From assembly GCA_029212785.1 (NCBI GenBank), contig JARGOG010000033.1:1-48668 (forward strand): a DNA stretch of 48,668 bases. Direction: 5' to 3'. Positions 1 through 48,668 of the stretch are shown here, one piece after another. A program made the translations under genes and the position numbers. This stretch comes from Thalassobaculaceae bacterium. Its GTDB lineage: Bacteria; Pseudomonadota; Alphaproteobacteria; Thalassobaculales; Thalassobaculaceae. The notes beneath the pieces were generated by a model. It had not been told where the DNA came from, searched no databases, and saw only the letters and a list, made by a program, of their open reading frames with translations. How positions within the stretch are numbered: position 1 is the first letter of the stretch; each line of letters begins with the position of its first letter.

Positions 1-1614
<1,614 letters not shown>

Positions 1615-1931
1615 GGCCTCCGCGCCCAGGCGACCCGCCCAAGAGATCTGGGTCCCGGACACCCTTGCGGGGTTCGATGAGACAAGGGGAAGGCCTCACC
1701 TCTCCGGCTCATCGAATGTGCGAAAGCACAGTCCGGGACCTGGTGCCCGTTCAGAGCAAGGCGCGGTTCGCGCGCCACGCGCCTGGATGTCGATTTCGGT
1801 CAGATGTTGGGCGTGATGTCGGATGCTCCGCCCTCTGAGAGCGGCAAATCTCGTCGGCCCATCAGTCGATGTTGCAGCGTTCCCCCAGGCATGGTTGAAC
1901 GGTCGGGTCACCGAAAGTCGCCGCCTGTTCC
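1615..1931. other. Intergenic region of 317 bp, no gene seen
   Basis: Lies between metH and the following glycosyltransferase. Its ORFs are frames shared with neighbouring genes and have no recognisable protein. The left part holds the four-way-junction structure at 1651-1740. The rest (1741-1931) has no clear promoter, terminator or further repeat that I could identify. Confidence 0.6.
1651..1740 (+). repeat. Cloverleaf/four-way-junction inverted-repeat element downstream of metH
   Basis: The outer stem GGTCCCGGAC (1651-1660) pairs perfectly with GTCCGGGACC (1731-1740). Inside it are three arms: ACCC/GGGT (1661-1664/1670-1673); TCGATGAG/CTCATCGA (1674-1681/1708-1715), whose loop can pair further as GGGGA/TCTCC; and TGTGC-GAAA-GCACA (1717-1730), a perfect 5-bp hairpin with a GNRA tetraloop in the plus orientation. 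Almost no base is unpaired at the junction. It may be a 3'-UTR RNA structure or a member of a dispersed repeat family; part of it (GGGGAAGGCC) recurs next to the hairpin at 8672. Confidence 0.6.
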
Positions 1932-3494
1932 ATGCTCCGCATTCTCCTGTACGTCGATCGCCTGAGCGCTGCCGCCCTGCATCTGTGCCGGGCGCGGATC
2001 TTCCTCGCGGCGGTCGCGCTCTACTACGCCGCCGCCTGGCTGATCCGTATGGGCTTGCTGTCCGGATCCTCCGGCGACGAGGCGCAGCTTATGCTCTACG
2101 GGCAGGGCTTCGCGCTGGGTTACGATTTCGGCAATCCGCCGATCGCCGGCTGGCTGTCGGCCCTTGCGGAACGGATCTTCGGCCCGACCCTGGGGGCCGC
2201 CATCGCCATCCGCTACGGCCTGCTGGCGCTGTTCTTCGCCGCGATGCTGGCGGCGGCGCGCGAGGCGATTGCCGACCGCCGCCTGGCCGCCGCCGCCGCG
2301 CTGTCTCCGGTGGCGTTCTGGTTCCTCGGCTGGGCCTCGCTCACCGTCTACATGGACAGCCTCGCCCTGATCGCCGCCGTAGCCGCAACGGTGTGGCTGA
2401 TGCTGCGGCTGGCCCGGCGGCCGAGTACGGTCGGGTTCGCCGCCCTGCTGCCGGTCGTCGCCGTCGGGCTGCTCGGCAAGTTCAGCTACGGACCGACGCT
2501 CGTGCTGCTGGTCCTGGCCGCGCTCGCGGTGCCGCGGATGCGCGCGGTGGTGATCGACCGGCGGTTCTGGATGGCGGTCGTCGGCGGCGTGATCCTGGCC
2601 GCTCCGGCTTATGGCTACGTGATCCTGGAGATGGAAACCTGGCTCTCGGTCGCCGAGGCACGGGTGCTCGAAGGGGCGATCGCCGATACGCCACCCGAAG
2701 GACCGATGGAGCGCGGCCTGTTGGCGCTCAAGGCGGCGGTCGATTTCTCCCTGCCGTTCCTGCCGCTGTTCCTGCTGATCTTCGCCGGTGCCGTGTGGCG
2801 ACTGCGCACGCAGCCGATCCCCACGGGCCAGCATGTGGTGGTGCAGTGGCTCGGGCTCTGGCTGGTCCTCGTGCTGCTGGCCTTCGCCATCGCCATGGCC
2901 GCCGCCGGAATGGACAAGCTGCGCGAGCATTATCTGTTCGTGCTGGTCCCGCTGCCGATCCTGCTGTTCGCGCTGCTGCCGGCGGAGGGAGTGGGGTCGC
3001 GGATGGTCGGGGGATATCTCGGCCTGCTCTGCCTCCTGGCGGTGACCGCGCTCGGCGCGCTCGCGGCTCAGGCGGTGGTGCAGCCGATCGACTGCTCCAA
3101 ATGCCGGCTGGTCATGCCCTGGTCCGCCTATGCGGAGAAGCTCCGGGCGGCCGGGTTCGATGGCGGTACGATCGTCAGCTTCGACTCGCCGTCGACCGAT
3201 GCCGGACCGAACCTGCGGCGGTACCTCGATGGCACCCGGGTGTGGACCAACAAGCGCCCATTCTATTCGCCACCGCCGCTCGACGTGCCGGGCGGTTGCG
3301 TCGTGATCTGGAACGACACGCGCTATCCCGACACCATCGAGTCATTGCGCGTGGCTCCTGTCGCCGAAATTGGCGGTCCGTTGCCGGCGGACGCGGTGAT
3401 CGGACGGATTGAAACCGAGTTGGTGCTGACCGGCCGGCCGGCACCCGCCCTCGGCTATGCGCTGATCGCCGAGGGGACCGGCGGTTGCCGGTAG
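1932..3494 (+). CDS. PMT/ArnT-type membrane glycosyltransferase (GT-C fold)
   Basis: A 520-residue polytopic membrane protein of the dolichyl-phosphate-mannose mannosyltransferase/ArnT class (PMT_2), which moves sugars from polyprenyl-phosphate donors onto lipid or protein at the periplasmic face. After the first hydrophobic segment it has the acidic loop SGSSGDEAQLMLYGQGFALG with the family GDEAQ motif, then the NPPIAGW motif. About ten more hydrophobic stretches follow up to residue 390. The C-terminal 130 residues are a soluble periplasmic-type domain. The ATG at 1932 has no strong ribosome site. The last 40 bp overlap the 3' end of the convergent amidotransferase gene. Acceptor and donor are unknown. 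A second member of the class lies at 8708-10225. Confidence 0.85.
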   Translation: MLRILLYVDRLSAAALHLCRARIFLAAVALYYAAAWLIRMGLLSGSSGDEAQLMLYGQGFALGYDFGNPPIAGWLSALAERIFGPTLGAAIAIRYGLLALFFAAMLAAAREAIADRRLAAAAALSPVAFWFLGWASLTVYMDSLALIAAVAATVWLMLRLARRPSTVGFAALLPVVAVGLLGKFSYGPTLVLLVLAALAVPRMRAVVIDRRFWMAVVGGVILAAPAYGYVILEMETWLSVAEARVLEGAIADTPPEGPMERGLLALKAAVDFSLPFLPLFLLIFAGAVWRLRTQPIPTGQHVVVQWLGLWLVLVLLAFAIAMAAAGMDKLREHYLFVLVPLPILLFALLPAEGVGSRMVGGYLGLLCLLAVTALGALAAQAVVQPIDCSKCRLVMPWSAYAEKLRAAGFDGGTIVSFDSPSTDAGPNLRRYLDGTRVWTNKRPFYSPPPLDVPGGCVVIWNDTRYPDTIESLRVAPVAEIGGPLPADAVIGRIETELVLTGRPAPALGYALIAEGTGGCR

Positions 3495-4159
3495 TCGCGC
3501 TGGCGTGCGGCTTCGACCAGGGACGAAAAGACGGAGCGGTGCCGACTGCTCCAGGGCAGCAGCTCCGGGTGCCACTGCACGCCGAGCCGCATCGGCCCCT
3601 CGGTTGTCTCGACCGACTGCACGAATCCGGCCTGCTCCCGCGCGGCGACCACCAGGCCGCTTCCGACCCTATCGACCGCCTGGTGGTGCAGGGCATTGAC
3701 CTTGAGGGGGGCGGGGCCGGCGACGCGGGCCAGCAGGGTCTGCCCGGTGATCTCCACCATCTTGCAGGGCAGAACCGAGCGCTTGTTGCGGTAACCGGGC
3801 TTGGCGGCGACGATATCGTTGAGCAGGCTCCCGCCGCGATGCACGTTCAGCAGTTGCATGCCGCGGCAGATGCCGAGAATCGGTGCGCCCTGCGTATCGG
3901 CCCAGTTGATCCCGGCCAGTTCCAGCGCGTCGCGGGCCGGGTCGTAGGGCCACTCGTCGCTGGTATCGATACCGTATAGCCGGGCCTCGATATCCACGCC
4001 GCCGCCGATGATCAGACCGTCGAGCCCATCGAAACTCTCGCGGATACCGGGGCCGATGGTCACCGGCCAGCCGCCGGCGAGCAGCACGTTGAACGCGTTC
4101 GCAAGCCGCATCGCCCGGCCTTTGCGCTTGCCGGTCGTGATCCCGATGCGCGGTCGCAT
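3455..4159 (-). CDS. Class I glutamine amidotransferase / gamma-glutamyl hydrolase family (PuuD-like)
   Basis: A 234-residue peptidase C26-type protein. The nucleophile is Cys98 in GICRGMQLLN, and the His197/Glu199 pair lies in GVQWHPE. The oxyanion region IIGGGVDIEARLYG (residues 50-63) is typical of PuuD-type enzymes that cleave or transfer gamma-glutamyl amides. The start at 4159 is chosen over the longer frame (4270) because its ATG overlaps the stop of the amidoligase gene (TGATG), giving translational coupling, and homology begins with MRPRIGITTG. Pairing of an amidoligase with a C26 enzyme is a known neighbourhood theme for the COOH-NH2 ligase superfamily. The substrate here is unknown. 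The C-terminal end overlaps the convergent glycosyltransferase gene by 40 bp. Confidence 0.9.
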   Translation of the reverse strand: MRPRIGITTGKRKGRAMRLANAFNVLLAGGWPVTIGPGIRESFDGLDGLIIGGGVDIEARLYGIDTSDEWPYDPARDALELAGINWADTQGAPILGICRGMQLLNVHRGGSLLNDIVAAKPGYRNKRSVLPCKMVEITGQTLLARVAGPAPLKVNALHHQAVDRVGSGLVVAAREQAGFVQSVETTEGPMRLGVQWHPELLPWSSRHRSVFSSLVEAARQRDYRQPPVPSAISA

Positions 4160-5076
4160 CAGATGCGTTCCAGCCAAGGTCGGGCGCGGTCCTGAGCCCA
4201 ATGATCGATCCGCTCGCGCAGGCGCAACTCGTCGGTGGCGAGCGCCTCGACGGACAGCCACCTCTCCCATTCATGGGAGATCGACCAGGACGGATTCTCC
4301 AGATCCGCGTTCGGCAGACGCCAGTGGAAGGTCGGACGACTGGAGATCTTCTGATCCGTCAAGCGGCTGCGCACCCGGTCGCCGTCGATATGGGCGAACA
4401 CCGGCAGCATGTCGAGTTCCCGGTTTCGGGTCGGATTGAAGGTGATGTAGTCGTCGATCAGCCCGCTCATGTTCGGATCATAGTCCGTCCGCAGCAGGTG
4501 GCGTAGGTAATCGTCGCCGAAGGTGGCGACGAAGGGCAGGATCGACCGCGTGAAGTCGACCTGGATCTCCTCGCGCAGGGTCGGCGACATCAGGACATAG
4601 GCCTGCAGGACCTGGCGCAGGCTGCGCATGTTCAGATCGCCATCCCACAATTCCGGGTTCAGGTGCAGGCCGAAGCCGTTCAGCAGACCGGCCCGTGTCC
4701 CTTTCGCGCCGTTGGCGGCCAGCGCGCGGACCAGCTTGTCCAGTTCGACGATCCGTTCACCGTCCAGGGGCGGGGCGACGACCTCGGTCGGCACCACGTC
4801 ACGGCCGAGCTCGGCGAGGACTTCCTTGGTCTGATCGATGATCCCGCCGTCGTCGCTCGCCTTCTGCATCCACGTCCAGTCGAGTTCGACCGACACGTCG
4901 CCGATCTCGGTATCGCGGACGGTTGCGGTATGCGGCCCCGACCGGTCGACGGTGCCGCCGAACCGATCGCAGATGATCCGGGCGGTCTCGATGGTGCCGA
5001 TGCCGCCGAATTCGATCTCGACACCGACTTTGCGGCCGGCGTTGCGGCCAAGGGCCGAGGGGGGATGGTCAGACAT
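4159..5076 (-). CDS. Putative amidoligase (COOH-NH2 ligase superfamily, Amidoligase_2)
   Basis: A 305-residue cytoplasmic enzyme of the glutamine-synthetase/gamma-glutamylcysteine-synthetase fold, predicted to form an amide bond between a carboxylate and an amine with ATP. Supporting motifs are the N-terminal metal-binding strand VGVEIEFGG (residues 17-25), the paired acidic strand DVSVELDWTW, the TEVVAPPL segment, and GFGLHLNPEL, which supplies the conserved His. It is the first gene of a two-gene operon with the C26 amidotransferase, coupled by TGATG. The pair may make and edit a small peptide or modify a cell-surface or protein carboxylate; nothing in the sequence names the substrate. No ribosome site precedes the ATG; a TTGACA promoter sits so that transcription would begin at the start codon. 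Confidence 0.85.
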   Translation of the reverse strand: MSDHPPSALGRNAGRKVGVEIEFGGIGTIETARIICDRFGGTVDRSGPHTATVRDTEIGDVSVELDWTWMQKASDDGGIIDQTKEVLAELGRDVVPTEVVAPPLDGERIVELDKLVRALAANGAKGTRAGLLNGFGLHLNPELWDGDLNMRSLRQVLQAYVLMSPTLREEIQVDFTRSILPFVATFGDDYLRHLLRTDYDPNMSGLIDDYITFNPTRNRELDMLPVFAHIDGDRVRSRLTDQKISSRPTFHWRLPNADLENPSWSISHEWERWLSVEALATDELRLRERIDHWAQDRARPWLERI

Positions 5077-5082
5077 AGCTGG

Positions 5083-5110
5083 GAGATATGGTCTGAGCCT
5101 TTCATGTCAA
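5083..5110 (-). promoter_or_regulatory. Predicted sigma70 promoter of the amidoligase operon (leaderless)
   Basis: On the minus strand the -35 is a perfect TTGACA (5110-5105). After a 16-bp spacer comes TATCTC (5088-5083), then six bases CCAGCT and the ATG at 5076. Initiation about seven bases after the -10 would fall on the A of the start codon, and no Shine-Dalgarno sequence is present. Confidence 0.5.
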
Positions 5111-5148
5111 CCGCATGGTCCTTGCGTGACAGGGTTTTGCGGCCGGGT

Positions 5149-5177
5149 TTGACAGGCTACCGGCCGCGCGCTACCGC
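5149..5177 (+). promoter_or_regulatory. Predicted sigma70 promoter of cydDC (leaderless)
   Basis: Perfect TTGACA (5149-5154), a 17-bp spacer and TACCGC (5172-5177), followed by seven bases to the ATG at 5185. The -10 is weak. Initiation would be at or one base before the start codon, which fits the absence of a Shine-Dalgarno sequence. The arrangement mirrors the divergent amidoligase promoter. Confidence 0.4.
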
Positions 5178-5184
5178 AACGGCA

Positions 5185-6939
5185 ATGGCTGAGATCCCTG
5201 TCCCCGTCGCCGCCCCCGCTGCCGGCGTGTCGTCCCCCACCGCTGCGCCCGATCGGGCGGCAGACCGCCACCGTATGGTCTGGCTGAAGCGGCTCGGACG
5301 CGGCCAGGCGGTCGCACTGGCGACGATGATCGGTGCCGGACTGCTTTCCGCCGCCGCCGCGGTGGGCCAGGCCTGGGTGATCGCCGGCCTGATCGCCGAT
5401 GCGATCGGCGGCGCGGCGCTGGATGCTCTGTGGACACCGGCGTTGGCTGCACTTGGACTGATCGTCCTGCGGGGCGTGCTCTCCGTCCTTTCCGAGGTCG
5501 CCGGCGCCACCGCTGCCCACCGGATCAAGCGGGCGGTGCGCGGGCATGTCCTGTCGGCGCTGACGGCGCTTGGCCCGGCCTGGTTCGACCTGCGGGCCAG
5601 CGGCGCGGTCACCGCCACGGCGGTCGATCAGGTCGAGGCCCTGGACGGGTTCGTCTCACGCTTCTATCCGGCCCAGATCCTCGCCGGGCTGGTGCCGGTG
5701 GCGCTGCTGGTGCCGGTTTTTCTGGTCGACCCGCCGTCCGGGTGGATGCTGCTGGCGGCGGGGGCGCTCACGCCGGTGATCATGGCGGCCGTTGGCTGGC
5801 GCACGGGCGTACATGCCCGGTCGCAGATCACGACCATGAAGCGCGCCAACGGGTATTTCCTCGACCGTCTCCAGGGCCTCGTGACGCTGAAGCTGTTCGG
5901 AGAGATCGGGCGGGAGCGGGCGCGCATGCGGGCGGTTTCGGACGACCTGCGCCGGCGCACCATGGGGGTGCTGCGCTTCGCCTTCCTGTCGGCGACGGCG
6001 CTGGAGCTGCTGTCGTCGTTCGCCCTGGCACTGGTGGCGGTGCATTTGGCGGGCGGCCTGTTACGGGACGATGGCATGGCGCTCGCCGAAGGGCTGTTCC
6101 TGCTGATCCTGGTGCCGGAGATCTTCCAGCCGCTCCGCCGCCTCGGAACCCACTATCACGACAAGGCGTCCGCGGTCGCCGCGTCCGAGGCGATCCTGGA
6201 GATTCTCGATGCGGCCGGGGCACTGCCGGCGGAAGCCGCGCCGCTGGCGATCGAAGCGGCGCCGGGCGTGACATTCGACGGTGTGTCGCTCGCCTATCCA
6301 GGCGGGCGACGGGCGGCGCTGGACGGTGTCACCTTCGAGGTCGCCCCCGGTGAGGTCGTCGCCCTGGTCGGGGAGAGCGGGTCGGGGAAGTCGACGCTGC
6401 TTTCGATCCTGCTCGGACTGCGGCGCCCGACCGCCGGAGAGGTCCAGGTGAACGGCGTGCCGGTCACCGGTCGGGCCCTGGTGCCGTCGCTGGCCTGGGC
6501 CGGACAGCGGGTGCGGATCCTGTCGGCACCCCTGCGGGACAACCTGACACTGGGCGGCTGCGATGCGGATGACGACAGGATTGCCGATGCCATCACCGCG
6601 GCCGCTCTCGGTCCGGTCATTGGTCGGCTGCCCGGTGGGCTCGACACGATGGTCGGCGAGGGCGGACGGATGCTCTCGGGCGGCGAGGCCCGGCGGGTGG
6701 CGCTGGCCCGCGCCCTTGTCCGCGACGCGCCGCTTGTGCTGCTCGACGAGCCGACGGCCGATCTCGACCGGGACAGCGAGGCGGCGGTGCTGTCGGCGCT
6801 GCGGGCTCTGGCGGCGGGCCGCACGGTGATCGTCGCCACCCATTCGCCGGCGGTGGTCGCCATGGCCGACCGGCTCGTCCGGCTGGAGCAGGGCGTGGTC
6901 GTCGAGAACCGGCCCGCGGACGGTCATCCGGATGACTGA
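5185..6939 (+). CDS. cydD: Thiol reductant ABC exporter, CydD subunit
   Basis: One half of the heterodimeric ABC transporter CydDC, which exports cysteine and glutathione to the periplasm and is needed for assembly of cytochrome bd oxidase. The 584 residues are near the usual length. An N-terminal membrane domain of about six helices (residues 45-320) precedes the nucleotide-binding domain with Walker A GESGSGKST (about 396-404), signature LSGGEARRVALARAL (about 497) and Walker B LVLLDEPTADLD. The start at 5185 is chosen because the in-frame sequence upstream is not protein-like and runs into the divergent promoter region; ATG 5104 is an alternative. It overlaps cydC by 8 bp. The cydAB genes are not in this window. 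Confidence 0.9.
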   Translation: MAEIPVPVAAPAAGVSSPTAAPDRAADRHRMVWLKRLGRGQAVALATMIGAGLLSAAAAVGQAWVIAGLIADAIGGAALDALWTPALAALGLIVLRGVLSVLSEVAGATAAHRIKRAVRGHVLSALTALGPAWFDLRASGAVTATAVDQVEALDGFVSRFYPAQILAGLVPVALLVPVFLVDPPSGWMLLAAGALTPVIMAAVGWRTGVHARSQITTMKRANGYFLDRLQGLVTLKLFGEIGRERARMRAVSDDLRRRTMGVLRFAFLSATALELLSSFALALVAVHLAGGLLRDDGMALAEGLFLLILVPEIFQPLRRLGTHYHDKASAVAASEAILEILDAAGALPAEAAPLAIEAAPGVTFDGVSLAYPGGRRAALDGVTFEVAPGEVVALVGESGSGKSTLLSILLGLRRPTAGEVQVNGVPVTGRALVPSLAWAGQRVRILSAPLRDNLTLGGCDADDDRIADAITAAALGPVIGRLPGGLDTMVGEGGRMLSGGEARRVALARALVRDAPLVLLDEPTADLDRDSEAAVLSALRALAAGRTVIVATHSPAVVAMADRLVRLEQGVVVENRPADGHPDD

Positions 6940-8572
6940 CCTTCTCTACTTTCTGCGGCTGACGGCCGGCCGGGTCGGATGGATGCTGCTCGGCACGGCG
7001 TTGGCGGTGCTGGTCGTTGGCCTCGGGCTCGCCTTGCTTGGTCTGGCGGGGGCGGTAGCCGTCGGCGTTCTCGCCGGCAGCGCCTGGCTGCTGCGTCCGG
7101 TGGCGCTCGGCCGGTCGGCGGCGCGGTACTTCGAGAAACTGACGACCCATGAGGCGACGTTCCGCATTTTGGCGGATATCCGGCTCTGGTTCTTCGACCG
7201 GATCGCCCCGCTGGTGCCGGGGCGGGTCGGGGGATTGCGGGCAGGCGACCTGCTCTCGCGGCTGGTCGGCGATGTCGATGCGTTGGACGGTCTTTACATC
7301 CAGTTGCTGACACCGAGCGTCGTCGCGCTGATCGCGGCGTTCGCGCTGGCTTTCATCCTCGGCGCCGCGGCACCGCTGGTGGCGATCGCCGTGCTGGCGA
7401 TCCTGGCGCTGGCCGGGCTCGGCGTGCCGGTCCTGACCGAGCGCGCCGGCCGATCCGCCGGCCGGTGTCAGGTGCAGCGGGCGAGCGACCTGCGCCAGCA
7501 GGTGATCGACCTCACCCAGGGTCTGACCGACCTGATCGCCAACGACGCGGTCGGCTCCGCGCTCGCCGAGGCCGATCGGGCATCCGATCGCTACGGCGTG
7601 ATCATCCGGCGCCAGGCGCTGGTCGCCGCGATCGGAGCGGCGGCGACCCAGGTCCTGACCCAGGCGGCCTTGGTTTGCGTGCTGCTGGTCGGTGTCGGGA
7701 TGGGGGCAGGGGGAAGCGGCGCCGAAGGCGGCGTGGGACCGATCCTCGCCATCGGCGCCTTCGTCACGCTGGCGGCGTTCGAAGCGGTGGCGCCGCTGCC
7801 GCTCGCCTACCAGATGCTGGGCCGGACCCGCGCCGCGAGCCGGCGCCTGCGTGAGGTGGCGGAGATGCGCCCCGCCGTCTGCGACCCGTCGCGGGCGGCG
7901 GCCGTCCCGGTGGAGACGGATATCCGGATCGAGGCGGTCCGCTTCACCTATCCCAATGGCGACGCGCCGGCCCTGAACGGCATCGATCTGACGGTCGCGG
8001 CGGGAGAGAAGGTGGCGATCGTCGGTCCTTCCGGATCCGGCAAGTCGACGCTGCTCGCCCTGTTGCTGCGGTTCCATGATCCCGATGCCGGGGCTGTGCG
8101 GATCGGTGGTGCAGATCTGCGCGACCTCGCCCAGGACGCCCACCACGCCCGCCTCGGCGTGTTGTCCCAGGGCACGTCGATTCTGGCCGGCACCCTGCGG
8201 GACAATCTGCTGCTCGGCGCGCCCGGCGCCGGCGGAGAGGCGGTGGCGGACGCTCTACGGATCGCCGGGCTGGAGCGGTTCGCCGCCGAGCTTCCCGAAG
8301 GATTGGACACCTGGCTCGGCGAGGCGGGGGTGGCGGTGTCCGGCGGCGAGGCCCGGCGCATCGCGCTGGCCCGGGTGATCCTGCGCGCCGCGCCGATCCT
8401 GCTGCTGGACGAGCCGACCGAGGGTCTGGACGCCGATACCGAGCGTGCGGTGCTCAAGGCGCTGGAGGCGGTGATGGTCGGCAGGACTGTCGTGATGATC
8501 ACCCATCGCCCGGCGGTGGCCGAGGCGATGGAGCGGGTGGTCCGCATCGAGGGTGGAAGGCTTTTCGAATAG
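6932..8572 (+). CDS. cydC: Thiol reductant ABC exporter, CydC subunit
   Basis: Partner half-transporter of CydD, 546 residues. The N-terminal membrane domain opens with two hydrophobic helices and the conserved segment GRSAARYFEKLTTHEATFR, typical of CydC. The nucleotide-binding domain has Walker A GPSGSGKST (about residue 365), signature VSGGEARRIALARV (about 469), Walker B ILLLDEPTEGLD and the H-loop MITHRP. The ATG lies within the end of cydD (8-bp overlap), so the two are cotranslated at about equal levels. Order and length are standard. A G+C-rich hairpin repeat region follows, converging on the next gene. Confidence 0.93.
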   Translation: MTDLLYFLRLTAGRVGWMLLGTALAVLVVGLGLALLGLAGAVAVGVLAGSAWLLRPVALGRSAARYFEKLTTHEATFRILADIRLWFFDRIAPLVPGRVGGLRAGDLLSRLVGDVDALDGLYIQLLTPSVVALIAAFALAFILGAAAPLVAIAVLAILALAGLGVPVLTERAGRSAGRCQVQRASDLRQQVIDLTQGLTDLIANDAVGSALAEADRASDRYGVIIRRQALVAAIGAAATQVLTQAALVCVLLVGVGMGAGGSGAEGGVGPILAIGAFVTLAAFEAVAPLPLAYQMLGRTRAASRRLREVAEMRPAVCDPSRAAAVPVETDIRIEAVRFTYPNGDAPALNGIDLTVAAGEKVAIVGPSGSGKSTLLALLLRFHDPDAGAVRIGGADLRDLAQDAHHARLGVLSQGTSILAGTLRDNLLLGAPGAGGEAVADALRIAGLERFAAELPEGLDTWLGEAGVAVSGGEARRIALARVILRAAPILLLDEPTEGLDADTERAVLKALEAVMVGRTVVMITHRPAVAEAMERVVRIEGGRLFE

Positions 8573-8587
8573 GGCCCGGTCTTTTTT

Positions 8588-8602
8588 CCGGCCTTGCGCC
8601 GG
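8588..8602. repeat. Short hairpin repeat, copy 1 (CCGGC-N5-GCCGG)
   Basis: CCGGC-CTTGC-GCCGG, extendable by a T.G pair to 6 bp, between the convergent cydC and glycosyltransferase genes. A T-run (8582-8587) precedes the hairpin on the plus strand, so it does not have the form of an intrinsic terminator for cydC. Same 6-bp stem and 5-nt loop as the other copies. Confidence 0.6.
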
Positions 8603-8671
8603 GACCCAGGGCGATGCTTGCCGGGAGGGCGGAGAGAAGTCGGAGACGCGCCAATCGCTCTTATTCCGGGC

Positions 8672-8688
8672 CCCGGCTCGAGGCCGGG
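8672..8688. repeat. Short hairpin repeat, copy 2 (CCCGGC-TCGAG-GCCGGG)
   Basis: Perfect 6-bp stem with a 5-nt loop in the same convergent gap as copy 1. It is followed by GAAGAGGGGGAAGGCC, a tail that partly recurs after the copy at 18288 and inside the element at 1651-1740. Confidence 0.65.
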
Positions 8689-8707
8689 AAGAGGGGGAAG
8701 GCCGTCC

Positions 8708-10225
8708 CTACTCCCAGCCCTTGAAGCCGGCGACGCGCCAGACTTCGAGTCGCTTGGTCCGACCGTAGCTGGTCACCGAGATCACCCGGACCTGCTCGCG
8801 CACCTCAAAATGGTCGAGGATCGGTCCCGGGTCCTCCCAGTCCGTGATCATCAACGCCCGGTCGGTGGTTTCCGGATCGAACGGCACGGCGAGCTCGTAG
8901 TGATGCTCCGGCCGGCGGTTCCAATCCCAGACATAGACCGGTCGCTTGCCCGGCTGCAACGTGCCGACGCCGAGCTGGTCGCGCATGTAGTACAGCATCG
9001 ACGCCCTGACGATGCGGTCGGTCCTAAGCACCGGCAGGTCGGGATTCGTCAGCACGTCGGGCCGGGTGGCCTCGGCCATTTCCTCCCAACCGCTCATCCG
9101 CGAGAAGCCGCGGTCGGTCATCGGGATGCGCAAGGTCGGCCAGACCGCGACGACCACCGCGAAAGCGAGGCTAGCGACCAGATGCGGCGCCACCGTCGCA
9201 TAGCGCAGCCAGCGTGGCGCCTCGGCCACCAGCCAGAGCGCCACCAGCACCGTCGCCGTCGGATAGGCGGTTGCCGCCCAATTGGCGTTGGCTCGCGACA
9301 GGAAGGCCTGCACGGTGATCACCGCCAGCGGCGGCAGGGCCATGGCCAACAGATACGTCTCGGCCTCGCTCGCCCGGCCGCGGGCCCAGGCGACGACGCG
9401 CCAGGCCAGGATCGCGAACGGGATCGGCCCGAACACGCCGGCCTGTTCGCCGAGGAACTGCAGCGCCTTGGTGATCCGGAATTTCTCTGACGGATCGGCG
9501 CCGAGATTCGTGTTGTCGCCGAGATGGGCGACCGTGGCGAAATGGTGGGCCGCGTTCCAGTACAGGTTCGGCGACAGGATCAGCAGCGCCAGGGCCAGGA
9601 TCGTGCCGCCGCGCAGGTCGCGCAGGATCCAGCGGTCGCGGGGGCAGAGCGCGAGATGCAGGGCGAGGCCGAGAAAGGCATAGGCCATCGCGTATTTCGC
9701 CAGCATGCCGAGGCCGATGGCGAGACCGGCGACCACGGTCCAGCGCCACGATCGCGTGTCCAGCATGCGTCGGCACGCCGTCGCCGCCACCGCCCAGCAG
9801 AACAGCAGTGGGACGTCGGTCGACACGATCAGGCTGGAAAAGGCGATCGACGGGAGAGTGATCCAGATCAACGCCGACCATAGCGCCACCCGGCTGTCCG
9901 CCACCGCCCGGCCGAGGGCGTAGAGCGCCAGGGCGGTGCCGGCATGCAGCAGCGGCGAGGAGGCGCGCACGCAGGCCTCGCCGTCGCCGCAGATCGTGGT
10001 CGTGGCGGCAATGATCCAGGCGATCAGCGGCGGTTTGGTGAAATAGCCGAGGTCGAGGGTCTGGGCCCAAGTCCAGTACTGCGCCTCGTCGCCGTAGAGC
10101 TCTAGCCCCGTCAGCGTGTTGGCGAACAATCTCAGAATGGTCAGCCCGATCACCCAGGCAAGGGCGATGCGCAGATGGGTGAACTCGGAAAGGATCGGGG
10201 CGGATGGCGTCGCGGGGGAGGTCAT
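8708..10225 (-). CDS. PMT/ArnT-type membrane glycosyltransferase (GT-C fold)
   Basis: A 505-residue polytopic protein, related in type to the gene at 1932. The first transmembrane segment is followed by the hallmark periplasmic loop ELYGDEAQYWTWAQTLDLGY, with the GDEAQYW acidic motif, and by FTKPPLIAW, as in PMT_2 family enzymes that use polyprenyl-phosphate sugars. About ten hydrophobic segments follow, with a soluble C-terminal domain of about 130 residues. It lies 33 bp downstream of the K+ channel gene on the same strand and may share its transcript, although a functional link is not obvious. Donor and acceptor are unknown; lipid A, glycolipid or protein glycosylation are all possible. 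Confidence 0.87.
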   Translation of the reverse strand: MTSPATPSAPILSEFTHLRIALAWVIGLTILRLFANTLTGLELYGDEAQYWTWAQTLDLGYFTKPPLIAWIIAATTTICGDGEACVRASSPLLHAGTALALYALGRAVADSRVALWSALIWITLPSIAFSSLIVSTDVPLLFCWAVAATACRRMLDTRSWRWTVVAGLAIGLGMLAKYAMAYAFLGLALHLALCPRDRWILRDLRGGTILALALLILSPNLYWNAAHHFATVAHLGDNTNLGADPSEKFRITKALQFLGEQAGVFGPIPFAILAWRVVAWARGRASEAETYLLAMALPPLAVITVQAFLSRANANWAATAYPTATVLVALWLVAEAPRWLRYATVAPHLVASLAFAVVVAVWPTLRIPMTDRGFSRMSGWEEMAEATRPDVLTNPDLPVLRTDRIVRASMLYYMRDQLGVGTLQPGKRPVYVWDWNRRPEHHYELAVPFDPETTDRALMITDWEDPGPILDHFEVREQVRVISVTSYGRTKRLEVWRVAGFKGWE

Positions 10226-10233
10226 GCAGCCTC

Positions 10234-10263
10234 GGCGTCGGTCAGGATCGGGCGTCGGTCAGG
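10234..10263. repeat. Short tandem duplication at the 3' end of the K+ channel gene
   Basis: The 13-mer GGCGTCGGTCAGG occurs at 10234-10246 and again at 10251-10263, a 17-bp period. The second copy contains the channel gene's stop codon (10259-10261), so a duplication here lengthened the spacer to the next gene. Confidence 0.7.
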
Positions 10264-11173
10264 TTTTCGTGTCCCGCGTGGCGCGCAGCACCGCCTGGAA
10301 GCCGAACAGCAGCAGGATGATGCCGGCGACGATCTGCACCGCCACCACGGCGCGCACCGCGTAGGTGAGCGGCACGATGTCTCCATACCCCACCGTCGAC
10401 AGCGTGACGATGGAGAAGTAGAGGCTCTCGGCGAAACCGATGTCGCGGGCGGCGCCGGAAAAGGTGAAGGTCGCCACCCCGTCGAACCGGTCGATCAGGC
10501 GATAGAGCGCGGCGAAGACGACCGTGATCAGCGAATAGAACGTGAGGAACGCGAAGGCCGGCTTAACCAGCCGGGTCGCAGTCAGGTAGAAGTCCTCGAA
10601 CAGCAGGCCGGTATCGACCAGGAACACCGCCACACTGTGACCGGCGAGGAAGATGACGACGGCGACGACCGACATCGATCCGATCAGCCAGGCGCCTCGC
10701 ACACTGTCGCCCCAACTGTCGAGCGGCACGAGGAAGTTCAGCACGCCGATTGCCATGACCGGCAGCAGCCAGAGAAAGTCGCGGCCGAATCGGGTCTCGA
10801 TGCGCGGGTGCTCTGAGAGGATGACCGAGCGGATGCCGCGACGCCGGACATAGACGGCGATCGCGAAGCCGAGGATCGGCAGCAGAAAGGCGACGACCTC
10901 GACCAACCGGTTCGCCGGCTCGAACCGGGCTTCCAGGAACGAGACATAGACGCAGGCATAGACGCTGATCGCGTTGGCGAAGGTGATCGAGAAGAACCGG
11001 CTGCCCGGCAGCAGACGGTGCAGCAGGGCGACGACAACGGCGACCGTTACCAGCACCATGGCGGTGAGCTGCCAGTTGGCGCCACCGGCCGAGGTCGCGA
11101 CCAGCACCAGCAGGATCACGGTCGCGATCGCGGGGGCCAGCCATGAGGGGCGATGAGTGTCACGCGGGCTCAT
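10259..11173 (-). CDS. Voltage-gated-like potassium channel family protein
   Basis: A 304-residue inner-membrane protein ending in a pore domain. The selectivity filter TVGYGD (residues 260-265) sits in SLYFSIVTLSTVGYGDIVPL between two hydrophobic helices, the Ion_trans_2 pattern. Upstream are about five further hydrophobic segments (residues 12-30, 36-54, 62-80, 90-108, 136-156 and following). These lack the regular arginine ladder of a voltage sensor, so gating cannot be read from the sequence. There is no C-terminal RCK/TrkA or cyclic-nucleotide domain: the protein ends 34 residues after the filter region. The start ATG at 11173 is the first of the frame and is followed directly by the first membrane segment. 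Confidence 0.88.
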   Translation of the reverse strand: MSPRDTHRPSWLAPAIATVILLVLVATSAGGANWQLTAMVLVTVAVVVALLHRLLPGSRFFSITFANAISVYACVYVSFLEARFEPANRLVEVVAFLLPILGFAIAVYVRRRGIRSVILSEHPRIETRFGRDFLWLLPVMAIGVLNFLVPLDSWGDSVRGAWLIGSMSVVAVVIFLAGHSVAVFLVDTGLLFEDFYLTATRLVKPAFAFLTFYSLITVVFAALYRLIDRFDGVATFTFSGAARDIGFAESLYFSIVTLSTVGYGDIVPLTYAVRAVVAVQIVAGIILLLFGFQAVLRATRDTKT

Positions 11174-11252
11174 GGCGTCCTTTTGCCATCATGCGGGTGC
11201 GGGGTCACGGATTCCGCCCCGGGGGCGCCGCAACCCTCTGGCTGTTGTTTAG

Positions 11253-11271
11253 CCCTGGCGCCGGGCCGGGG
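11253..11271. repeat. Short hairpin repeat, copy 3 (CCCTGGC-GCCGG-GCCGGGG)
   Basis: Seven-pair stem including one T.G pair, with the family's 5-nt loop, in the 121-bp gap between the parA-like stop (11295) and the channel start (11173). Confidence 0.5.
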
Positions 11272-11294
11272 AGTGCGGAGAGTGACGCCTCTCC

Positions 11295-12038
11295 CTAGCC
11301 CGTTGCCGCGTCGACCGCGTCCCACAGCGCCCGATAGGCCCCGGCGGCGGCCGTCCGCGGGGCGAAGGCGGTCAGTGGCGCGCGTTCCACGCCCATGCGC
11401 TCGACGGCACTGGCATAAGGGATGGTCACACCCAGGGTATTCTTGTGACTCTTGGGGAAGCTCTCGATGATCTCCCGATGCAGGGCCTTGCGGCGGTCGA
11501 CCATGGAGAAGAACGCCAGCAGCTTCAGCCCCTTGATCTTCTGCTCACCCTTGAACGCCTCGAGCTGGTCGTAGGTGCGCAGGGACAGCGTGGTCGGGAT
11601 CAGCGGGATGATCAGCGCGTCGGCGGCCTCGAACACCGCCTCGGAGACCAGGGAGACGCTCGGCGGGCAGTCGAGCAGAATGATGTCGTACTCGTCGCCC
11701 AGCGGCTTCAGCAGCTTGCGCAGCCGACGGGTCGATTTCTTTTCGGCCTCCAGCAGCAGGTCGAGATTGCGGAAGCTGAAATCGGCCGGGATCAGGTCCA
11801 GGTTCTCATGGTCGGTGGCCTTGATCAGGCCATCCAGATCCCGCTTGCCACTGACCAGGCCCTTGCCGCCGCCCTTCACCTTGGTCTTCACCCGGAAATA
11901 GAAGCTGGCGGCACCCTGCGGGTCGAGATCGATGACCAGCACCCGATGGCCGCGTTGGGCCGCCACATGGGCCAGGTTCACCGCCGCCGCCGTCTTACCC
12001 ACGCCACCCTTGATATTGTAGCTCGCCAGGATCCGCAT
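11295..12038 (-). CDS. Orphan ParA/MinD-type ATPase
   Basis: A 247-residue P-loop ATPase of the ParA/McdA class. It has the deviant Walker A KGGVGKT (residues 10-16) with its signature lysine, the A' motif DLDPQGAAS, and Walker B IILLDCPPS, so it should dimerise on ATP and bind DNA non-specifically. No parB, chromosomal partition genes or parS-like repeats are nearby, so it probably positions some other cargo. Its ATG overlaps the stop of the CHAD gene (TGATG), and a very good ribosome site AAGGAGG (12049-12043) lies at the end of that gene, indicating coupled and efficient translation. The partnership with a polyphosphate-binding CHAD protein suggests polyphosphate granule positioning (inference). 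Confidence 0.9.
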   Translation of the reverse strand: MRILASYNIKGGVGKTAAAVNLAHVAAQRGHRVLVIDLDPQGAASFYFRVKTKVKGGGKGLVSGKRDLDGLIKATDHENLDLIPADFSFRNLDLLLEAEKKSTRRLRKLLKPLGDEYDIILLDCPPSVSLVSEAVFEAADALIIPLIPTTLSLRTYDQLEAFKGEQKIKGLKLLAFFSMVDRRKALHREIIESFPKSHKNTLGVTIPYASAVERMGVERAPLTAFAPRTAAAGAYRALWDAVDAATG

Positions 12039-13648
12039 CAGTCCTCCTTGGGGCCGCGGGCCGGTGTCTTGCCCGTGGTGGTCGTGCTGCCATGGCGCGG
12101 GTCGCCCCGGCCATTAAAAATGCCATGGAACAGCGCCTGCGTCTCCTTGGCGGCGAAGGTTTCGAACGCCTCGGCGAACTCGGCACGGGCGGCCCGGCGG
12201 TCGCGCTCCAGCTCCTCGCTCCAGGCGCCGATGGCCATCAGCGCCTCGGCGGTGTCGCCCTTTCCGGATGCAAGCGCCCGTCCGTAGCCGTGCAGAGCCT
12301 CGACCTGGACCTCGCGGTCCTGCACCCGGCCGAGTACGTCCTGCAGGCCCTTGAGCGCCCTGATCGCCGGCTTCGTCGTCTCCCGCGGCAGAACCTCGCC
12401 GAGGAACTCGGTGACATAGCGCAGCTTCTTCATGCGCTTGCGCAGGTCGTGCAGCATCTCGGCTTCGCTGTCCGGTCCGATCCGGCGGCCGTCGCGCAGT
12501 GCCTTGCGCAGCAGGTTTTGCCCACGGCTCGATACCACCTCGGTGAAGGGCGCACGCAGCGACGCGGTCGCCGTCCAGTTCGCGCTCGACGGGCTCAGGC
12601 TGTCGCGCCAGCGTGCGACCAGAGACTGGAACCGGGTGCCGGAAAGTTCGAGCGCCAGATCGCGGTGGGCGGCTGTCTTCAGGGCGAGCAGATGACGTTC
12701 CAGCGTGTCGAGCGCGGCCGGGTCGTCATCCGACCTGGCACGGCGTCCGGCGAGATCCAGGAGTTGGACGTCGAGATCGCGCAGTGGGCTGGTGACCCGA
12801 CCGAGCCAGCGGAACCCGTCGATCGCGTCGGCCCGACCCTCCAGTGCGATCGCCTGGGAAAGCTGCGAAAGGGCGGAGCGGCTGCGTCGGATGGCGACGC
12901 GGAACTGGTGCAGGTAGTCCGGATGCCGGTCGGCCAGCACCCCGGACAGCCGGTCCTCGAGCACGTCGAGCTGGGCCGACAGGATTTCCCGCATGGCCGG
13001 GCCGGCCGGGTCGTCGGGACGCAGGTCGGCGCCGATTCTTCCCGGAACGGACACGATCGCGGGTTGGATCCGCGCGATGGCCGATACGTCCGTGGCCGGC
13101 CAAGCCAGGTCATGCTCGAAGGTGGCGCGGACCCGGCGTGCGTCGGCCTCGTAGCCCTTCAGCGCACGTGTTTCGACGTCAACGGCACGGTCGCCGTCGG
13201 GCGCCGTCGCCAGCGTCACGACGATGCGGCAGCGGATTTTACCTTCGGCGTCACGCAGGGCGGTGACCGTCTCTCGCACCTGCAACTCGGCAACCGGATG
13301 CAGGGCCCGGCCACGGCTCAACGCTTCGAGATGACGGCGCAGGGGGCCCATCGGCAGTTCGTTGTCGAAGGCCGGTGCCGGGCTTGGGACCTCCGCCGAT
13401 GCGAGCGCCGTCCCGCTGAGCGTGGCGAGGCTCCACGTCTCCCGATCGCCGCCGGCGGGAAAGCTGGCAAGTCGGTGGCCGCCGCGGGTGAGCCGATAGT
13501 TGGCGCTGTCGCGCAGGGTCAGCGGATAGGTGCGCACTTCTGCCGGATCCGCGCTCAGTGATCCGCGCACGGCATTGATCGCGGCCGTCAGGTCGTGTTC
13601 GGATTCCGGCCAGCCTACGGGCGGTATGAAGGCGCAAGGAGAGGTCAT
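12038..13648 (-). CDS. CHAD domain protein with degenerate N-terminal CYTH domain
   Basis: A 536-residue protein. The C-terminal part (about residues 230-500) is a CHAD domain: helical, with conserved His/Arg patches such as YLHQFRVAIRRSRSAL and MLHDLRKRMKKLRYVTEFL. CHAD domains bind inorganic polyphosphate, and CHAD proteins are known to coat polyphosphate granules. The N-terminal third resembles a worn CYTH triphosphate-tunnel domain (LRRHLEALSRGRALHPVAEL, then the LRDAEG turn), but the ExExK motif is not visible, so catalysis is doubtful. The start at 13648 is preferred over the frame start at 13717 because it leaves 17 bp after the upstream stop instead of a 52-bp overlap; the ribosome site is weak. 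Middle gene of a three-gene operon with the orphan ParA. Confidence 0.85.
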   Translation of the reverse strand: MTSPCAFIPPVGWPESEHDLTAAINAVRGSLSADPAEVRTYPLTLRDSANYRLTRGGHRLASFPAGGDRETWSLATLSGTALASAEVPSPAPAFDNELPMGPLRRHLEALSRGRALHPVAELQVRETVTALRDAEGKIRCRIVVTLATAPDGDRAVDVETRALKGYEADARRVRATFEHDLAWPATDVSAIARIQPAIVSVPGRIGADLRPDDPAGPAMREILSAQLDVLEDRLSGVLADRHPDYLHQFRVAIRRSRSALSQLSQAIALEGRADAIDGFRWLGRVTSPLRDLDVQLLDLAGRRARSDDDPAALDTLERHLLALKTAAHRDLALELSGTRFQSLVARWRDSLSPSSANWTATASLRAPFTEVVSSRGQNLLRKALRDGRRIGPDSEAEMLHDLRKRMKKLRYVTEFLGEVLPRETTKPAIRALKGLQDVLGRVQDREVQVEALHGYGRALASGKGDTAEALMAIGAWSEELERDRRAARAEFAEAFETFAAKETQALFHGIFNGRGDPRHGSTTTTGKTPARGPKED

Positions 13649-13665
13649 CAGCAAAATGGTGCCGC

Positions 13666-14037
13666 TTATGCCGCGACCGAGGAAGAGCCGCCGTGCGAAA
13701 GCACCGCGCGCATCCAATGGCCGATCCTGGCGAAAACGGTTTCCGGTCGAGCCCTGTCGTCGTCATGCCGGGAGAGCCATCGCAACTTCTGCTCAATCCG
13801 GCGGGCGCGTGCGGGTTCGAGCAGGCGGGTGGCGAGTATGGCCGCGATCAGGTCACGCTGAAGTAGCTGACTCGCTCGATCCTGCGGTGGCGTGCCCGCG
13901 CACCGCAGTCGGCGCTCGATCCCGGCGAGACGGCGCTCCAACTCGCGCAGCGGCATCAGAGGACGGAACCGCAGCCGGTTCGCCGCCACAAGTCGCAGAG
14001 TCGGGCGACACTTCGTCTGATTGTCATTGTCGCTCAT
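13666..14037 (-). CDS. Small arginine-rich protein of unknown function, first gene of the CHAD-ParA operon
   Basis: A 123-residue, very basic protein that I do not recognise. It is rich in Arg and Leu, with predicted helical stretches (LRELERRLAGIERRL, residues 40-54; ARRIEQKLRWL) that could form coiled-coil or nucleic-acid/polyanion-binding helices; there is no signal peptide or membrane segment. The start at 14037 is supported by the ribosome site GGAGGA just upstream and by a promoter with TAAATC at 14060-14055, which gives a leader of about 11 nt. The frame could be read from 14067, but that start would lie upstream of the predicted transcript. It precedes the CHAD gene by 17 bp and probably functions with CHAD and ParA; an adaptor role is inference. 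Confidence 0.7.
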   Translation of the reverse strand: MSDNDNQTKCRPTLRLVAANRLRFRPLMPLRELERRLAGIERRLRCAGTPPQDRASQLLQRDLIAAILATRLLEPARARRIEQKLRWLSRHDDDRARPETVFARIGHWMRAVLSHGGSSSVAA

Positions 14038-14054
14038 GCTTTCCTCCATCGCTC

Positions 14055-14083
14055 GATTTAAGCGCACAAAGTGCGCATTTCAA
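14055..14083 (-). promoter_or_regulatory. Promoter of the CHAD-ParA operon with an operator dyad in its spacer
   Basis: Minus strand: -35 TTGAAA (14083-14078), a 17-bp spacer and -10 TAAATC (14060-14055), with predicted initiation near 14048 and the ATG at 14037. The spacer is filled by the perfect dyad GCGCAC-AAA-GTGCGC (14062-14076), which makes this a very likely operator. Confidence 0.7.
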
Positions 14084-14107
14084 GCAGGATCTGCGCACCC
14101 CGTGCGC
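14062..14107. promoter_or_regulatory. Twin dyad operator (two copies of GCGCAC-N3-GTGCGC)
   Basis: GCGCAC-AAA-GTGCGC at 14062-14076 and GCGCAC-CCC-GTGCGC at 14093-14107. The arms are identical, the 3-nt centres differ, and the centres are 31 bp apart, about three helical turns, so two dimers would bind the same face. The sites lie between the CHAD-ParA operon and the sterol desaturase gene and could control both. The cognate regulator is not identifiable from the window. Confidence 0.75.
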
Positions 14108-14151
14108 TTTGTTGAAAAATTACGTCAACCTACTGAAAAACCAGGAAAATA

Positions 14152-14180
14152 TTGGTAAATCCAAGCATTTGGCGTAAAAT
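14152..14180 (+). promoter_or_regulatory. Predicted promoter of the sterol desaturase family gene
   Basis: TTGGTA (14152-14157), a 17-bp spacer and TAAAAT (14175-14180) in an A+T-rich tract. Initiation near 14187 is before the ATG at 14202 and after the GTG at 14184, which favours the ATG as the start. Confidence 0.55.
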
Positions 14181-14201
14181 GCTGTGCATCTTGACCAGAG
14201 A

Positions 14202-15122
14202 ATGGCGGAGCCGGTCTTGAAGAAACACGCGCTTGCCGTGGCCCGGGCCTTGCTGTGGCCCGGGCTGTTTTTCGCCTGTCTGACAGCGGTGGGAACCGGG
14301 CTGGCATCGGGTGCGCCCGCCGTCGCGTTCAACACCACATACCTGCTTCTGGCGGCGGCGCTGGCGGTGCTGGAACGCCTGATGCCCTACGAGCGGCAAT
14401 GGCTCGCCTCGGATGACCAACTGCTCCCCGACCTGCTGCACACGGTGCTGACCAAGGGTTTCGTGCAGGTGGTCGTGCTGATGACGGCGGTGATCGGCGT
14501 TGCCGACGTATTGGCGGCCGAAGGCGGTGTCTGGTGGCCGCGCGCCTGGCCGCTGGCGCTTCAGGTCACGCTCGGCCTTCTGGTGGCGGAATTCGGTCTC
14601 TACTGGGCCCACCGCCTGTCACACGAGTGGCCGATCCTGTGGCGCTTTCACGCCGTGCATCATTCGGTAGAGCGGCTCTGGTTCTTCAATACCGGACGGT
14701 TCCATGTGGTCGATACCGTCGTCAGTCTCGCTTTTGGCCAGATCCTGCTGATGCTCGCCGGCGCGCCCAGGGACGTCGTCATCTGGACCGGGGCGGCCAC
14801 CGCCTTCATCGGCATCCTGACCCACTGCAATGTCGACATGCGGACCGGCTGGCTCGACTACGTCTTCAACACACCACGCCTGCATCGCTGGCATCACAGC
14901 CGCAATCCGGAGGAAGGGAACAGCAACTACGGCGAAAATCTGATGATATTCGACCTGCTGTTCGGAACCTTCCTGCGGCCCGAGCGCCGATCGCCGGTGA
15001 ATATCGGCATCGACGGCCCGATGCCGCGCGGGTTCCTGGGCCAGCTCGCCCAGCCGTTCCAGCGCGACGGGTCCGAGGGACTCGTGGCCGAGCCGTCAGT
15101 CGGCCGCCCCAGCCCGCCCTGA
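14202..15122 (+). CDS. Sterol desaturase / fatty acid hydroxylase superfamily protein
   Basis: A 306-residue integral membrane di-iron oxygenase. Histidine clusters HRLSH (about residue 140), HAVHH (about 155) and HRWHH (about 228) ligate the two irons, following hydrophobic segments near residues 12-30, 40-58, 80-100 and 120-138. Such enzymes hydroxylate or desaturate C-H bonds of lipids such as sterols, hopanoids, carotenoids or ether lipids; the substrate cannot be read here. The start at 14202 is chosen because the predicted transcript begins at about 14187, after the upstream GTG. The gene is transcribed away from the CHAD-ParA operon across the twin dyad and may share its regulator. It is convergent with the DUF4174 gene, 11 bp apart. 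Confidence 0.88.
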   Translation: MAEPVLKKHALAVARALLWPGLFFACLTAVGTGLASGAPAVAFNTTYLLLAAALAVLERLMPYERQWLASDDQLLPDLLHTVLTKGFVQVVVLMTAVIGVADVLAAEGGVWWPRAWPLALQVTLGLLVAEFGLYWAHRLSHEWPILWRFHAVHHSVERLWFFNTGRFHVVDTVVSLAFGQILLMLAGAPRDVVIWTGAATAFIGILTHCNVDMRTGWLDYVFNTPRLHRWHHSRNPEEGNSNYGENLMIFDLLFGTFLRPERRSPVNIGIDGPMPRGFLGQLAQPFQRDGSEGLVAEPSVGRPSPP

Positions 15123-15133
15123 TCAGGGCGGAA

Positions 15134-15583
15134 TCAGGTTTTCTGGCCGCGCTGGCGCATTTCCTGCTGACGCACCGGCATGGCGTCGACGGTCTGGAAC
15201 AGCTCGTCCGCCGTCAGCGCCTTGTCCCGGCGCAAACTCTCTTTGCCGTCCTTGCCGATCAGGATCACGGTGAACTCGATGATCGAGGTCCCGAACTCCT
15301 TGCGCAGCGCCTTGGCGTTCATCTCGATGGCGATCTTGCCATCGATGAAGACGGAATCCTGAATGACCTCTACGACGGTCATCTCCCGTTCTTTCAGGCC
15401 TGCGGTGGCATCCTTGAGCCGCTGACGCTGCACCACCAGGTTCGGGTGCGGTTTGACCGGCGCGAAGACGAGCAGCAGCCGGCGTTTCCAGCGGTACTTG
15501 TCCAACAGGCCGGCTGAGGCCGGTGTCGCCACCATGGCCAGGAGCCCGGACCCCGCGAGCGCCAAAAGTTCCCTCCGTCGCAT
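15134..15583 (-). CDS. DUF4174 domain-containing exported protein
   Basis: A 149-residue protein with an N-terminal export signal (RRRELLALAGSGLLAMVATP, cleavage after ASA) whose twin-arginine-like start suggests Tat or Sec export. The mature part begins with LLDKYRWKRRLLLVFAP, the characteristic opening of DUF4174, a thioredoxin-like fold family. There is no CxxC, so disulfide chemistry is unlikely. The charged middle and the strand EFTVILIGKDGKESLR fit the domain. The function is unknown. The start at 15583 is chosen because it opens the signal peptide directly and GGAAAGGGA lies upstream; a TTG at 15622 would extend it by 13 non-conserved residues. Confidence 0.85.
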   Translation of the reverse strand: MRRRELLALAGSGLLAMVATPASAGLLDKYRWKRRLLLVFAPVKPHPNLVVQRQRLKDATAGLKEREMTVVEVIQDSVFIDGKIAIEMNAKALRKEFGTSIIEFTVILIGKDGKESLRRDKALTADELFQTVDAMPVRQQEMRQRGQKT

Positions 15584-15702
15584 CGCCGCATTCCCTTTCC
15601 TTTGTGCCGGTGCTGAAATCAACGAAACGCCGATAGCGGCCCGGGCTGGTTATTCGCGGTTCGATATGGGCATTGAGCCAAAAAAAGCGAGGGAGGACAA
15701 TG

Positions 15703-16653
15703 ATGGCTGCCTATAAGCCGTTCGACGCGGTCAGACGGATCGCCGTTCTGGGCACCGGAACGATCGGGGCGAGCTGGGCCGCGTACTTCCTCGCCCGCGG
15801 CTATGACGTGATCGCCTGGGATCCGGGCGATGGCTGGAAGCAGCGCCTCCAGGCCTTTGTCGACAACGCCCGTCCGCAACTGCAGGCGATCGGCACGACG
15901 GTCGGCGCGGAAGGCAGGCTCACCCTGGTGGACGATCCGGCGACGGCCGTGGCCGATGCGGATTTCGTGCAGGAGAACGCGCCGGAGCGCGCGCCGATCA
16001 AGCTCGACCTGTACCGACGGATCGACAATGCCGTTCCCGAGCACACGGTGGTGGCGACCTCGACCTCGGGTCTGATCCTGTCGGACCTGCAGGACGGCAT
16101 AGGCTTCGCGCCGCGCCTCGTCGTCGGCCACCCGTTCAATCCACCCCACCTGATCCCGCTCGTCGAAGTGGTGCTCGGCAAGGCGACGGAGCAGGCGGCG
16201 GCGGAGTGGGCGCATGGCTTCTACGGCCATATCGGCAAGCACGCGATCTATGTGAACAAGGAGGTCCCGGGGCACCTCGCCAACCGGCTGCAGGCGGCCC
16301 TGTGGCGCGAGGCGGTGAACGCGGTCGCCGACGGTCTCGCCAGCGTCGAGGACGTCAACGCTGCCATCGCCCAGGGTCCGGGGTTGCGTCTCGCGTTGAT
16401 GGGGCCGCACATGGTGTTCAATCTGACTGGCGGAAAGGGCGGGTATGAGGCGATGCTGGAGCAGTTCGGCCCGCCGATAGAAGGCTGGTGGAAGGACATG
16501 CAGAAGACGCCGACGCTCACGCCCGACCTGAAGGCGACGCTGATCGAAGGGATCAGACAGGAGATGGGCGCGCGCACGATCGACGACCTGGAGCAGCAGC
16601 GCGATGCGCGGCTGATCGCCCTGTTGAAGATGCTGAAGGAGACCGCATCGTGA
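15703..16653 (+). CDS. 3-hydroxyacyl-CoA dehydrogenase family protein, L-carnitine dehydrogenase-like
   Basis: A 316-residue cytoplasmic NAD-dependent dehydrogenase. The N-terminal Rossmann motif is VLGTGTIGASWAAYF. The catalytic region has TSTSG, then HPFNPPHLIPLVEVV (catalytic His), and the C-terminal dimerisation domain has GPGLRLALMGPHMVFNLTGG. This pattern is shared by L-carnitine 3-dehydrogenase and lambda-crystallin/L-gulonate dehydrogenase. The carnitine cleavage enzyme (BKACE family) that normally accompanies lcdH is not adjacent, so the substrate is open. GGGAGG at 15691-15696 lies six bases before the ATG at 15703; the ATG at 15700 is also possible. The stop overlaps the GTG of the next gene, making a dehydrogenase-oxidase operon. 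Confidence 0.8.
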   Translation: MAAYKPFDAVRRIAVLGTGTIGASWAAYFLARGYDVIAWDPGDGWKQRLQAFVDNARPQLQAIGTTVGAEGRLTLVDDPATAVADADFVQENAPERAPIKLDLYRRIDNAVPEHTVVATSTSGLILSDLQDGIGFAPRLVVGHPFNPPHLIPLVEVVLGKATEQAAAEWAHGFYGHIGKHAIYVNKEVPGHLANRLQAALWREAVNAVADGLASVEDVNAAIAQGPGLRLALMGPHMVFNLTGGKGGYEAMLEQFGPPIEGWWKDMQKTPTLTPDLKATLIEGIRQEMGARTIDDLEQQRDARLIALLKMLKETAS

Positions 16654-17912
16654 CATCGCCCGCCTCCGGCGCCCCGAAACGGATTTTTGTTGTCGGCGCC
16701 GGCATCGTCGGCGTGGCGACCGGCCTGATCCTCCAGCGCGAGGGGCATTCGGTGACCCTGGTCGATCCGGCCGCGCCCGGCACCGGCACATCCTTCGGCA
16801 ATGCCGGCTCGATCGCCATTGGCAGCGTTTATCCCACGGGCAGCCCCGGCAACTGGAAGCAGGTGCCGAAGATGCTGCTGAACCCGGCCTCGCCGTTGAA
16901 CATCCGGCCGTCCTACCTGCCGAAGATGCTGCCCTGGTTGGTGCGGTTTCTGGCCGCCAGCACGCCGAAGCGGGTGGAGGAGATTTCCCATTCCCTGCGG
17001 GCGATCTCCAAGGACGGGTTGGTCGCGCACAAGAAGCTGATCGCCCTGTCCGGTGCCCATGACATCGTCCGGCCGGTCGGCTGGCTGAAGGTCTATTCGA
17101 GCCAGCAGAGCTACGACAAGACCAAGGACGAGCGCGAGGTCATGACCAAGCGCGGCGTGAAGTTCGACGAACTGACCGCCGACGAGATCCGCCAGCTCGA
17201 GCCCGGCCTGAACCGCAAATTCACCCACGGCTACAACCAGCCGGAAAACGCCTTTGTCAGCCAGTCGATCAAGCTGACCGAAGCCTATTTCGCCAAGTTC
17301 CGGGAGCTTGGCGGGACGTGGCTTCAGGAGAAGGTGCGCCGCTTCGAGACCGGCCCCCAGGGCGTCACCAAGGTGGTGACCGACCGGAGCATGCATGCCT
17401 GCGACGCGGTGGTGATCGCCGCCGGGGCGCGCAGCCACGAAATCTGCGCCATGCTCGGCCGCAAGGTGCCGCTGGATACCGAGCGCGGCTATCACCTGAA
17501 CCTGAATGTCACCGAGGGACCGGAGCTGCGCCGGCCGACAGTGATCGGCGACCATGGCTTCGTCCTGGCGCCGATGCAGGACGGGTTGCGCCTGACCACC
17601 GGGGCGGAATTCGCGGGCGTCGACGCGCCGCCGGACTTCCGCCGGGTCTACCGCATGCTGCCGATGGCCGAGGAGGCACTGCCGGGGCTGAAATACGAGG
17701 TCACGCGGGAGTGGCTCGGGTTCAGGCCGTCGACGCCGGACAGCGTGCCGGTGATCGGCAAATCGCCGGACCATCCCAACGTGTTCTACGGCTTCGGCCA
17801 CAGCCATATCGGCCTGACCCTGGCGGCCCGTACCGGCGAGCTGATCGCCGACCAGATCGCCGGCCGCGACCCCGGCGTCGACATGGCGCCGTATCGGATC
17901 GAGCGGTTTTGA
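16650..17912 (+). CDS. FAD-dependent oxidoreductase, DadA-like (D-amino-acid/secondary amine dehydrogenase family)
   Basis: A 420-residue DAO-family flavoprotein. The N-terminal dinucleotide fold is IFVVGAGIVGVATGLIL, followed by FGNAGSIAIG as in DadA and D-hydroxyproline dehydrogenases. The C-terminal segment WLGFRPSTPDSVPVIG, then YGFGHSHIGLTLAARTGELIAD, closes the flavin site. It would oxidise a D-amino acid or N-substituted amine and pass electrons to the respiratory chain; the substrate is unknown. The GTG at 16650 overlaps the upstream stop (GTGA) and is preceded by GAAGGAGA, a good ribosome site, so translation is coupled to the dehydrogenase. The longer reading frame starting at 16488 lies inside the dehydrogenase gene and is not real. 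Confidence 0.88.
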   Translation: MTSPASGAPKRIFVVGAGIVGVATGLILQREGHSVTLVDPAAPGTGTSFGNAGSIAIGSVYPTGSPGNWKQVPKMLLNPASPLNIRPSYLPKMLPWLVRFLAASTPKRVEEISHSLRAISKDGLVAHKKLIALSGAHDIVRPVGWLKVYSSQQSYDKTKDEREVMTKRGVKFDELTADEIRQLEPGLNRKFTHGYNQPENAFVSQSIKLTEAYFAKFRELGGTWLQEKVRRFETGPQGVTKVVTDRSMHACDAVVIAAGARSHEICAMLGRKVPLDTERGYHLNLNVTEGPELRRPTVIGDHGFVLAPMQDGLRLTTGAEFAGVDAPPDFRRVYRMLPMAEEALPGLKYEVTREWLGFRPSTPDSVPVIGKSPDHPNVFYGFGHSHIGLTLAARTGELIADQIAGRDPGVDMAPYRIERF

Positions 17913-18259
17913 GCGGCCTCAGTCTGCGGGACGAGATTGTGGCGCTGGAACAGCGGCTGCTCGATCCGCGGACCCGAGCGGATCGCGCCGCCCTGGAGGC
18001 ATTGCTCGATCCGGACTTCGCCGAGATCGGTCAGTCGGGGCGATTGTGGGATCGGGCCGATGTCCTGTCGGTTCTCCCCGACACCCCCGGATTCGATGGC
18101 CCGCGCACGGTGAGCGACGCCGCCCTGCTCGAAGTGGGGCCGGGAGTGGCGCTGCTGACCTACCGGATCACCGAAACGGGCACCCGCCGCAGCTCGCTTT
18201 GGCGCCGGGGCGAGACCGGCTGGCGGCTGGTGTTCCACCAGGGAACACCGAGACGGTAA
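17909..18259 (+). CDS. SnoaL/NTF2-like protein (DUF4440)
   Basis: A 116-residue small alpha+beta cone-fold protein: an N-terminal helix (LRDEIVALEQRLLDP), the segment ALEALLDPDFAEIGQSGRLW and C-terminal strands ending in LWRRGETGWRLVFHQGTP, the usual DUF4440 pattern. Family members bind small ligands or catalyse isomerisation or hydrolysis; the specific role is unknown. The most economical start is TTG at 17909, overlapping the stop of the oxidase gene (TTGA). The ribosome site is weak, so translation probably depends on coupling. Third gene of the dehydrogenase-oxidase operon. Confidence 0.78.
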   Translation: MSGLSLRDEIVALEQRLLDPRTRADRAALEALLDPDFAEIGQSGRLWDRADVLSVLPDTPGFDGPRTVSDAALLEVGPGVALLTYRITETGTRRSSLWRRGETGWRLVFHQGTPRR

Positions 18260-18287
18260 CCGCCCAGTGCCTGTCCTTCCACGTCGT

Positions 18288-18304
18288 CCCGGCGCAAGGC
18301 CGGG
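18288..18304. repeat. Short hairpin repeat, copy 4 (CCCGGC-GCAAG-GCCGGG)
   Basis: Perfect 6-bp stem and 5-nt loop in the 72-bp gap between two convergent genes. It is followed by GAAGATGGGAGGGGGAG, similar to the tail of the copy at 8672. Confidence 0.65.
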
Positions 18305-18331
18305 AAGATGGGAGGGGGAGAAGGAGAGACC

Positions 18332-19186
18332 TCACCCCTGCCGCGCGAAGGCTTCCAGCTCCTCGATCATCCGGGTGATCGCCGCCTTGGTGCCGGCGAA
18401 GCGTTCGCTGCGGGTGATCGCGGCCTCGTCCATGTAGATGCCGCGATTGACCTCGATCTGTAGGGACTCGCGGCTCTTGGACGGATCGGAGTAACGCTGG
18501 ATCAGTTCCACGCCCTTGAACTTGTCGTTCACCCCGACCGAGTAGCCGGACGCCCGCAGGCTCTCTACCACCAGTTCGGTGAAGGCGGCTCCGGCGGTGG
18601 TGCCGTCGCGGGTGCCGACGATGAAGTCCGCCCGGCGCTGGCCGTCGTCGCCCCAGCGTGCGTCGCCCCATTCCGGCATGGAGTGGCAGTCGATGTGATA
18701 GACCCGACCGAACCGGGCATAGGTCTCGTCCAGCGCCTGCTCAAGGGCGGCATGGTACGGTCGCCAGTAGGTTTCGATCCGGGTTCGCACCAGATCGACC
18801 GGCAGCTTGCCGTCGTAGATCGCGGTCTCTCCGTCGATCACCTTCCAGATCAGCGAGGCGCCGCGGCGGGTCTTCTCGGTGGCGTTGACCGGGCCCGGCC
18901 AGTCGCCCTCGACCATGGAGATGTCGAGATCGGTGGCGTCGCGGTTCGGGTCGATATAGGCGCGGCGGAACAGCGCCTCGATCAGGATCGCACCATGTTG
19001 GGTGCAGGCGCCGAACAGTTCCTCGACGAACCAGTCGGCCACCCGCTCGCAGGTGTCGAGCGGGATCTTCGGTCTGAAATCGTCCGGGAACAGCATGCCG
19101 GTATGCGGGCTGTCGAAAACCAGCGGCGACGGCTCGCCGGTCGGATCGGTCCGCCGGACCACGCCCGGGATCTCGGTGTTCGCCAT
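18332..19186 (-). CDS. N-formylglutamate amidohydrolase
   Basis: A 284-residue metal-dependent amidohydrolase of the HutG/FGase family, which releases formate and glutamate at the end of one histidine-degradation route; several members act on related N-acyl amino acids. Diagnostic segments are VFDSPHTGMLFPDDF (residues 23-37), RAYIDPNRDATDLD (about 75-88), YHIDCHSMPEW with metal ligands, and the C-terminal QIEVNRGIYMDE. The gene starts with ATG at 19186 after GGAGAACGG. No hut genes are in the window, so assignment to histidine catabolism rests on family only. It lies 98 bp downstream of the DUF2817 gene on the same strand and could be cotranscribed with it. Confidence 0.9.
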   Translation of the reverse strand: MANTEIPGVVRRTDPTGEPSPLVFDSPHTGMLFPDDFRPKIPLDTCERVADWFVEELFGACTQHGAILIEALFRRAYIDPNRDATDLDISMVEGDWPGPVNATEKTRRGASLIWKVIDGETAIYDGKLPVDLVRTRIETYWRPYHAALEQALDETYARFGRVYHIDCHSMPEWGDARWGDDGQRRADFIVGTRDGTTAGAAFTELVVESLRASGYSVGVNDKFKGVELIQRYSDPSKSRESLQIEVNRGIYMDEAAITRSERFAGTKAAITRMIEELEAFARQG

Positions 19187-19284
19187 TGCCGTTCTCCGCC
19201 GGATGATAGGGAGACCCGGTTGTACCCCGGCGCGGTTCGGGGCGACAACATTTCAGCGCGATATGCGGGGTGCAAAAGCCGCCG

Positions 19285-20391
19285 TCACGAGAACCGCGCG
19301 AGACCCTGCAGCGTCTGGCGCAGAACCTGCCGGCTGCGCCACAGCACCATCTCCTTCCAGTCATCCGCTACCGGATAGTACTGGGTGCGCAGCTCCATCT
19401 TGATCTCGCGGGTCTTCGGCGCGTTCCAGTCGAAGGCGCCCTGGTTGTGCAGCCAGTGGTCGGCGCGCAGCGCCTTGCGGCCCCGTTCGGTGTTGTAGGT
19501 GCCGAACTCCAGGGCGACATAGGTGTAACGGTCGTCCAGGCGCGGCTGCCAGAACGCGCGCTGGGTCCCGTGCAGCGGGATCGAGAAGGACTGCCCCTCC
19601 GCCGGCAGGCCGGTGGAATCGCCGTACATCGACAGCACCCGCTCCAGGCCGACCGTGCCGCGCTTGTGGCCGCAGATCGGCTCGCCGTAGCCGAACGGGC
19701 CGAGGCCGGTATGCACGTCGACGACGCTGACCACGGCGCGGTCGCCGAGCCGGTAGTCGTCGAAGATCCGGGTCAGGGTGCGGCGCGCCCAGGTTTCCTC
19801 GAAGCCGCCGAAGAAGACCGAGTGGGCGTGGCGGTATTGGCCGGCCTTGCGCGCCGACTGGAAGGCGAGCTCGCCATGCGCCTCGCGGTAGTCGGCGATC
19901 TTCTTCTCGCCGGCCGCGATGGTCGCCGGGTCGAGCGAGGCGGGGACGAAGGCGTCGACCAGGTCGTCATGGCCGGGATTGTCCGGCACGCCCTGGGAGA
20001 AGTCGATGAAGTTGCGGTTGAGGTCGCAGCCTTCCTCGGTGACCCGGCGCCACCAGGCAAAGCCATGGCAGTTCAGCGCGTGGACGATCAGTACGGCGAC
20101 GCCGTCTGGCAGCCCGTCGGGGCCGCCGTCGGTCAACCAGTCGACCTGAACGCCGCTGCCGCAGAACCCTTCCACGCCATGGGTGGCGCTGATCAGCACG
20201 AGAACCTTGGCGGCGTCCTCCGGGCCGATCCAAGCGGTCTCGCAGGCGAGATCCTCGCCGGTCGGTCCCGTGTTCGGGTTGGCGTAGACGCGCGGGGCGA
20301 GCCCGGTCGGAGCGAGGGCGGCGAGAAACTTCTCGCGGGCCTCGCCATAGGTCTCGGCGAAGCTGCCGGCGACGGAGGAGTGCAGATCCAT
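19285..20391 (-). CDS. DUF2817 domain protein (M14-like zinc carboxypeptidase fold)
   Basis: A 368-residue protein of the DUF2817 family, predicted to have a zinc carboxypeptidase fold. The metal-site-like motif SATHGVEGFCGSG (His and Glu of HxxE) is followed by NCHGFAWWRRVTEEGCDLNRNFIDF and VVDVHTGLGPFGYGE, which resemble the N-R and H motifs of M14 enzymes. The start at 20391 is preferred over 20502 because conserved sequence begins at MDLHSSVAGSFAETYGEA and the longer frame runs through non-coding sequence. It probably hydrolyses an amide or peptide; neighbouring N-formylglutamate amidohydrolase suggests amino-acid salvage. Immediately upstream on the other strand is a sulfatase remnant. 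Confidence 0.85.
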   Translation of the reverse strand: MDLHSSVAGSFAETYGEAREKFLAALAPTGLAPRVYANPNTGPTGEDLACETAWIGPEDAAKVLVLISATHGVEGFCGSGVQVDWLTDGGPDGLPDGVAVLIVHALNCHGFAWWRRVTEEGCDLNRNFIDFSQGVPDNPGHDDLVDAFVPASLDPATIAAGEKKIADYREAHGELAFQSARKAGQYRHAHSVFFGGFEETWARRTLTRIFDDYRLGDRAVVSVVDVHTGLGPFGYGEPICGHKRGTVGLERVLSMYGDSTGLPAEGQSFSIPLHGTQRAFWQPRLDDRYTYVALEFGTYNTERGRKALRADHWLHNQGAFDWNAPKTREIKMELRTQYYPVADDWKEMVLWRSRQVLRQTLQGLARFS

Positions 20392-20505
20392 GGGGCAAGC
20401 GGTTAGCACCGGCAAGCGGTGGCGGCAATCCTCGGACTGCGGAGGATCGTGCGGTTGCGCCGGCCCCCGCCGCCCGGCGTGGTTCCGGCCCGTCTCCCAC
20501 ATCCG

Positions 20506-20792
20506 GGGGAGTTCGATGCCCGCCAGCGCACGCCCTGCGCGACGACCGCTACGAATACGTCCATTTCTCCGGTCTGCCGTGACCGCTCTTAGACCTCGGC
20601 CGCGGCCCGCACGAACTCGACAATCGGGCCGACGATGAGGACTATCGGGATATCCGCGCGGTCTATGCCGGGCGTAAGCTGTCGCGGCGCGCGGTTCATC
20701 AGGACCGCACCTTGACCGGCTGGGACCTTGCGGCGCCCGGCGAACCCCTGCATCGCGCCCCGATCGGGGGCAGTGGTAGTAACCTGCGGTAA
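20506..20792 (+). pseudogene. Degraded C-terminal fragment of a sulfatase / alkaline-phosphatase-superfamily hydrolase
   Basis: Read in the frame of codons starting at 20529, the sequence gives HALRDDRYEYVHFSGLP, an in-frame TGA at 20580-20582, then PLLDLGRGPHELDNRADD, a DYRDIRAVYAG segment and RRAVHQDRTLTGW, ending at TAA 20790-20792. This closely follows the C-terminal end of alkaline-phosphatase-like sulfatases, where an RYKYVHF..LPPLLFDL segment is followed by DP.EL.N, a DPAY helix and W/R..H..RTLT. The catalytic N-terminal half (CxPxR and metal ligands) is absent; a short GEFDAR-like piece in another frame near 20506-20523 may be a further remnant. The fragment fills a gap that otherwise has no gene and ends just before the ribosome site of the esterase. 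The left boundary is approximate. Confidence 0.75.
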
Positions 20793-20813
20793 GACTTTGA
20801 AAAGGAGGGAGAC

Positions 20814-21779
20814 TTGGCCGACGACGAGATCTGGGTCGATCCGGACATGAGACAGGCGATGGCGCGTTCGGCGGAGATCGCTACGGAATACGGGTTGGCG
20901 GCCGACCGCTCCAAGCTGACGCCGGAACAGGCACGCGAGCGCATGGAACTGGACCGCAAGTGGTGGAACGAGGAGCGCCCGCAGATGGCGCGGATCGTCG
21001 ATACGACGGTGCCGGGCCCGGGGCGCGACGTGCCGGTCCGCCTGCTGTATCCGCGCGATGGCGAGACCTTGCCGGTCATCGTCTATCTGCATGGCGGCGG
21101 CTGGGTCGTCGGCTCGCTGGAGACTCATGCCCGGTCCATGCACCTGCTGGCGCTGGCGTCTGGCTGCGTCGTCGCTGCCGTCGATTATGCACTGGCGCCT
21201 GAAATGAAGTTCCCGGGCGCGATCGAGGAAACGGTCGCGGTGATCGACTTCATCGCCGCCTCCGGTGCGAGTTGGTCGGTCGATCCGGATCGCATCGCCC
21301 TCAGCGGAGACAGTGCGGGTGGCAATCTCGCCGTCGGCACGGAACTGGCCTTGCGCCAGCGCGGGACCTCGCCGGTGAAGGCGCTGGGTCTGGTCTATGG
21401 TGTGTTCGGCGACGATTTCGACACGGCAAGCTACCGCGCCTTCGGCGCCGGCGCCTGGGGGCTGACCACCGCCGACATGAAAGGCTATTTCGGTCACTAT
21501 CTGAGCGGGCCGGCCGATCATGATGATCCGCGCGCGGTGCCGATGAAGGCCGATGTCACCGGATTTCCGCCGTGTTTTCTGCAGTCTGCCGGAGTCGACG
21601 TGCTGCGTGATGACTCGCGGCTGTTCTATGAGAAGCTCAGGGCGGCGGGCGTGACGGTCTCCCACACGGAACATGCGGGCATCACCCACGGCTCGATGGG
21701 CCAGAACCGGATGGTCGGCAAGTCCCGCGATCTGATCACCGGACTAGGCGCCCAGTTGGCCGGCGCGCTGGGGGAGTAA
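20814..21779 (+). CDS. Alpha/beta hydrolase, HSL-family esterase/lipase
   Basis: A 321-residue esterase of the hormone-sensitive-lipase family. The oxyanion motif is HGGGWVVGS (about residues 94-102), the nucleophile serine is in GDSAGGNLA (about 164-172), the acid is in GVDVLRDDS, and the catalytic His is in THGSMG near residue 287. It hydrolyses short-chain carboxylic esters; the natural substrate is unknown. The start is TTG at 20814, supported by the strong ribosome site AAAAGGAGGG ending about five bases upstream and by homology starting there. Two codons separate it from the enoyl-CoA hydratase gene, so the two form an operon, suggesting ester cleavage feeding an acyl-CoA route. Confidence 0.9.
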   Translation: MADDEIWVDPDMRQAMARSAEIATEYGLAADRSKLTPEQARERMELDRKWWNEERPQMARIVDTTVPGPGRDVPVRLLYPRDGETLPVIVYLHGGGWVVGSLETHARSMHLLALASGCVVAAVDYALAPEMKFPGAIEETVAVIDFIAASGASWSVDPDRIALSGDSAGGNLAVGTELALRQRGTSPVKALGLVYGVFGDDFDTASYRAFGAGAWGLTTADMKGYFGHYLSGPADHDDPRAVPMKADVTGFPPCFLQSAGVDVLRDDSRLFYEKLRAAGVTVSHTEHAGITHGSMGQNRMVGKSRDLITGLGAQLAGALGE

Positions 21780-21783
21780 AACT

Positions 21784-22581
21784 ATGAGTAATGTCGTTCT
21801 CTGTTCCACCGACAAGCGTGGTGTGGCGACGGTCACCCTGAACCGTCCGGAGCGCAACAACGCCTATAACGGCGAGGTGATCGAGGCGCTGATCGCAGGG
21901 GTCGAGGCATTGGCCGTCGATCCGGCGGTGCGCGTCGTCGTCATCCGCGGCAACGGCAAGCACTTCCAGGCGGGGGCTGACCTGTCCTGGCTGAAGGATA
22001 TGGGTCAGCTCAGTCCGCTGGAGAACATCGAGGTGTCGCGCCGAACGGCGAGCGCGATCCAGGGGCTGACGGAATTCCCGAAGCCGACCATCGCCCTGAT
22101 CCACGGTGGCTGCTTTGGTGGCGGTACCGGGATCGCGGCGGCGGCCGACATTGTGATCGCCAGCGCCGACGCGGTGTTCTCGATCACCGAGGCGCGCTGG
22201 GGCGTGATGGCGGGTATCATCGTGCCGCACCTGAACGCGGCGATCGGCGTGCGCAATGTCAGGCGTTACGCGCTGACCTGTGAGCGGTTCGGCGCCAGGA
22301 CGGCGCGCGAGATCGGGCTGGTGCATCAGATCTGTCCGGAAGGCGGCCTGGACGAAGCCGCCGCACCGGTCATCGACAACCTGCTGATGAGCGCGCCGGA
22401 GGCTTTGGCCCAGACCAAGCGCCGGGCGCTGATCGAGGCGGGGCTCGACCTCACCGGCGCGCATTTCACCGAACTGGTGGAGGAGCACGCGCTCAAGCGT
22501 CAGAGCGACGAGGCGAAGGAGGGGCTCGCCAGCTTCCTCGAGAAACGCCCGCCGAACTGGTATCCGGGGGACGCGGGCTAA
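21784..22581 (+). CDS. Enoyl-CoA hydratase/isomerase family protein
   Basis: A 265-residue crotonase-fold enzyme. The CoA/oxyanion-hole segments are HFQAGADLSWLKDMG (about residues 60-74) and IHGGCFGGGTGIAAAADIVIA (about 102-122), and the catalytic acidic region is SITEARWGVMAG. The ADLSWLKDM type of motif resembles methylglutaconyl-CoA hydratase (LiuC/AUH) more than FadB-type hydratases, but none of the other leucine-degradation genes is nearby, so the substrate is left open. It is preceded by GGGGGAG seven bases before the ATG and lies 4 bp after the esterase gene. A hairpin-rich intergenic region follows. Confidence 0.88.
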   Translation: MSNVVLCSTDKRGVATVTLNRPERNNAYNGEVIEALIAGVEALAVDPAVRVVVIRGNGKHFQAGADLSWLKDMGQLSPLENIEVSRRTASAIQGLTEFPKPTIALIHGGCFGGGTGIAAAADIVIASADAVFSITEARWGVMAGIIVPHLNAAIGVRNVRRYALTCERFGARTAREIGLVHQICPEGGLDEAAAPVIDNLLMSAPEALAQTKRRALIEAGLDLTGAHFTELVEEHALKRQSDEAKEGLASFLEKRPPNWYPGDAG

Positions 22582-22621
22582 CTCCTCCTCTTCCCGGGCC
22601 TGCTCCGGGACCCGGAGTTCC

Positions 22622-22665
22622 GCTTGCTGGGGCATCGCGGCACGGTGTGCGACCCTCCAGCAAGC
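22622..22665 (+). repeat. Inverted repeat downstream of the enoyl-CoA hydratase gene
   Basis: GCTTGCTGG (22622-22630) pairs with CCAGCAAGC (22657-22665), followed by TTTGC. It lies next to hairpin repeat copy 5. It could act as a weak terminator, but there is no proper U-tract. Confidence 0.5.
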
Positions 22666-22676
22666 TTTGCTCTGGA

Positions 22677-22695
22677 CCCCGGCTCAAGGCCGGGG
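22677..22695. repeat. Short hairpin repeat, copy 5 (CCCCGGC-TCAAG-GCCGGGG)
   Basis: Perfect 7-bp stem with a 5-nt loop between convergent genes. This is the best-formed member of the dispersed hairpin family in the window. Confidence 0.7.
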
Positions 22696-22716
22696 AGACG
22701 ATGCGCTGTGAACGCG

Positions 22717-23928
22717 CTAGGCCCGCTTGGTGTCCGGCAGGCGCCAGGCGAGCAGGTTGGTGATCAGCATCGTCCCGGCCAGGACGTAGAAGGTCACCAC
22801 CAACCCGTAGGCATCGGCGACGATACCGCCGACCACCGGGGCCAGGATCGACAGGCCGGTCTGCGCCCCGAACATCAGGCTGGTGGCCGAGCCGCCGAGA
22901 TGCGACGGGGTCAGATCCATCATCCAGGAATGCACCACCGGCCGGATGGCGTAGAGCGCGAAGCCGAGCACCGAGACGCCGGCGATGAAGGACAACTCGT
23001 CGCCGAGCAGGGTCAGCGCGGCGATGGCGAGGGTCGACACGCCGAGGCCGGCGAGCACGATCTGCCGGCGTCCGACCCGATCGGACAGCCGCCCGGCAAT
23101 CGGCGTGGCGATCAGGCCGCCGACCTGAAGGGACGCCAGCGCGATGCCCATGATCAGGGGCGAGACCGCCATCTCGTGGGCGAGGTAGAGCGGCAGGAAC
23201 ACCATCAATCCGTTCTGGGTCATCGACCGGAAGGCCGACATCAGGCAGAGCCCGAGCACCGCCTTGTCCTTCACCACGGCGGCGAGGCCTGAGAGATACT
23301 GGGCGAAATCCATGCCCTTGCCGCCGTCGCCATGGCTGGCGGCCGGCGCGCGGCCAAGGAACAGGGCGATCACCGCCGCCACGACCAGAACCGGCAACGA
23401 GGCGTAAAGCGCCACCCCCTCCCAGCTCAGCGCCGCCAGCAGGGCGCCGGCGGCCAATGGGGCGATCGCGTCGCCGAGCCCGGCACCCAGCGCATGCACC
23501 GACAGCGCCCAGCCGCGCTGCCCGGGGAACCGGGCCGACAGGTAGCTGATGGCCGGCGGATGCCAGAGGTTGTTGGACACGCCGATCACCGCGACCAGCC
23601 CGGCCACCGCCAGCAATCCGGCGGCGAGCCCCAAGGTCGCCAGCGCTGCCGCGCCGAGCAGCAGCGACAGCACCTGCAGCGCCACCCGCCGGCCGGTGAC
23701 GTCGGTCAGCGGTCCGGAGCCGAAATTGGCGAGGAAGGCGCTGACATGGAGGATCGAGACCAGCAGGCCGGTGGCCGCGTAGTCGAGACCGAGGGTGGTC
23801 GAAAGGCTCGGCAGCAGCAGGTAGAAGGTCGCGGCCACCCAATGGGTTGCCCCGTGACCGAGGCCGACGATGGCGATCGGGGTGTTGTCGCGGGCACTGA
23901 GCCCGGTCAGGCGTTCGGCGATGGACAC
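22717..23928 (-). CDS. MFS transporter, fosmidomycin-resistance (Fsr)-like
   Basis: A 403-residue, 12-helix inner-membrane secondary transporter. The N-terminal segment VGLGHGATHWVAATFYLLLPSL and helix 2-3 loop GPLTDVTGRRVALQ (the MFS A-motif, D..GRR) are typical, and a second A-like motif GRLSDRVGRRQIV lies after helix 8. The central cytoplasmic loop is around residues 195-215. The GHGATHW opening and overall pattern resemble Fsr-like efflux carriers, but direction and substrate cannot be deduced. The ATG at 23928 opens the reading frame. Convergent with the enoyl-CoA hydratase gene and divergent from the methyltransferase, so probably its own transcription unit. Confidence 0.85.
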   Translation of the reverse strand: MSIAERLTGLSARDNTPIAIVGLGHGATHWVAATFYLLLPSLSTTLGLDYAATGLLVSILHVSAFLANFGSGPLTDVTGRRVALQVLSLLLGAAALATLGLAAGLLAVAGLVAVIGVSNNLWHPPAISYLSARFPGQRGWALSVHALGAGLGDAIAPLAAGALLAALSWEGVALYASLPVLVVAAVIALFLGRAPAASHGDGGKGMDFAQYLSGLAAVVKDKAVLGLCLMSAFRSMTQNGLMVFLPLYLAHEMAVSPLIMGIALASLQVGGLIATPIAGRLSDRVGRRQIVLAGLGVSTLAIAALTLLGDELSFIAGVSVLGFALYAIRPVVHSWMMDLTPSHLGGSATSLMFGAQTGLSILAPVVGGIVADAYGLVVTFYVLAGTMLITNLLAWRLPDTKRA

Positions 23929-24247
23929 GGGTTTCGGCGGGGTTCGTTGCGGGTGCGCAGGTTAGCACGATGCGCCCCGCTTCCAAGGCGTGGATGGACT
24001 TGGATATGGGCGTCGAATCGATCCGCCTCGTCGCCTTGGGCTTGCTTCGGGGATCCCGTTGTCGCTGGCGTGCATTTTGACGGATGGGGAGGTGGAGAGG
24101 CCTTGGTCACTTCCCGGCCCTGGGTCGGGGACCTACGGGTCCGTGCGGGTGGATACGGTCCGCCACCGACCGGGTCCGCTCGACATCCCGGCGGCCGATG
24201 GCTAGAACGGCGCTCCGACGCGGTGAGAACGATGGGAGAGCGGTGCC
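23929..24247. other. Intergenic region of 319 bp between divergent genes, no gene seen
   Basis: Separates the MFS gene and the methyltransferase. It contains a degenerate copy of the hairpin repeat (24113-24129) and must hold both promoters, neither of which I could fix by matching hexamers. Reading frames through it are not protein-like. Confidence 0.6.
24113..24129. repeat. Short hairpin repeat, copy 6, degenerate (CCCGGC-CCTGG-GTCGGG)
   Basis: Six-bp stem with one mismatch and the family's 5-nt loop. The sequence to its left on the plus strand (AGAGGCCTTGGTCACTT) is, in reverse complement, like the GGGAAG...AAGGCCT tail of copy 2, supporting common origin. Confidence 0.45.
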
Positions 24248-24832
24248 TTGGCAGATTGGCTCGACAGCATCACCGGCGAGGCGAGCGTCTCTCCGTTCGA
24301 GACGGTTCTGCTCATCGTCCTGCTCGCCGCTGTCCTGGTGATCCTGTTCTACGCGATCCGCACCGGTGTGCCGCCGCAATCCTCCAGTCGCGACGCGCGC
24401 CGGGCGCTGCTTCATCTGCTGCCGGAGACGATCGACGGCCCGATCGTCGATCTCGGATCCGGTTGGGGCGCGCTGGCGGAAGATCTCGCCGACCGCTACC
24501 CGGAGAACCGGGTGGTGGGTTACGAGTTGTCGCCGATCCCCTACTGGTCCTCGTTGCTGCGCCGCAAGCTGAAGCCGCGCCCCAATCTCGACTACCGCCG
24601 GGCGAATTTCCTGCGCGCCGATCTGTCGGAGTACCGGGCGGTCGCCTGCTATCTGATGATCGGCGCCATGCGGCCGCTCGCCATCAAGCTGCAGGAGCTG
24701 CCGGACGGTGCGGTCGTCGTGTGCAATGCGTTCTCCCTGACCGACTGGGAGGCGGACGAGATCATCACCCTGTCGACCACGGGGGCGACCATGTACTACC
24801 GCTACATCGTGCGCCGCGGCGTCGTAGCGTGA
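24248..24832 (+). CDS. Membrane-anchored class I SAM-dependent methyltransferase
   Basis: A 194-residue protein with one N-terminal transmembrane helix (ETVLLIVLLAAVLVILFYAI, about residues 18-37) followed by a compact Rossmann-type methyltransferase domain. Motif I is IVDLGSGWGALAEDLA (about 67-82), the acidic ribose contact follows in VVGYELSPIPYW, and a short strand order is visible to residue 190. The usual motif IV is hard to see and the domain is small. The start is TTG at 24248 with GGGAG about nine bases upstream; there is no in-frame ATG before the membrane helix. The substrate is unknown; the anchoring suggests a lipid or membrane protein. Confidence 0.75.
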   Translation: MADWLDSITGEASVSPFETVLLIVLLAAVLVILFYAIRTGVPPQSSSRDARRALLHLLPETIDGPIVDLGSGWGALAEDLADRYPENRVVGYELSPIPYWSSLLRRKLKPRPNLDYRRANFLRADLSEYRAVACYLMIGAMRPLAIKLQELPDGAVVVCNAFSLTDWEADEIITLSTTGATMYYRYIVRRGVVA

Positions 24833-24921
24833 GCGGTCGCCGTCCGGCGGACGGCCTTTCAGGGGCGTGACGCCCGCACGGGTGCCGCGATAGGCTGCGG
24901 TTTACCCACCTGGAGGACCCC

Positions 24922-26157
24922 ATGCCTAAGATCAATGCCGAGCGCCTGCTCGCCGACCTGGACCATCTGCGCACCATCGGCGGTGTGGAAACGGGTGTGA
25001 TCCGCACCGCGCTCAGCGAGAAGGACATGGAAGGTCGGCGTTGGTTGAAGCAGCGCTTCGAAGAAGCGGGGCTGGAGACCACGATCGACGGTGTCGGCAA
25101 TGTTCTCGGACGCTCCGCCAAGCCCGGCCCGGCGTTGCTGATCGGCAGCCACTCCGACACGCAGCCGCGCGGCGGTTGGCTCGACGGCGCGCTCGGCGTG
25201 ATCTACGGCCTGGAGATCGCCCGCGCCCTGGCCGAAGACCCGGAGACCGAGAACCTGGCCGTCGACGTCGTCTCCTGGCAGGACGAGGAGGGCTCGTTCC
25301 TTGGCTGTCTCGGCAGTCGCTCCTGGTGCGGCGTTCTCGATGCCGAAGCGGAGACGGCGGCGGTCGGCCGCGACGGCACCAAGCTGACGGACGCCATCGC
25401 CGCCGCCGGCCTGACCGACGTGCCGCGCCTCGCCATGGAAGAGAACCGCTATCTCGGTTATCTCGAAGCGCATATCGAGCAGGGCGCCTATCTCGAACAG
25501 GCGGCACAGCATATCGGCGTGGTGACCGCCATCGTCGGCATCCGCGCGATGCGCTTCAAATTCTACGGCGAGCAGAACCACGCCGGCACCACCACCATGG
25601 CCCGACGCAAGGACGCGGCCACCGCGCTTTTCGAACTGGCCCACCGGGTGAACCAGGAATTCCCGACGGTCGCCGGCGACCGCACCGTGTGGACGATGGG
25701 TCGCGCATCGATCCAGCCGGGGGCGTCCTCCATCGTCCCGGGCTATGCCGAGCTCGACCTGCAGTTCCGCGACCAGGACGAGAGCATCCTCGACCGTTTC
25801 GAGGAGATCGCGGCGGGGATCGCCGAGGACATCAACAGCCGCGGCAAGGCCAGGGTCGAGTTCACCCGGTCGCGCCAGCCGGTGCGCCCGTCGATCATGG
25901 ATGACGGCTTCCAGAAGCATATCGCGGCGGCGGCCGAGGCGACGGTGCCCGGCAAATGGCAGGCGATGCCGTCGGCGGCCGGTCACGACCCGATGGTGAT
26001 CGTCGCCAAGCTGCCCTGCGCCATGCTGTTCATCCCGTCGATCGGTGGCATCAGCCATGACTTCGCCGAGGACAGCGACCGGGGCGACATCGCCATCGGC
26101 TGCCAGGTGCTGGCCGAGGCGGCGTCCTCGATCCTGCAGGAACGGCGCAACGCATGA
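24922..26157 (+). CDS. M20 family Zn-dependent amidohydrolase (N-carbamoyl-L-amino acid hydrolase/allantoate amidohydrolase type)
   Basis: A 411-residue di-metal hydrolase. Metal ligands occur in GSHSDTQPRGGWLDGALGV (His and Asp, about residues 75-93), QDEEGSFLGCLGSRSW (the Glu pair, about 119), EAHIEQG (His, about 186) and the C-terminal GGISHDFAEDS. The layout of a catalytic domain with an inserted dimerisation domain fits AmaB, ureidopropionase and allantoate amidohydrolase, which release CO2 and ammonia from N-carbamoyl compounds. The ribosome site TGGAGGACCCC precedes the ATG. It is the first gene of a three-gene operon (ATGA overlap with the next), so a ring-opened or carbamoylated nitrogen compound is a likely substrate (inference). 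Confidence 0.88.
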   Translation: MPKINAERLLADLDHLRTIGGVETGVIRTALSEKDMEGRRWLKQRFEEAGLETTIDGVGNVLGRSAKPGPALLIGSHSDTQPRGGWLDGALGVIYGLEIARALAEDPETENLAVDVVSWQDEEGSFLGCLGSRSWCGVLDAEAETAAVGRDGTKLTDAIAAAGLTDVPRLAMEENRYLGYLEAHIEQGAYLEQAAQHIGVVTAIVGIRAMRFKFYGEQNHAGTTTMARRKDAATALFELAHRVNQEFPTVAGDRTVWTMGRASIQPGASSIVPGYAELDLQFRDQDESILDRFEEIAAGIAEDINSRGKARVEFTRSRQPVRPSIMDDGFQKHIAAAAEATVPGKWQAMPSAAGHDPMVIVAKLPCAMLFIPSIGGISHDFAEDSDRGDIAIGCQVLAEAASSILQERRNA

Positions 26158-26948
26158 CGCCCGACCGTCAGACCGACCTCGCCGATCTGCTGGCTCGAGC
26201 CCGCACCGGCGGCCCGGCCACACCGCAGCCGCCGGCCGAGCTCGAACCGGAAAGCGTGATGGAGGGCTACGGCATCCAGTCTCGGGTCCATGATCGGTTG
26301 GAGGCCGCCGGGTTCGGCGCGCGCACCGGACACAAGATCGGCTGCACCACCCCGGTGATGCAGGCCTATCTGAAGATCGACCATCCCTGCGCCGGCGAGG
26401 TGTTCGCGAGCACCGTCCACGAGCATATGGCGGACCTGCCGCTATCCCGGTTCCACCGGGTCGGCGTCGAGTGCGAGATCGCCGCGCGACTCGGTGCGGA
26501 CTTGCCGCAGACCGGAATGCCCTATGACCAGGGCAACGTGAAACATGCGGTGGCGGCGTTGATGCCGGGGATCGAGATCGTCGACGACCGCTACGCGCAT
26601 TTCCCGTCGCTGTCGGCGCCGGTGCTGATCGCCGACGACTTCTTCAATGCCGGCGTGGTCCTCGGCCCGCCGCTGGAGAACTGGCGAAAGCTCGACCTCG
26701 GAGAGATCGAGGGCGAGATGTATGTCGACAAGATCCGCGCCGGATCGGGAAAGGGGCGCGACATCCTGGGGCATCCGATGGCGGCGCTTGCCTGGCTCGC
26801 CAATCACCGCATCGCGCTGGGGCAACCCCTGAAGGCGGGCGAGTTCGTGATGCTGGGCAGCGTGGTGAAGACGGTGCATTTCACCGAACCCGCCGAGGTG
26901 GTGATCCGCTTCGAGCATCTGGGTGAAGCACGGGTGCACTTCACCTGA
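26154..26948 (+). CDS. 2-keto-4-pentenoate hydratase / fumarylacetoacetase-fold family (MhpD-like)
   Basis: A 264-residue MhpD-type hydratase/decarboxylase. The conserved segment GHKIGCTTPVMQAYLKIDHP (about residues 62-81) and the metal-ligand stretch GVECEIAARLGADLP (about 103-117) are typical, as is the C-terminal ALAWLANHRIALGQPLKAGEFVMLGS. Enzymes of this fold hydrate 2-hydroxydienoates or decarboxylate 4-oxalocrotonate in meta-cleavage and related pathways. The start ATG overlaps the stop of the M20 gene (ATGA), and its own stop overlaps the OYE start (TGATG), so all three proteins are coupled. No ring-cleavage dioxygenase is in the window, so the pathway is not a complete standard one. 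Confidence 0.87.
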   Translation: MTPDRQTDLADLLARARTGGPATPQPPAELEPESVMEGYGIQSRVHDRLEAAGFGARTGHKIGCTTPVMQAYLKIDHPCAGEVFASTVHEHMADLPLSRFHRVGVECEIAARLGADLPQTGMPYDQGNVKHAVAALMPGIEIVDDRYAHFPSLSAPVLIADDFFNAGVVLGPPLENWRKLDLGEIEGEMYVDKIRAGSGKGRDILGHPMAALAWLANHRIALGQPLKAGEFVMLGSVVKTVHFTEPAEVVIRFEHLGEARVHFT

Positions 26949-28153
26949 TGGCGGGCGTCGGCGCCGCTCTGTCCGACGCCCTCACTCTGCCCTGCGGAGC
27001 TGTCCTGCGCTGCCGGATCGCCAAACCCGCCATGTCCGACAGCCTGGGCAGCGGCGCAGGCGACGCCACGCCGGAACAGGCAAGACTCTACCAGCGTTGG
27101 GCCGCCGGTGGGGCGGCCCTGTCGATTGTCGGCGAGGTCCAGGGCGATCCGCATGCACTGGAGAACCCCGGGAACCTGGTCCTGCACGCCGGCGGCGACA
27201 TGGACGCTCTGCGGGATGTGACACGCCGGGCAACGGCGTCGGGCGCGCATCTCTGGGCGCAGCTTGGACACGCGGGGGCGCTTGCCCATGCGGGTATTGG
27301 CCGGCGTGTCGGCCCGTCCTCCCTCAGCCTCGATGGGCTTACCTGCGCCGAGATGCCGGTGGGCGAGATCGAGGAACTGCCCGCCCGGTATGCCGCGACC
27401 GCGCGGATTGCCAAGGCCGTGGGCTTCACCGGCGTGCAGGTCCATGCCGCTCACGGGTTCCTGCTGAGCCAGTTCCTCTCGCCGCTGTTCAACCGCCGAA
27501 GCGACATCTGGGGCGGCGCCCTCGACAACCGTATGCGGCTTCTGCTGACGGTCGTGGACGCCGTGCGCGCCGCCGTCGGTTCGGACTTCCCGGTCGGGGT
27601 GAAGATCAACGCGACCGACGGCCTGGCGGGTGGATTGAGCAACCAGGAGAGTCTGGCGGCGATCCGCGTGCTGGCGCGGCAGGGAATAGACTTGCTGGAG
27701 GTCAGCGAGGGCACCTATTTCCCGGGCGCGCCGTCGTCGTCGGAAAGCGAGGGTGGCGGGGTCCACGGCTTCTGTCGCCGCGTGCGCGCGGCCGTGCCGG
27801 TCCCGGTCATGGCGGCGGGCGGTTTCAAAACCCGGGTACAGGCGGTTGCCGCGCTCGAGGGCGAGATTGTGGATGTGGTCGGTGTCGCCCGCGGCCTCGT
27901 TCTGGATCCGGACCTGCCGCGCGCCTGGACTGACGGGGTGGACGAGGACCCGACGTTTCCGCGCTTTGCGGGACCCTTGCCCGAAGGCGGGGTCACCGCC
28001 TGGTACACGATGCGGATCGCCGCCCTCGCCGCCCATACCGAGGTGGGGTACGATCTGAAGCCACAGACGGCGCTCGCCGCCATGGCCGAGCGTGACCGGG
28101 AGCGGGCCGGGCGCTGGGTCGCCAGGTTCGGTGACCCGAGTGGGGGGCGGTAA
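26948..28153 (+). CDS. NADH:flavin oxidoreductase, Old Yellow Enzyme family
   Basis: A 401-residue FMN-binding TIM-barrel reductase. The N-terminal region RIAKPAMSDSLGS carries the FMN-contacting residues. LWAQLGHAGALAHAG (about residues 103-117) and VQVHAAHGFLLSQFLSPLFN (about 163-182, with the substrate-binding HxxH-like pair) are classic OYE motifs, followed by the DIWGGALDNRMR signature and the phosphate-binding MAAGGFKTR and VGVARGLVLDPDLP. It probably reduces an activated C=C bond. Third gene of the M20-MhpD-OYE operon, started by TGATG overlap. There is no C-terminal FAD/FeS extension, so it is a simple single-domain member. Confidence 0.88.
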   Translation: MAGVGAALSDALTLPCGAVLRCRIAKPAMSDSLGSGAGDATPEQARLYQRWAAGGAALSIVGEVQGDPHALENPGNLVLHAGGDMDALRDVTRRATASGAHLWAQLGHAGALAHAGIGRRVGPSSLSLDGLTCAEMPVGEIEELPARYAATARIAKAVGFTGVQVHAAHGFLLSQFLSPLFNRRSDIWGGALDNRMRLLLTVVDAVRAAVGSDFPVGVKINATDGLAGGLSNQESLAAIRVLARQGIDLLEVSEGTYFPGAPSSSESEGGGVHGFCRRVRAAVPVPVMAAGGFKTRVQAVAALEGEIVDVVGVARGLVLDPDLPRAWTDGVDEDPTFPRFAGPLPEGGVTAWYTMRIAALAAHTEVGYDLKPQTALAAMAERDRERAGRWVARFGDPSGGR

Positions 28154-28189
28154 CCGGATTGTCGGCCGGTGTCGCGGAGAGGGGGAGCC

Positions 28190-28621
28190 ATGCTGCGCCG
28201 GACACCGTTCCTGGTCGTCGGATTACTGATTGTCGCGGCTGCCGCACTGGCGATCACCCAGTTCGCAGGTCGGGACGGCGCCGAAAGCCGATGGTCCTCC
28301 GACTACGGGCCGCTCACGCTGAATGTCACTCAAGACGGAACGGTCTCAGGCACCTATCCGGAATTCGACGGCCGTATCATTGGCACCTTTCATCCTGAGC
28401 TGGTCCAGATATCCGGCTTCTGGCTGCAGGACGCATCCGATCTGCCTTGCGCCGAGGAGCGTGGCGGGACCGCGGCATGGGGACGGGTGTCATTTGAACT
28501 TGTCGGCAGTGAGCGTCTGCTCGGCGTCTGGTCCTACTGCGACCGAGAGCTGGATGGCCGTCAGGCCTGGAACGCCGACTTTCTCGACGGCATACACCCA
28601 AGAGAGATCCGCTGGCGTTGA
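28190..28621 (+). CDS. Hypothetical membrane-anchored or exported protein
   Basis: A 143-residue protein that I do not recognise. The N-terminus MLRRTPFLVVGLLIVAAAALAI is a signal anchor or uncleaved signal peptide. The rest is a beta-rich domain with Trp/Gly-rich strands (GPLTLNVTQDGTVSGTY; GRIIGTFHPELVQISGFWLQD) and two Cys (CAEERGG; YCDREL) that could form a disulfide in the periplasm. This resembles small periplasmic beta-sandwich or lipocalin-like domains, but no family can be named. The ATG at 28190 is preceded by GAGAGGGGGAG, a good ribosome site; the GTG at 28169 is less likely. It lies 36 bp after the OYE gene and may be cotranscribed with it. Confidence 0.65.
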   Translation: MLRRTPFLVVGLLIVAAAALAITQFAGRDGAESRWSSDYGPLTLNVTQDGTVSGTYPEFDGRIIGTFHPELVQISGFWLQDASDLPCAEERGGTAAWGRVSFELVGSERLLGVWSYCDRELDGRQAWNADFLDGIHPREIRWR

Positions 28622-28757
28622 GTCGAAGCGGGCTGACGCGGTCCAGAGCGAGACCCGACAGATCATCCAGGTTCGTGCCTTGCGTCCCACCGCCCCCTTG
28701 CCTCTGTTCCCGGTTCCGCCTAAAGCCTGTCGCATCCCCCCGACCGGAGCACACCGC

Positions 28758-29354
28758 ATGACCGTCACCGACCGTATCCGCGCGATCCTCGACGCCGAGG
28801 CAGCGGCCATTCGTTCGATCTCCGTTGACGCCGGTTTCGAGCGCGCGCTGGAGTTGATGCGGGCGTGTCCGGGCAAGATCGTCACCGTGGGCATGGGCAA
28901 GGCCGGCTTCGTCGCCCGGCGGTTCGCCGCCACCCTGGCCTCGACGGCGACCCCGGCCGTCTACATCCACCCCAGCGAGGCAAGCCACGGCGATCTCGGC
29001 CTGATCGCCGAGGGTGACTGCCTGATCGCCTTCTCGACCTCGGGCAAGACCCGCGAGGTCCTGGAATGCGTGGACATGGCGGGGCACATCAACCAAACCG
29101 GCGCGGTCATCGCCATCACCTCGCATCCGGACAGTGCGCTGCGCGAGCGCGCCTCCGTCGTGCTCGACATGGGCGTGATCGAGGAGCCCTGTCCGCTCGG
29201 CCTGACCCCGTCGGCCTCGATCGCGGCCATGGGCGCCATCGCCGATGCCCTGGCCCTGACGCTGATGGAGCTGAAGGGCGTGACCCGCGAGCAATACGGC
29301 GCGCGCCACCACGGCGGTTACCTCGGTCGCAAGGCCCGGCTCGACAACGTCTGA
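28758..29354 (+). CDS. SIS domain sugar-phosphate isomerase, KpsF/KdsD-like without CBS domains
   Basis: A 198-residue sugar isomerase domain protein. Its motifs match arabinose-5-phosphate isomerase: VGMGKAGFVARRFAATLAST (residues 46-65), HPSEASHGDLGLI (substrate His and the acidic pair, about 74-86), AFSTSGKTREV (SIS phosphate loop), and the C-terminal RHHGGYLGRKARL. Typical KdsD/KpsF/GutQ proteins are about 320-330 residues with a CBS pair; here the protein stops right after the SIS domain. It would convert ribulose-5-phosphate to arabinose-5-phosphate for KDO, but no kds genes are near. The ATG at 28758 is the first Met before homology; sequence between 28622 and 28757 is not protein-like. 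Confidence 0.85.
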   Translation: MTVTDRIRAILDAEAAAIRSISVDAGFERALELMRACPGKIVTVGMGKAGFVARRFAATLASTATPAVYIHPSEASHGDLGLIAEGDCLIAFSTSGKTREVLECVDMAGHINQTGAVIAITSHPDSALRERASVVLDMGVIEEPCPLGLTPSASIAAMGAIADALALTLMELKGVTREQYGARHHGGYLGRKARLDNV

Positions 29355-29394
29355 GACGTTGACCGCGGCAGGGAGCGGCCTACCCTGCCTCCCC

Positions 29395-30432
29395 ATGGCC
29401 GGCCACGCTTCCGCACCCCATCCCGAGACCTGGATCGAGATCCGCCCGCAGGGACTGTACTGCGTCCCCGGCGACTTCTACGTCGATCCTGTGCGCGCGG
29501 TGGATCGGGCGGTTATCACCCATGGCCACGCCGATCACGCGCGGGCCGGGCACGGTGCCGTGGCGGCCACGGCCGAGACGCTGGCCATCATGTCGGTGCG
29601 CTACGGCGCCGAGCCGGAACAGAGCCGACAGGCTTTGGCTCTCGGTGCCCCCCTGCGCATCGGTGACGTGACGGTCAGCCTGCATCCGGCCGGTCACGTG
29701 CTCGGCAGCGCCCAGGTCTGTCTGGAGTACAAGGGATCCCGGATTGTTATCTCCGGCGACTACAAGCGCTGCGCCGATCCGACCTGCGCCGCCTTCGAGC
29801 CGGTGCCCTGCGACGTCTTCGTCACGGAAGCGACTTTTGGGCTGCCGGTGTTCCGCCATCCCGACGACCGGGGCGAGATCGCCAAGCTGCTCGACAGCGT
29901 CGCCCTGTTCCCCGATCGGTGCCACGTGATCGGCGCCTATTCGCTCGGCAAGGCGCAGCGCATGATCGCCCTGCTGCGCGCGGCCGGATGGGAGCGGCCG
30001 GTCTACATTCATGGCGCCCTGCAGGCGCTTTGCGACCTGTATCGGGACCACGGCGTCGATCTCGGCGACCTGCGGCCGGCGACGGCGGGGCAGAAGGGCG
30101 TGGCCCGCGACGACTTCAAGGGCGAGATCGTACTGGCGCCGCCCTCGGCCATCGCCGATCGCTGGGGGCGCCGTCTGCCGGATCCGGTTGTGTGCATGGC
30201 GTCGGGTTGGATGCGGGTCCGCCAGCGCGCCCGTCAGCGCGGTGTCGAACTGCCGCTGATCATCTCAGACCATGCCGATTGGGATGAGCTCATGGACACG
30301 TTCGACGATGTCGGCGCGCCGGAGATCTGGATCACCCATGGCAGTGAGGAGGCTCTGATGCACGCGGCCTCGGCCAAGGGATACCGGGCCCGGGCGCTGG
30401 CTCTTGTCGGCTATGAGGAGGACGGGCAGTGA
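29395..30432 (+). CDS. Ligase-associated DNA exonuclease (metallo-beta-lactamase/beta-CASP fold)
   Basis: A 345-residue nuclease of the CPSF/Snm1-like MBL fold. The metal site is HGHADHARAGH (residues 43-53), with further ligands in HPAGHVLGSAQV and the ISGDYKR aspartate, and a late His in SDHADWDELM. In many bacteria this gene is paired with an ATP-dependent DNA ligase, a DEXH helicase and a phosphoesterase in a DNA-damage-response island; here the ligase follows 13 bp downstream. The ATG at 29395 is chosen because conserved sequence begins soon after; the frame opens at TTG 29359. Members are predicted to process DNA ends before sealing. It has no export signal and acts in the cytoplasm. 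Confidence 0.88.
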   Translation: MAGHASAPHPETWIEIRPQGLYCVPGDFYVDPVRAVDRAVITHGHADHARAGHGAVAATAETLAIMSVRYGAEPEQSRQALALGAPLRIGDVTVSLHPAGHVLGSAQVCLEYKGSRIVISGDYKRCADPTCAAFEPVPCDVFVTEATFGLPVFRHPDDRGEIAKLLDSVALFPDRCHVIGAYSLGKAQRMIALLRAAGWERPVYIHGALQALCDLYRDHGVDLGDLRPATAGQKGVARDDFKGEIVLAPPSAIADRWGRRLPDPVVCMASGWMRVRQRARQRGVELPLIISDHADWDELMDTFDDVGAPEIWITHGSEEALMHAASAKGYRARALALVGYEEDGQ

Positions 30433-30445
30433 CGGGGGCGGCGCC

Positions 30446-32029
30446 GTGAAGCCGTTCGCCGAGTTGCTCGACCGGCTGATCTACACGCCGTCGCGCACCG
30501 CCAAGATCGCGCGGCTGGTCGCCTATTTCAGGGCGGCTCCGGATCCGGACCGGGGCTGGGCGCTGGCGGCGCTGACCGGCGGTCTCGGCTTCAAAGGCGT
30601 AAAGGCGGGAGCGGTACGGGAACTGGCGATGCGGCGCGTCGATCCGGTGCTGTTCGGCTGGTCCTACGACTACGTCGGCGACCTGGCGGAGACCACGGCG
30701 CTGATCTGGCCGGAACACCCGACCAACCGGAACTGGCCGACATTGGGCGAGGTGGTGGAGCGGCTGCAGGCGGCAAAACGGTCCGAGGCGGCGGATGTGG
30801 TCGAGGAATGGCTCGATCCGCTGGACGCGACCGGGCGCTGGGCGCTGCTGAAGCTGATCACCGGCGGATTGCGGGTCGGTGTATCGGCGCGGCTCGCCAA
30901 GGTGGCGCTGGCGGAATACGGCCGCGTCGACCCGGGCGAGATCGAGGAGTTGTGGCACGGGCTGGCGCCGCCCTATGTCGAACTGTTCGCCTGGCTCGAC
31001 GGGCGTGGTTCGCGTCCGGACCTGGAGGACAGGCCGATCTTCCGCCCGCCGATGCTGGCGCATCCGCTGGAGGAGGACGAGGCAGCTGGGCTCGACCTGT
31101 CGCGGTTCCGTGCCGAGTGGAAATGGGACGGCATTCGTGTCCAGATCGCCGCGCGGGGCGGGGAGACGCGGCTCTATTCCCGCACCGGTGACGATATCGG
31201 CCGAACCTTTCCGGATATCCTCGATCGCGTGACATTCGAGGGCGTGCTCGACGGCGAGCTGCTGGTCGTGGTCGATGGTGAGGTCCGTCCCTTCAACGAA
31301 CTGCAGCAACGCCTGAACCGTAAGACCGTCTCAGCGGCGATGCTGAAGACATATCCGGCCTTTGTTCGGCTCTACGATATCCTGTTCGACGGACGGGACG
31401 ATCTGCGCGCACTGCCGTTCGACGCCCGGAGGGCGCGGCTTGAGGCATTCTTCGCCCGGGAGCATCCGCAGCGGATGGATCTGTCGGATCTCGTCGCCTT
31501 CGACGGCATGGCGACGCTGGACGGGCTCCGGGGCGCCGCCCGCGGCACAGCCACCGAAGGCCTGATGCTCAAGCGCGGCGATGCTCCCTACATCGCCGGG
31601 CGACCCAAGGGGCTCTGGTACAAGTGGAAGCGCGGGCCGCTGACGGTGGACACGGTGCTGATGTATGCCCAGCGCGGGCATGGCAAGCGATCGTCCTACT
31701 ACTCCGACTACACGTTCGGTGCATGGCGCGAGAACCCGGAGAGCGGGAGCGCCGAACTGGTGCCGGTCGGCAAAGCCTATTTCGGCTTCACCGATGAGGA
31801 ACTCAAGCTGTTGGACAAATGGGTGCGCGACCACACGGTGAAGCGCTTCGGCCCGGTGCGCGAGGTCACGCAGGCGCTGGTGCTGGAGGTTGCCTTCGAC
31901 AGCGTGCATCGCTCGACCCGCCACAAGTCCGGCGTGGCGATGCGCTTTCCTCGGATATCCCGGATCCGCTGGGATAAACCGGCAGGCGACGCCGACCGTC
32001 TGGAAGCGGTGGAGCGGCTGATCGACTAG
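30446..32029 (+). CDS. ATP-dependent DNA ligase, cisplatin damage response type
   Basis: A 527-residue ATP-dependent DNA ligase. It has an N-terminal helical DNA-binding domain (residues 1-190), then the adenylation domain with nucleotide-accepting Lys226 in EWKWDGIRV (motif I), FEGVLDGELLVV (motif III/IIIa region), TEGLMLKRGDAPY (motif IV), WYKWKRGPLTVD (motif V), and a C-terminal OB domain. This is the bacterial ligase type associated with the adjacent exonuclease, distinct from the NAD-dependent replicative LigA. The GTG at 30446 is chosen because it begins the conserved MKPFAELL segment, 13 bp after the exonuclease stop. The usual downstream partners, the Lhr-like helicase and PdeM phosphoesterase, are absent; a convergent PilZ gene follows at once. 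Confidence 0.92.
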   Translation: MKPFAELLDRLIYTPSRTAKIARLVAYFRAAPDPDRGWALAALTGGLGFKGVKAGAVRELAMRRVDPVLFGWSYDYVGDLAETTALIWPEHPTNRNWPTLGEVVERLQAAKRSEAADVVEEWLDPLDATGRWALLKLITGGLRVGVSARLAKVALAEYGRVDPGEIEELWHGLAPPYVELFAWLDGRGSRPDLEDRPIFRPPMLAHPLEEDEAAGLDLSRFRAEWKWDGIRVQIAARGGETRLYSRTGDDIGRTFPDILDRVTFEGVLDGELLVVVDGEVRPFNELQQRLNRKTVSAAMLKTYPAFVRLYDILFDGRDDLRALPFDARRARLEAFFAREHPQRMDLSDLVAFDGMATLDGLRGAARGTATEGLMLKRGDAPYIAGRPKGLWYKWKRGPLTVDTVLMYAQRGHGKRSSYYSDYTFGAWRENPESGSAELVPVGKAYFGFTDEELKLLDKWVRDHTVKRFGPVREVTQALVLEVAFDSVHRSTRHKSGVAMRFPRISRIRWDKPAGDADRLEAVERLID

Positions 32030-32060
32030 CGGTGGATGTGGACCCGCGAGGGCAAGACCC

Positions 32061-32408
32061 CTAAAGCAGGATCTCCAGCAGTTCGCCGGCGATATTGCGG
32101 CCGAGGACCGGAAAAGTGCAGCCGATATAACGGGTCTGGGGGTCGGTCCAGATGACTTGGGCGGTCAGGGGAATCGGTTTGGACAGGCCTCCCGTCAGGA
32201 TACCGATCAGGTCGTCTCCCGGTGCTGCCGCTGCGGTCCCGTCGTCATAGGTGATCCGCATGCCGCCGAGTGACAGATCGACCACGGCGTAGGTGATGTC
32301 TCCGATCTCGAACTCATAGCCCTCGATCTGAACCCGGTTGGCGTGGCGCCGCTCCTCATGGGGCGGTTCGCCGGCCGGGAGGTCAGGATCTGAGGGCGAG
32401 CTGGTCAT
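32061..32408 (-). CDS. PilZ domain protein (cyclic di-GMP receptor)
   Basis: A 115-residue stand-alone PilZ domain. The cyclic-di-GMP motifs are intact: RxxxR as R21-H-A-N-R25 and (D/N)xSxxG as D44-L-S-L-G-G49, followed by the expected barrel strands (LTAQVIWTDPQTRYIGCTFP). It is the last gene of a minus-strand group (pentapeptide protein, 45-codon ORF, cNMP-like protein, PilZ) and is coupled by an ATGA overlap to the cNMP gene. It probably links the neighbouring proteins to cyclic-di-GMP level, for example in motility or surface attachment (inference). It is convergent with the DNA ligase gene with a 31-bp gap. Confidence 0.92.
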   Translation of the reverse strand: MTSSPSDPDLPAGEPPHEERRHANRVQIEGYEFEIGDITYAVVDLSLGGMRITYDDGTAAAAPGDDLIGILTGGLSKPIPLTAQVIWTDPQTRYIGCTFPVLGRNIAGELLEILL

Positions 32409-32740
32409 CCCAGCGCCTTGACCGAGGTTCGTAAGAGGGTCTGGACTGTCGGGCTGGCTTTGCCGATCTCTTCGGCGAGCTGCGTCGCATCGGCGAACAT
32501 CAGCGTAGCGTCGGTCAGCGCCGTCGTCGTTGCCGCATAGGCTCCGCCATCCTCGCCGGTAAGCAGGTCCAGGCGACCGAACATCGAGCCCGCGGCCAGA
32601 ACCTCGCTGCCCGACGCGCCACTGGATGTCTGAACGGATCCGTCCAGCAGCAGATAGACGCGCTTTCCCGGATCGCCGCGACGGGTGATCACCTGACGGG
32701 GTTTGATCTGGCGTTTTTCGAAAATTCCAAGGTCGCTCAT
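32405..32740 (-). CDS. Cyclic nucleotide-binding-like domain protein with degenerate ligand pocket
   Basis: A 111-residue single-domain protein of the cNMP-binding fold. The early strands match well (IKPRQVITRRGDPGKRVYLLLDGSV, then LAAGSMFGRLDLL). The phosphate-binding cassette is altered: the usual FGE(L/I)ALL is FGRLDLL, with Arg in place of the ribose-binding Glu, and the usual R-x-A-T is AYAAT, without the phosphate-binding Arg. Canonical cAMP/cGMP binding is therefore unlikely. There is no DNA-binding helix-turn-helix, so it is not a CRP-type regulator. It is coupled to the PilZ gene by ATGA and may be a protein-interaction partner of PilZ or the pentapeptide protein. The ribosome site before 32740 is GAGGCGG. 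Confidence 0.87.
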   Translation of the reverse strand: MSDLGIFEKRQIKPRQVITRRGDPGKRVYLLLDGSVQTSSGASGSEVLAAGSMFGRLDLLTGEDGGAYAATTTALTDATLMFADATQLAEEIGKASPTVQTLLRTSVKALG

Positions 32741-32874
32741 CGGACCGCCTCTAAATTATCCTGCGACGCGGTTCTATAATCGACCTTTGAGATAAGATAA
32801 AGAATTTGGTCCCCCGAAGGCGGTTTTCCACTGACACATGTGAAATTCCCAGCGCCTTTATCAGTCGATTTCAT
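32737..32874 (-). CDS. Possible 45-residue coupled microprotein (alternatively an internal promoter spacer)
   Basis: An ORF of 45 codons fills exactly the space between the pentapeptide gene and the cNMP-like gene. Its ATG overlaps the upstream stop (TGATG at 32876-32872) and its stop overlaps the downstream start (ATGA at 32740-32737). The protein (MKSTDKGAGNFTCVSGK..., with the hydrophobic QILYLI) is not recognised. Against coding: third-position G+C is only about 44 percent, far below its neighbours, and AGA, TTA, AAT and ATT codons are frequent. A TTTATC-N17-TATAGA promoter also fits the same stretch. The region may be a true spacer with fortuitous overlaps. Confidence 0.35.
   Translation of the reverse strand: MKSTDKGAGNFTCVSGKPPSGDQILYLISKVDYRTASQDNLEAVR
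32771..32799 (-). promoter_or_regulatory. Possible internal promoter for the cNMP-PilZ genes
   Basis: Minus strand TTTATC, a 17-bp spacer and TATAGA (the latter near 32776-32771) lie about 30 bp before the cNMP start at 32740, in an A+T-rich stretch unusual for this chromosome. Each hexamer matches the consensus at only three or four positions. Confidence 0.3.
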
Positions 32875-33917
32875 CAGGATGAAGCGTCGATTCGCGTCTT
32901 GAGCTTGGTCGTCCCATTGCGGGATTTCACGATGAGTTCCTTGGTCTGGGCATCGCTGAGATCGACCTCGACCAGTGTCGCGCCCGTCAGGTCGGCACCG
33001 CGGAGATCGGCTTCCGTCAAGGTCGCGCCGGTCAGGTCGGCTCCGTGCAGGTCGGCGCCGGCGAGATAGGCGCCGGTCAGATTGCAGTGTCGCAGATCCG
33101 CGCCCGAGAGATCGGCGCAGGTGAGTTCGATATAGGACAGGTCCTTCTTGAAGAACTTGGCGTCCTTCAGGATCGCGCGCTGGCCCTTGCGTCCCTCGCT
33201 CATGACCCATTCGATATGGGACGTGAGCTTGCGCTGGGTCGCCTTGTCGAAGGTGGACAGGCCGAAGAAACCCTTCGCGCCTTCCAGATCGGCGCCGGTC
33301 AGGTTGGTGCCGACGAGCTTGGTGTTGCGCAGATGTGCGCCCTTGAGCTTGGCGCCGCTGAGATCGGCACCGTTCAGGTTGGCGCCGGACAGGTTCGCGT
33401 CCTCAAGGCTCGCGTCCTTCAGCACCGCGCCTTCGAGATTGCACTCGAACAGGTTGGCGCGGCGCATGTTGGCGCCGGCGAGGAAGGTCTTGCGGAGCTC
33501 GGCCCGTTCCAGGTCGGCATCGCTCAGATCGGCGTTCTCGTGCTGGCCGACCAGGGTCGAGGTGGCCGGGCCGAGATCGGCACCGCTGAGATCGACCTTC
33601 TTCATGTTGGAGCCCTTCATCCGCACGCCGCGCAGCCCGGCATTGCGGAGGTTCGATCCCTCGAAGGTGCAGACACTCATGTCGCATAGTTCGAAGTTCG
33701 ACTCCTGGAAGTTCACCCGCCAAAAGGAGCAGTTGATGAAGATCGCGCCCGTGAAGGCTGAATTGTGGATGTCGATGTCGGTTGCCTGAACGCCGGTCAA
33801 CGTGGCGTCGACCAGGTTGATGCGCTCACCGGTCCTCGGGTTCTGCAGATATCGCTCGTGCTTCTTCACGAGCTCTGAGAACGTCGAGCGGTCAATTCTG
33901 CGGTTTTTCGATATCAT
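32874..33917 (-). CDS. Pentapeptide repeat protein with two repeat blocks
   Basis: A 347-residue protein. The A(D/N)LxX repeats form two right-handed beta-helix blocks: residues about 37-218 (for example LSGADLGPA, LSGANLNGADLSGAKL) and about 262-330 (LSGADLRHCNLTGAYLAGADL). They are separated by a non-repeat linker of about 45 residues (GFFGLSTFDKATQRKLTSHIEW...) that looks helical and charged. The N-terminal 36 residues (RIDRSTFSELVKKHERYLQNP) are also outside the helix. There is no signal peptide, so it is cytoplasmic. Some pentapeptide proteins mimic DNA and inhibit gyrase, others are scaffolds; neither is implied here. First gene of the group with the cNMP-like and PilZ proteins, suggesting a scaffold of a nucleotide-signalling complex (inference). 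Confidence 0.9.
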   Translation of the reverse strand: MISKNRRIDRSTFSELVKKHERYLQNPRTGERINLVDATLTGVQATDIDIHNSAFTGAIFINCSFWRVNFQESNFELCDMSVCTFEGSNLRNAGLRGVRMKGSNMKKVDLSGADLGPATSTLVGQHENADLSDADLERAELRKTFLAGANMRRANLFECNLEGAVLKDASLEDANLSGANLNGADLSGAKLKGAHLRNTKLVGTNLTGADLEGAKGFFGLSTFDKATQRKLTSHIEWVMSEGRKGQRAILKDAKFFKKDLSYIELTCADLSGADLRHCNLTGAYLAGADLHGADLTGATLTEADLRGADLTGATLVEVDLSDAQTKELIVKSRNGTTKLKTRIDASS

Positions 33918-34012
33918 AGCCGGGTGACTGTCCTATCCAGACGGTTGCCATCCACCAGTTCTGATTGTCTCCGTCCCTTCTGGTTCCGGATTAAATTGGA
34001 CAATCCACCGGT

Positions 34013-34888
34013 TCAGCTTGCCTTGACGGGTTCCCTCCTGAGCGGCTGCGACAGACATCTCGGCCCACCACCGGCGAGCGTGAACATCGTCAGAGACGGA
34101 TCGTATACTCGTATGCCGAGGCCGCGCAATTGGGCGTTCGTTGTTTCCGCCTCCGCTGAAGAAATCACACGATCGTTCCCAAGCGACAGGCAGTTGCCGG
34201 CAAGCCGCATCGCTTCAGCATAGGACGTTGGAATTACTGTTATACCCAGACTAGTTAACCAATTGATAATTTCCGGCTCGACGACGTCTGTGCACACCAG
34301 GGCCAGCGACTCGTTGACCATGGAAATCAGCAGATCGAGATGCAGGAAGTGTTCGGCAATGGGAATCACCCGACATTCCCAACCTTCGGCCTCGAACCAG
34401 CCCTTGGCCTGCGCTGCCGCTTCCGGCGTGGTGCGGTTGCCGGAAACGCCGATCGCGGCCACGCCCGGTCGCAGCAGGTGCACGTCGCCGCCCTCGAGCG
34501 AACCGGCGGTGATCCAGTTCCAGATCGGAATGCCCGTCGCCTGGTGGAACCGGACCGTCGGCGCCACCTCGCCGCGGCGCTGTTCGCGCTGCATCTGCCC
34601 GATCAGCACGCCCCAGGGCGTGACGATCGCCGGGTCGCGGGTATAGACGTGGTAGCGGAGCGCCGGGTCGGGCTCGACCATATGCACCCGGACGCCGGCA
34701 TCCTCGAATGCGGCGACGAATTCCGCGTGCTGTTCGGCGGCGAGTTTGCCGTCGAAGGTGACGCCTTTGCGCAGGGTCTCCCTGGCGACCGCGTTGGCGC
34801 TGAACCAGCCGAAATGCTCCGGCGAACGAAGGGCGACGTCGCGCAGCACACCATAGTCGCTGTCGCAGCCCCAGGGCGAGTTGTCCAT
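34013..34888 (-). CDS. Arginine deiminase / dimethylarginine dimethylaminohydrolase family protein
   Basis: A 291-residue guanidino-modifying enzyme of the five-bladed beta/alpha propeller fold. The catalytic acids are in SLEGGDVHLL, the His is in EHFLHLDLLIS, and the nucleophile is Cys278 in GGGPRCLSQPL near the C-terminus. An Asp in the early YTRDPAIVTPWG segment contacts the guanidinium group. All catalytic residues are present, so it should hydrolyse a guanidino compound (arginine, dimethylarginine or similar) to a ureido product and an amine. It follows the acyl-CoA synthetase gene by 16 bp on the same strand, probably in one transcript. The ribosome site is poor, with only CGGAAAAC before the ATG. 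Confidence 0.88.
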   Translation of the reverse strand: MDNSPWGCDSDYGVLRDVALRSPEHFGWFSANAVARETLRKGVTFDGKLAAEQHAEFVAAFEDAGVRVHMVEPDPALRYHVYTRDPAIVTPWGVLIGQMQREQRRGEVAPTVRFHQATGIPIWNWITAGSLEGGDVHLLRPGVAAIGVSGNRTTPEAAAQAKGWFEAEGWECRVIPIAEHFLHLDLLISMVNESLALVCTDVVEPEIINWLTSLGITVIPTSYAEAMRLAGNCLSLGNDRVISSAEAETTNAQLRGLGIRVYDPSLTMFTLAGGGPRCLSQPLRREPVKAS

Positions 34889-34904
34889 TCTGTTTTCCGT
34901 TCGG

Positions 34905-36437
34905 TTATTCGGCCGCCGGCGCGGCCAGCTTTCGGAGTTCGGTCTTGAGAATCTTGCCGTAATTGTTTTTCGGCAAGTCGTCCACCAGGAGATATTCCTT
35001 CGGTCGCTTGAAGCGCGCGATATTATTCAGACAGAGTGCGTCCAATTCCTCTGGCGTCACCGATTGCCCGGCATGAGGCCGCACGAAGGCGATGACCTCC
35101 TCGCCCCAGTCGGCGTGGGGACGGCCGATCACGGCGGCTTCCAGCACGGCCGGGTGGCGCAGCAGCACCTCCTCGACCTCCCGCGGGTAGATGTTGGTGC
35201 CGCCGGAGATGATGACGTCCTTGGAGCGGTCCTTGAGGGTCAGGAATCCTTCCGCGTCGAAGGCGCCCACATCGCCGGTCCACAGCCAGCCGTCGCGCAG
35301 CGATGAAGCGGTGGCTTTCGGGTTGTTCCAGTAGCCCGACATCACCACGTCGCCGCGGCAGATCACCTCGCCCGGCGCGCCGACCGGTACGGGAGTGCCG
35401 GTCTCGTCGACCACGCGGACCTCGACATCGGTGCGCGGAAACCCGGTCGACCCGATTCGCGCCTCATAGCGGGGATGGGCGGTATCGGTGAAGATGTGCT
35501 TGGGCAGTCCGGTGATGGTCATCGGCGCCTCGCCCTGGCCATAGATCTGCACCAGCTTGGGCCCCAGCAGGTCGAGGGCGCGCTTGACGTCCTCCAGATA
35601 CATCGGCGCGCCGCCATAGACGATGGTCTTCAGGTTCGCGAGGTCCGCCTGGTCGATGTTCGGCGTGTTGATCAGCCGGGTGACCATGGTCGGCGCGAAG
35701 AAGAAGGTCACCCCCGGCCAGCGCTCGATCAGCGCCAGGGTTTCCGCGACCTCGAAGCCGCCTGATTTCGGCACGACGGTATTGGCGGCACGGGCCACGT
35801 GGGGCAGGCCGTAGAGCCCGGAACCGTGGCTCATCGGCGCCGAATGGATCATCGTCTCGCCCGGCAGGATGGTGTCGACATCGCCGAAATAATTCATCAC
35901 CGCCGACATCAGGTTGCGGTGGCTCAGCATCGCGCCCTTGGGCCGGCCGGTGGTGCCGGAGGTGTAGAACAGCCAGGCAAGGTCGGTCGGGGCGGTGTCG
36001 GCGAGGGCGGCCGGTTTGCCGGCGGCGAGACCCGCGTAGTCGGGTCCGTCGGTGGCGATCAGGTGTTCCAGGCACGGTGTCTCCGAGCGGATCTCGGCGA
36101 GGGCGGCTGCCAGATCCGGCGTCGCCAGGCAGGCCCGGCTGCCGGAATTCTCCAGGATGAAGGCATGCTCCTTTGGGTGCAGCTTGGCGTTCACCGGAAC
36201 CGCCGCCAGCCCGGCATGCCAGATGGCGTAGAGCGATTCCCAGAGTTCCGGACTGTTCTTCATCACCAGGGCCACCCGGTCGCCGCTCTGCAGGCCGAGC
36301 TCCCGCAGCCCGCCGGCAAGGCGCGCCACGCGCTCGGCAAAGCCCGCGTAGTCGCAGAGCGTATCGGTGCCCAGCGACAGGGCCGGCCTGTCGGCAAAAC
36401 TCCGCGCCACTTGGGCCAGGACGATTGCCTGGTTCAT
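34905..36437 (-). CDS. AMP-dependent acyl-CoA synthetase (fatty-acid/malonyl-CoA ligase type)
   Basis: A 510-residue adenylate-forming enzyme. The P-loop is YTSGTTGRPKGAMLSH (about residues 165-180), then the YGQGEAP motif that takes the place of the A5 YGxTE, the A7 motif WLWTGDVGAFD, A8 DRSKDVIISGGTNIYPREVEE, and catalytic Lys in the A10 NNYGKILKTELR. It activates a carboxylate as the adenylate and transfers it to CoA. The YGQGEAPMTIT variant of the A5 motif is seen in some short- and medium-chain ligases; the substrate is not determined. The ATG at 36437 has the ribosome site AGGAGGAAC about five bases upstream; the reading frame extends to 36539 but is not conserved there. Transcribed before the deiminase gene. 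Confidence 0.92.
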   Translation of the reverse strand: MNQAIVLAQVARSFADRPALSLGTDTLCDYAGFAERVARLAGGLRELGLQSGDRVALVMKNSPELWESLYAIWHAGLAAVPVNAKLHPKEHAFILENSGSRACLATPDLAAALAEIRSETPCLEHLIATDGPDYAGLAAGKPAALADTAPTDLAWLFYTSGTTGRPKGAMLSHRNLMSAVMNYFGDVDTILPGETMIHSAPMSHGSGLYGLPHVARAANTVVPKSGGFEVAETLALIERWPGVTFFFAPTMVTRLINTPNIDQADLANLKTIVYGGAPMYLEDVKRALDLLGPKLVQIYGQGEAPMTITGLPKHIFTDTAHPRYEARIGSTGFPRTDVEVRVVDETGTPVPVGAPGEVICRGDVVMSGYWNNPKATASSLRDGWLWTGDVGAFDAEGFLTLKDRSKDVIISGGTNIYPREVEEVLLRHPAVLEAAVIGRPHADWGEEVIAFVRPHAGQSVTPEELDALCLNNIARFKRPKEYLLVDDLPKNNYGKILKTELRKLAAPAAE

Positions 36438-36612
36438 GCCTGTTCCTCCTCGATTTCCTGCCCGTTCGGTCGTCGCCTGCTCTTCGCCGCAGGTTGGAGG
36501 CGACGGTACCAGCGGCCAACCTGCGGGGGTAGAGCCCACGCCTTCGCCCGCCTATCCTGGTGGCAAAACACCCGCCGTTTCCGGCGGAACAAACCGAATG
36601 GGAGGAAGGCCG

Positions 36613-37710
36613 ATGTCCGGCAACGACCGCAGGATCGCCGATATCCGCGTGCATAAACTGCGCGCGCCCTGGATCGACCCGCCGCGCTGGTCGCCGAGCT
36701 ACAGCCGACTGCGCGAACTGATCGTGGTCGAGGTGGAGACCGCGGGCGGCATCGTCGGCATGGGCTACCTGCAGATCCTGAACGGCGGGCTCGAGACCAT
36801 CGCGACCGCCATCGAGGAGCTGGTCAAACCCCACGCGCTCGGCCGCGACGTCACCGAGGTCGAGGCGATGTGGGAGGAGCTGTGGCGGGCCAATTACTGG
36901 ATCGGACGCATGGGCGTCACCGTCATGGCGCAATCGGCCCTCGACATCGCGCTCTGGGATGCGATGGCGAAGCTGGCCGGTCTGCCGCTGTTCCGGCTGT
37001 GGGGTGGTGCGGCCCGGGAGATCGAGGCCTATGGCAGCGGCTGCTGGCGCGGGCTCGGGGGTGACGGCATGGTCGACAAGGCCAAGCGCTACGTCGCCCG
37101 CGGTTTCAAGGCGATCAAAATGCAGGCGGGTCATCTCTATGACGATCGCACCGACGTCGCCCATGTCGCCGCCATGCGGTCGGCGCTCGGCGACGGGGTG
37201 GAGATCTGCATCGACGTCAATATGGGCTGGACGACGGACCAGGCGATCGCTGTCGGACGTCAGTTCCAGGATCATGGGGTCTACTGGCTGGAAGAGCCGG
37301 TCGACTGCGAGGATATAGACGGCTATTTCCGGATCGCCGACGCACTGGACCTTCGGGTGGTCGGCGGCGAGACGCATTTCACCCGATACGATCTGCGGCC
37401 GTTCTTCGCCCATCCGAAGATTCCGATCCTGCAGCCTGACGTGATGCGCGGCGGCTTCACCGAGCTGCGTCGGATCGCCGCGATGGCGGAGAGTTCGGGC
37501 ATGCGGATCGCGCCTCACCTGTTCCCGGAGCTGATGGTCCATCTGATGGCGGCGATCCCGAACCCGCATTGGATCGAGTATGTCGACTGGATGGAGGACG
37601 CCTGGATCGAGCCGATCCTGCCGGAGGGCGGAACCTACTCGCCGCCGGAGCGGCCGGGCCATGGCCTCGCCTTCAGACCGGAGTTCCTGTCGGAATACCG
37701 TCTCGCCTGA
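36613..37710 (+). CDS. Enolase-superfamily mandelate racemase/muconate lactonizing-type dehydratase
   Basis: A 365-residue TIM-barrel enzyme of the mandelate racemase subgroup. Metal ligands are Asp201 (ICIDVN), Glu227 (WLEEP) and Glu253 (GGETHF), and the general base dyad is His302 (RIAPHLFPE) with Asp276 (QPDVMRGG). The second-strand KxK motif is K169-M-Q171: the usual second lysine is glutamine. That points to one-base chemistry, as in acid-sugar dehydratases, with no racemase activity. The N-terminal capping domain covers residues 1-130. The ATG at 36613 has GGGAGGAAGG upstream. It starts divergently from the acyl-CoA synthetase, with 175 bp between starts. The substrate is not determined, probably a sugar acid. 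Confidence 0.9.
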   Translation: MSGNDRRIADIRVHKLRAPWIDPPRWSPSYSRLRELIVVEVETAGGIVGMGYLQILNGGLETIATAIEELVKPHALGRDVTEVEAMWEELWRANYWIGRMGVTVMAQSALDIALWDAMAKLAGLPLFRLWGGAAREIEAYGSGCWRGLGGDGMVDKAKRYVARGFKAIKMQAGHLYDDRTDVAHVAAMRSALGDGVEICIDVNMGWTTDQAIAVGRQFQDHGVYWLEEPVDCEDIDGYFRIADALDLRVVGGETHFTRYDLRPFFAHPKIPILQPDVMRGGFTELRRIAAMAESSGMRIAPHLFPELMVHLMAAIPNPHWIEYVDWMEDAWIEPILPEGGTYSPPERPGHGLAFRPEFLSEYRLA

Positions 37711-37713
37711 CCG

Positions 37714-38136
37714 TTACCATCGGCAGGTCAGGTCGTACCCGTCGCGGATCGGATCGAACGGGCCAGCATAGCTGAAGAACACGCGGGCGGTGTCTCCAGC
37801 ACGGCCCGCGATCGTCGGCAACGGACCGTCATCCGGCATCTCGACGGTCGCTTCGGCGGCACCGGCGATCGCGTGGGGAAAGACCTGCAGGGTGCTGCGC
37901 CCGCGTGTCCCTCGGATCGCGCAGTTCAGCGTCAAGGGACCTGGAGGCGGCGCCACACAGAGAATATTGTAGCGACCTTCATGCACGGTGGTCGGGACAC
38001 CCTCGGCCATCGCCACGCAGTCTTTCAGGGGGGCGGCAAACACTTCCGTAGCGGACGCAATTGCCAGCACTGTGAGGAAACTCACAAACGTGCCGGTGCT
38101 TTGACGGTTCTCTTCGCGATGGTAGCGTCGATCCAT
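37714..38136 (-). CDS. Small exported hypothetical protein
   Basis: A 140-residue protein that I do not recognise. The N-terminus MDRRYHREENRQSTGTF then VSFLTVLAIASATEVFA is a cleavable Sec signal peptide, with a likely cut at FAAP. The mature part of about 105 residues is beta-rich, with three Cys (KDCVAMAEG, NILCVAPPPG, LNCAIRG) and a fourth at the C-terminus (LTCRW), so two disulfides are plausible in the periplasm. No family could be named. The start at 38136 is chosen because it gives a proper charged n-region. Only 9 bp separate it from the divergent kinase ATG, so their promoters must overlap each other's 5' ends. It is convergent with the dehydratase gene, 3 bp apart. Confidence 0.65.
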   Translation of the reverse strand: MDRRYHREENRQSTGTFVSFLTVLAIASATEVFAAPLKDCVAMAEGVPTTVHEGRYNILCVAPPPGPLTLNCAIRGTRGRSTLQVFPHAIAGAAEATVEMPDDGPLPTIAGRAGDTARVFFSYAGPFDPIRDGYDLTCRW

Positions 38137-38145
38137 GGGACGAGG

Positions 38146-39852
38146 ATGGAAGAGACCGCAGTGACAATCAACGATGGCGATCCTTCGCAACGGTCGCGGG
38201 CGGACTCGTCGTCCGCGTGGCGACTCTACGCGCCCGCTGCCGCGCTGATCCTGTTCGCTGTCGCGCTTGCGGTCGGTGCGCTTTGGTTCGCCGTGGTCGA
38301 AATTGACCGGACCGCCGCGAGATCGTCGAGTCGTCTCGCCATCACCGCGATCGAGGATGTGACCCGGGACATCGCCTTGGTGGCCAAGGATTATTCGTAC
38401 TGGGACGCGACCACCGCCAATGTGCTGACCGACCTGAATCCGGAATGGGCGGACGAGAATCTCGGGACCTATCTGGCGGAAACGTTCGAGACGGCGGCGA
38501 CGGTCGTGATCGATGGGTCCGACAACGTGGTCTACACCTGGGTCGACGCCACTTGGCCGTCACTGTCGCCCGAGAGCGTTGATCGGATTCTGGCCGATCT
38601 GGCCTATCCGATCGGGCTTGCCCGCGATGCGCCCATGGAGCGGCCGGAAGGCGTGCCGTGCCTGGTGCAGACCGAAATCGGCTTGGTGGTCGCCGGCGTG
38701 GCCGCGATCACACCGGAGAGCCCGCTCGGTGACGAGCTTGTTCGCCACGCCCGACCGGTCATGATCGTGCTCCGGCCGATCAGCGCCGAATGGCTCGCGC
38801 GGACGGGAGAGCGGTTCGGGCTGGACAATCTGCGGGTGCTGTTCGCGGTGGAAGAAGCATCGGACCACGCCGTCACGCTGTTCCGGTCGGACGGTTCCGT
38901 CATCGCCGCTCTCGACTGGAAGGCGCCCAAGGCGGGCCTGAACGCCCTGCGGGACCTTGCGGTGCCTGCGGCGGTGCTGCTGATCCTGGCGCTGGCCGCG
39001 AGTGTGGTGGTGATCTACCGAGCGATCCAGGCGCAGCAGTCTCTGGTGGCGCGCGCCCAGGACCTGTCCGAGGCGAACTCGGACCTGGTCACCCGCGACC
39101 AGCAGGTGCGGTCAGCCCTGCAACGGGCCGAGCATGCGACCCGCGCCAAGAGTGCGTTTCTGGCGCGGATCAGCCACGAGATCCGAACGCCGCTGACCGC
39201 GATCATCGGCTTCTCTCAGATCCTGAAGCTGCAGCATCGCCCGAACCGGGAAAAGACCCGCGAGCAGGAATACGCCGAAATCATCCACGAGAGCAGCCAG
39301 CACCTGCTCGCGCTGGTGAACGACCTCCTGGATCTGTCGAAGATCGAGAGCGGAGGCTTCGAGATCAACGAGAGTTGGGTCGACATATCGCGCGAGATCT
39401 CGTCGATCCGCACGGTGCTGGGGGTCGAGGCCGACCGCAAGGGGGTGGCTCTGACCGTCGACGTGCCGGACGACGTGCCGGCCCTCTATGCGGATTCCAA
39501 GGCGATCCGACAGATCCTCACCAACCTCGTGTCGAACGCGCTGAAATTCACCCCGCAGGGTGGCAAGACGGTGGTCCGGTTGCTGCCGATGGCGGATGGC
39601 GGGCTGACACTGGCTGTCGCCGATACCGGGGCAGGGATCGGCCCGGAGGATCAGGTGACGATCTGGGAACCGTTCACCCGTGCCCGCAACCCGGCCCTCG
39701 CCCAGGCCGAAGGCACCGGCCTCGGCCTGTATCTCGTCAAGATGTTGGCCGAACTCCACGGCGCGGAAGTCGGCCTGGACAGCGAAATCGGCAAGGGAAC
39801 CGTGGTCAGTGTCGTCTTCGGTGCCGAACGGGTGCGTGCCGTCGCTGCCTGA
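38146..39852 (+). CDS. Membrane sensor histidine kinase with CHASE4 periplasmic domain
   Basis: A 568-residue two-component sensor. A first transmembrane helix (about residues 28-48, APAAALILFAVALAVGALWF) is followed by a periplasmic CHASE4 domain, recognisable by DYSYWDATTANV...NPEWADENLG, and a second helix (about 270-292, AAVLLILALAASVVVIYRAI). A coiled coil (QQSLVARAQDLSEANSDL) leads into HisKA with phospho-acceptor His344 in ISHEIRTPLTAIIGF, then the ATPase domain: N box NLVSNALKFTP, G1 DTGAGIGPED, F box WEPFTRA, G2 GTGLGLYLV. No response regulator gene is adjacent. The ATG at 38146 is used; GTG 38161 has better upstream GGAAGAG and is a real alternative. The signal is unknown. Confidence 0.9.
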   Translation: MEETAVTINDGDPSQRSRADSSSAWRLYAPAAALILFAVALAVGALWFAVVEIDRTAARSSSRLAITAIEDVTRDIALVAKDYSYWDATTANVLTDLNPEWADENLGTYLAETFETAATVVIDGSDNVVYTWVDATWPSLSPESVDRILADLAYPIGLARDAPMERPEGVPCLVQTEIGLVVAGVAAITPESPLGDELVRHARPVMIVLRPISAEWLARTGERFGLDNLRVLFAVEEASDHAVTLFRSDGSVIAALDWKAPKAGLNALRDLAVPAAVLLILALAASVVVIYRAIQAQQSLVARAQDLSEANSDLVTRDQQVRSALQRAEHATRAKSAFLARISHEIRTPLTAIIGFSQILKLQHRPNREKTREQEYAEIIHESSQHLLALVNDLLDLSKIESGGFEINESWVDISREISSIRTVLGVEADRKGVALTVDVPDDVPALYADSKAIRQILTNLVSNALKFTPQGGKTVVRLLPMADGGLTLAVADTGAGIGPEDQVTIWEPFTRARNPALAQAEGTGLGLYLVKMLAELHGAEVGLDSEIGKGTVVSVVFGAERVRAVAA

Positions 39853-39864
39853 GGCGGAACCCTT

Positions 39865-41559
39865 CTAGAGCAGTCCGAACGGATCGCTGGACAACTGGCC
39901 GTCGGACAGCAGGGCAACCTCGACATCGCCGAAAGTGCTGGCGTGGCGGTCGGCGGTGTCGGCCCCGGCGGCGAGATCGCTCAGCGACGATACCGAGGCC
40001 GAGGTCACGTCCAGCGTGTAGCTTCCGGTGTAGTGGGAATAGCCGTCGACCTCGAGATAGTACGTGCCGTTCGTTGTGACGGTAAGCGCCAGATAGGCAT
40101 CCCAGCCGGTGCCGTTGTCGAAGTCGTAGGTCAGGAAGTCTCCTTCGCTGTCATAGACATAGAGCTCAGGATCGTACAGCGTGCCGCCGCCGCTGGCCGC
40201 GCCCCGCACTTGGATCACGATGGTTTCTCCGGCGGTGAGTTCTGTCGCGAACCAGTCCCGGTCGCCGTCGTAACCGATCGTCCCGGTCACCGTCTGGCCG
40301 ACACCGACACAACCCTCGCTCCAAGGCCCGCGCGCGAGATCCGAGCTGCCTTCCGAGATGGCCGGTTGTTCGTTGACCGCGGGCGTGGCGCCATTGGTCG
40401 CCCGGCCTTCGGCAGCGCCGTTGTTGATGTAGTGCAGTGTGGCCTGGTCTGGATCGCCGCCCACGGCCGCCGCCACGTCCGGGTTGGCGGCCATGTACGC
40501 CTCGGCATCAAAGGTCGTGGCCCGGCCCTCGGCTCGGCCGGCATCAAGGAAATGGCTGGCGCCGGCAGCCCGATCGCCGCCGAATGCAGCCCGCAGGTCA
40601 CTGTAGGACGCGATGTACTCGAGCCCGTCGAAGCTGGACATGCGTCCGTCCCAGGCGCCGGTTTCGATGAAGTGGCTGCGCGCGCCTGTGGCATCACGGC
40701 CAAAGGCGGCTTCGATGTCGCTGTAGGAGGCGATGTACTCGAGCCCGGAAAAGGCCGGGTCCACATAGGTCTGCAGCACGTAGTTCACGGATCCGGCGTG
40801 GTCGTGCAGGTAGTAGGTGGTGGCATTGTCGGCGGGGTCGACGGTCGATCGTGGACCGGCGCCGCCCTGCTGCAGCGCATCGATGACTTCGGCGAAGCTG
40901 AGCCGATCACCGGTGGCGCCCTCGACCAATGCCTGCATCGTGGTCACCGTGGCGGTGACCTGGGGGGCTGCATAGCTGGTGCCGTAGTCGTCATTGCCTG
41001 GAAAGTTTTCTCCGTCCGCCAGAATATGAACACCGGTGTCGCTGTTCTGCGAGAACCAGGACGGATTGCCGGAACCGTCGTGGCTTCCGACGGAGATGAC
41101 ATAGTCCAGACCAGCCGGATAAATCGGCGTTTCGATACGTGTGTCCGATCCGCCGTTGCCGGCGGCGGCGACGGTATAGATCCCGTCGTTGTTGAGGAGG
41201 GCGATCTGGCTCCGAAAGCGGCTTGTCCAGGAGTAGTAGTCGCTACCGAAGCTCATGTTGACGGCGCCGACGTTCCATCCCTGATCTGACAGGTTGCCCA
41301 CCGTATTCAGGGCGGAAGAGATGGCGCTGGACGACAGGACCGTCGCGGCGTTGTTCGTGATCTGCAGATCCAGGCGCTCAAGGCTGGAATTGGTCAATTC
41401 GACGGCTGCGGCGACGAGGGACCCATGGGAGGTTGAACGCCCGCCGTCGGTATCGCTGTTCCAATTGTAGTAATCGAACTCGTAAGCGTTGGCGCCGTAT
41501 GCGGCCTCTGTTTCGTCGGTCACGCCACTATCGACGATCGCTGCAGACCAAGCCCCCAA
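39865..41559 (-). CDS. Subtilisin-like serine peptidase (S8) with C-terminal EGR repeats and a PPC-like domain
   Basis: A 564-residue protein. The catalytic triad is Asp10 (AAIVDSG), His45 (STSHGSLVAA) and Ser195 (GTSYAAP), with the oxyanion Asn in AAAGNGG. After the catalytic domain come three repeats of about 38 residues (residues 268-385): YIASYSDIEAAFGRD...HFIETGAWDGR, YIASYSDLRAAFGGD...HFLDAGRAEGR and YMAANPDVAAAVGGD...HYINNGAAEGR. A beta-rich domain (about 415-515: GTIGYDGDRDWFATEL...GTYYLEVDGYSH) resembles the bacterial pre-peptidase C-terminal domain. There is no signal peptide or propeptide: the start TTG at 41559, with ribosome site GGAGGGG three bases away, lies nine residues before the catalytic Asp. 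Export by a type I system is plausible (inference). Confidence 0.82.
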   Translation of the reverse strand: MGAWSAAIVDSGVTDETEAAYGANAYEFDYYNWNSDTDGGRSTSHGSLVAAAVELTNSSLERLDLQITNNAATVLSSSAISSALNTVGNLSDQGWNVGAVNMSFGSDYYSWTSRFRSQIALLNNDGIYTVAAAGNGGSDTRIETPIYPAGLDYVISVGSHDGSGNPSWFSQNSDTGVHILADGENFPGNDDYGTSYAAPQVTATVTTMQALVEGATGDRLSFAEVIDALQQGGAGPRSTVDPADNATTYYLHDHAGSVNYVLQTYVDPAFSGLEYIASYSDIEAAFGRDATGARSHFIETGAWDGRMSSFDGLEYIASYSDLRAAFGGDRAAGASHFLDAGRAEGRATTFDAEAYMAANPDVAAAVGGDPDQATLHYINNGAAEGRATNGATPAVNEQPAISEGSSDLARGPWSEGCVGVGQTVTGTIGYDGDRDWFATELTAGETIVIQVRGAASGGGTLYDPELYVYDSEGDFLTYDFDNGTGWDAYLALTVTTNGTYYLEVDGYSHYTGSYTLDVTSASVSSLSDLAAGADTADRHASTFGDVEVALLSDGQLSSDPFGLL

Positions 41560-41991
41560 TGTCCCCTCCACCAACAGAGCGAGCAAATGTCGCCAAGAAC
41601 TCAGGGGAACTTGAGTGTAAAATACAATATAAATACTATATATTCAGAACGTCGACGTCCCCAGCCGACTATGCGCAATTCAATCGTAAACTGACTCGCG
41701 CCCCTGAATTCTTGTCCCGGAAAAATTGTAGCGAGTACTGCTTTGGGAAGTCGAGTGCTCGAAATGTGAGATGAATCACGCAAAACCCATATTCTATTGT
41801 GTGTATTTCTCGTGAGCATTTCCCCCTTTCGAGTGGAGCCCGGTCGGTCGGTTGCCTGCCGGCGGCGTCCAGCCAGGTAACCCTGTGTTAACGATGTCCG
41901 CATAGACTTCGCCCGACACTGTTCGCACGATCGGCCGGCACTGCTCACACGACCGGATTGTGCGATTGACGAATGTACGCGCGGAGACCGG
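41560..41991. other. Regulatory intergenic region of 432 bp, A+T-rich in part
   Basis: Lies between the divergent protease and PAS genes. The stretch 41617-41645 is strongly A+T-rich (TATAAATACTATATATTC) and probably holds the protease promoter, although several -10-like hexamers compete and no -35 could be fixed. A small dyad TCGAG-TG-CTCGA occurs at 41751-41762. The direct repeat at 41917-41956 lies just before the PAS gene. No ORF in the region is protein-like. Confidence 0.5.
41917..41956 (+). repeat. Direct repeat upstream of the PAS gene
   Basis: CACTGTTCGCACGATCGG (41917-41934) and CACTGCTCACACGACCGG (41939-41956) match at 15 of 18 positions with a 22-bp period, two helical turns. The pair lies 36-75 bp before the PAS start codon at 41992, a position suited to an activator or repressor bound as a tandem. 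Confidence 0.55.
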
Positions 41992-42531
41992 ATGATTTCG
42001 CTGAAACGTCCTGCTGCAAGCCCGTCGCTCGGCAAATCGACCCTGCATGACGTCGTCGAGCGCTGCGACCACCCGATGGTCTCCGGCTTTGCCGAGATTT
42101 GGGAGGCGAAACGCGGCGCCAGGGCCATGCCGGATCGAGGCGATTTCGAGATCGAGGACCTCGCTCCCTGGTTCGGTCACGTCATCATCATGGACATCAT
42201 CGATGGCGGAGCGAACTTCCGATACCGCTTGGTGGGCACGACGATCACCAAGTTTCTGAACCGAGACTACACCGGCCGGACGGTTTTGGAATGCAACTAC
42301 AGCGGCGCGCAGGGCAAGATTCTCGATACCTTTCGGCGGCCGATCACAGAGGGCGGACCGGTGTTCCGGGACGGCCACGTCGCCTGGGCGGCGGACAAGA
42401 CCTGGCGGAACTATCAGAGCGTTCATTGTCCGGTCGCGGCCGGAGGCAGTGAGCCGGCGATGACCATCGGTGTGCTGTATTTCGGGAACGATCCGGTCAC
42501 CGGCCCGAACGGCTCGCGCTGGAAATCCTGA
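41992..42531 (+). CDS. PAS domain protein (PAS_5 family)
   Basis: A 179-residue protein composed of a single PAS domain of the kind common in Rhodospirillales. The pattern runs from WEAKRGARAMPDRGDFEIEDLAPWFGHVIIMDI (residues about 37-69) through FRYRLVGTTITKFLNRDYTGRTVLE to the final strands YQSVHCPVA and TIGVLYFGNDP. There is no kinase, GGDEF or DNA-binding domain, so it is a stand-alone sensor that must act on a partner. A ribosome site GCGGAGA lies about five bases before the ATG at 41992. The direct repeat upstream suggests specific transcriptional control. No partner can be assigned from the neighbours. Confidence 0.87.
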   Translation: MISLKRPAASPSLGKSTLHDVVERCDHPMVSGFAEIWEAKRGARAMPDRGDFEIEDLAPWFGHVIIMDIIDGGANFRYRLVGTTITKFLNRDYTGRTVLECNYSGAQGKILDTFRRPITEGGPVFRDGHVAWAADKTWRNYQSVHCPVAAGGSEPAMTIGVLYFGNDPVTGPNGSRWKS

Positions 42532-42649
42532 TCTGCTTGCAATAGGCGCTCCCTCAACTCGGTGTCTTGCGGCATCCGCGGCGTTCGATCACGCTTGCTT
42601 CAACCAATGACGGGCGTCCCGAAGAGGATCTCGCGAGGGAGAAGCGACC

Positions 42650-43537
42650 ATGACAGCATTCACTATTGCACCCCTGCATGACGAATTCGGCGCCAGCCTG
42701 ACGGGCGCCGATCTGAAGGCTCAGCTCGACGACGCCGTGATCGCCGAGATCCGCGACGCCATCGACGCGTATTCCTTCCTGGTTTTTCCGGGCCAGCACC
42801 TGCAGGACGACCAGCAGCTCGCGCTGACCCGGGCGCTCGGTGAACCGGAGGCGAACCACGTCACGCTGGGCACCAGCGGCCAGGTCGAGCATTTCCACAC
42901 CATCGGCAACGTGCTTGAGGACGGCACCAAGCTCGGTAATGCGCACCAGCGCACGGTGTTCCAGACCGGCAACAATCTCTGGCACTCGGATAGCTCGTTC
43001 CGCTCGGTGCCGACTTTCGTGTCGATCATGTCGGCCCACGAGGTGCCGGCGGAGGGTGGGCAGACCGAGTTCATCAGCGGCCGCGCCACCTATGACCGGC
43101 TGCCGATCGCGGAGCAGGCGCGGCTCGACCCGCTGGTCTGCATCCATGACTACGTCTACTCGCGCTCCAAGGTGGCCCCGGTATCGGACGGCCACGCCGC
43201 CTCCCTGCCGCCGGTGCGCCAGCGGCTCGTGCGTGCCAATCCGTCGACCGGCGCGCGCAACATCTATATCGGCTCCCACGCCAAGGAGATCGAAGGCTGG
43301 GACCATGACGAGAGCCGGGTTCTGCTCGACGCGCTGTTGGCCGAGGCGACCCGACCACAGTCGATCTACCGTCACCGCTGGCAGGCCGGCGACCTGGTGA
43401 TCTGGGACAACCGCTGCCTGCTGCACCGCGGCGCCGGATACGATGCTGATGCCTATCGCCGCCGCATGCGTCAGACCCGGGTGATGGGCGTCTGCAACAC
43501 CATGGACGAGGTCGTGCCGCCACTCGCGGCTGAGTGA
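42650..43537 (+). CDS. TauD/TfdA family Fe(II)/2-oxoglutarate dioxygenase
   Basis: A 295-residue non-haem iron oxygenase. The facial triad is His112/Asp114 (NNLWHSDSSF) and His259 (DNRCLLHRGAGYD), and an Arg in AYRRRMRQTRV would bind the 2-oxoglutarate carboxylate. The length and the WHSDSSF motif match TfdA-like (alpha-type) members, which oxidise substrates such as 2,4-dichlorophenoxyacetate, taurine or other sulfonates and aryloxy acids; the substrate cannot be fixed. The ATG at 42650 is preceded by GAGGGAGAAG about ten bases upstream. The NIPSNAP gene follows 120 bp downstream on the same strand. Confidence 0.9.
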   Translation: MTAFTIAPLHDEFGASLTGADLKAQLDDAVIAEIRDAIDAYSFLVFPGQHLQDDQQLALTRALGEPEANHVTLGTSGQVEHFHTIGNVLEDGTKLGNAHQRTVFQTGNNLWHSDSSFRSVPTFVSIMSAHEVPAEGGQTEFISGRATYDRLPIAEQARLDPLVCIHDYVYSRSKVAPVSDGHAASLPPVRQRLVRANPSTGARNIYIGSHAKEIEGWDHDESRVLLDALLAEATRPQSIYRHRWQAGDLVIWDNRCLLHRGAGYDADAYRRRMRQTRVMGVCNTMDEVVPPLAAE

Positions 43538-43657
43538 TCGCGCCGATCGAAAGACTTATGCCGAATTGGAAGCTTTCCGCCGGCCGGTGCCGGATGGATG
43601 ATCGCGGACCGTTAACCGCCAGTGTGATCGCATGGCGGAGACAAGAGGGAGACCGGA

Positions 43658-44293
43658 ATGATCTATGAGTTGAGGACCTACACCACCCCGGCCGGCAAAG
43701 CGCCGGAATTGGCCAAGTACTCTGGCGAGATCGGTCGACCGATCCGTGGCAACGACTACGGCACGCTCGAAGGCTACTGGCTGACAGAGATCGGCGCGCT
43801 GAACCAGGTTCACCACCTCTGGTCCTACAACGACCTGAACCACCGCGCCGAACGGCGCGCTGCCCTGGGCGAGAACGCCGACTGGAAGAACAAGTACCTG
43901 ACCCAGGCCGGCCCGCTGATCCTGCGCCAGGACATCCGCCTGCTGAACCCGATGAAGCCGCTGACGCCGCCATCCGGCGACGGCCACCTCTACGAGTATC
44001 GGTACTACCGCACCAAGGTTGGCAAGGCGAAGCCGTGGCTGGAGAAGTTCCTGGCCGTGCAGCCCGCGCGCGAGAAGTATTCGAAGAATGTCGGCATCTT
44101 CCACACCGAGGCGGGGCAGCCCAACGAGGTCTCGCATCTGTGGGTCTATGACAGCTTCGAGCACCGCATGGAGGCCCGCAACGCCTGCGCGAAGGATCCG
44201 GAGTGGCAGGCGTTCCTGAAGGAGGCCGGCGGCTTCCTCGACGAGATGCACTCCCTGCTCATGTTCCCCTCGGCGCATTCGCCGATGAAGTAA
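43658..44293 (+). CDS. NIPSNAP family protein (tandem domains)
   Basis: A 211-residue dimeric alpha/beta-barrel-type protein. The first NIPSNAP domain (residues 1-100) starts MIYELRTYTTPAGKAPEL and contains YWLTEIGALNQVHHLWSYNDLNHRAERR. The second (110-205) repeats the pattern with LYEYRYYRTKVGKAKPWLEKF and FHTEAGQPNEVSHLWVYDSFEHRMEAR. NIPSNAP proteins often accompany oxidative catabolic enzymes in bacteria, but have no defined bacterial reaction. The ATG at 43658 has AGAGGGAGACC upstream. A clear hairpin terminator follows the stop. Confidence 0.92.
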   Translation: MIYELRTYTTPAGKAPELAKYSGEIGRPIRGNDYGTLEGYWLTEIGALNQVHHLWSYNDLNHRAERRAALGENADWKNKYLTQAGPLILRQDIRLLNPMKPLTPPSGDGHLYEYRYYRTKVGKAKPWLEKFLAVQPAREKYSKNVGIFHTEAGQPNEVSHLWVYDSFEHRMEARNACAKDPEWQAFLKEAGGFLDEMHSLLMFPSAHSPMK

Positions 44294-44319
44294 GCCCAGT
44301 GTAGCGGCTGACATGATAG

Positions 44320-44355
44320 ACACCCCCGGGCAGGCTCCTGGGGGTGTTTCGTTTT
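44320..44355 (+). terminator. Rho-independent terminator after the NIPSNAP gene
   Basis: ACACCCCC (44320-44327) pairs with GGGGGTGT (44340-44347); the stem can extend inward to 11 pairs with one G.T, closing a CAGGCT loop. TTTCGTTTTC follows directly. It begins 27 nt after the stop codon. Confidence 0.82.
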
Positions 44356-44516
44356 CGGGGTGCCGTTCCGAACAAACCATCCCTCCTTCTCGCACTCCCC
44401 GGATTTATTCCAAGGCCCGCCCTTCCGCTTCTCAGGCGGATGGGATCGCGCGCGGCACCACCGACGACCCCGGAACAAATCCGGAGGGTGAAGAGGGGAA
44501 GGACGGAGGTGCGTAC

Positions 44517-45155
44517 TCAGTTGAACGCCGAGAAGTCGCCGTCGACGATCGCCTCGGTCCGGGTCGCCGGTGCCAGTTCCGGCGGGCCGAACAGACGGAC
44601 GGTCAGCCGGATCAGCACCGACATCCCTGCCATCAGCAGCAGGGCGGGCCCGAGGAACATGAAGAACTTGATGACCCAGCGCTCACCGATGCCGTTGGTC
44701 TCGCCCGCCGTCTCGTCATGCACCCAGGCGATCCAGAAGAAGTCGAAGCAATCGGCGGTGAAGATCACCAGGAACGGCATCAGCAGGAACAGACCGCCCA
44801 GCAGCTCGACCCAGAGCCGCCCGGTCCCGCCGAGCCGGCCGCGGAACATGTCGAGCCGCACATGGGCGTTGCAGGCACAGGCATAGCCGAGCGCGCAGAG
44901 CATGATCATCGCGTGCAGATGCCATTCGGCGTCCTGAAAGGCCGGCGAGTTCAGATAGAAGTGCAGGTCGCTGTCCCTGACGAACTCGAACTTGCGCAGA
45001 TAGCGCCGGGCCAGCGCGTCGAACAGAATGATCGCGATCAGCGGCAGGAACAGCCACGACACCGTCTGCCCGGCCCACACCGGCGGCCGCTCCAGCGCAT
45101 CGGCGATCCGCAGAAGCGGACGCCAGAGGGCTTGAGGGTTCAGGCGTGCGGTCAT
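44517..45155 (-). CDS. TRAP transporter small permease (DctQ type)
   Basis: A 212-residue inner-membrane protein, the small membrane subunit of a tripartite ATP-independent periplasmic transporter. Four hydrophobic segments are visible (about residues 28-46, 84-102, 113-135 and 162-182), and the region before the second carries the family's conserved EWHLHAMIMLCALGYA and NAHVRLDMFRGRL. At 212 residues with a loop of some 35 residues after the first segment, it is longer than the usual 160-180. It partners the large permease encoded upstream (45315-46685). The start ATG at 45155 overlaps the stop of a 50-codon ORF, and AAGGAGAGG provides the ribosome site. No periplasmic binding protein gene is in the window. 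Confidence 0.9.
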   Translation of the reverse strand: MTARLNPQALWRPLLRIADALERPPVWAGQTVSWLFLPLIAIILFDALARRYLRKFEFVRDSDLHFYLNSPAFQDAEWHLHAMIMLCALGYACACNAHVRLDMFRGRLGGTGRLWVELLGGLFLLMPFLVIFTADCFDFFWIAWVHDETAGETNGIGERWVIKFFMFLGPALLLMAGMSVLIRLTVRLFGPPELAPATRTEAIVDGDFSAFN

Positions 45156-45304
45156 GGCCCCTCTCCTTGCGTCGCTTTGTTCATCTTCTCTTCCGGTTTC
45201 CTGGACGCGCAGAGCGCGATCCGGGATCTATTGACCGACGCCGGGACACGGTCCTGGATCGCACTCTGCGCGTCCAGGAAGTCGATGAGTGACGGATCGC
45301 TCAT
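45152..45304 (-). CDS. Possible 50-residue ORF between the TRAP permease genes, mostly made of a palindromic repeat
   Basis: An ORF beginning ATG 45304 with ribosome site GGGAGG about seven bases upstream and ending at a TGA that overlaps the small-permease ATG (ATGA). The product (MSDPSLIDFLDAQSAIQDR...) is not recognised. Bases 45198-45280, over half of it, are the two arms and loop of a 29-bp inverted repeat, so the peptide sequence is largely dictated by the palindrome. It could be a leader-type ORF that couples translation of the two permeases, or chance coding on an inserted repeat. Confidence 0.35.
   Translation of the reverse strand: MSDPSLIDFLDAQSAIQDRVPASVNRSRIALCASRKPEEKMNKATQGEGP
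45198..45280. repeat. Long inverted repeat (29-bp arms, 27 of 29 paired) in the TRAP operon
   Basis: The left arm 45198-45226 begins TTCCTGGACGCGCAGAG and the right arm 45252-45280 ends CTCTGCGCGTCCAGGAA. Only two of 29 positions are not Watson-Crick paired, and the loop is 25 nt. In the transcript this would be a very stable hairpin between the large- and small-permease cistrons, in the manner of a REP/RPE element. Confidence 0.85.
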
Positions 45305-45314
45305 GCTCGCCTCC

Positions 45315-46685
45315 CTAGTCGATGAACAGCCAGTGGGGCAGGGCGGTCACCAGCTCCGGCTCGGCCATGACGATGGCGACGCAGAGCATCTGCAGGATCA
45401 CGAACGGGATGATGCCGACATAGATCTGGCGCATGGTCACCGAGGAGGGGGCCACGCCCTTGATGTAGAACAGCGACAGGCCCATCGGCGGGGTCAGGAA
45501 CGAGGTCTGAAGGGTGATCGCCACCAGCACGGCGAACCAGTACAGCACGTCGCCCTGGGCGATATGCGGGCTGAAATCGAGCGGGGCGATGATCGGGCCG
45601 AAGATCGGAATGGCGATCAGCATGATCTCCAGCACGTCGAAGAAGAACCCCATCAGGAAGATCAGCACGATCACCATGATCAGGATGCCCCAGGCGTCGA
45701 GATCCGCGGCGTCGATCAGCAGATAGACCACCTCGTCGCCGCCGAGGATGCGGAACACGAAGGCGAAGCTGGTGGCGCCGATGAACAGCGTGAAGATCAT
45801 GCCGACGGTCATGGCCGAGCGGTGCAGGCTCTCGCGCAGCCTGTCCCGGTCGAGATTGCCGCGTATCCAGGCCAGCAGCAGTGCGCCGCCCGCCCCCACG
45901 GCGGCAGACTCCGTGATGGTCGCCAGCCCCGACAGGACCGAGCCCATGACCAGGAAGATCAGGATCGCCGGCGGCACGATACCGCGCGCCAGCACGCCCC
46001 AGAACACGCGCCGGCTCTGGTCCACGGGCGGCGGCGGCAGACGGGGCGCGGCCCCCTTCACCAGGAAGGCGTAGCCGGCGATGTAGATCAGGTAGAGTAG
46101 GGACAGCAGCAGGCCCGGCCAGATCACCGCCGCGAAGAGATAGCCGAACGAAATCTGCATCATCTCGCTCAGGAACACGATCAGGATGCTGGGCGGGATC
46201 AGGATGCCGAGCGTCGAGGACGCGGCGATGGTGCCGAGCGCCAGGGACGGGCGGTACCCGGCTTTCAGCATGGTCGGCAGGGCGATCAGCGTCAGCATGA
46301 TGACCGAGGCGCCGACCACGCCGGTGATGGCGGCGAAGATCACGCCCATCAGGGTCACCGCCAGCGCCATGCCGCCGGGGATCGGCCGCAGCAGCATCTG
46401 CAGCGCCTCCAGCAGGTCCTGGGCGATGCGCGAGCGTTCCAGCATCACGCCCATGAACACGAACAACGGCACGGCGATGATCTGCAGGTTCTCGGCGATA
46501 CTCCAGACCCGGGGCACGAAGACGAAGAATTCCGGAAAGGAGAACACGTCGAGCGCCATGCCGATGAATCCGAACAGGATCGCGGTCCCCCCGAGCGCAA
46601 ACCCGATCGGGTAGCTGGTGAAGACGAGGCCCATCAATGTCAGGAACATGAAGAGCGGCAGTAGATCGATGATCAGATCGGTCAA
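45315..46685 (-). CDS. TRAP transporter large permease (DctM type)
   Basis: A 456-residue, about 12-helix inner-membrane protein, the main channel subunit of a TRAP transporter driven by a Na+ or H+ gradient. Typical features are PLFVFMGVMLERSRIAQDLLEAL, the GVVGASVIMLTLIALPTMLKAGY segment, GTIAASSTLGILIPPSILIVFL, and in the C-terminal half TLQTSFLTPPMGLSLFYIKGVAP. The start is TTG at 46685, giving LTDLIIDLLPLFMFLTLMGLVF as the first membrane segment; no good ribosome site is seen and the frame upstream is not protein-like. It precedes the small permease, separated by the palindrome. The conserved TSFLTPPMGLSLFYIKGVAP form suggests the C4-dicarboxylate or mannitol-like subfamily; the substrate is unknown. 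Confidence 0.9.
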   Translation of the reverse strand: MTDLIIDLLPLFMFLTLMGLVFTSYPIGFALGGTAILFGFIGMALDVFSFPEFFVFVPRVWSIAENLQIIAVPLFVFMGVMLERSRIAQDLLEALQMLLRPIPGGMALAVTLMGVIFAAITGVVGASVIMLTLIALPTMLKAGYRPSLALGTIAASSTLGILIPPSILIVFLSEMMQISFGYLFAAVIWPGLLLSLLYLIYIAGYAFLVKGAAPRLPPPPVDQSRRVFWGVLARGIVPPAILIFLVMGSVLSGLATITESAAVGAGGALLLAWIRGNLDRDRLRESLHRSAMTVGMIFTLFIGATSFAFVFRILGGDEVVYLLIDAADLDAWGILIMVIVLIFLMGFFFDVLEIMLIAIPIFGPIIAPLDFSPHIAQGDVLYWFAVLVAITLQTSFLTPPMGLSLFYIKGVAPSSVTMRQIYVGIIPFVILQMLCVAIVMAEPELVTALPHWLFID

Positions 46686-47050
46686 GCGGGTGCCCGGAGA
46701 AGGAGTACGGTGCCGGTCGATTAGGCCCGTGGATGAATACCGCCGCAACCGATCTTGCGCCCATCCGTTTCGCAATGCGGATCGGGACCAAAAAACCGAA
46801 ATGGGCGCGGCAGCGCCGCCGGTGCCGGATCCGACATTCACTTCCCGGCCCACGGGTGCTTCTCACTGACCGACCGGATGCGGTATCTGTCGACGCTGGT
46901 GGCCGACGAGCCGCCGACAGATTGATGGGTGCCTCGAATGACATCGCCGCGGGACCGCCGCAACACAACGTACAAGACAGATCCGCGGATTGCGGCGCGT
47001 TTCGCATGGCCGCCTGTGGTCCGATGCGCCGTCGGTGGACCGTGGATCTG
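46686..47050. other. Intergenic region of about 365 bp, no convincing gene
   Basis: Separates the divergent TRAP large permease and TIGR04372 genes. An open frame runs through it from 46733 into the glycosyltransferase gene, but its translation is Arg-rich and not protein-like until about 47051. Promoters for both genes should be here; I could not assign hexamers with confidence. Confidence 0.45.
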
Positions 47051-48631
47051 ATGGCGGAGGATACCGTCGCTCAGATCACGGCCCGGACCGCCCTGCTGGT
47101 GAGACCGGACGACCCCGAGGCGATCGAGAATTACGTTGTCGTACTTGGAGCTCCCGAGCAGGCGTATCGCTGGTTCCGGCGCCGGCTCGTGGCGTCGACA
47201 TCGATGATCGCCGCCGACGTGTACCGCAAGGCGATCAAGGCGACGGCCGTGATCGGGCTGCCGGAATTGAGAAACTTGGTGAATTCGGCGTCGGCGGGCG
47301 ATAGTCGCGCTCAGGACTTCGTTGGAGCCGCGCTGCTGGCGGCCGGGCGCTTGGACAGTGACGCGCTGAGAGCGAAGCCGGCTCTCTATTCGGCGGGCCG
47401 CGACAATTTCGAGCGTCTGATGAGTATCGTATCGGCGACGACCGTACCGACATCGTTCCTAGAAGCGTTTCGGATCATGGTCGAAAAGCAGGGGATCGCA
47501 GCGGCGTTGAACGGCGCCGGGTATTTCGACCTGGCGACCGTGATCGGGCGCGATCTCTCGACCTATATTCGGCGCATTCGCCGCAATCTCTACGGCACGG
47601 GGTTTCGAGGGTTCACGCACAAATGGACGAATGCGATCGGTCACATGGTCGTGCTCGCATTCCTGATCAGAGGCCAGAGTGCCGGACTGATGGATTTCGA
47701 TGGCGTGAGGATCTGGGAGGGTAAGGCCGCCAATCCCTATCTCTGGGAGCGCATGCGGGCACTTTCCGACAACCTTGAGATCGTGCCGCGCTGGTCGATT
47801 TTCGCCGACAATCACCTCAGTATCCACAGCGAGTGGATGGACAGCGCATTCGTCGATTATTTCGAGGCCTGCGGCATCATTGCCGACCGGGCCGGAAGCG
47901 CCGACGGTGGGATACTGGCCCGCCCCGCCGCCGCCGATCCGACGCTCAAACGGTTCTTCTCGGAAACCGGCATCGCGCCGGCAAGCCGTGTCGTGACTCT
48001 CCACATGCGCGGCGGCGGGTATCGGGACCTGCGCGGCGCCGGGTATCGGCCGGGCCGAGGAAACGACCTGCGCAACGCGCCGATCGCCAGCGTCGTGCCG
48101 GCCCTGAAGATGCTGGTCCGGCAAGGCTACCGTGTGGTGCGGCTCGGTGACGCGTCGATGGAGCCTCTGCCGCCGGTCGACGGAGTCTTCGACTATGCGG
48201 TTTCCGATCTGAAGACACCGGAGTTGGACGTCCTGCTGCCCGGCGCGGCGGCATTCCATATCGGTTCCAGTTCCGGCCTGTCCCTCGTGCCGCTGCTGTT
48301 CGGCACACCCTGCCTGTACCTGAACTGGCATCCGGTCGAGCTTCTGCCCTGGGGGCGGGCCAACTGGACCGTTCTGAAGCCGATCGAGACGCTCGAGGAC
48401 GGCCGGGCGGTGGTCGACAAGGCGAGCGTGTCCCGTCTGGGTCGGTTGCGCGACCGGCGGCTCCTGACCGCGTCCGGTTTCGACATCCGGGACCTCACCG
48501 CGGCGGAAATCGTGCTGGCGGTGAAGGGATTCGTCGCGTCTCGGGCAACCGGAAATCCGGGGAAAACCGGCCGTAACCTCAGCCGTATCCTGGTCATGAA
48601 TGACGACGGTACGTTGCGCGATTTGTCGTAG
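47051..48631 (+). CDS. TIGR04372 family putative glycosyltransferase
   Basis: A 526-residue protein of the TIGR04372 family, predicted glycosyltransferases. The C-terminal half carries the hallmark RVVTLHMRGGGYRDLRG (about residues 314-330), the segment LKMLVRQGYRVVRLGDASM, and HIGSSSGLSLVPLLFGTPCLYLNWHPVELLPWG (about 400-432), characteristic of the family's GT-B-like nucleotide-sugar half. The N-terminal part (AEDTVAQITARTALLVRPDDPEAIEN) is helical. The start is uncertain: ATG 47051 is chosen because the translation upstream is not protein-like, although 46925 and 47023 are in frame. It has no membrane segment, so probably a cytoplasmic enzyme of a surface polysaccharide or glycan pathway. 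It ends 37 bp before the window's end. Confidence 0.83.
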   Translation: MAEDTVAQITARTALLVRPDDPEAIENYVVVLGAPEQAYRWFRRRLVASTSMIAADVYRKAIKATAVIGLPELRNLVNSASAGDSRAQDFVGAALLAAGRLDSDALRAKPALYSAGRDNFERLMSIVSATTVPTSFLEAFRIMVEKQGIAAALNGAGYFDLATVIGRDLSTYIRRIRRNLYGTGFRGFTHKWTNAIGHMVVLAFLIRGQSAGLMDFDGVRIWEGKAANPYLWERMRALSDNLEIVPRWSIFADNHLSIHSEWMDSAFVDYFEACGIIADRAGSADGGILARPAAADPTLKRFFSETGIAPASRVVTLHMRGGGYRDLRGAGYRPGRGNDLRNAPIASVVPALKMLVRQGYRVVRLGDASMEPLPPVDGVFDYAVSDLKTPELDVLLPGAAAFHIGSSSGLSLVPLLFGTPCLYLNWHPVELLPWGRANWTVLKPIETLEDGRAVVDKASVSRLGRLRDRRLLTASGFDIRDLTAAEIVLAVKGFVASRATGNPGKTGRNLSRILVMNDDGTLRDLS

Positions 48632-48668
48632 AGAATGCTCGCTTCTTGGCTTCGTAGCCGAAGATCCG

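Follow-up and report, generated by a model that had tools for sequence, protein, structure and literature searches.

Spacing or inheritance of polyphosphate granules has been described in several bacteria (PMC13052382). In Pseudomonas aeruginosa, the even spacing of the granules in the nucleoid region depends on AlgP (PMC9239181). As far as the available text of the 2025 review goes, AlgP is the only factor listed for these granules, its ATP dependence is marked as unknown, and the granule-positioning proteins of Caulobacter are described as not identified (PMC13052382). A gene cluster with the order folD-ppk-parA-CHAD has been reported as conserved in Acidithiobacillus (PMC10892726; PMC6416229, in the portions available). 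In the open-licence literature, preprints excluded, we found no experiments on any ParA–CHAD member and recognized no proposal of ParA positioning polyphosphate granules. Here, we describe a CHAD–ParA operon from a marine Thalassobaculaceae bacterium, for which the best reading is a ParA/McdA-type positioning of polyphosphate granules with the CHAD protein as the cargo adaptor (probability of about 0.6). The preliminary description of this DNA had reported no described system of such composition, a statement that needs trimming in view of the Acidithiobacillus cluster (PMC10892726, as far as its available text goes); its interpretation of the operon as a polyphosphate-granule device is partly supported.

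The window, a stretch of 48,668 nucleotides, contains the operon on its minus strand, and the composition of a small Arg-rich gene, a CHAD gene, and a ParA gene was confirmed. The ParA-type ATPase gene (11295–12038, minus strand) encodes 247 amino acids (MRILASYNIKGGVGKT), and the CHAD gene (12038–13648, minus strand) encodes 536 amino acids counted from the ATG, or 559 amino acids from an alternative TTG start. The stop codon of the CHAD gene overlaps the ParA start as TGATG, downstream of an AAGGAGG ribosome-binding site located within the 3′ end of the CHAD gene (12043–12049, minus strand). This coupling agrees with the preliminary description. The small Arg-rich protein of 123 amino acids is encoded at 13666–14037 on the same strand, and 17 bp separate the end of its gene from the CHAD ATG, as had been described.

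The ATPase belongs to the ParA family by its Pfam match (AAA_31, E = 2.4e-36). The deviant Walker A sequence KGGVGKT lies near the N terminus and leaves no space for an N-terminal DNA-binding domain. The deviant Walker A, A′, and B motifs of ParA/MinD proteins (K10–T16, D37/D39, and DCPPS) are invariant in 10 aligned sequences, that of the window included. The closest solved structures are ParA, Soj, McdA, and MinD, and the matches of the window ParA (P0001) to the McdA chains 6noo and 6non have E values of about 9e-12. The best NCBIfam matches of the ATPase are partition models, all below their cut-offs; among the models listed, none reached the cut-off for the ParA, CHAD, or small protein. 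ParA family membership would also suit a replicon partition system, in which this ParA segregates a chromosome or plasmid. Copies of the pair occur on Paracoccus plasmids, the small upstream protein of those copies gives sub-threshold ParG and RHH matches, and a ParB/RepB/Spo0J-family gene lies on pCP157_03 about 69 kb from the pair. On the other hand, no ParB was found among the 16 window proteins scanned (1.8 to 22.6 kb), in agreement with the earlier statement that no ParB is nearby. The sole ParB_N match of the genome is on another contig (C83) and adjoins its own ParA, and pCP157_03, viewed except for the stretch 100001–124905, carries repABC in addition to the pair. Because of the lack of an adjacent ParB, the separate parAB, and the repABC of the Paracoccus plasmid, segregation of a replicon, named beforehand as a refuting outcome, is weakened and appears very unlikely.

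The CHAD protein consists of a CYTH/TTM-like N-terminal domain (about residues 9–204, from profiles and a model) and a long CHAD domain (about residues 215–512). PF05235 matches residues 222–452 (E = 1.2e-47), with 163.2 bits against a curated cut-off of 25.6, and the nearest relative of the long CHAD domain is CtCHAD (E = 1e-67). The central polyphosphate-contact residues of CtCHAD are His253, Arg256, Arg260, Arg296, Arg418, and Tyr419 (PMC6537752, in the part available), and all six are invariant across 11 aligned CHADs. Among the patch residues of CtCHAD, Lys390, Arg438, and Lys441 are kept in the window protein, Lys389 is replaced by Arg, and Arg385 and Lys386 are not retained. Polyphosphate binding by the CHAD part is a well-supported prediction from these residues. 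The C-terminal extension of CHAD was dropped as a ParA-specific feature because the same region is present in CtCHAD. A basic C-terminal tail was also considered as a ParA-stimulating peptide and was rejected, as tail charge did not separate the groups (Mann–Whitney p = 0.057).

The earlier label "CYTH-like" for the N-terminal half holds by profile comparison and predicted fold; PF01928 (CYTH) gave no match to the CHAD protein at E ≤ 1 in the Pfam scan, and the ExExK motif is missing. The domain matches the N-terminal halves of other CYTH-CHAD proteins by profile, whereas direct profile comparison with three free-standing CYTH proteins gave no match. Residues 9–201 of the model match AtTTM3 (5a68) with a Z score of 11.5 and an rmsd of 4.2 over 172 aligned residues. 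A Foldseek search with the N-terminal model returned thiamine triphosphatases, and the CYTH-CHAD layout resembles YgiF (5a60). The model of the CHAD protein, built from three sequences, has modest confidence (mean pLDDT 60.9), and a CYTH/TTM tunnel-barrel fold is predicted for this half. By one rule applied to both groups, ExExK was found in 0/17 ParA-linked proteins and in 40/43 other N-terminal halves (0.4 and 2.5 expected by shuffling, respectively); one linked row and 13 from the background were skipped because they lacked a motif anchor or a sufficiently long N-terminal half.

The small protein contains 23 Arg and two Lys residues, with a computed pI of 11.6. A Pfam scan gave no credible match, and no ribbon–helix–helix match was obtained for this protein (P0003) at E ≤ 1. 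A low-confidence model is mostly helical with disordered ends. Its homologues were found in eight of the nine loci of the window's family and were seen in that family only; a profile search of nine other CHAD–ParA loci of the phylum detected none. The small gene was rejected as a general component for this confinement to one family. Of the three-gene device suggested previously, the polyphosphate-binding role of the CHAD part stands on residue conservation, but CHAD–ParA loci do not generally include the Arg-rich protein.

CHAD lies directly upstream of ParA on the same strand in all nine family genomes having this ParA. Among 72 ParA loci examined, the arrangement is present in 18, from eight families and more than one class, and six Paracoccus plasmid records also carry the pair; adjacency beyond close relatives, on which the early proposal had been made to depend, is borne out. 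The distance from the CHAD stop to the ParA match is −4 to +20 nt in 17 of the 18 loci, and the ParA of the 18th is frameshifted. A tree of CHAD proteins groups the 19 rows counted as "adjacent" in one clade (100/100): the 18 CHADs next to a ParA, and L147, which has only a ParA remnant beside it. Of the 61 other rows, this clade takes in just three. Adjacency required four changes on this tree, compared with a mean of 17.3 after shuffling, and none of 500 shuffles was as low. The placement of L100 in the trees is unsure owing to its long branch. In at least eight genomes with an unlinked ParA, the CHADs fall outside the linked subfamily; before this placement 13 background rows were dropped, and, among 20 added loci, nine entered with a CHAD score of at least 60, six scored lower, and five had no match. 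L200, L201, and L202 are labeled noParA in that tree, though an unlinked ParA is present in their genomes. The background set of 60 CHAD loci was hand-picked with known pairs left out and therefore gives no unbiased rate of adjacency. Weak ParA-like matches (19–23 bits) are present near CHAD in L143, L191, and L197.

Adjacency of this kind might reflect a conserved neighborhood without shared function, as synteny by itself is not interaction. However, CHAD adjacency occurs in several deep ParA branches with differing surroundings, the genes overlap or nearly overlap, and the CHADs belong to one subfamily, so that we give this explanation hardly any weight. In one phylum sample, CHAD was found anywhere in 50/61 ParA-positive and 160/336 ParA-negative genomes; the Fisher p values for this co-occurrence ignore kinship and assume that both draws are the same 397 genomes. 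No CHAD was detected at E ≤ 0.001 in 11 of 71 ParA-positive genomes. Only 8 of the 61 ParA-positive genomes in the phylum sample have CHAD beside ParA, and 54 of the 72 ParA loci are without it. A 28-row ParA clade lacks CHAD neighbors; there a TruA gene adjoins ParA in 24 loci and an RnfH-like gene in 23, and one neighbor of each kind was confirmed by Pfam. The missing CHAD neighbor in most relatives of the window ParA would fit an ATPase that positions another cargo, such as a PHA granule, a signaling complex, or a chromosome region, with CHAD as a regulator reading the polyphosphate state. A CYTH-CHAD protein of Acidithiobacillus was treated as an adenylate cyclase (PMC6416229, in its available part), and one plasmid relative is located near phbB. 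Against this, CHAD adjacency spans the eight families, several with phosphate-linked neighbors, and neither a PHA synthase nor a phasin is among the neighbor proteins of CHAD–ParA loci scanned or listed. We regard another cargo as improbable.

The phosphate-linked neighbors are of several kinds. A convergent CYTH gene lies beside ParA in L078, L138, and L139, and a SixA-like phosphatase is a neighbor in L077. The Paracoccus plasmids carry an RHH-like gene, CHAD, ParA, and CYTH, and often NUDIX; in the four regions viewed, CYTH is present in four, NUDIX is annotated in three, and pstCAB-phoU-phoB is upstream in one, which belongs to a plasmid having its own repABC. The small upstream protein of Paracoccus (62–67 amino acids) matches ParG (PF09274) with E = 0.0033, below the cut-off, and its RHH match is also sub-threshold. 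PPK1 family members are encoded in 17 of the 18 CHAD–ParA genomes, a count made over pair-bearing genomes only; G753 carries the pair and gave no PPK1 match. Such polyphosphate or phosphate genes also suit a role of ParA in polyphosphate metabolism, in which it would be an ATP-dependent switch or chaperone linking CHAD to PPK, CYTH, NUDIX, or phosphate signaling, with no positioning. The polyphosphatase activity of YgiF is raised by CHAD (PMC6537752), and the ppk neighborhood of Acidithiobacillus was given a metabolic interpretation in PMC6416229, according to the available portions of both papers. In sequence, the ATPase nevertheless comes closest to ParA, Soj, and McdA, which act in partition or positioning, its best NCBIfam matches, though below cut-off, are partition models, and the ExExK motif has been lost from its CHAD partner. 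A metabolic switch is considered unlikely, yet it is the strongest of these alternatives.

Upstream of the small gene, two perfect palindromes form a tandem, GCGCAC-AAA-GTGCGC (14062–14076) and, 31 bp from it, GCGCAC-CCC-GTGCGC (14093–14107). The end of the pair is position 14107, where the preliminary description had the region end. The first palindrome is between a −35-like TTGAAA (14078–14083, minus strand) and a weak −10-like TTAAAT (14056–14061, minus strand), both read from the sequence. At the same place in eight loci, the −35-like site is TTGAAA in five, TTGAGA in two, and ATGATA in one. A single promoter for the whole operon, as suggested earlier, is plausible; a promoter scan nevertheless made no call on the minus strand, at the −10-like hexamer or elsewhere. 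The conserved tandem is a new observation, and we consider it a putative operator. A search for its pattern in nine genomes gave 39 sites, compared with eight for a reversed-pattern control; the control gave none in the window's own genome and equaled the pattern in G029 (two sites each). The genes near the sites include those for a TPR protein, an XRE-type regulator, and a small protein encoded close to a hybrid kinase, among others. The XRE-type regulator is near the operator in relatives and was not seen in the window's own genome. A PHA link through the operator was sought and not found among the genes near operator sites.

We propose the following mechanism for the operon. The computed features are the composition, the translational coupling, the conservation, the single linked CHAD subfamily, the polyphosphate-contact residues, the loss of ExExK, and the phosphate-related neighbors. 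The operon would encode a ParA-driven partition device with polyphosphate as its cargo. The CHAD protein may grip polyphosphate chains at the granule surface via its conserved basic pore, and the CYTH domain, having lost ExExK, would contribute binding or scaffolding instead of catalysis. ATP-bound ParA would cover the nucleoid. On touching ParA, granule-bound CHAD would stimulate it to hydrolyze ATP and to be released locally; CHAD may do so by itself or together with a second protein, the small basic one in the window's family and the RHH-like one in Paracoccus. As a consequence of this release, granules would climb the ParA gradient, spread, and be divided between the daughter cells, like carboxysomes with McdA/McdB. 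The contact between CHAD and ParA, the stimulation of the ATPase, the nucleoid binding, and the positioning of granules are what we infer from the genes. Since the pair recurs in distant bacteria, it may position and share out phosphate stores in some of them. A more elaborate version, whose chances we put somewhat short of even, is a dedicated granule partition system made up of ParA and an ExExK-less CYTH-CHAD adaptor, with exchangeable small DNA-binding or adaptor proteins (Arg-rich in Thalassobaculum relatives, RHH/ParG-like in Paracoccus), linked to phosphate genes and governed as part of a tandem-operator regulon. Granule inheritance would then be an actively controlled trait.

If the positioning of polyphosphate granules is correct, ParA and a polyphosphate-binding partner would be named, testable genes for it, and a storage polymer would join the cargos of ParA ATPases; sequenced strains exist for pair-bearing organisms (Thalassobaculum litoreum and Paracoccus). 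Like McdA/McdB, the locus has a small ParA-type ATPase beside the gene for a cargo-binding partner, but this partner is a predicted CYTH-CHAD polyphosphate binder and not McdB, and a Pfam scan of 16 window proteins found neither McdB nor carboxysome components. Unlike ParABS, the window ParA has no ParB beside it. In ParF–ParG, a resemblance is seen to Paracoccus, where the RHH-like protein of 62–67 amino acids is encoded upstream of CHAD–ParA, with the difference that the CHAD gene intervenes. The window protein shares the long CHAD domain and central contact residues with CHAD phosins and CtCHAD, and the CYTH-CHAD layout with YgiF; it differs from them in a CYTH domain lacking ExExK and in a gene coupled to parA. 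In Acidithiobacillus, CHAD likewise adjoins parA, together with ppk, although the available text names this ParA as a plasmid or chromosome partition protein and proposes no granule positioning (PMC10892726; PMC6416229); the likeness is drawn from the published description, not from the sequence subfamily. With the AlgP system, the window genes would share the spacing of polyphosphate granules; AlgP itself binds DNA and resembles histone H1 (PMC9239181, in the part available), whereas the window operon pairs a ParA-type ATPase with a CHAD protein.

The operon is encoded on the minus strand and consists of a small gene for a 123-residue Arg-rich protein (13666-14037), a CHAD-protein gene (12038-13648; 536 residues; Pfam CHAD, E = 1.2e-47), and a ParA gene (11295-12038; 247 residues; Pfam AAA_31/CbiA, E = 2.4e-36). 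The CHAD stop codon overlaps the ParA start in a TGATG preceded by AAGGAGG, and 17 bp separate the end of the small gene from the CHAD ATG. These coordinates and motifs, together with the Pfam matches, bear out the preliminary description of a CHAD gene coupled to ParA behind an Arg-rich gene, and its statement that no ParB lies nearby also held among the 16 window proteins scanned with Pfam. Replicon segregation by this ParA is judged improbable, as the genome's single ParB_N match (contig C83) adjoins a ParA of its own. The small protein had no credible Pfam match.

In the family search (36 genomes, own included; ParA threshold E ≤ 1e-30), this ParA was found in nine genomes, all with a CHAD ortholog directly upstream. 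The eight other ParAs are 71–94% identical to that of the window and their CHADs 41–68%, which makes ParA the more constrained partner. A class sample of 387 genomes (E ≤ 1e-45) added two ParAs from two other families, both directly preceded by CHAD. Across a phylum sample of 397 genomes, a profile detected the ParA subfamily (E ≤ 1e-45) in 61, eight of them with CHAD directly upstream. Altogether, 18 of the 72 ParA loci gathered, from eight families (f1, f19, f90, f108, f164, f188, f190, and f222), have a same-strand CHAD immediately before ParA, and adjacency is thus kept beyond close relatives. In 17 of these loci, the ParA match lies −4 to +20 nt from the CHAD stop; the ParA of the 18th is frameshifted. 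The frameshift in locus L044 (10885-11629) is possibly an assembly error. In L147 (3097-3342), only ParA fragments remain directly downstream of a pair-type CHAD. In L143 (4499-4831), a weak ParA/MinD-like match within 200 bp after a CHAD of another subfamily is possibly an independent pairing. Two single-contig genomes of 1.5 Mb (G023 and G024), placed in the same genus as genomes of 4.7–5.6 Mb, matched none of the three operon genes; they may be reduced symbionts or misplaced.

The other 54 loci are without an upstream CHAD, and this lack at three quarters of the ParA loci is the strongest counter-evidence to a positioning function. No CHAD adjoins ParA in a 28-row clade (L089-L117, L131; gammaproteobacterial-type), where TruA lies beside ParA in 24 rows and an RnfH-like gene in 23 (one each Pfam-checked), with ParA mostly divergent from both. 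On the ParA tree, CHAD-linked rows occupy several deep branches with five changes (shuffled mean, 16.2; 0/500 as low), a pattern that fits an ancient pairing with repeated losses as well as a pairing gained more than once.

When 80 CHAD domains were placed in a tree, a single clade (100/100) took in all 18 linked CHADs, that of L147, and three non-linked rows, and 58 other rows fell outside; L100 has a long branch and an unsure placement. Of nine CHADs added from unlinked-ParA genomes, four (one f182, three f186) fell inside and five outside; those of L200-L202, which were labeled noParA by mistake and whose genomes carry unlinked ParA, also fell outside. With these rows included, the genome has this ParA in 23 of 26 rows of the subfamily (remnant counted), which is therefore seldom seen without it. 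The converse fails: many genomes with this ParA have another CHAD or none. CHAD occurs anywhere in 50/61 ParA-positive versus 160/336 ParA-negative genomes, a statistic that ignores kinship and assumes that both searches drew the same genome sample. PPK1 is present in 17 of the 18 genomes with the pair, a raw count taken in these genomes alone.

By hhalign (95%, E = 2e-8, 43 rows), the N-terminal half of the window CHAD protein matches its counterpart in ordinary CYTH-CHAD proteins, and its predicted fold resembles TTM structures with modest confidence (pLDDT 60.9, three sequences). CYTH catalysis needs the ExExK motif. Under one search rule, ExExK occurs in 0/17 ParA-linked proteins versus 40/43 others (shuffled expectation, 0.4 and 2.5), and the linked half is probably a non-catalytic binding module. 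ParA has a free-standing CYTH gene as its convergent neighbor in L078, L138, and L139; this CYTH keeps the motif as EIERKF. The closest solved relative of the window CHAD is CtCHAD, including its polyphosphate complex 6qva (E about 1e-67; Foldseek top). Mutation of CtCHAD H253, R256, R260, R296, R418, and Y419 is described in PMC6537752 as lowering polyphosphate binding. Their window equivalents (H247, R250, R254, R290, R410, and Y411) are invariant across 11 aligned CHAD rows.

The small gene was found in eight of the nine family loci: BLAST recovered six (window's own counted), and a profile built from these, run against every reading frame of the loci, picked out those of L040 (E = 3e-14) and L041 (E = 6e-13). 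By profile and operator search, L038 has neither the small gene nor the palindrome pair described below. Six Paracoccus plasmid records have CHAD directly before ParA by coordinates. The order small ORF, CHAD, ParA, CYTH was seen in 4/4 regions viewed, and NUDIX is annotated in three of them, the plasmid gene table being incomplete. The Paracoccus small proteins have sub-threshold RHH matches, two of three also ParG, and by eye rather than direct comparison show no visible resemblance to the window protein; small partners are lineage-specific. In P. marcusii pCP157_03, pstC-pstA-pstB-phoU-phoB precede the operon with small hypothetical genes in between; the plasmid carries repABC at another position and, about 69 kb away, an additional ParB-family gene. 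A SixA-like phosphatase is next in line in L077 (70.5 bits; cut-off 74.5). In L110 (3106-4797), an AAA_21 ATPase and an RloB-like gene, presumably a defence-type pair, lie directly upstream of CHAD-ParA.

Upstream of the small gene are two perfect palindromes GCGCAC-N3-GTGCGC, gene-proximal (14062-14076) and gene-distal (14093-14107), 31 bp apart. The pair recurs in eight of nine family loci at 31–32 bp spacing, allowing a single mismatch in one of its copies. A promoter scan called none, and a −35-like hexamer lies just upstream of the gene-proximal copy (TTGAAA in 5/8, TTGAGA in 2/8, ATGATA in 1/8). The position of this palindrome just downstream of the hexamer suggests repression through the putative operator. 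Exact sites number five in the own genome (two at the operon, two at C43, one at C111; reversed control, none), those away from the operon at C43:37053-37089 (L241) and C111:5944 (L242). The nine family genomes have 39 sites versus eight for the reversed control, with equal numbers in G029, and single sites elsewhere may therefore be chance. A TPR-protein gene lies beside sites in the own genome and relatives. In several genomes, a small protein of roughly 90–107 residues lies by a site beside a hybrid histidine kinase and a response regulator; the own genome has the same kinase and site pair. An XRE-type gene beside sites in G014, G015, and G028 is a candidate regulator. Judged from these sequences, the tandem palindromes possibly mark a small regulon in Thalassobaculum relatives. 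A second ParA/VirC1-like ATPase (L249, 2701-3420) lies near one site in G014, and the PPK1 match of the own genome (C43:69121-69648) shares its contig with the second tandem pair, at a distance of about 32 kb.

ParA/MinD ATPases position cargos via partner proteins that are often encoded nearby, as described in PMC10241942, and carboxysomes are positioned by McdA according to PMC13052382. By this likeness, the CHAD protein would be the cargo-side partner sitting on polyphosphate granules, and ParA would form a gradient on the nucleoid side; we infer that CHAD and ParA may make contact, with ATPase stimulation and granule positioning. To the extent of the literature searched, what is new is how widely the pairing occurs, the CHAD subfamily that goes with it and its ExExK loss, the Paracoccus version next to Pho genes, small partners particular to each lineage, and a tandem operator. 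The ppk-parA-CHAD cluster of Acidithiobacillus was reported earlier, and the relevant passages of PMC10892726 and PMC6416229 propose no granule positioning.
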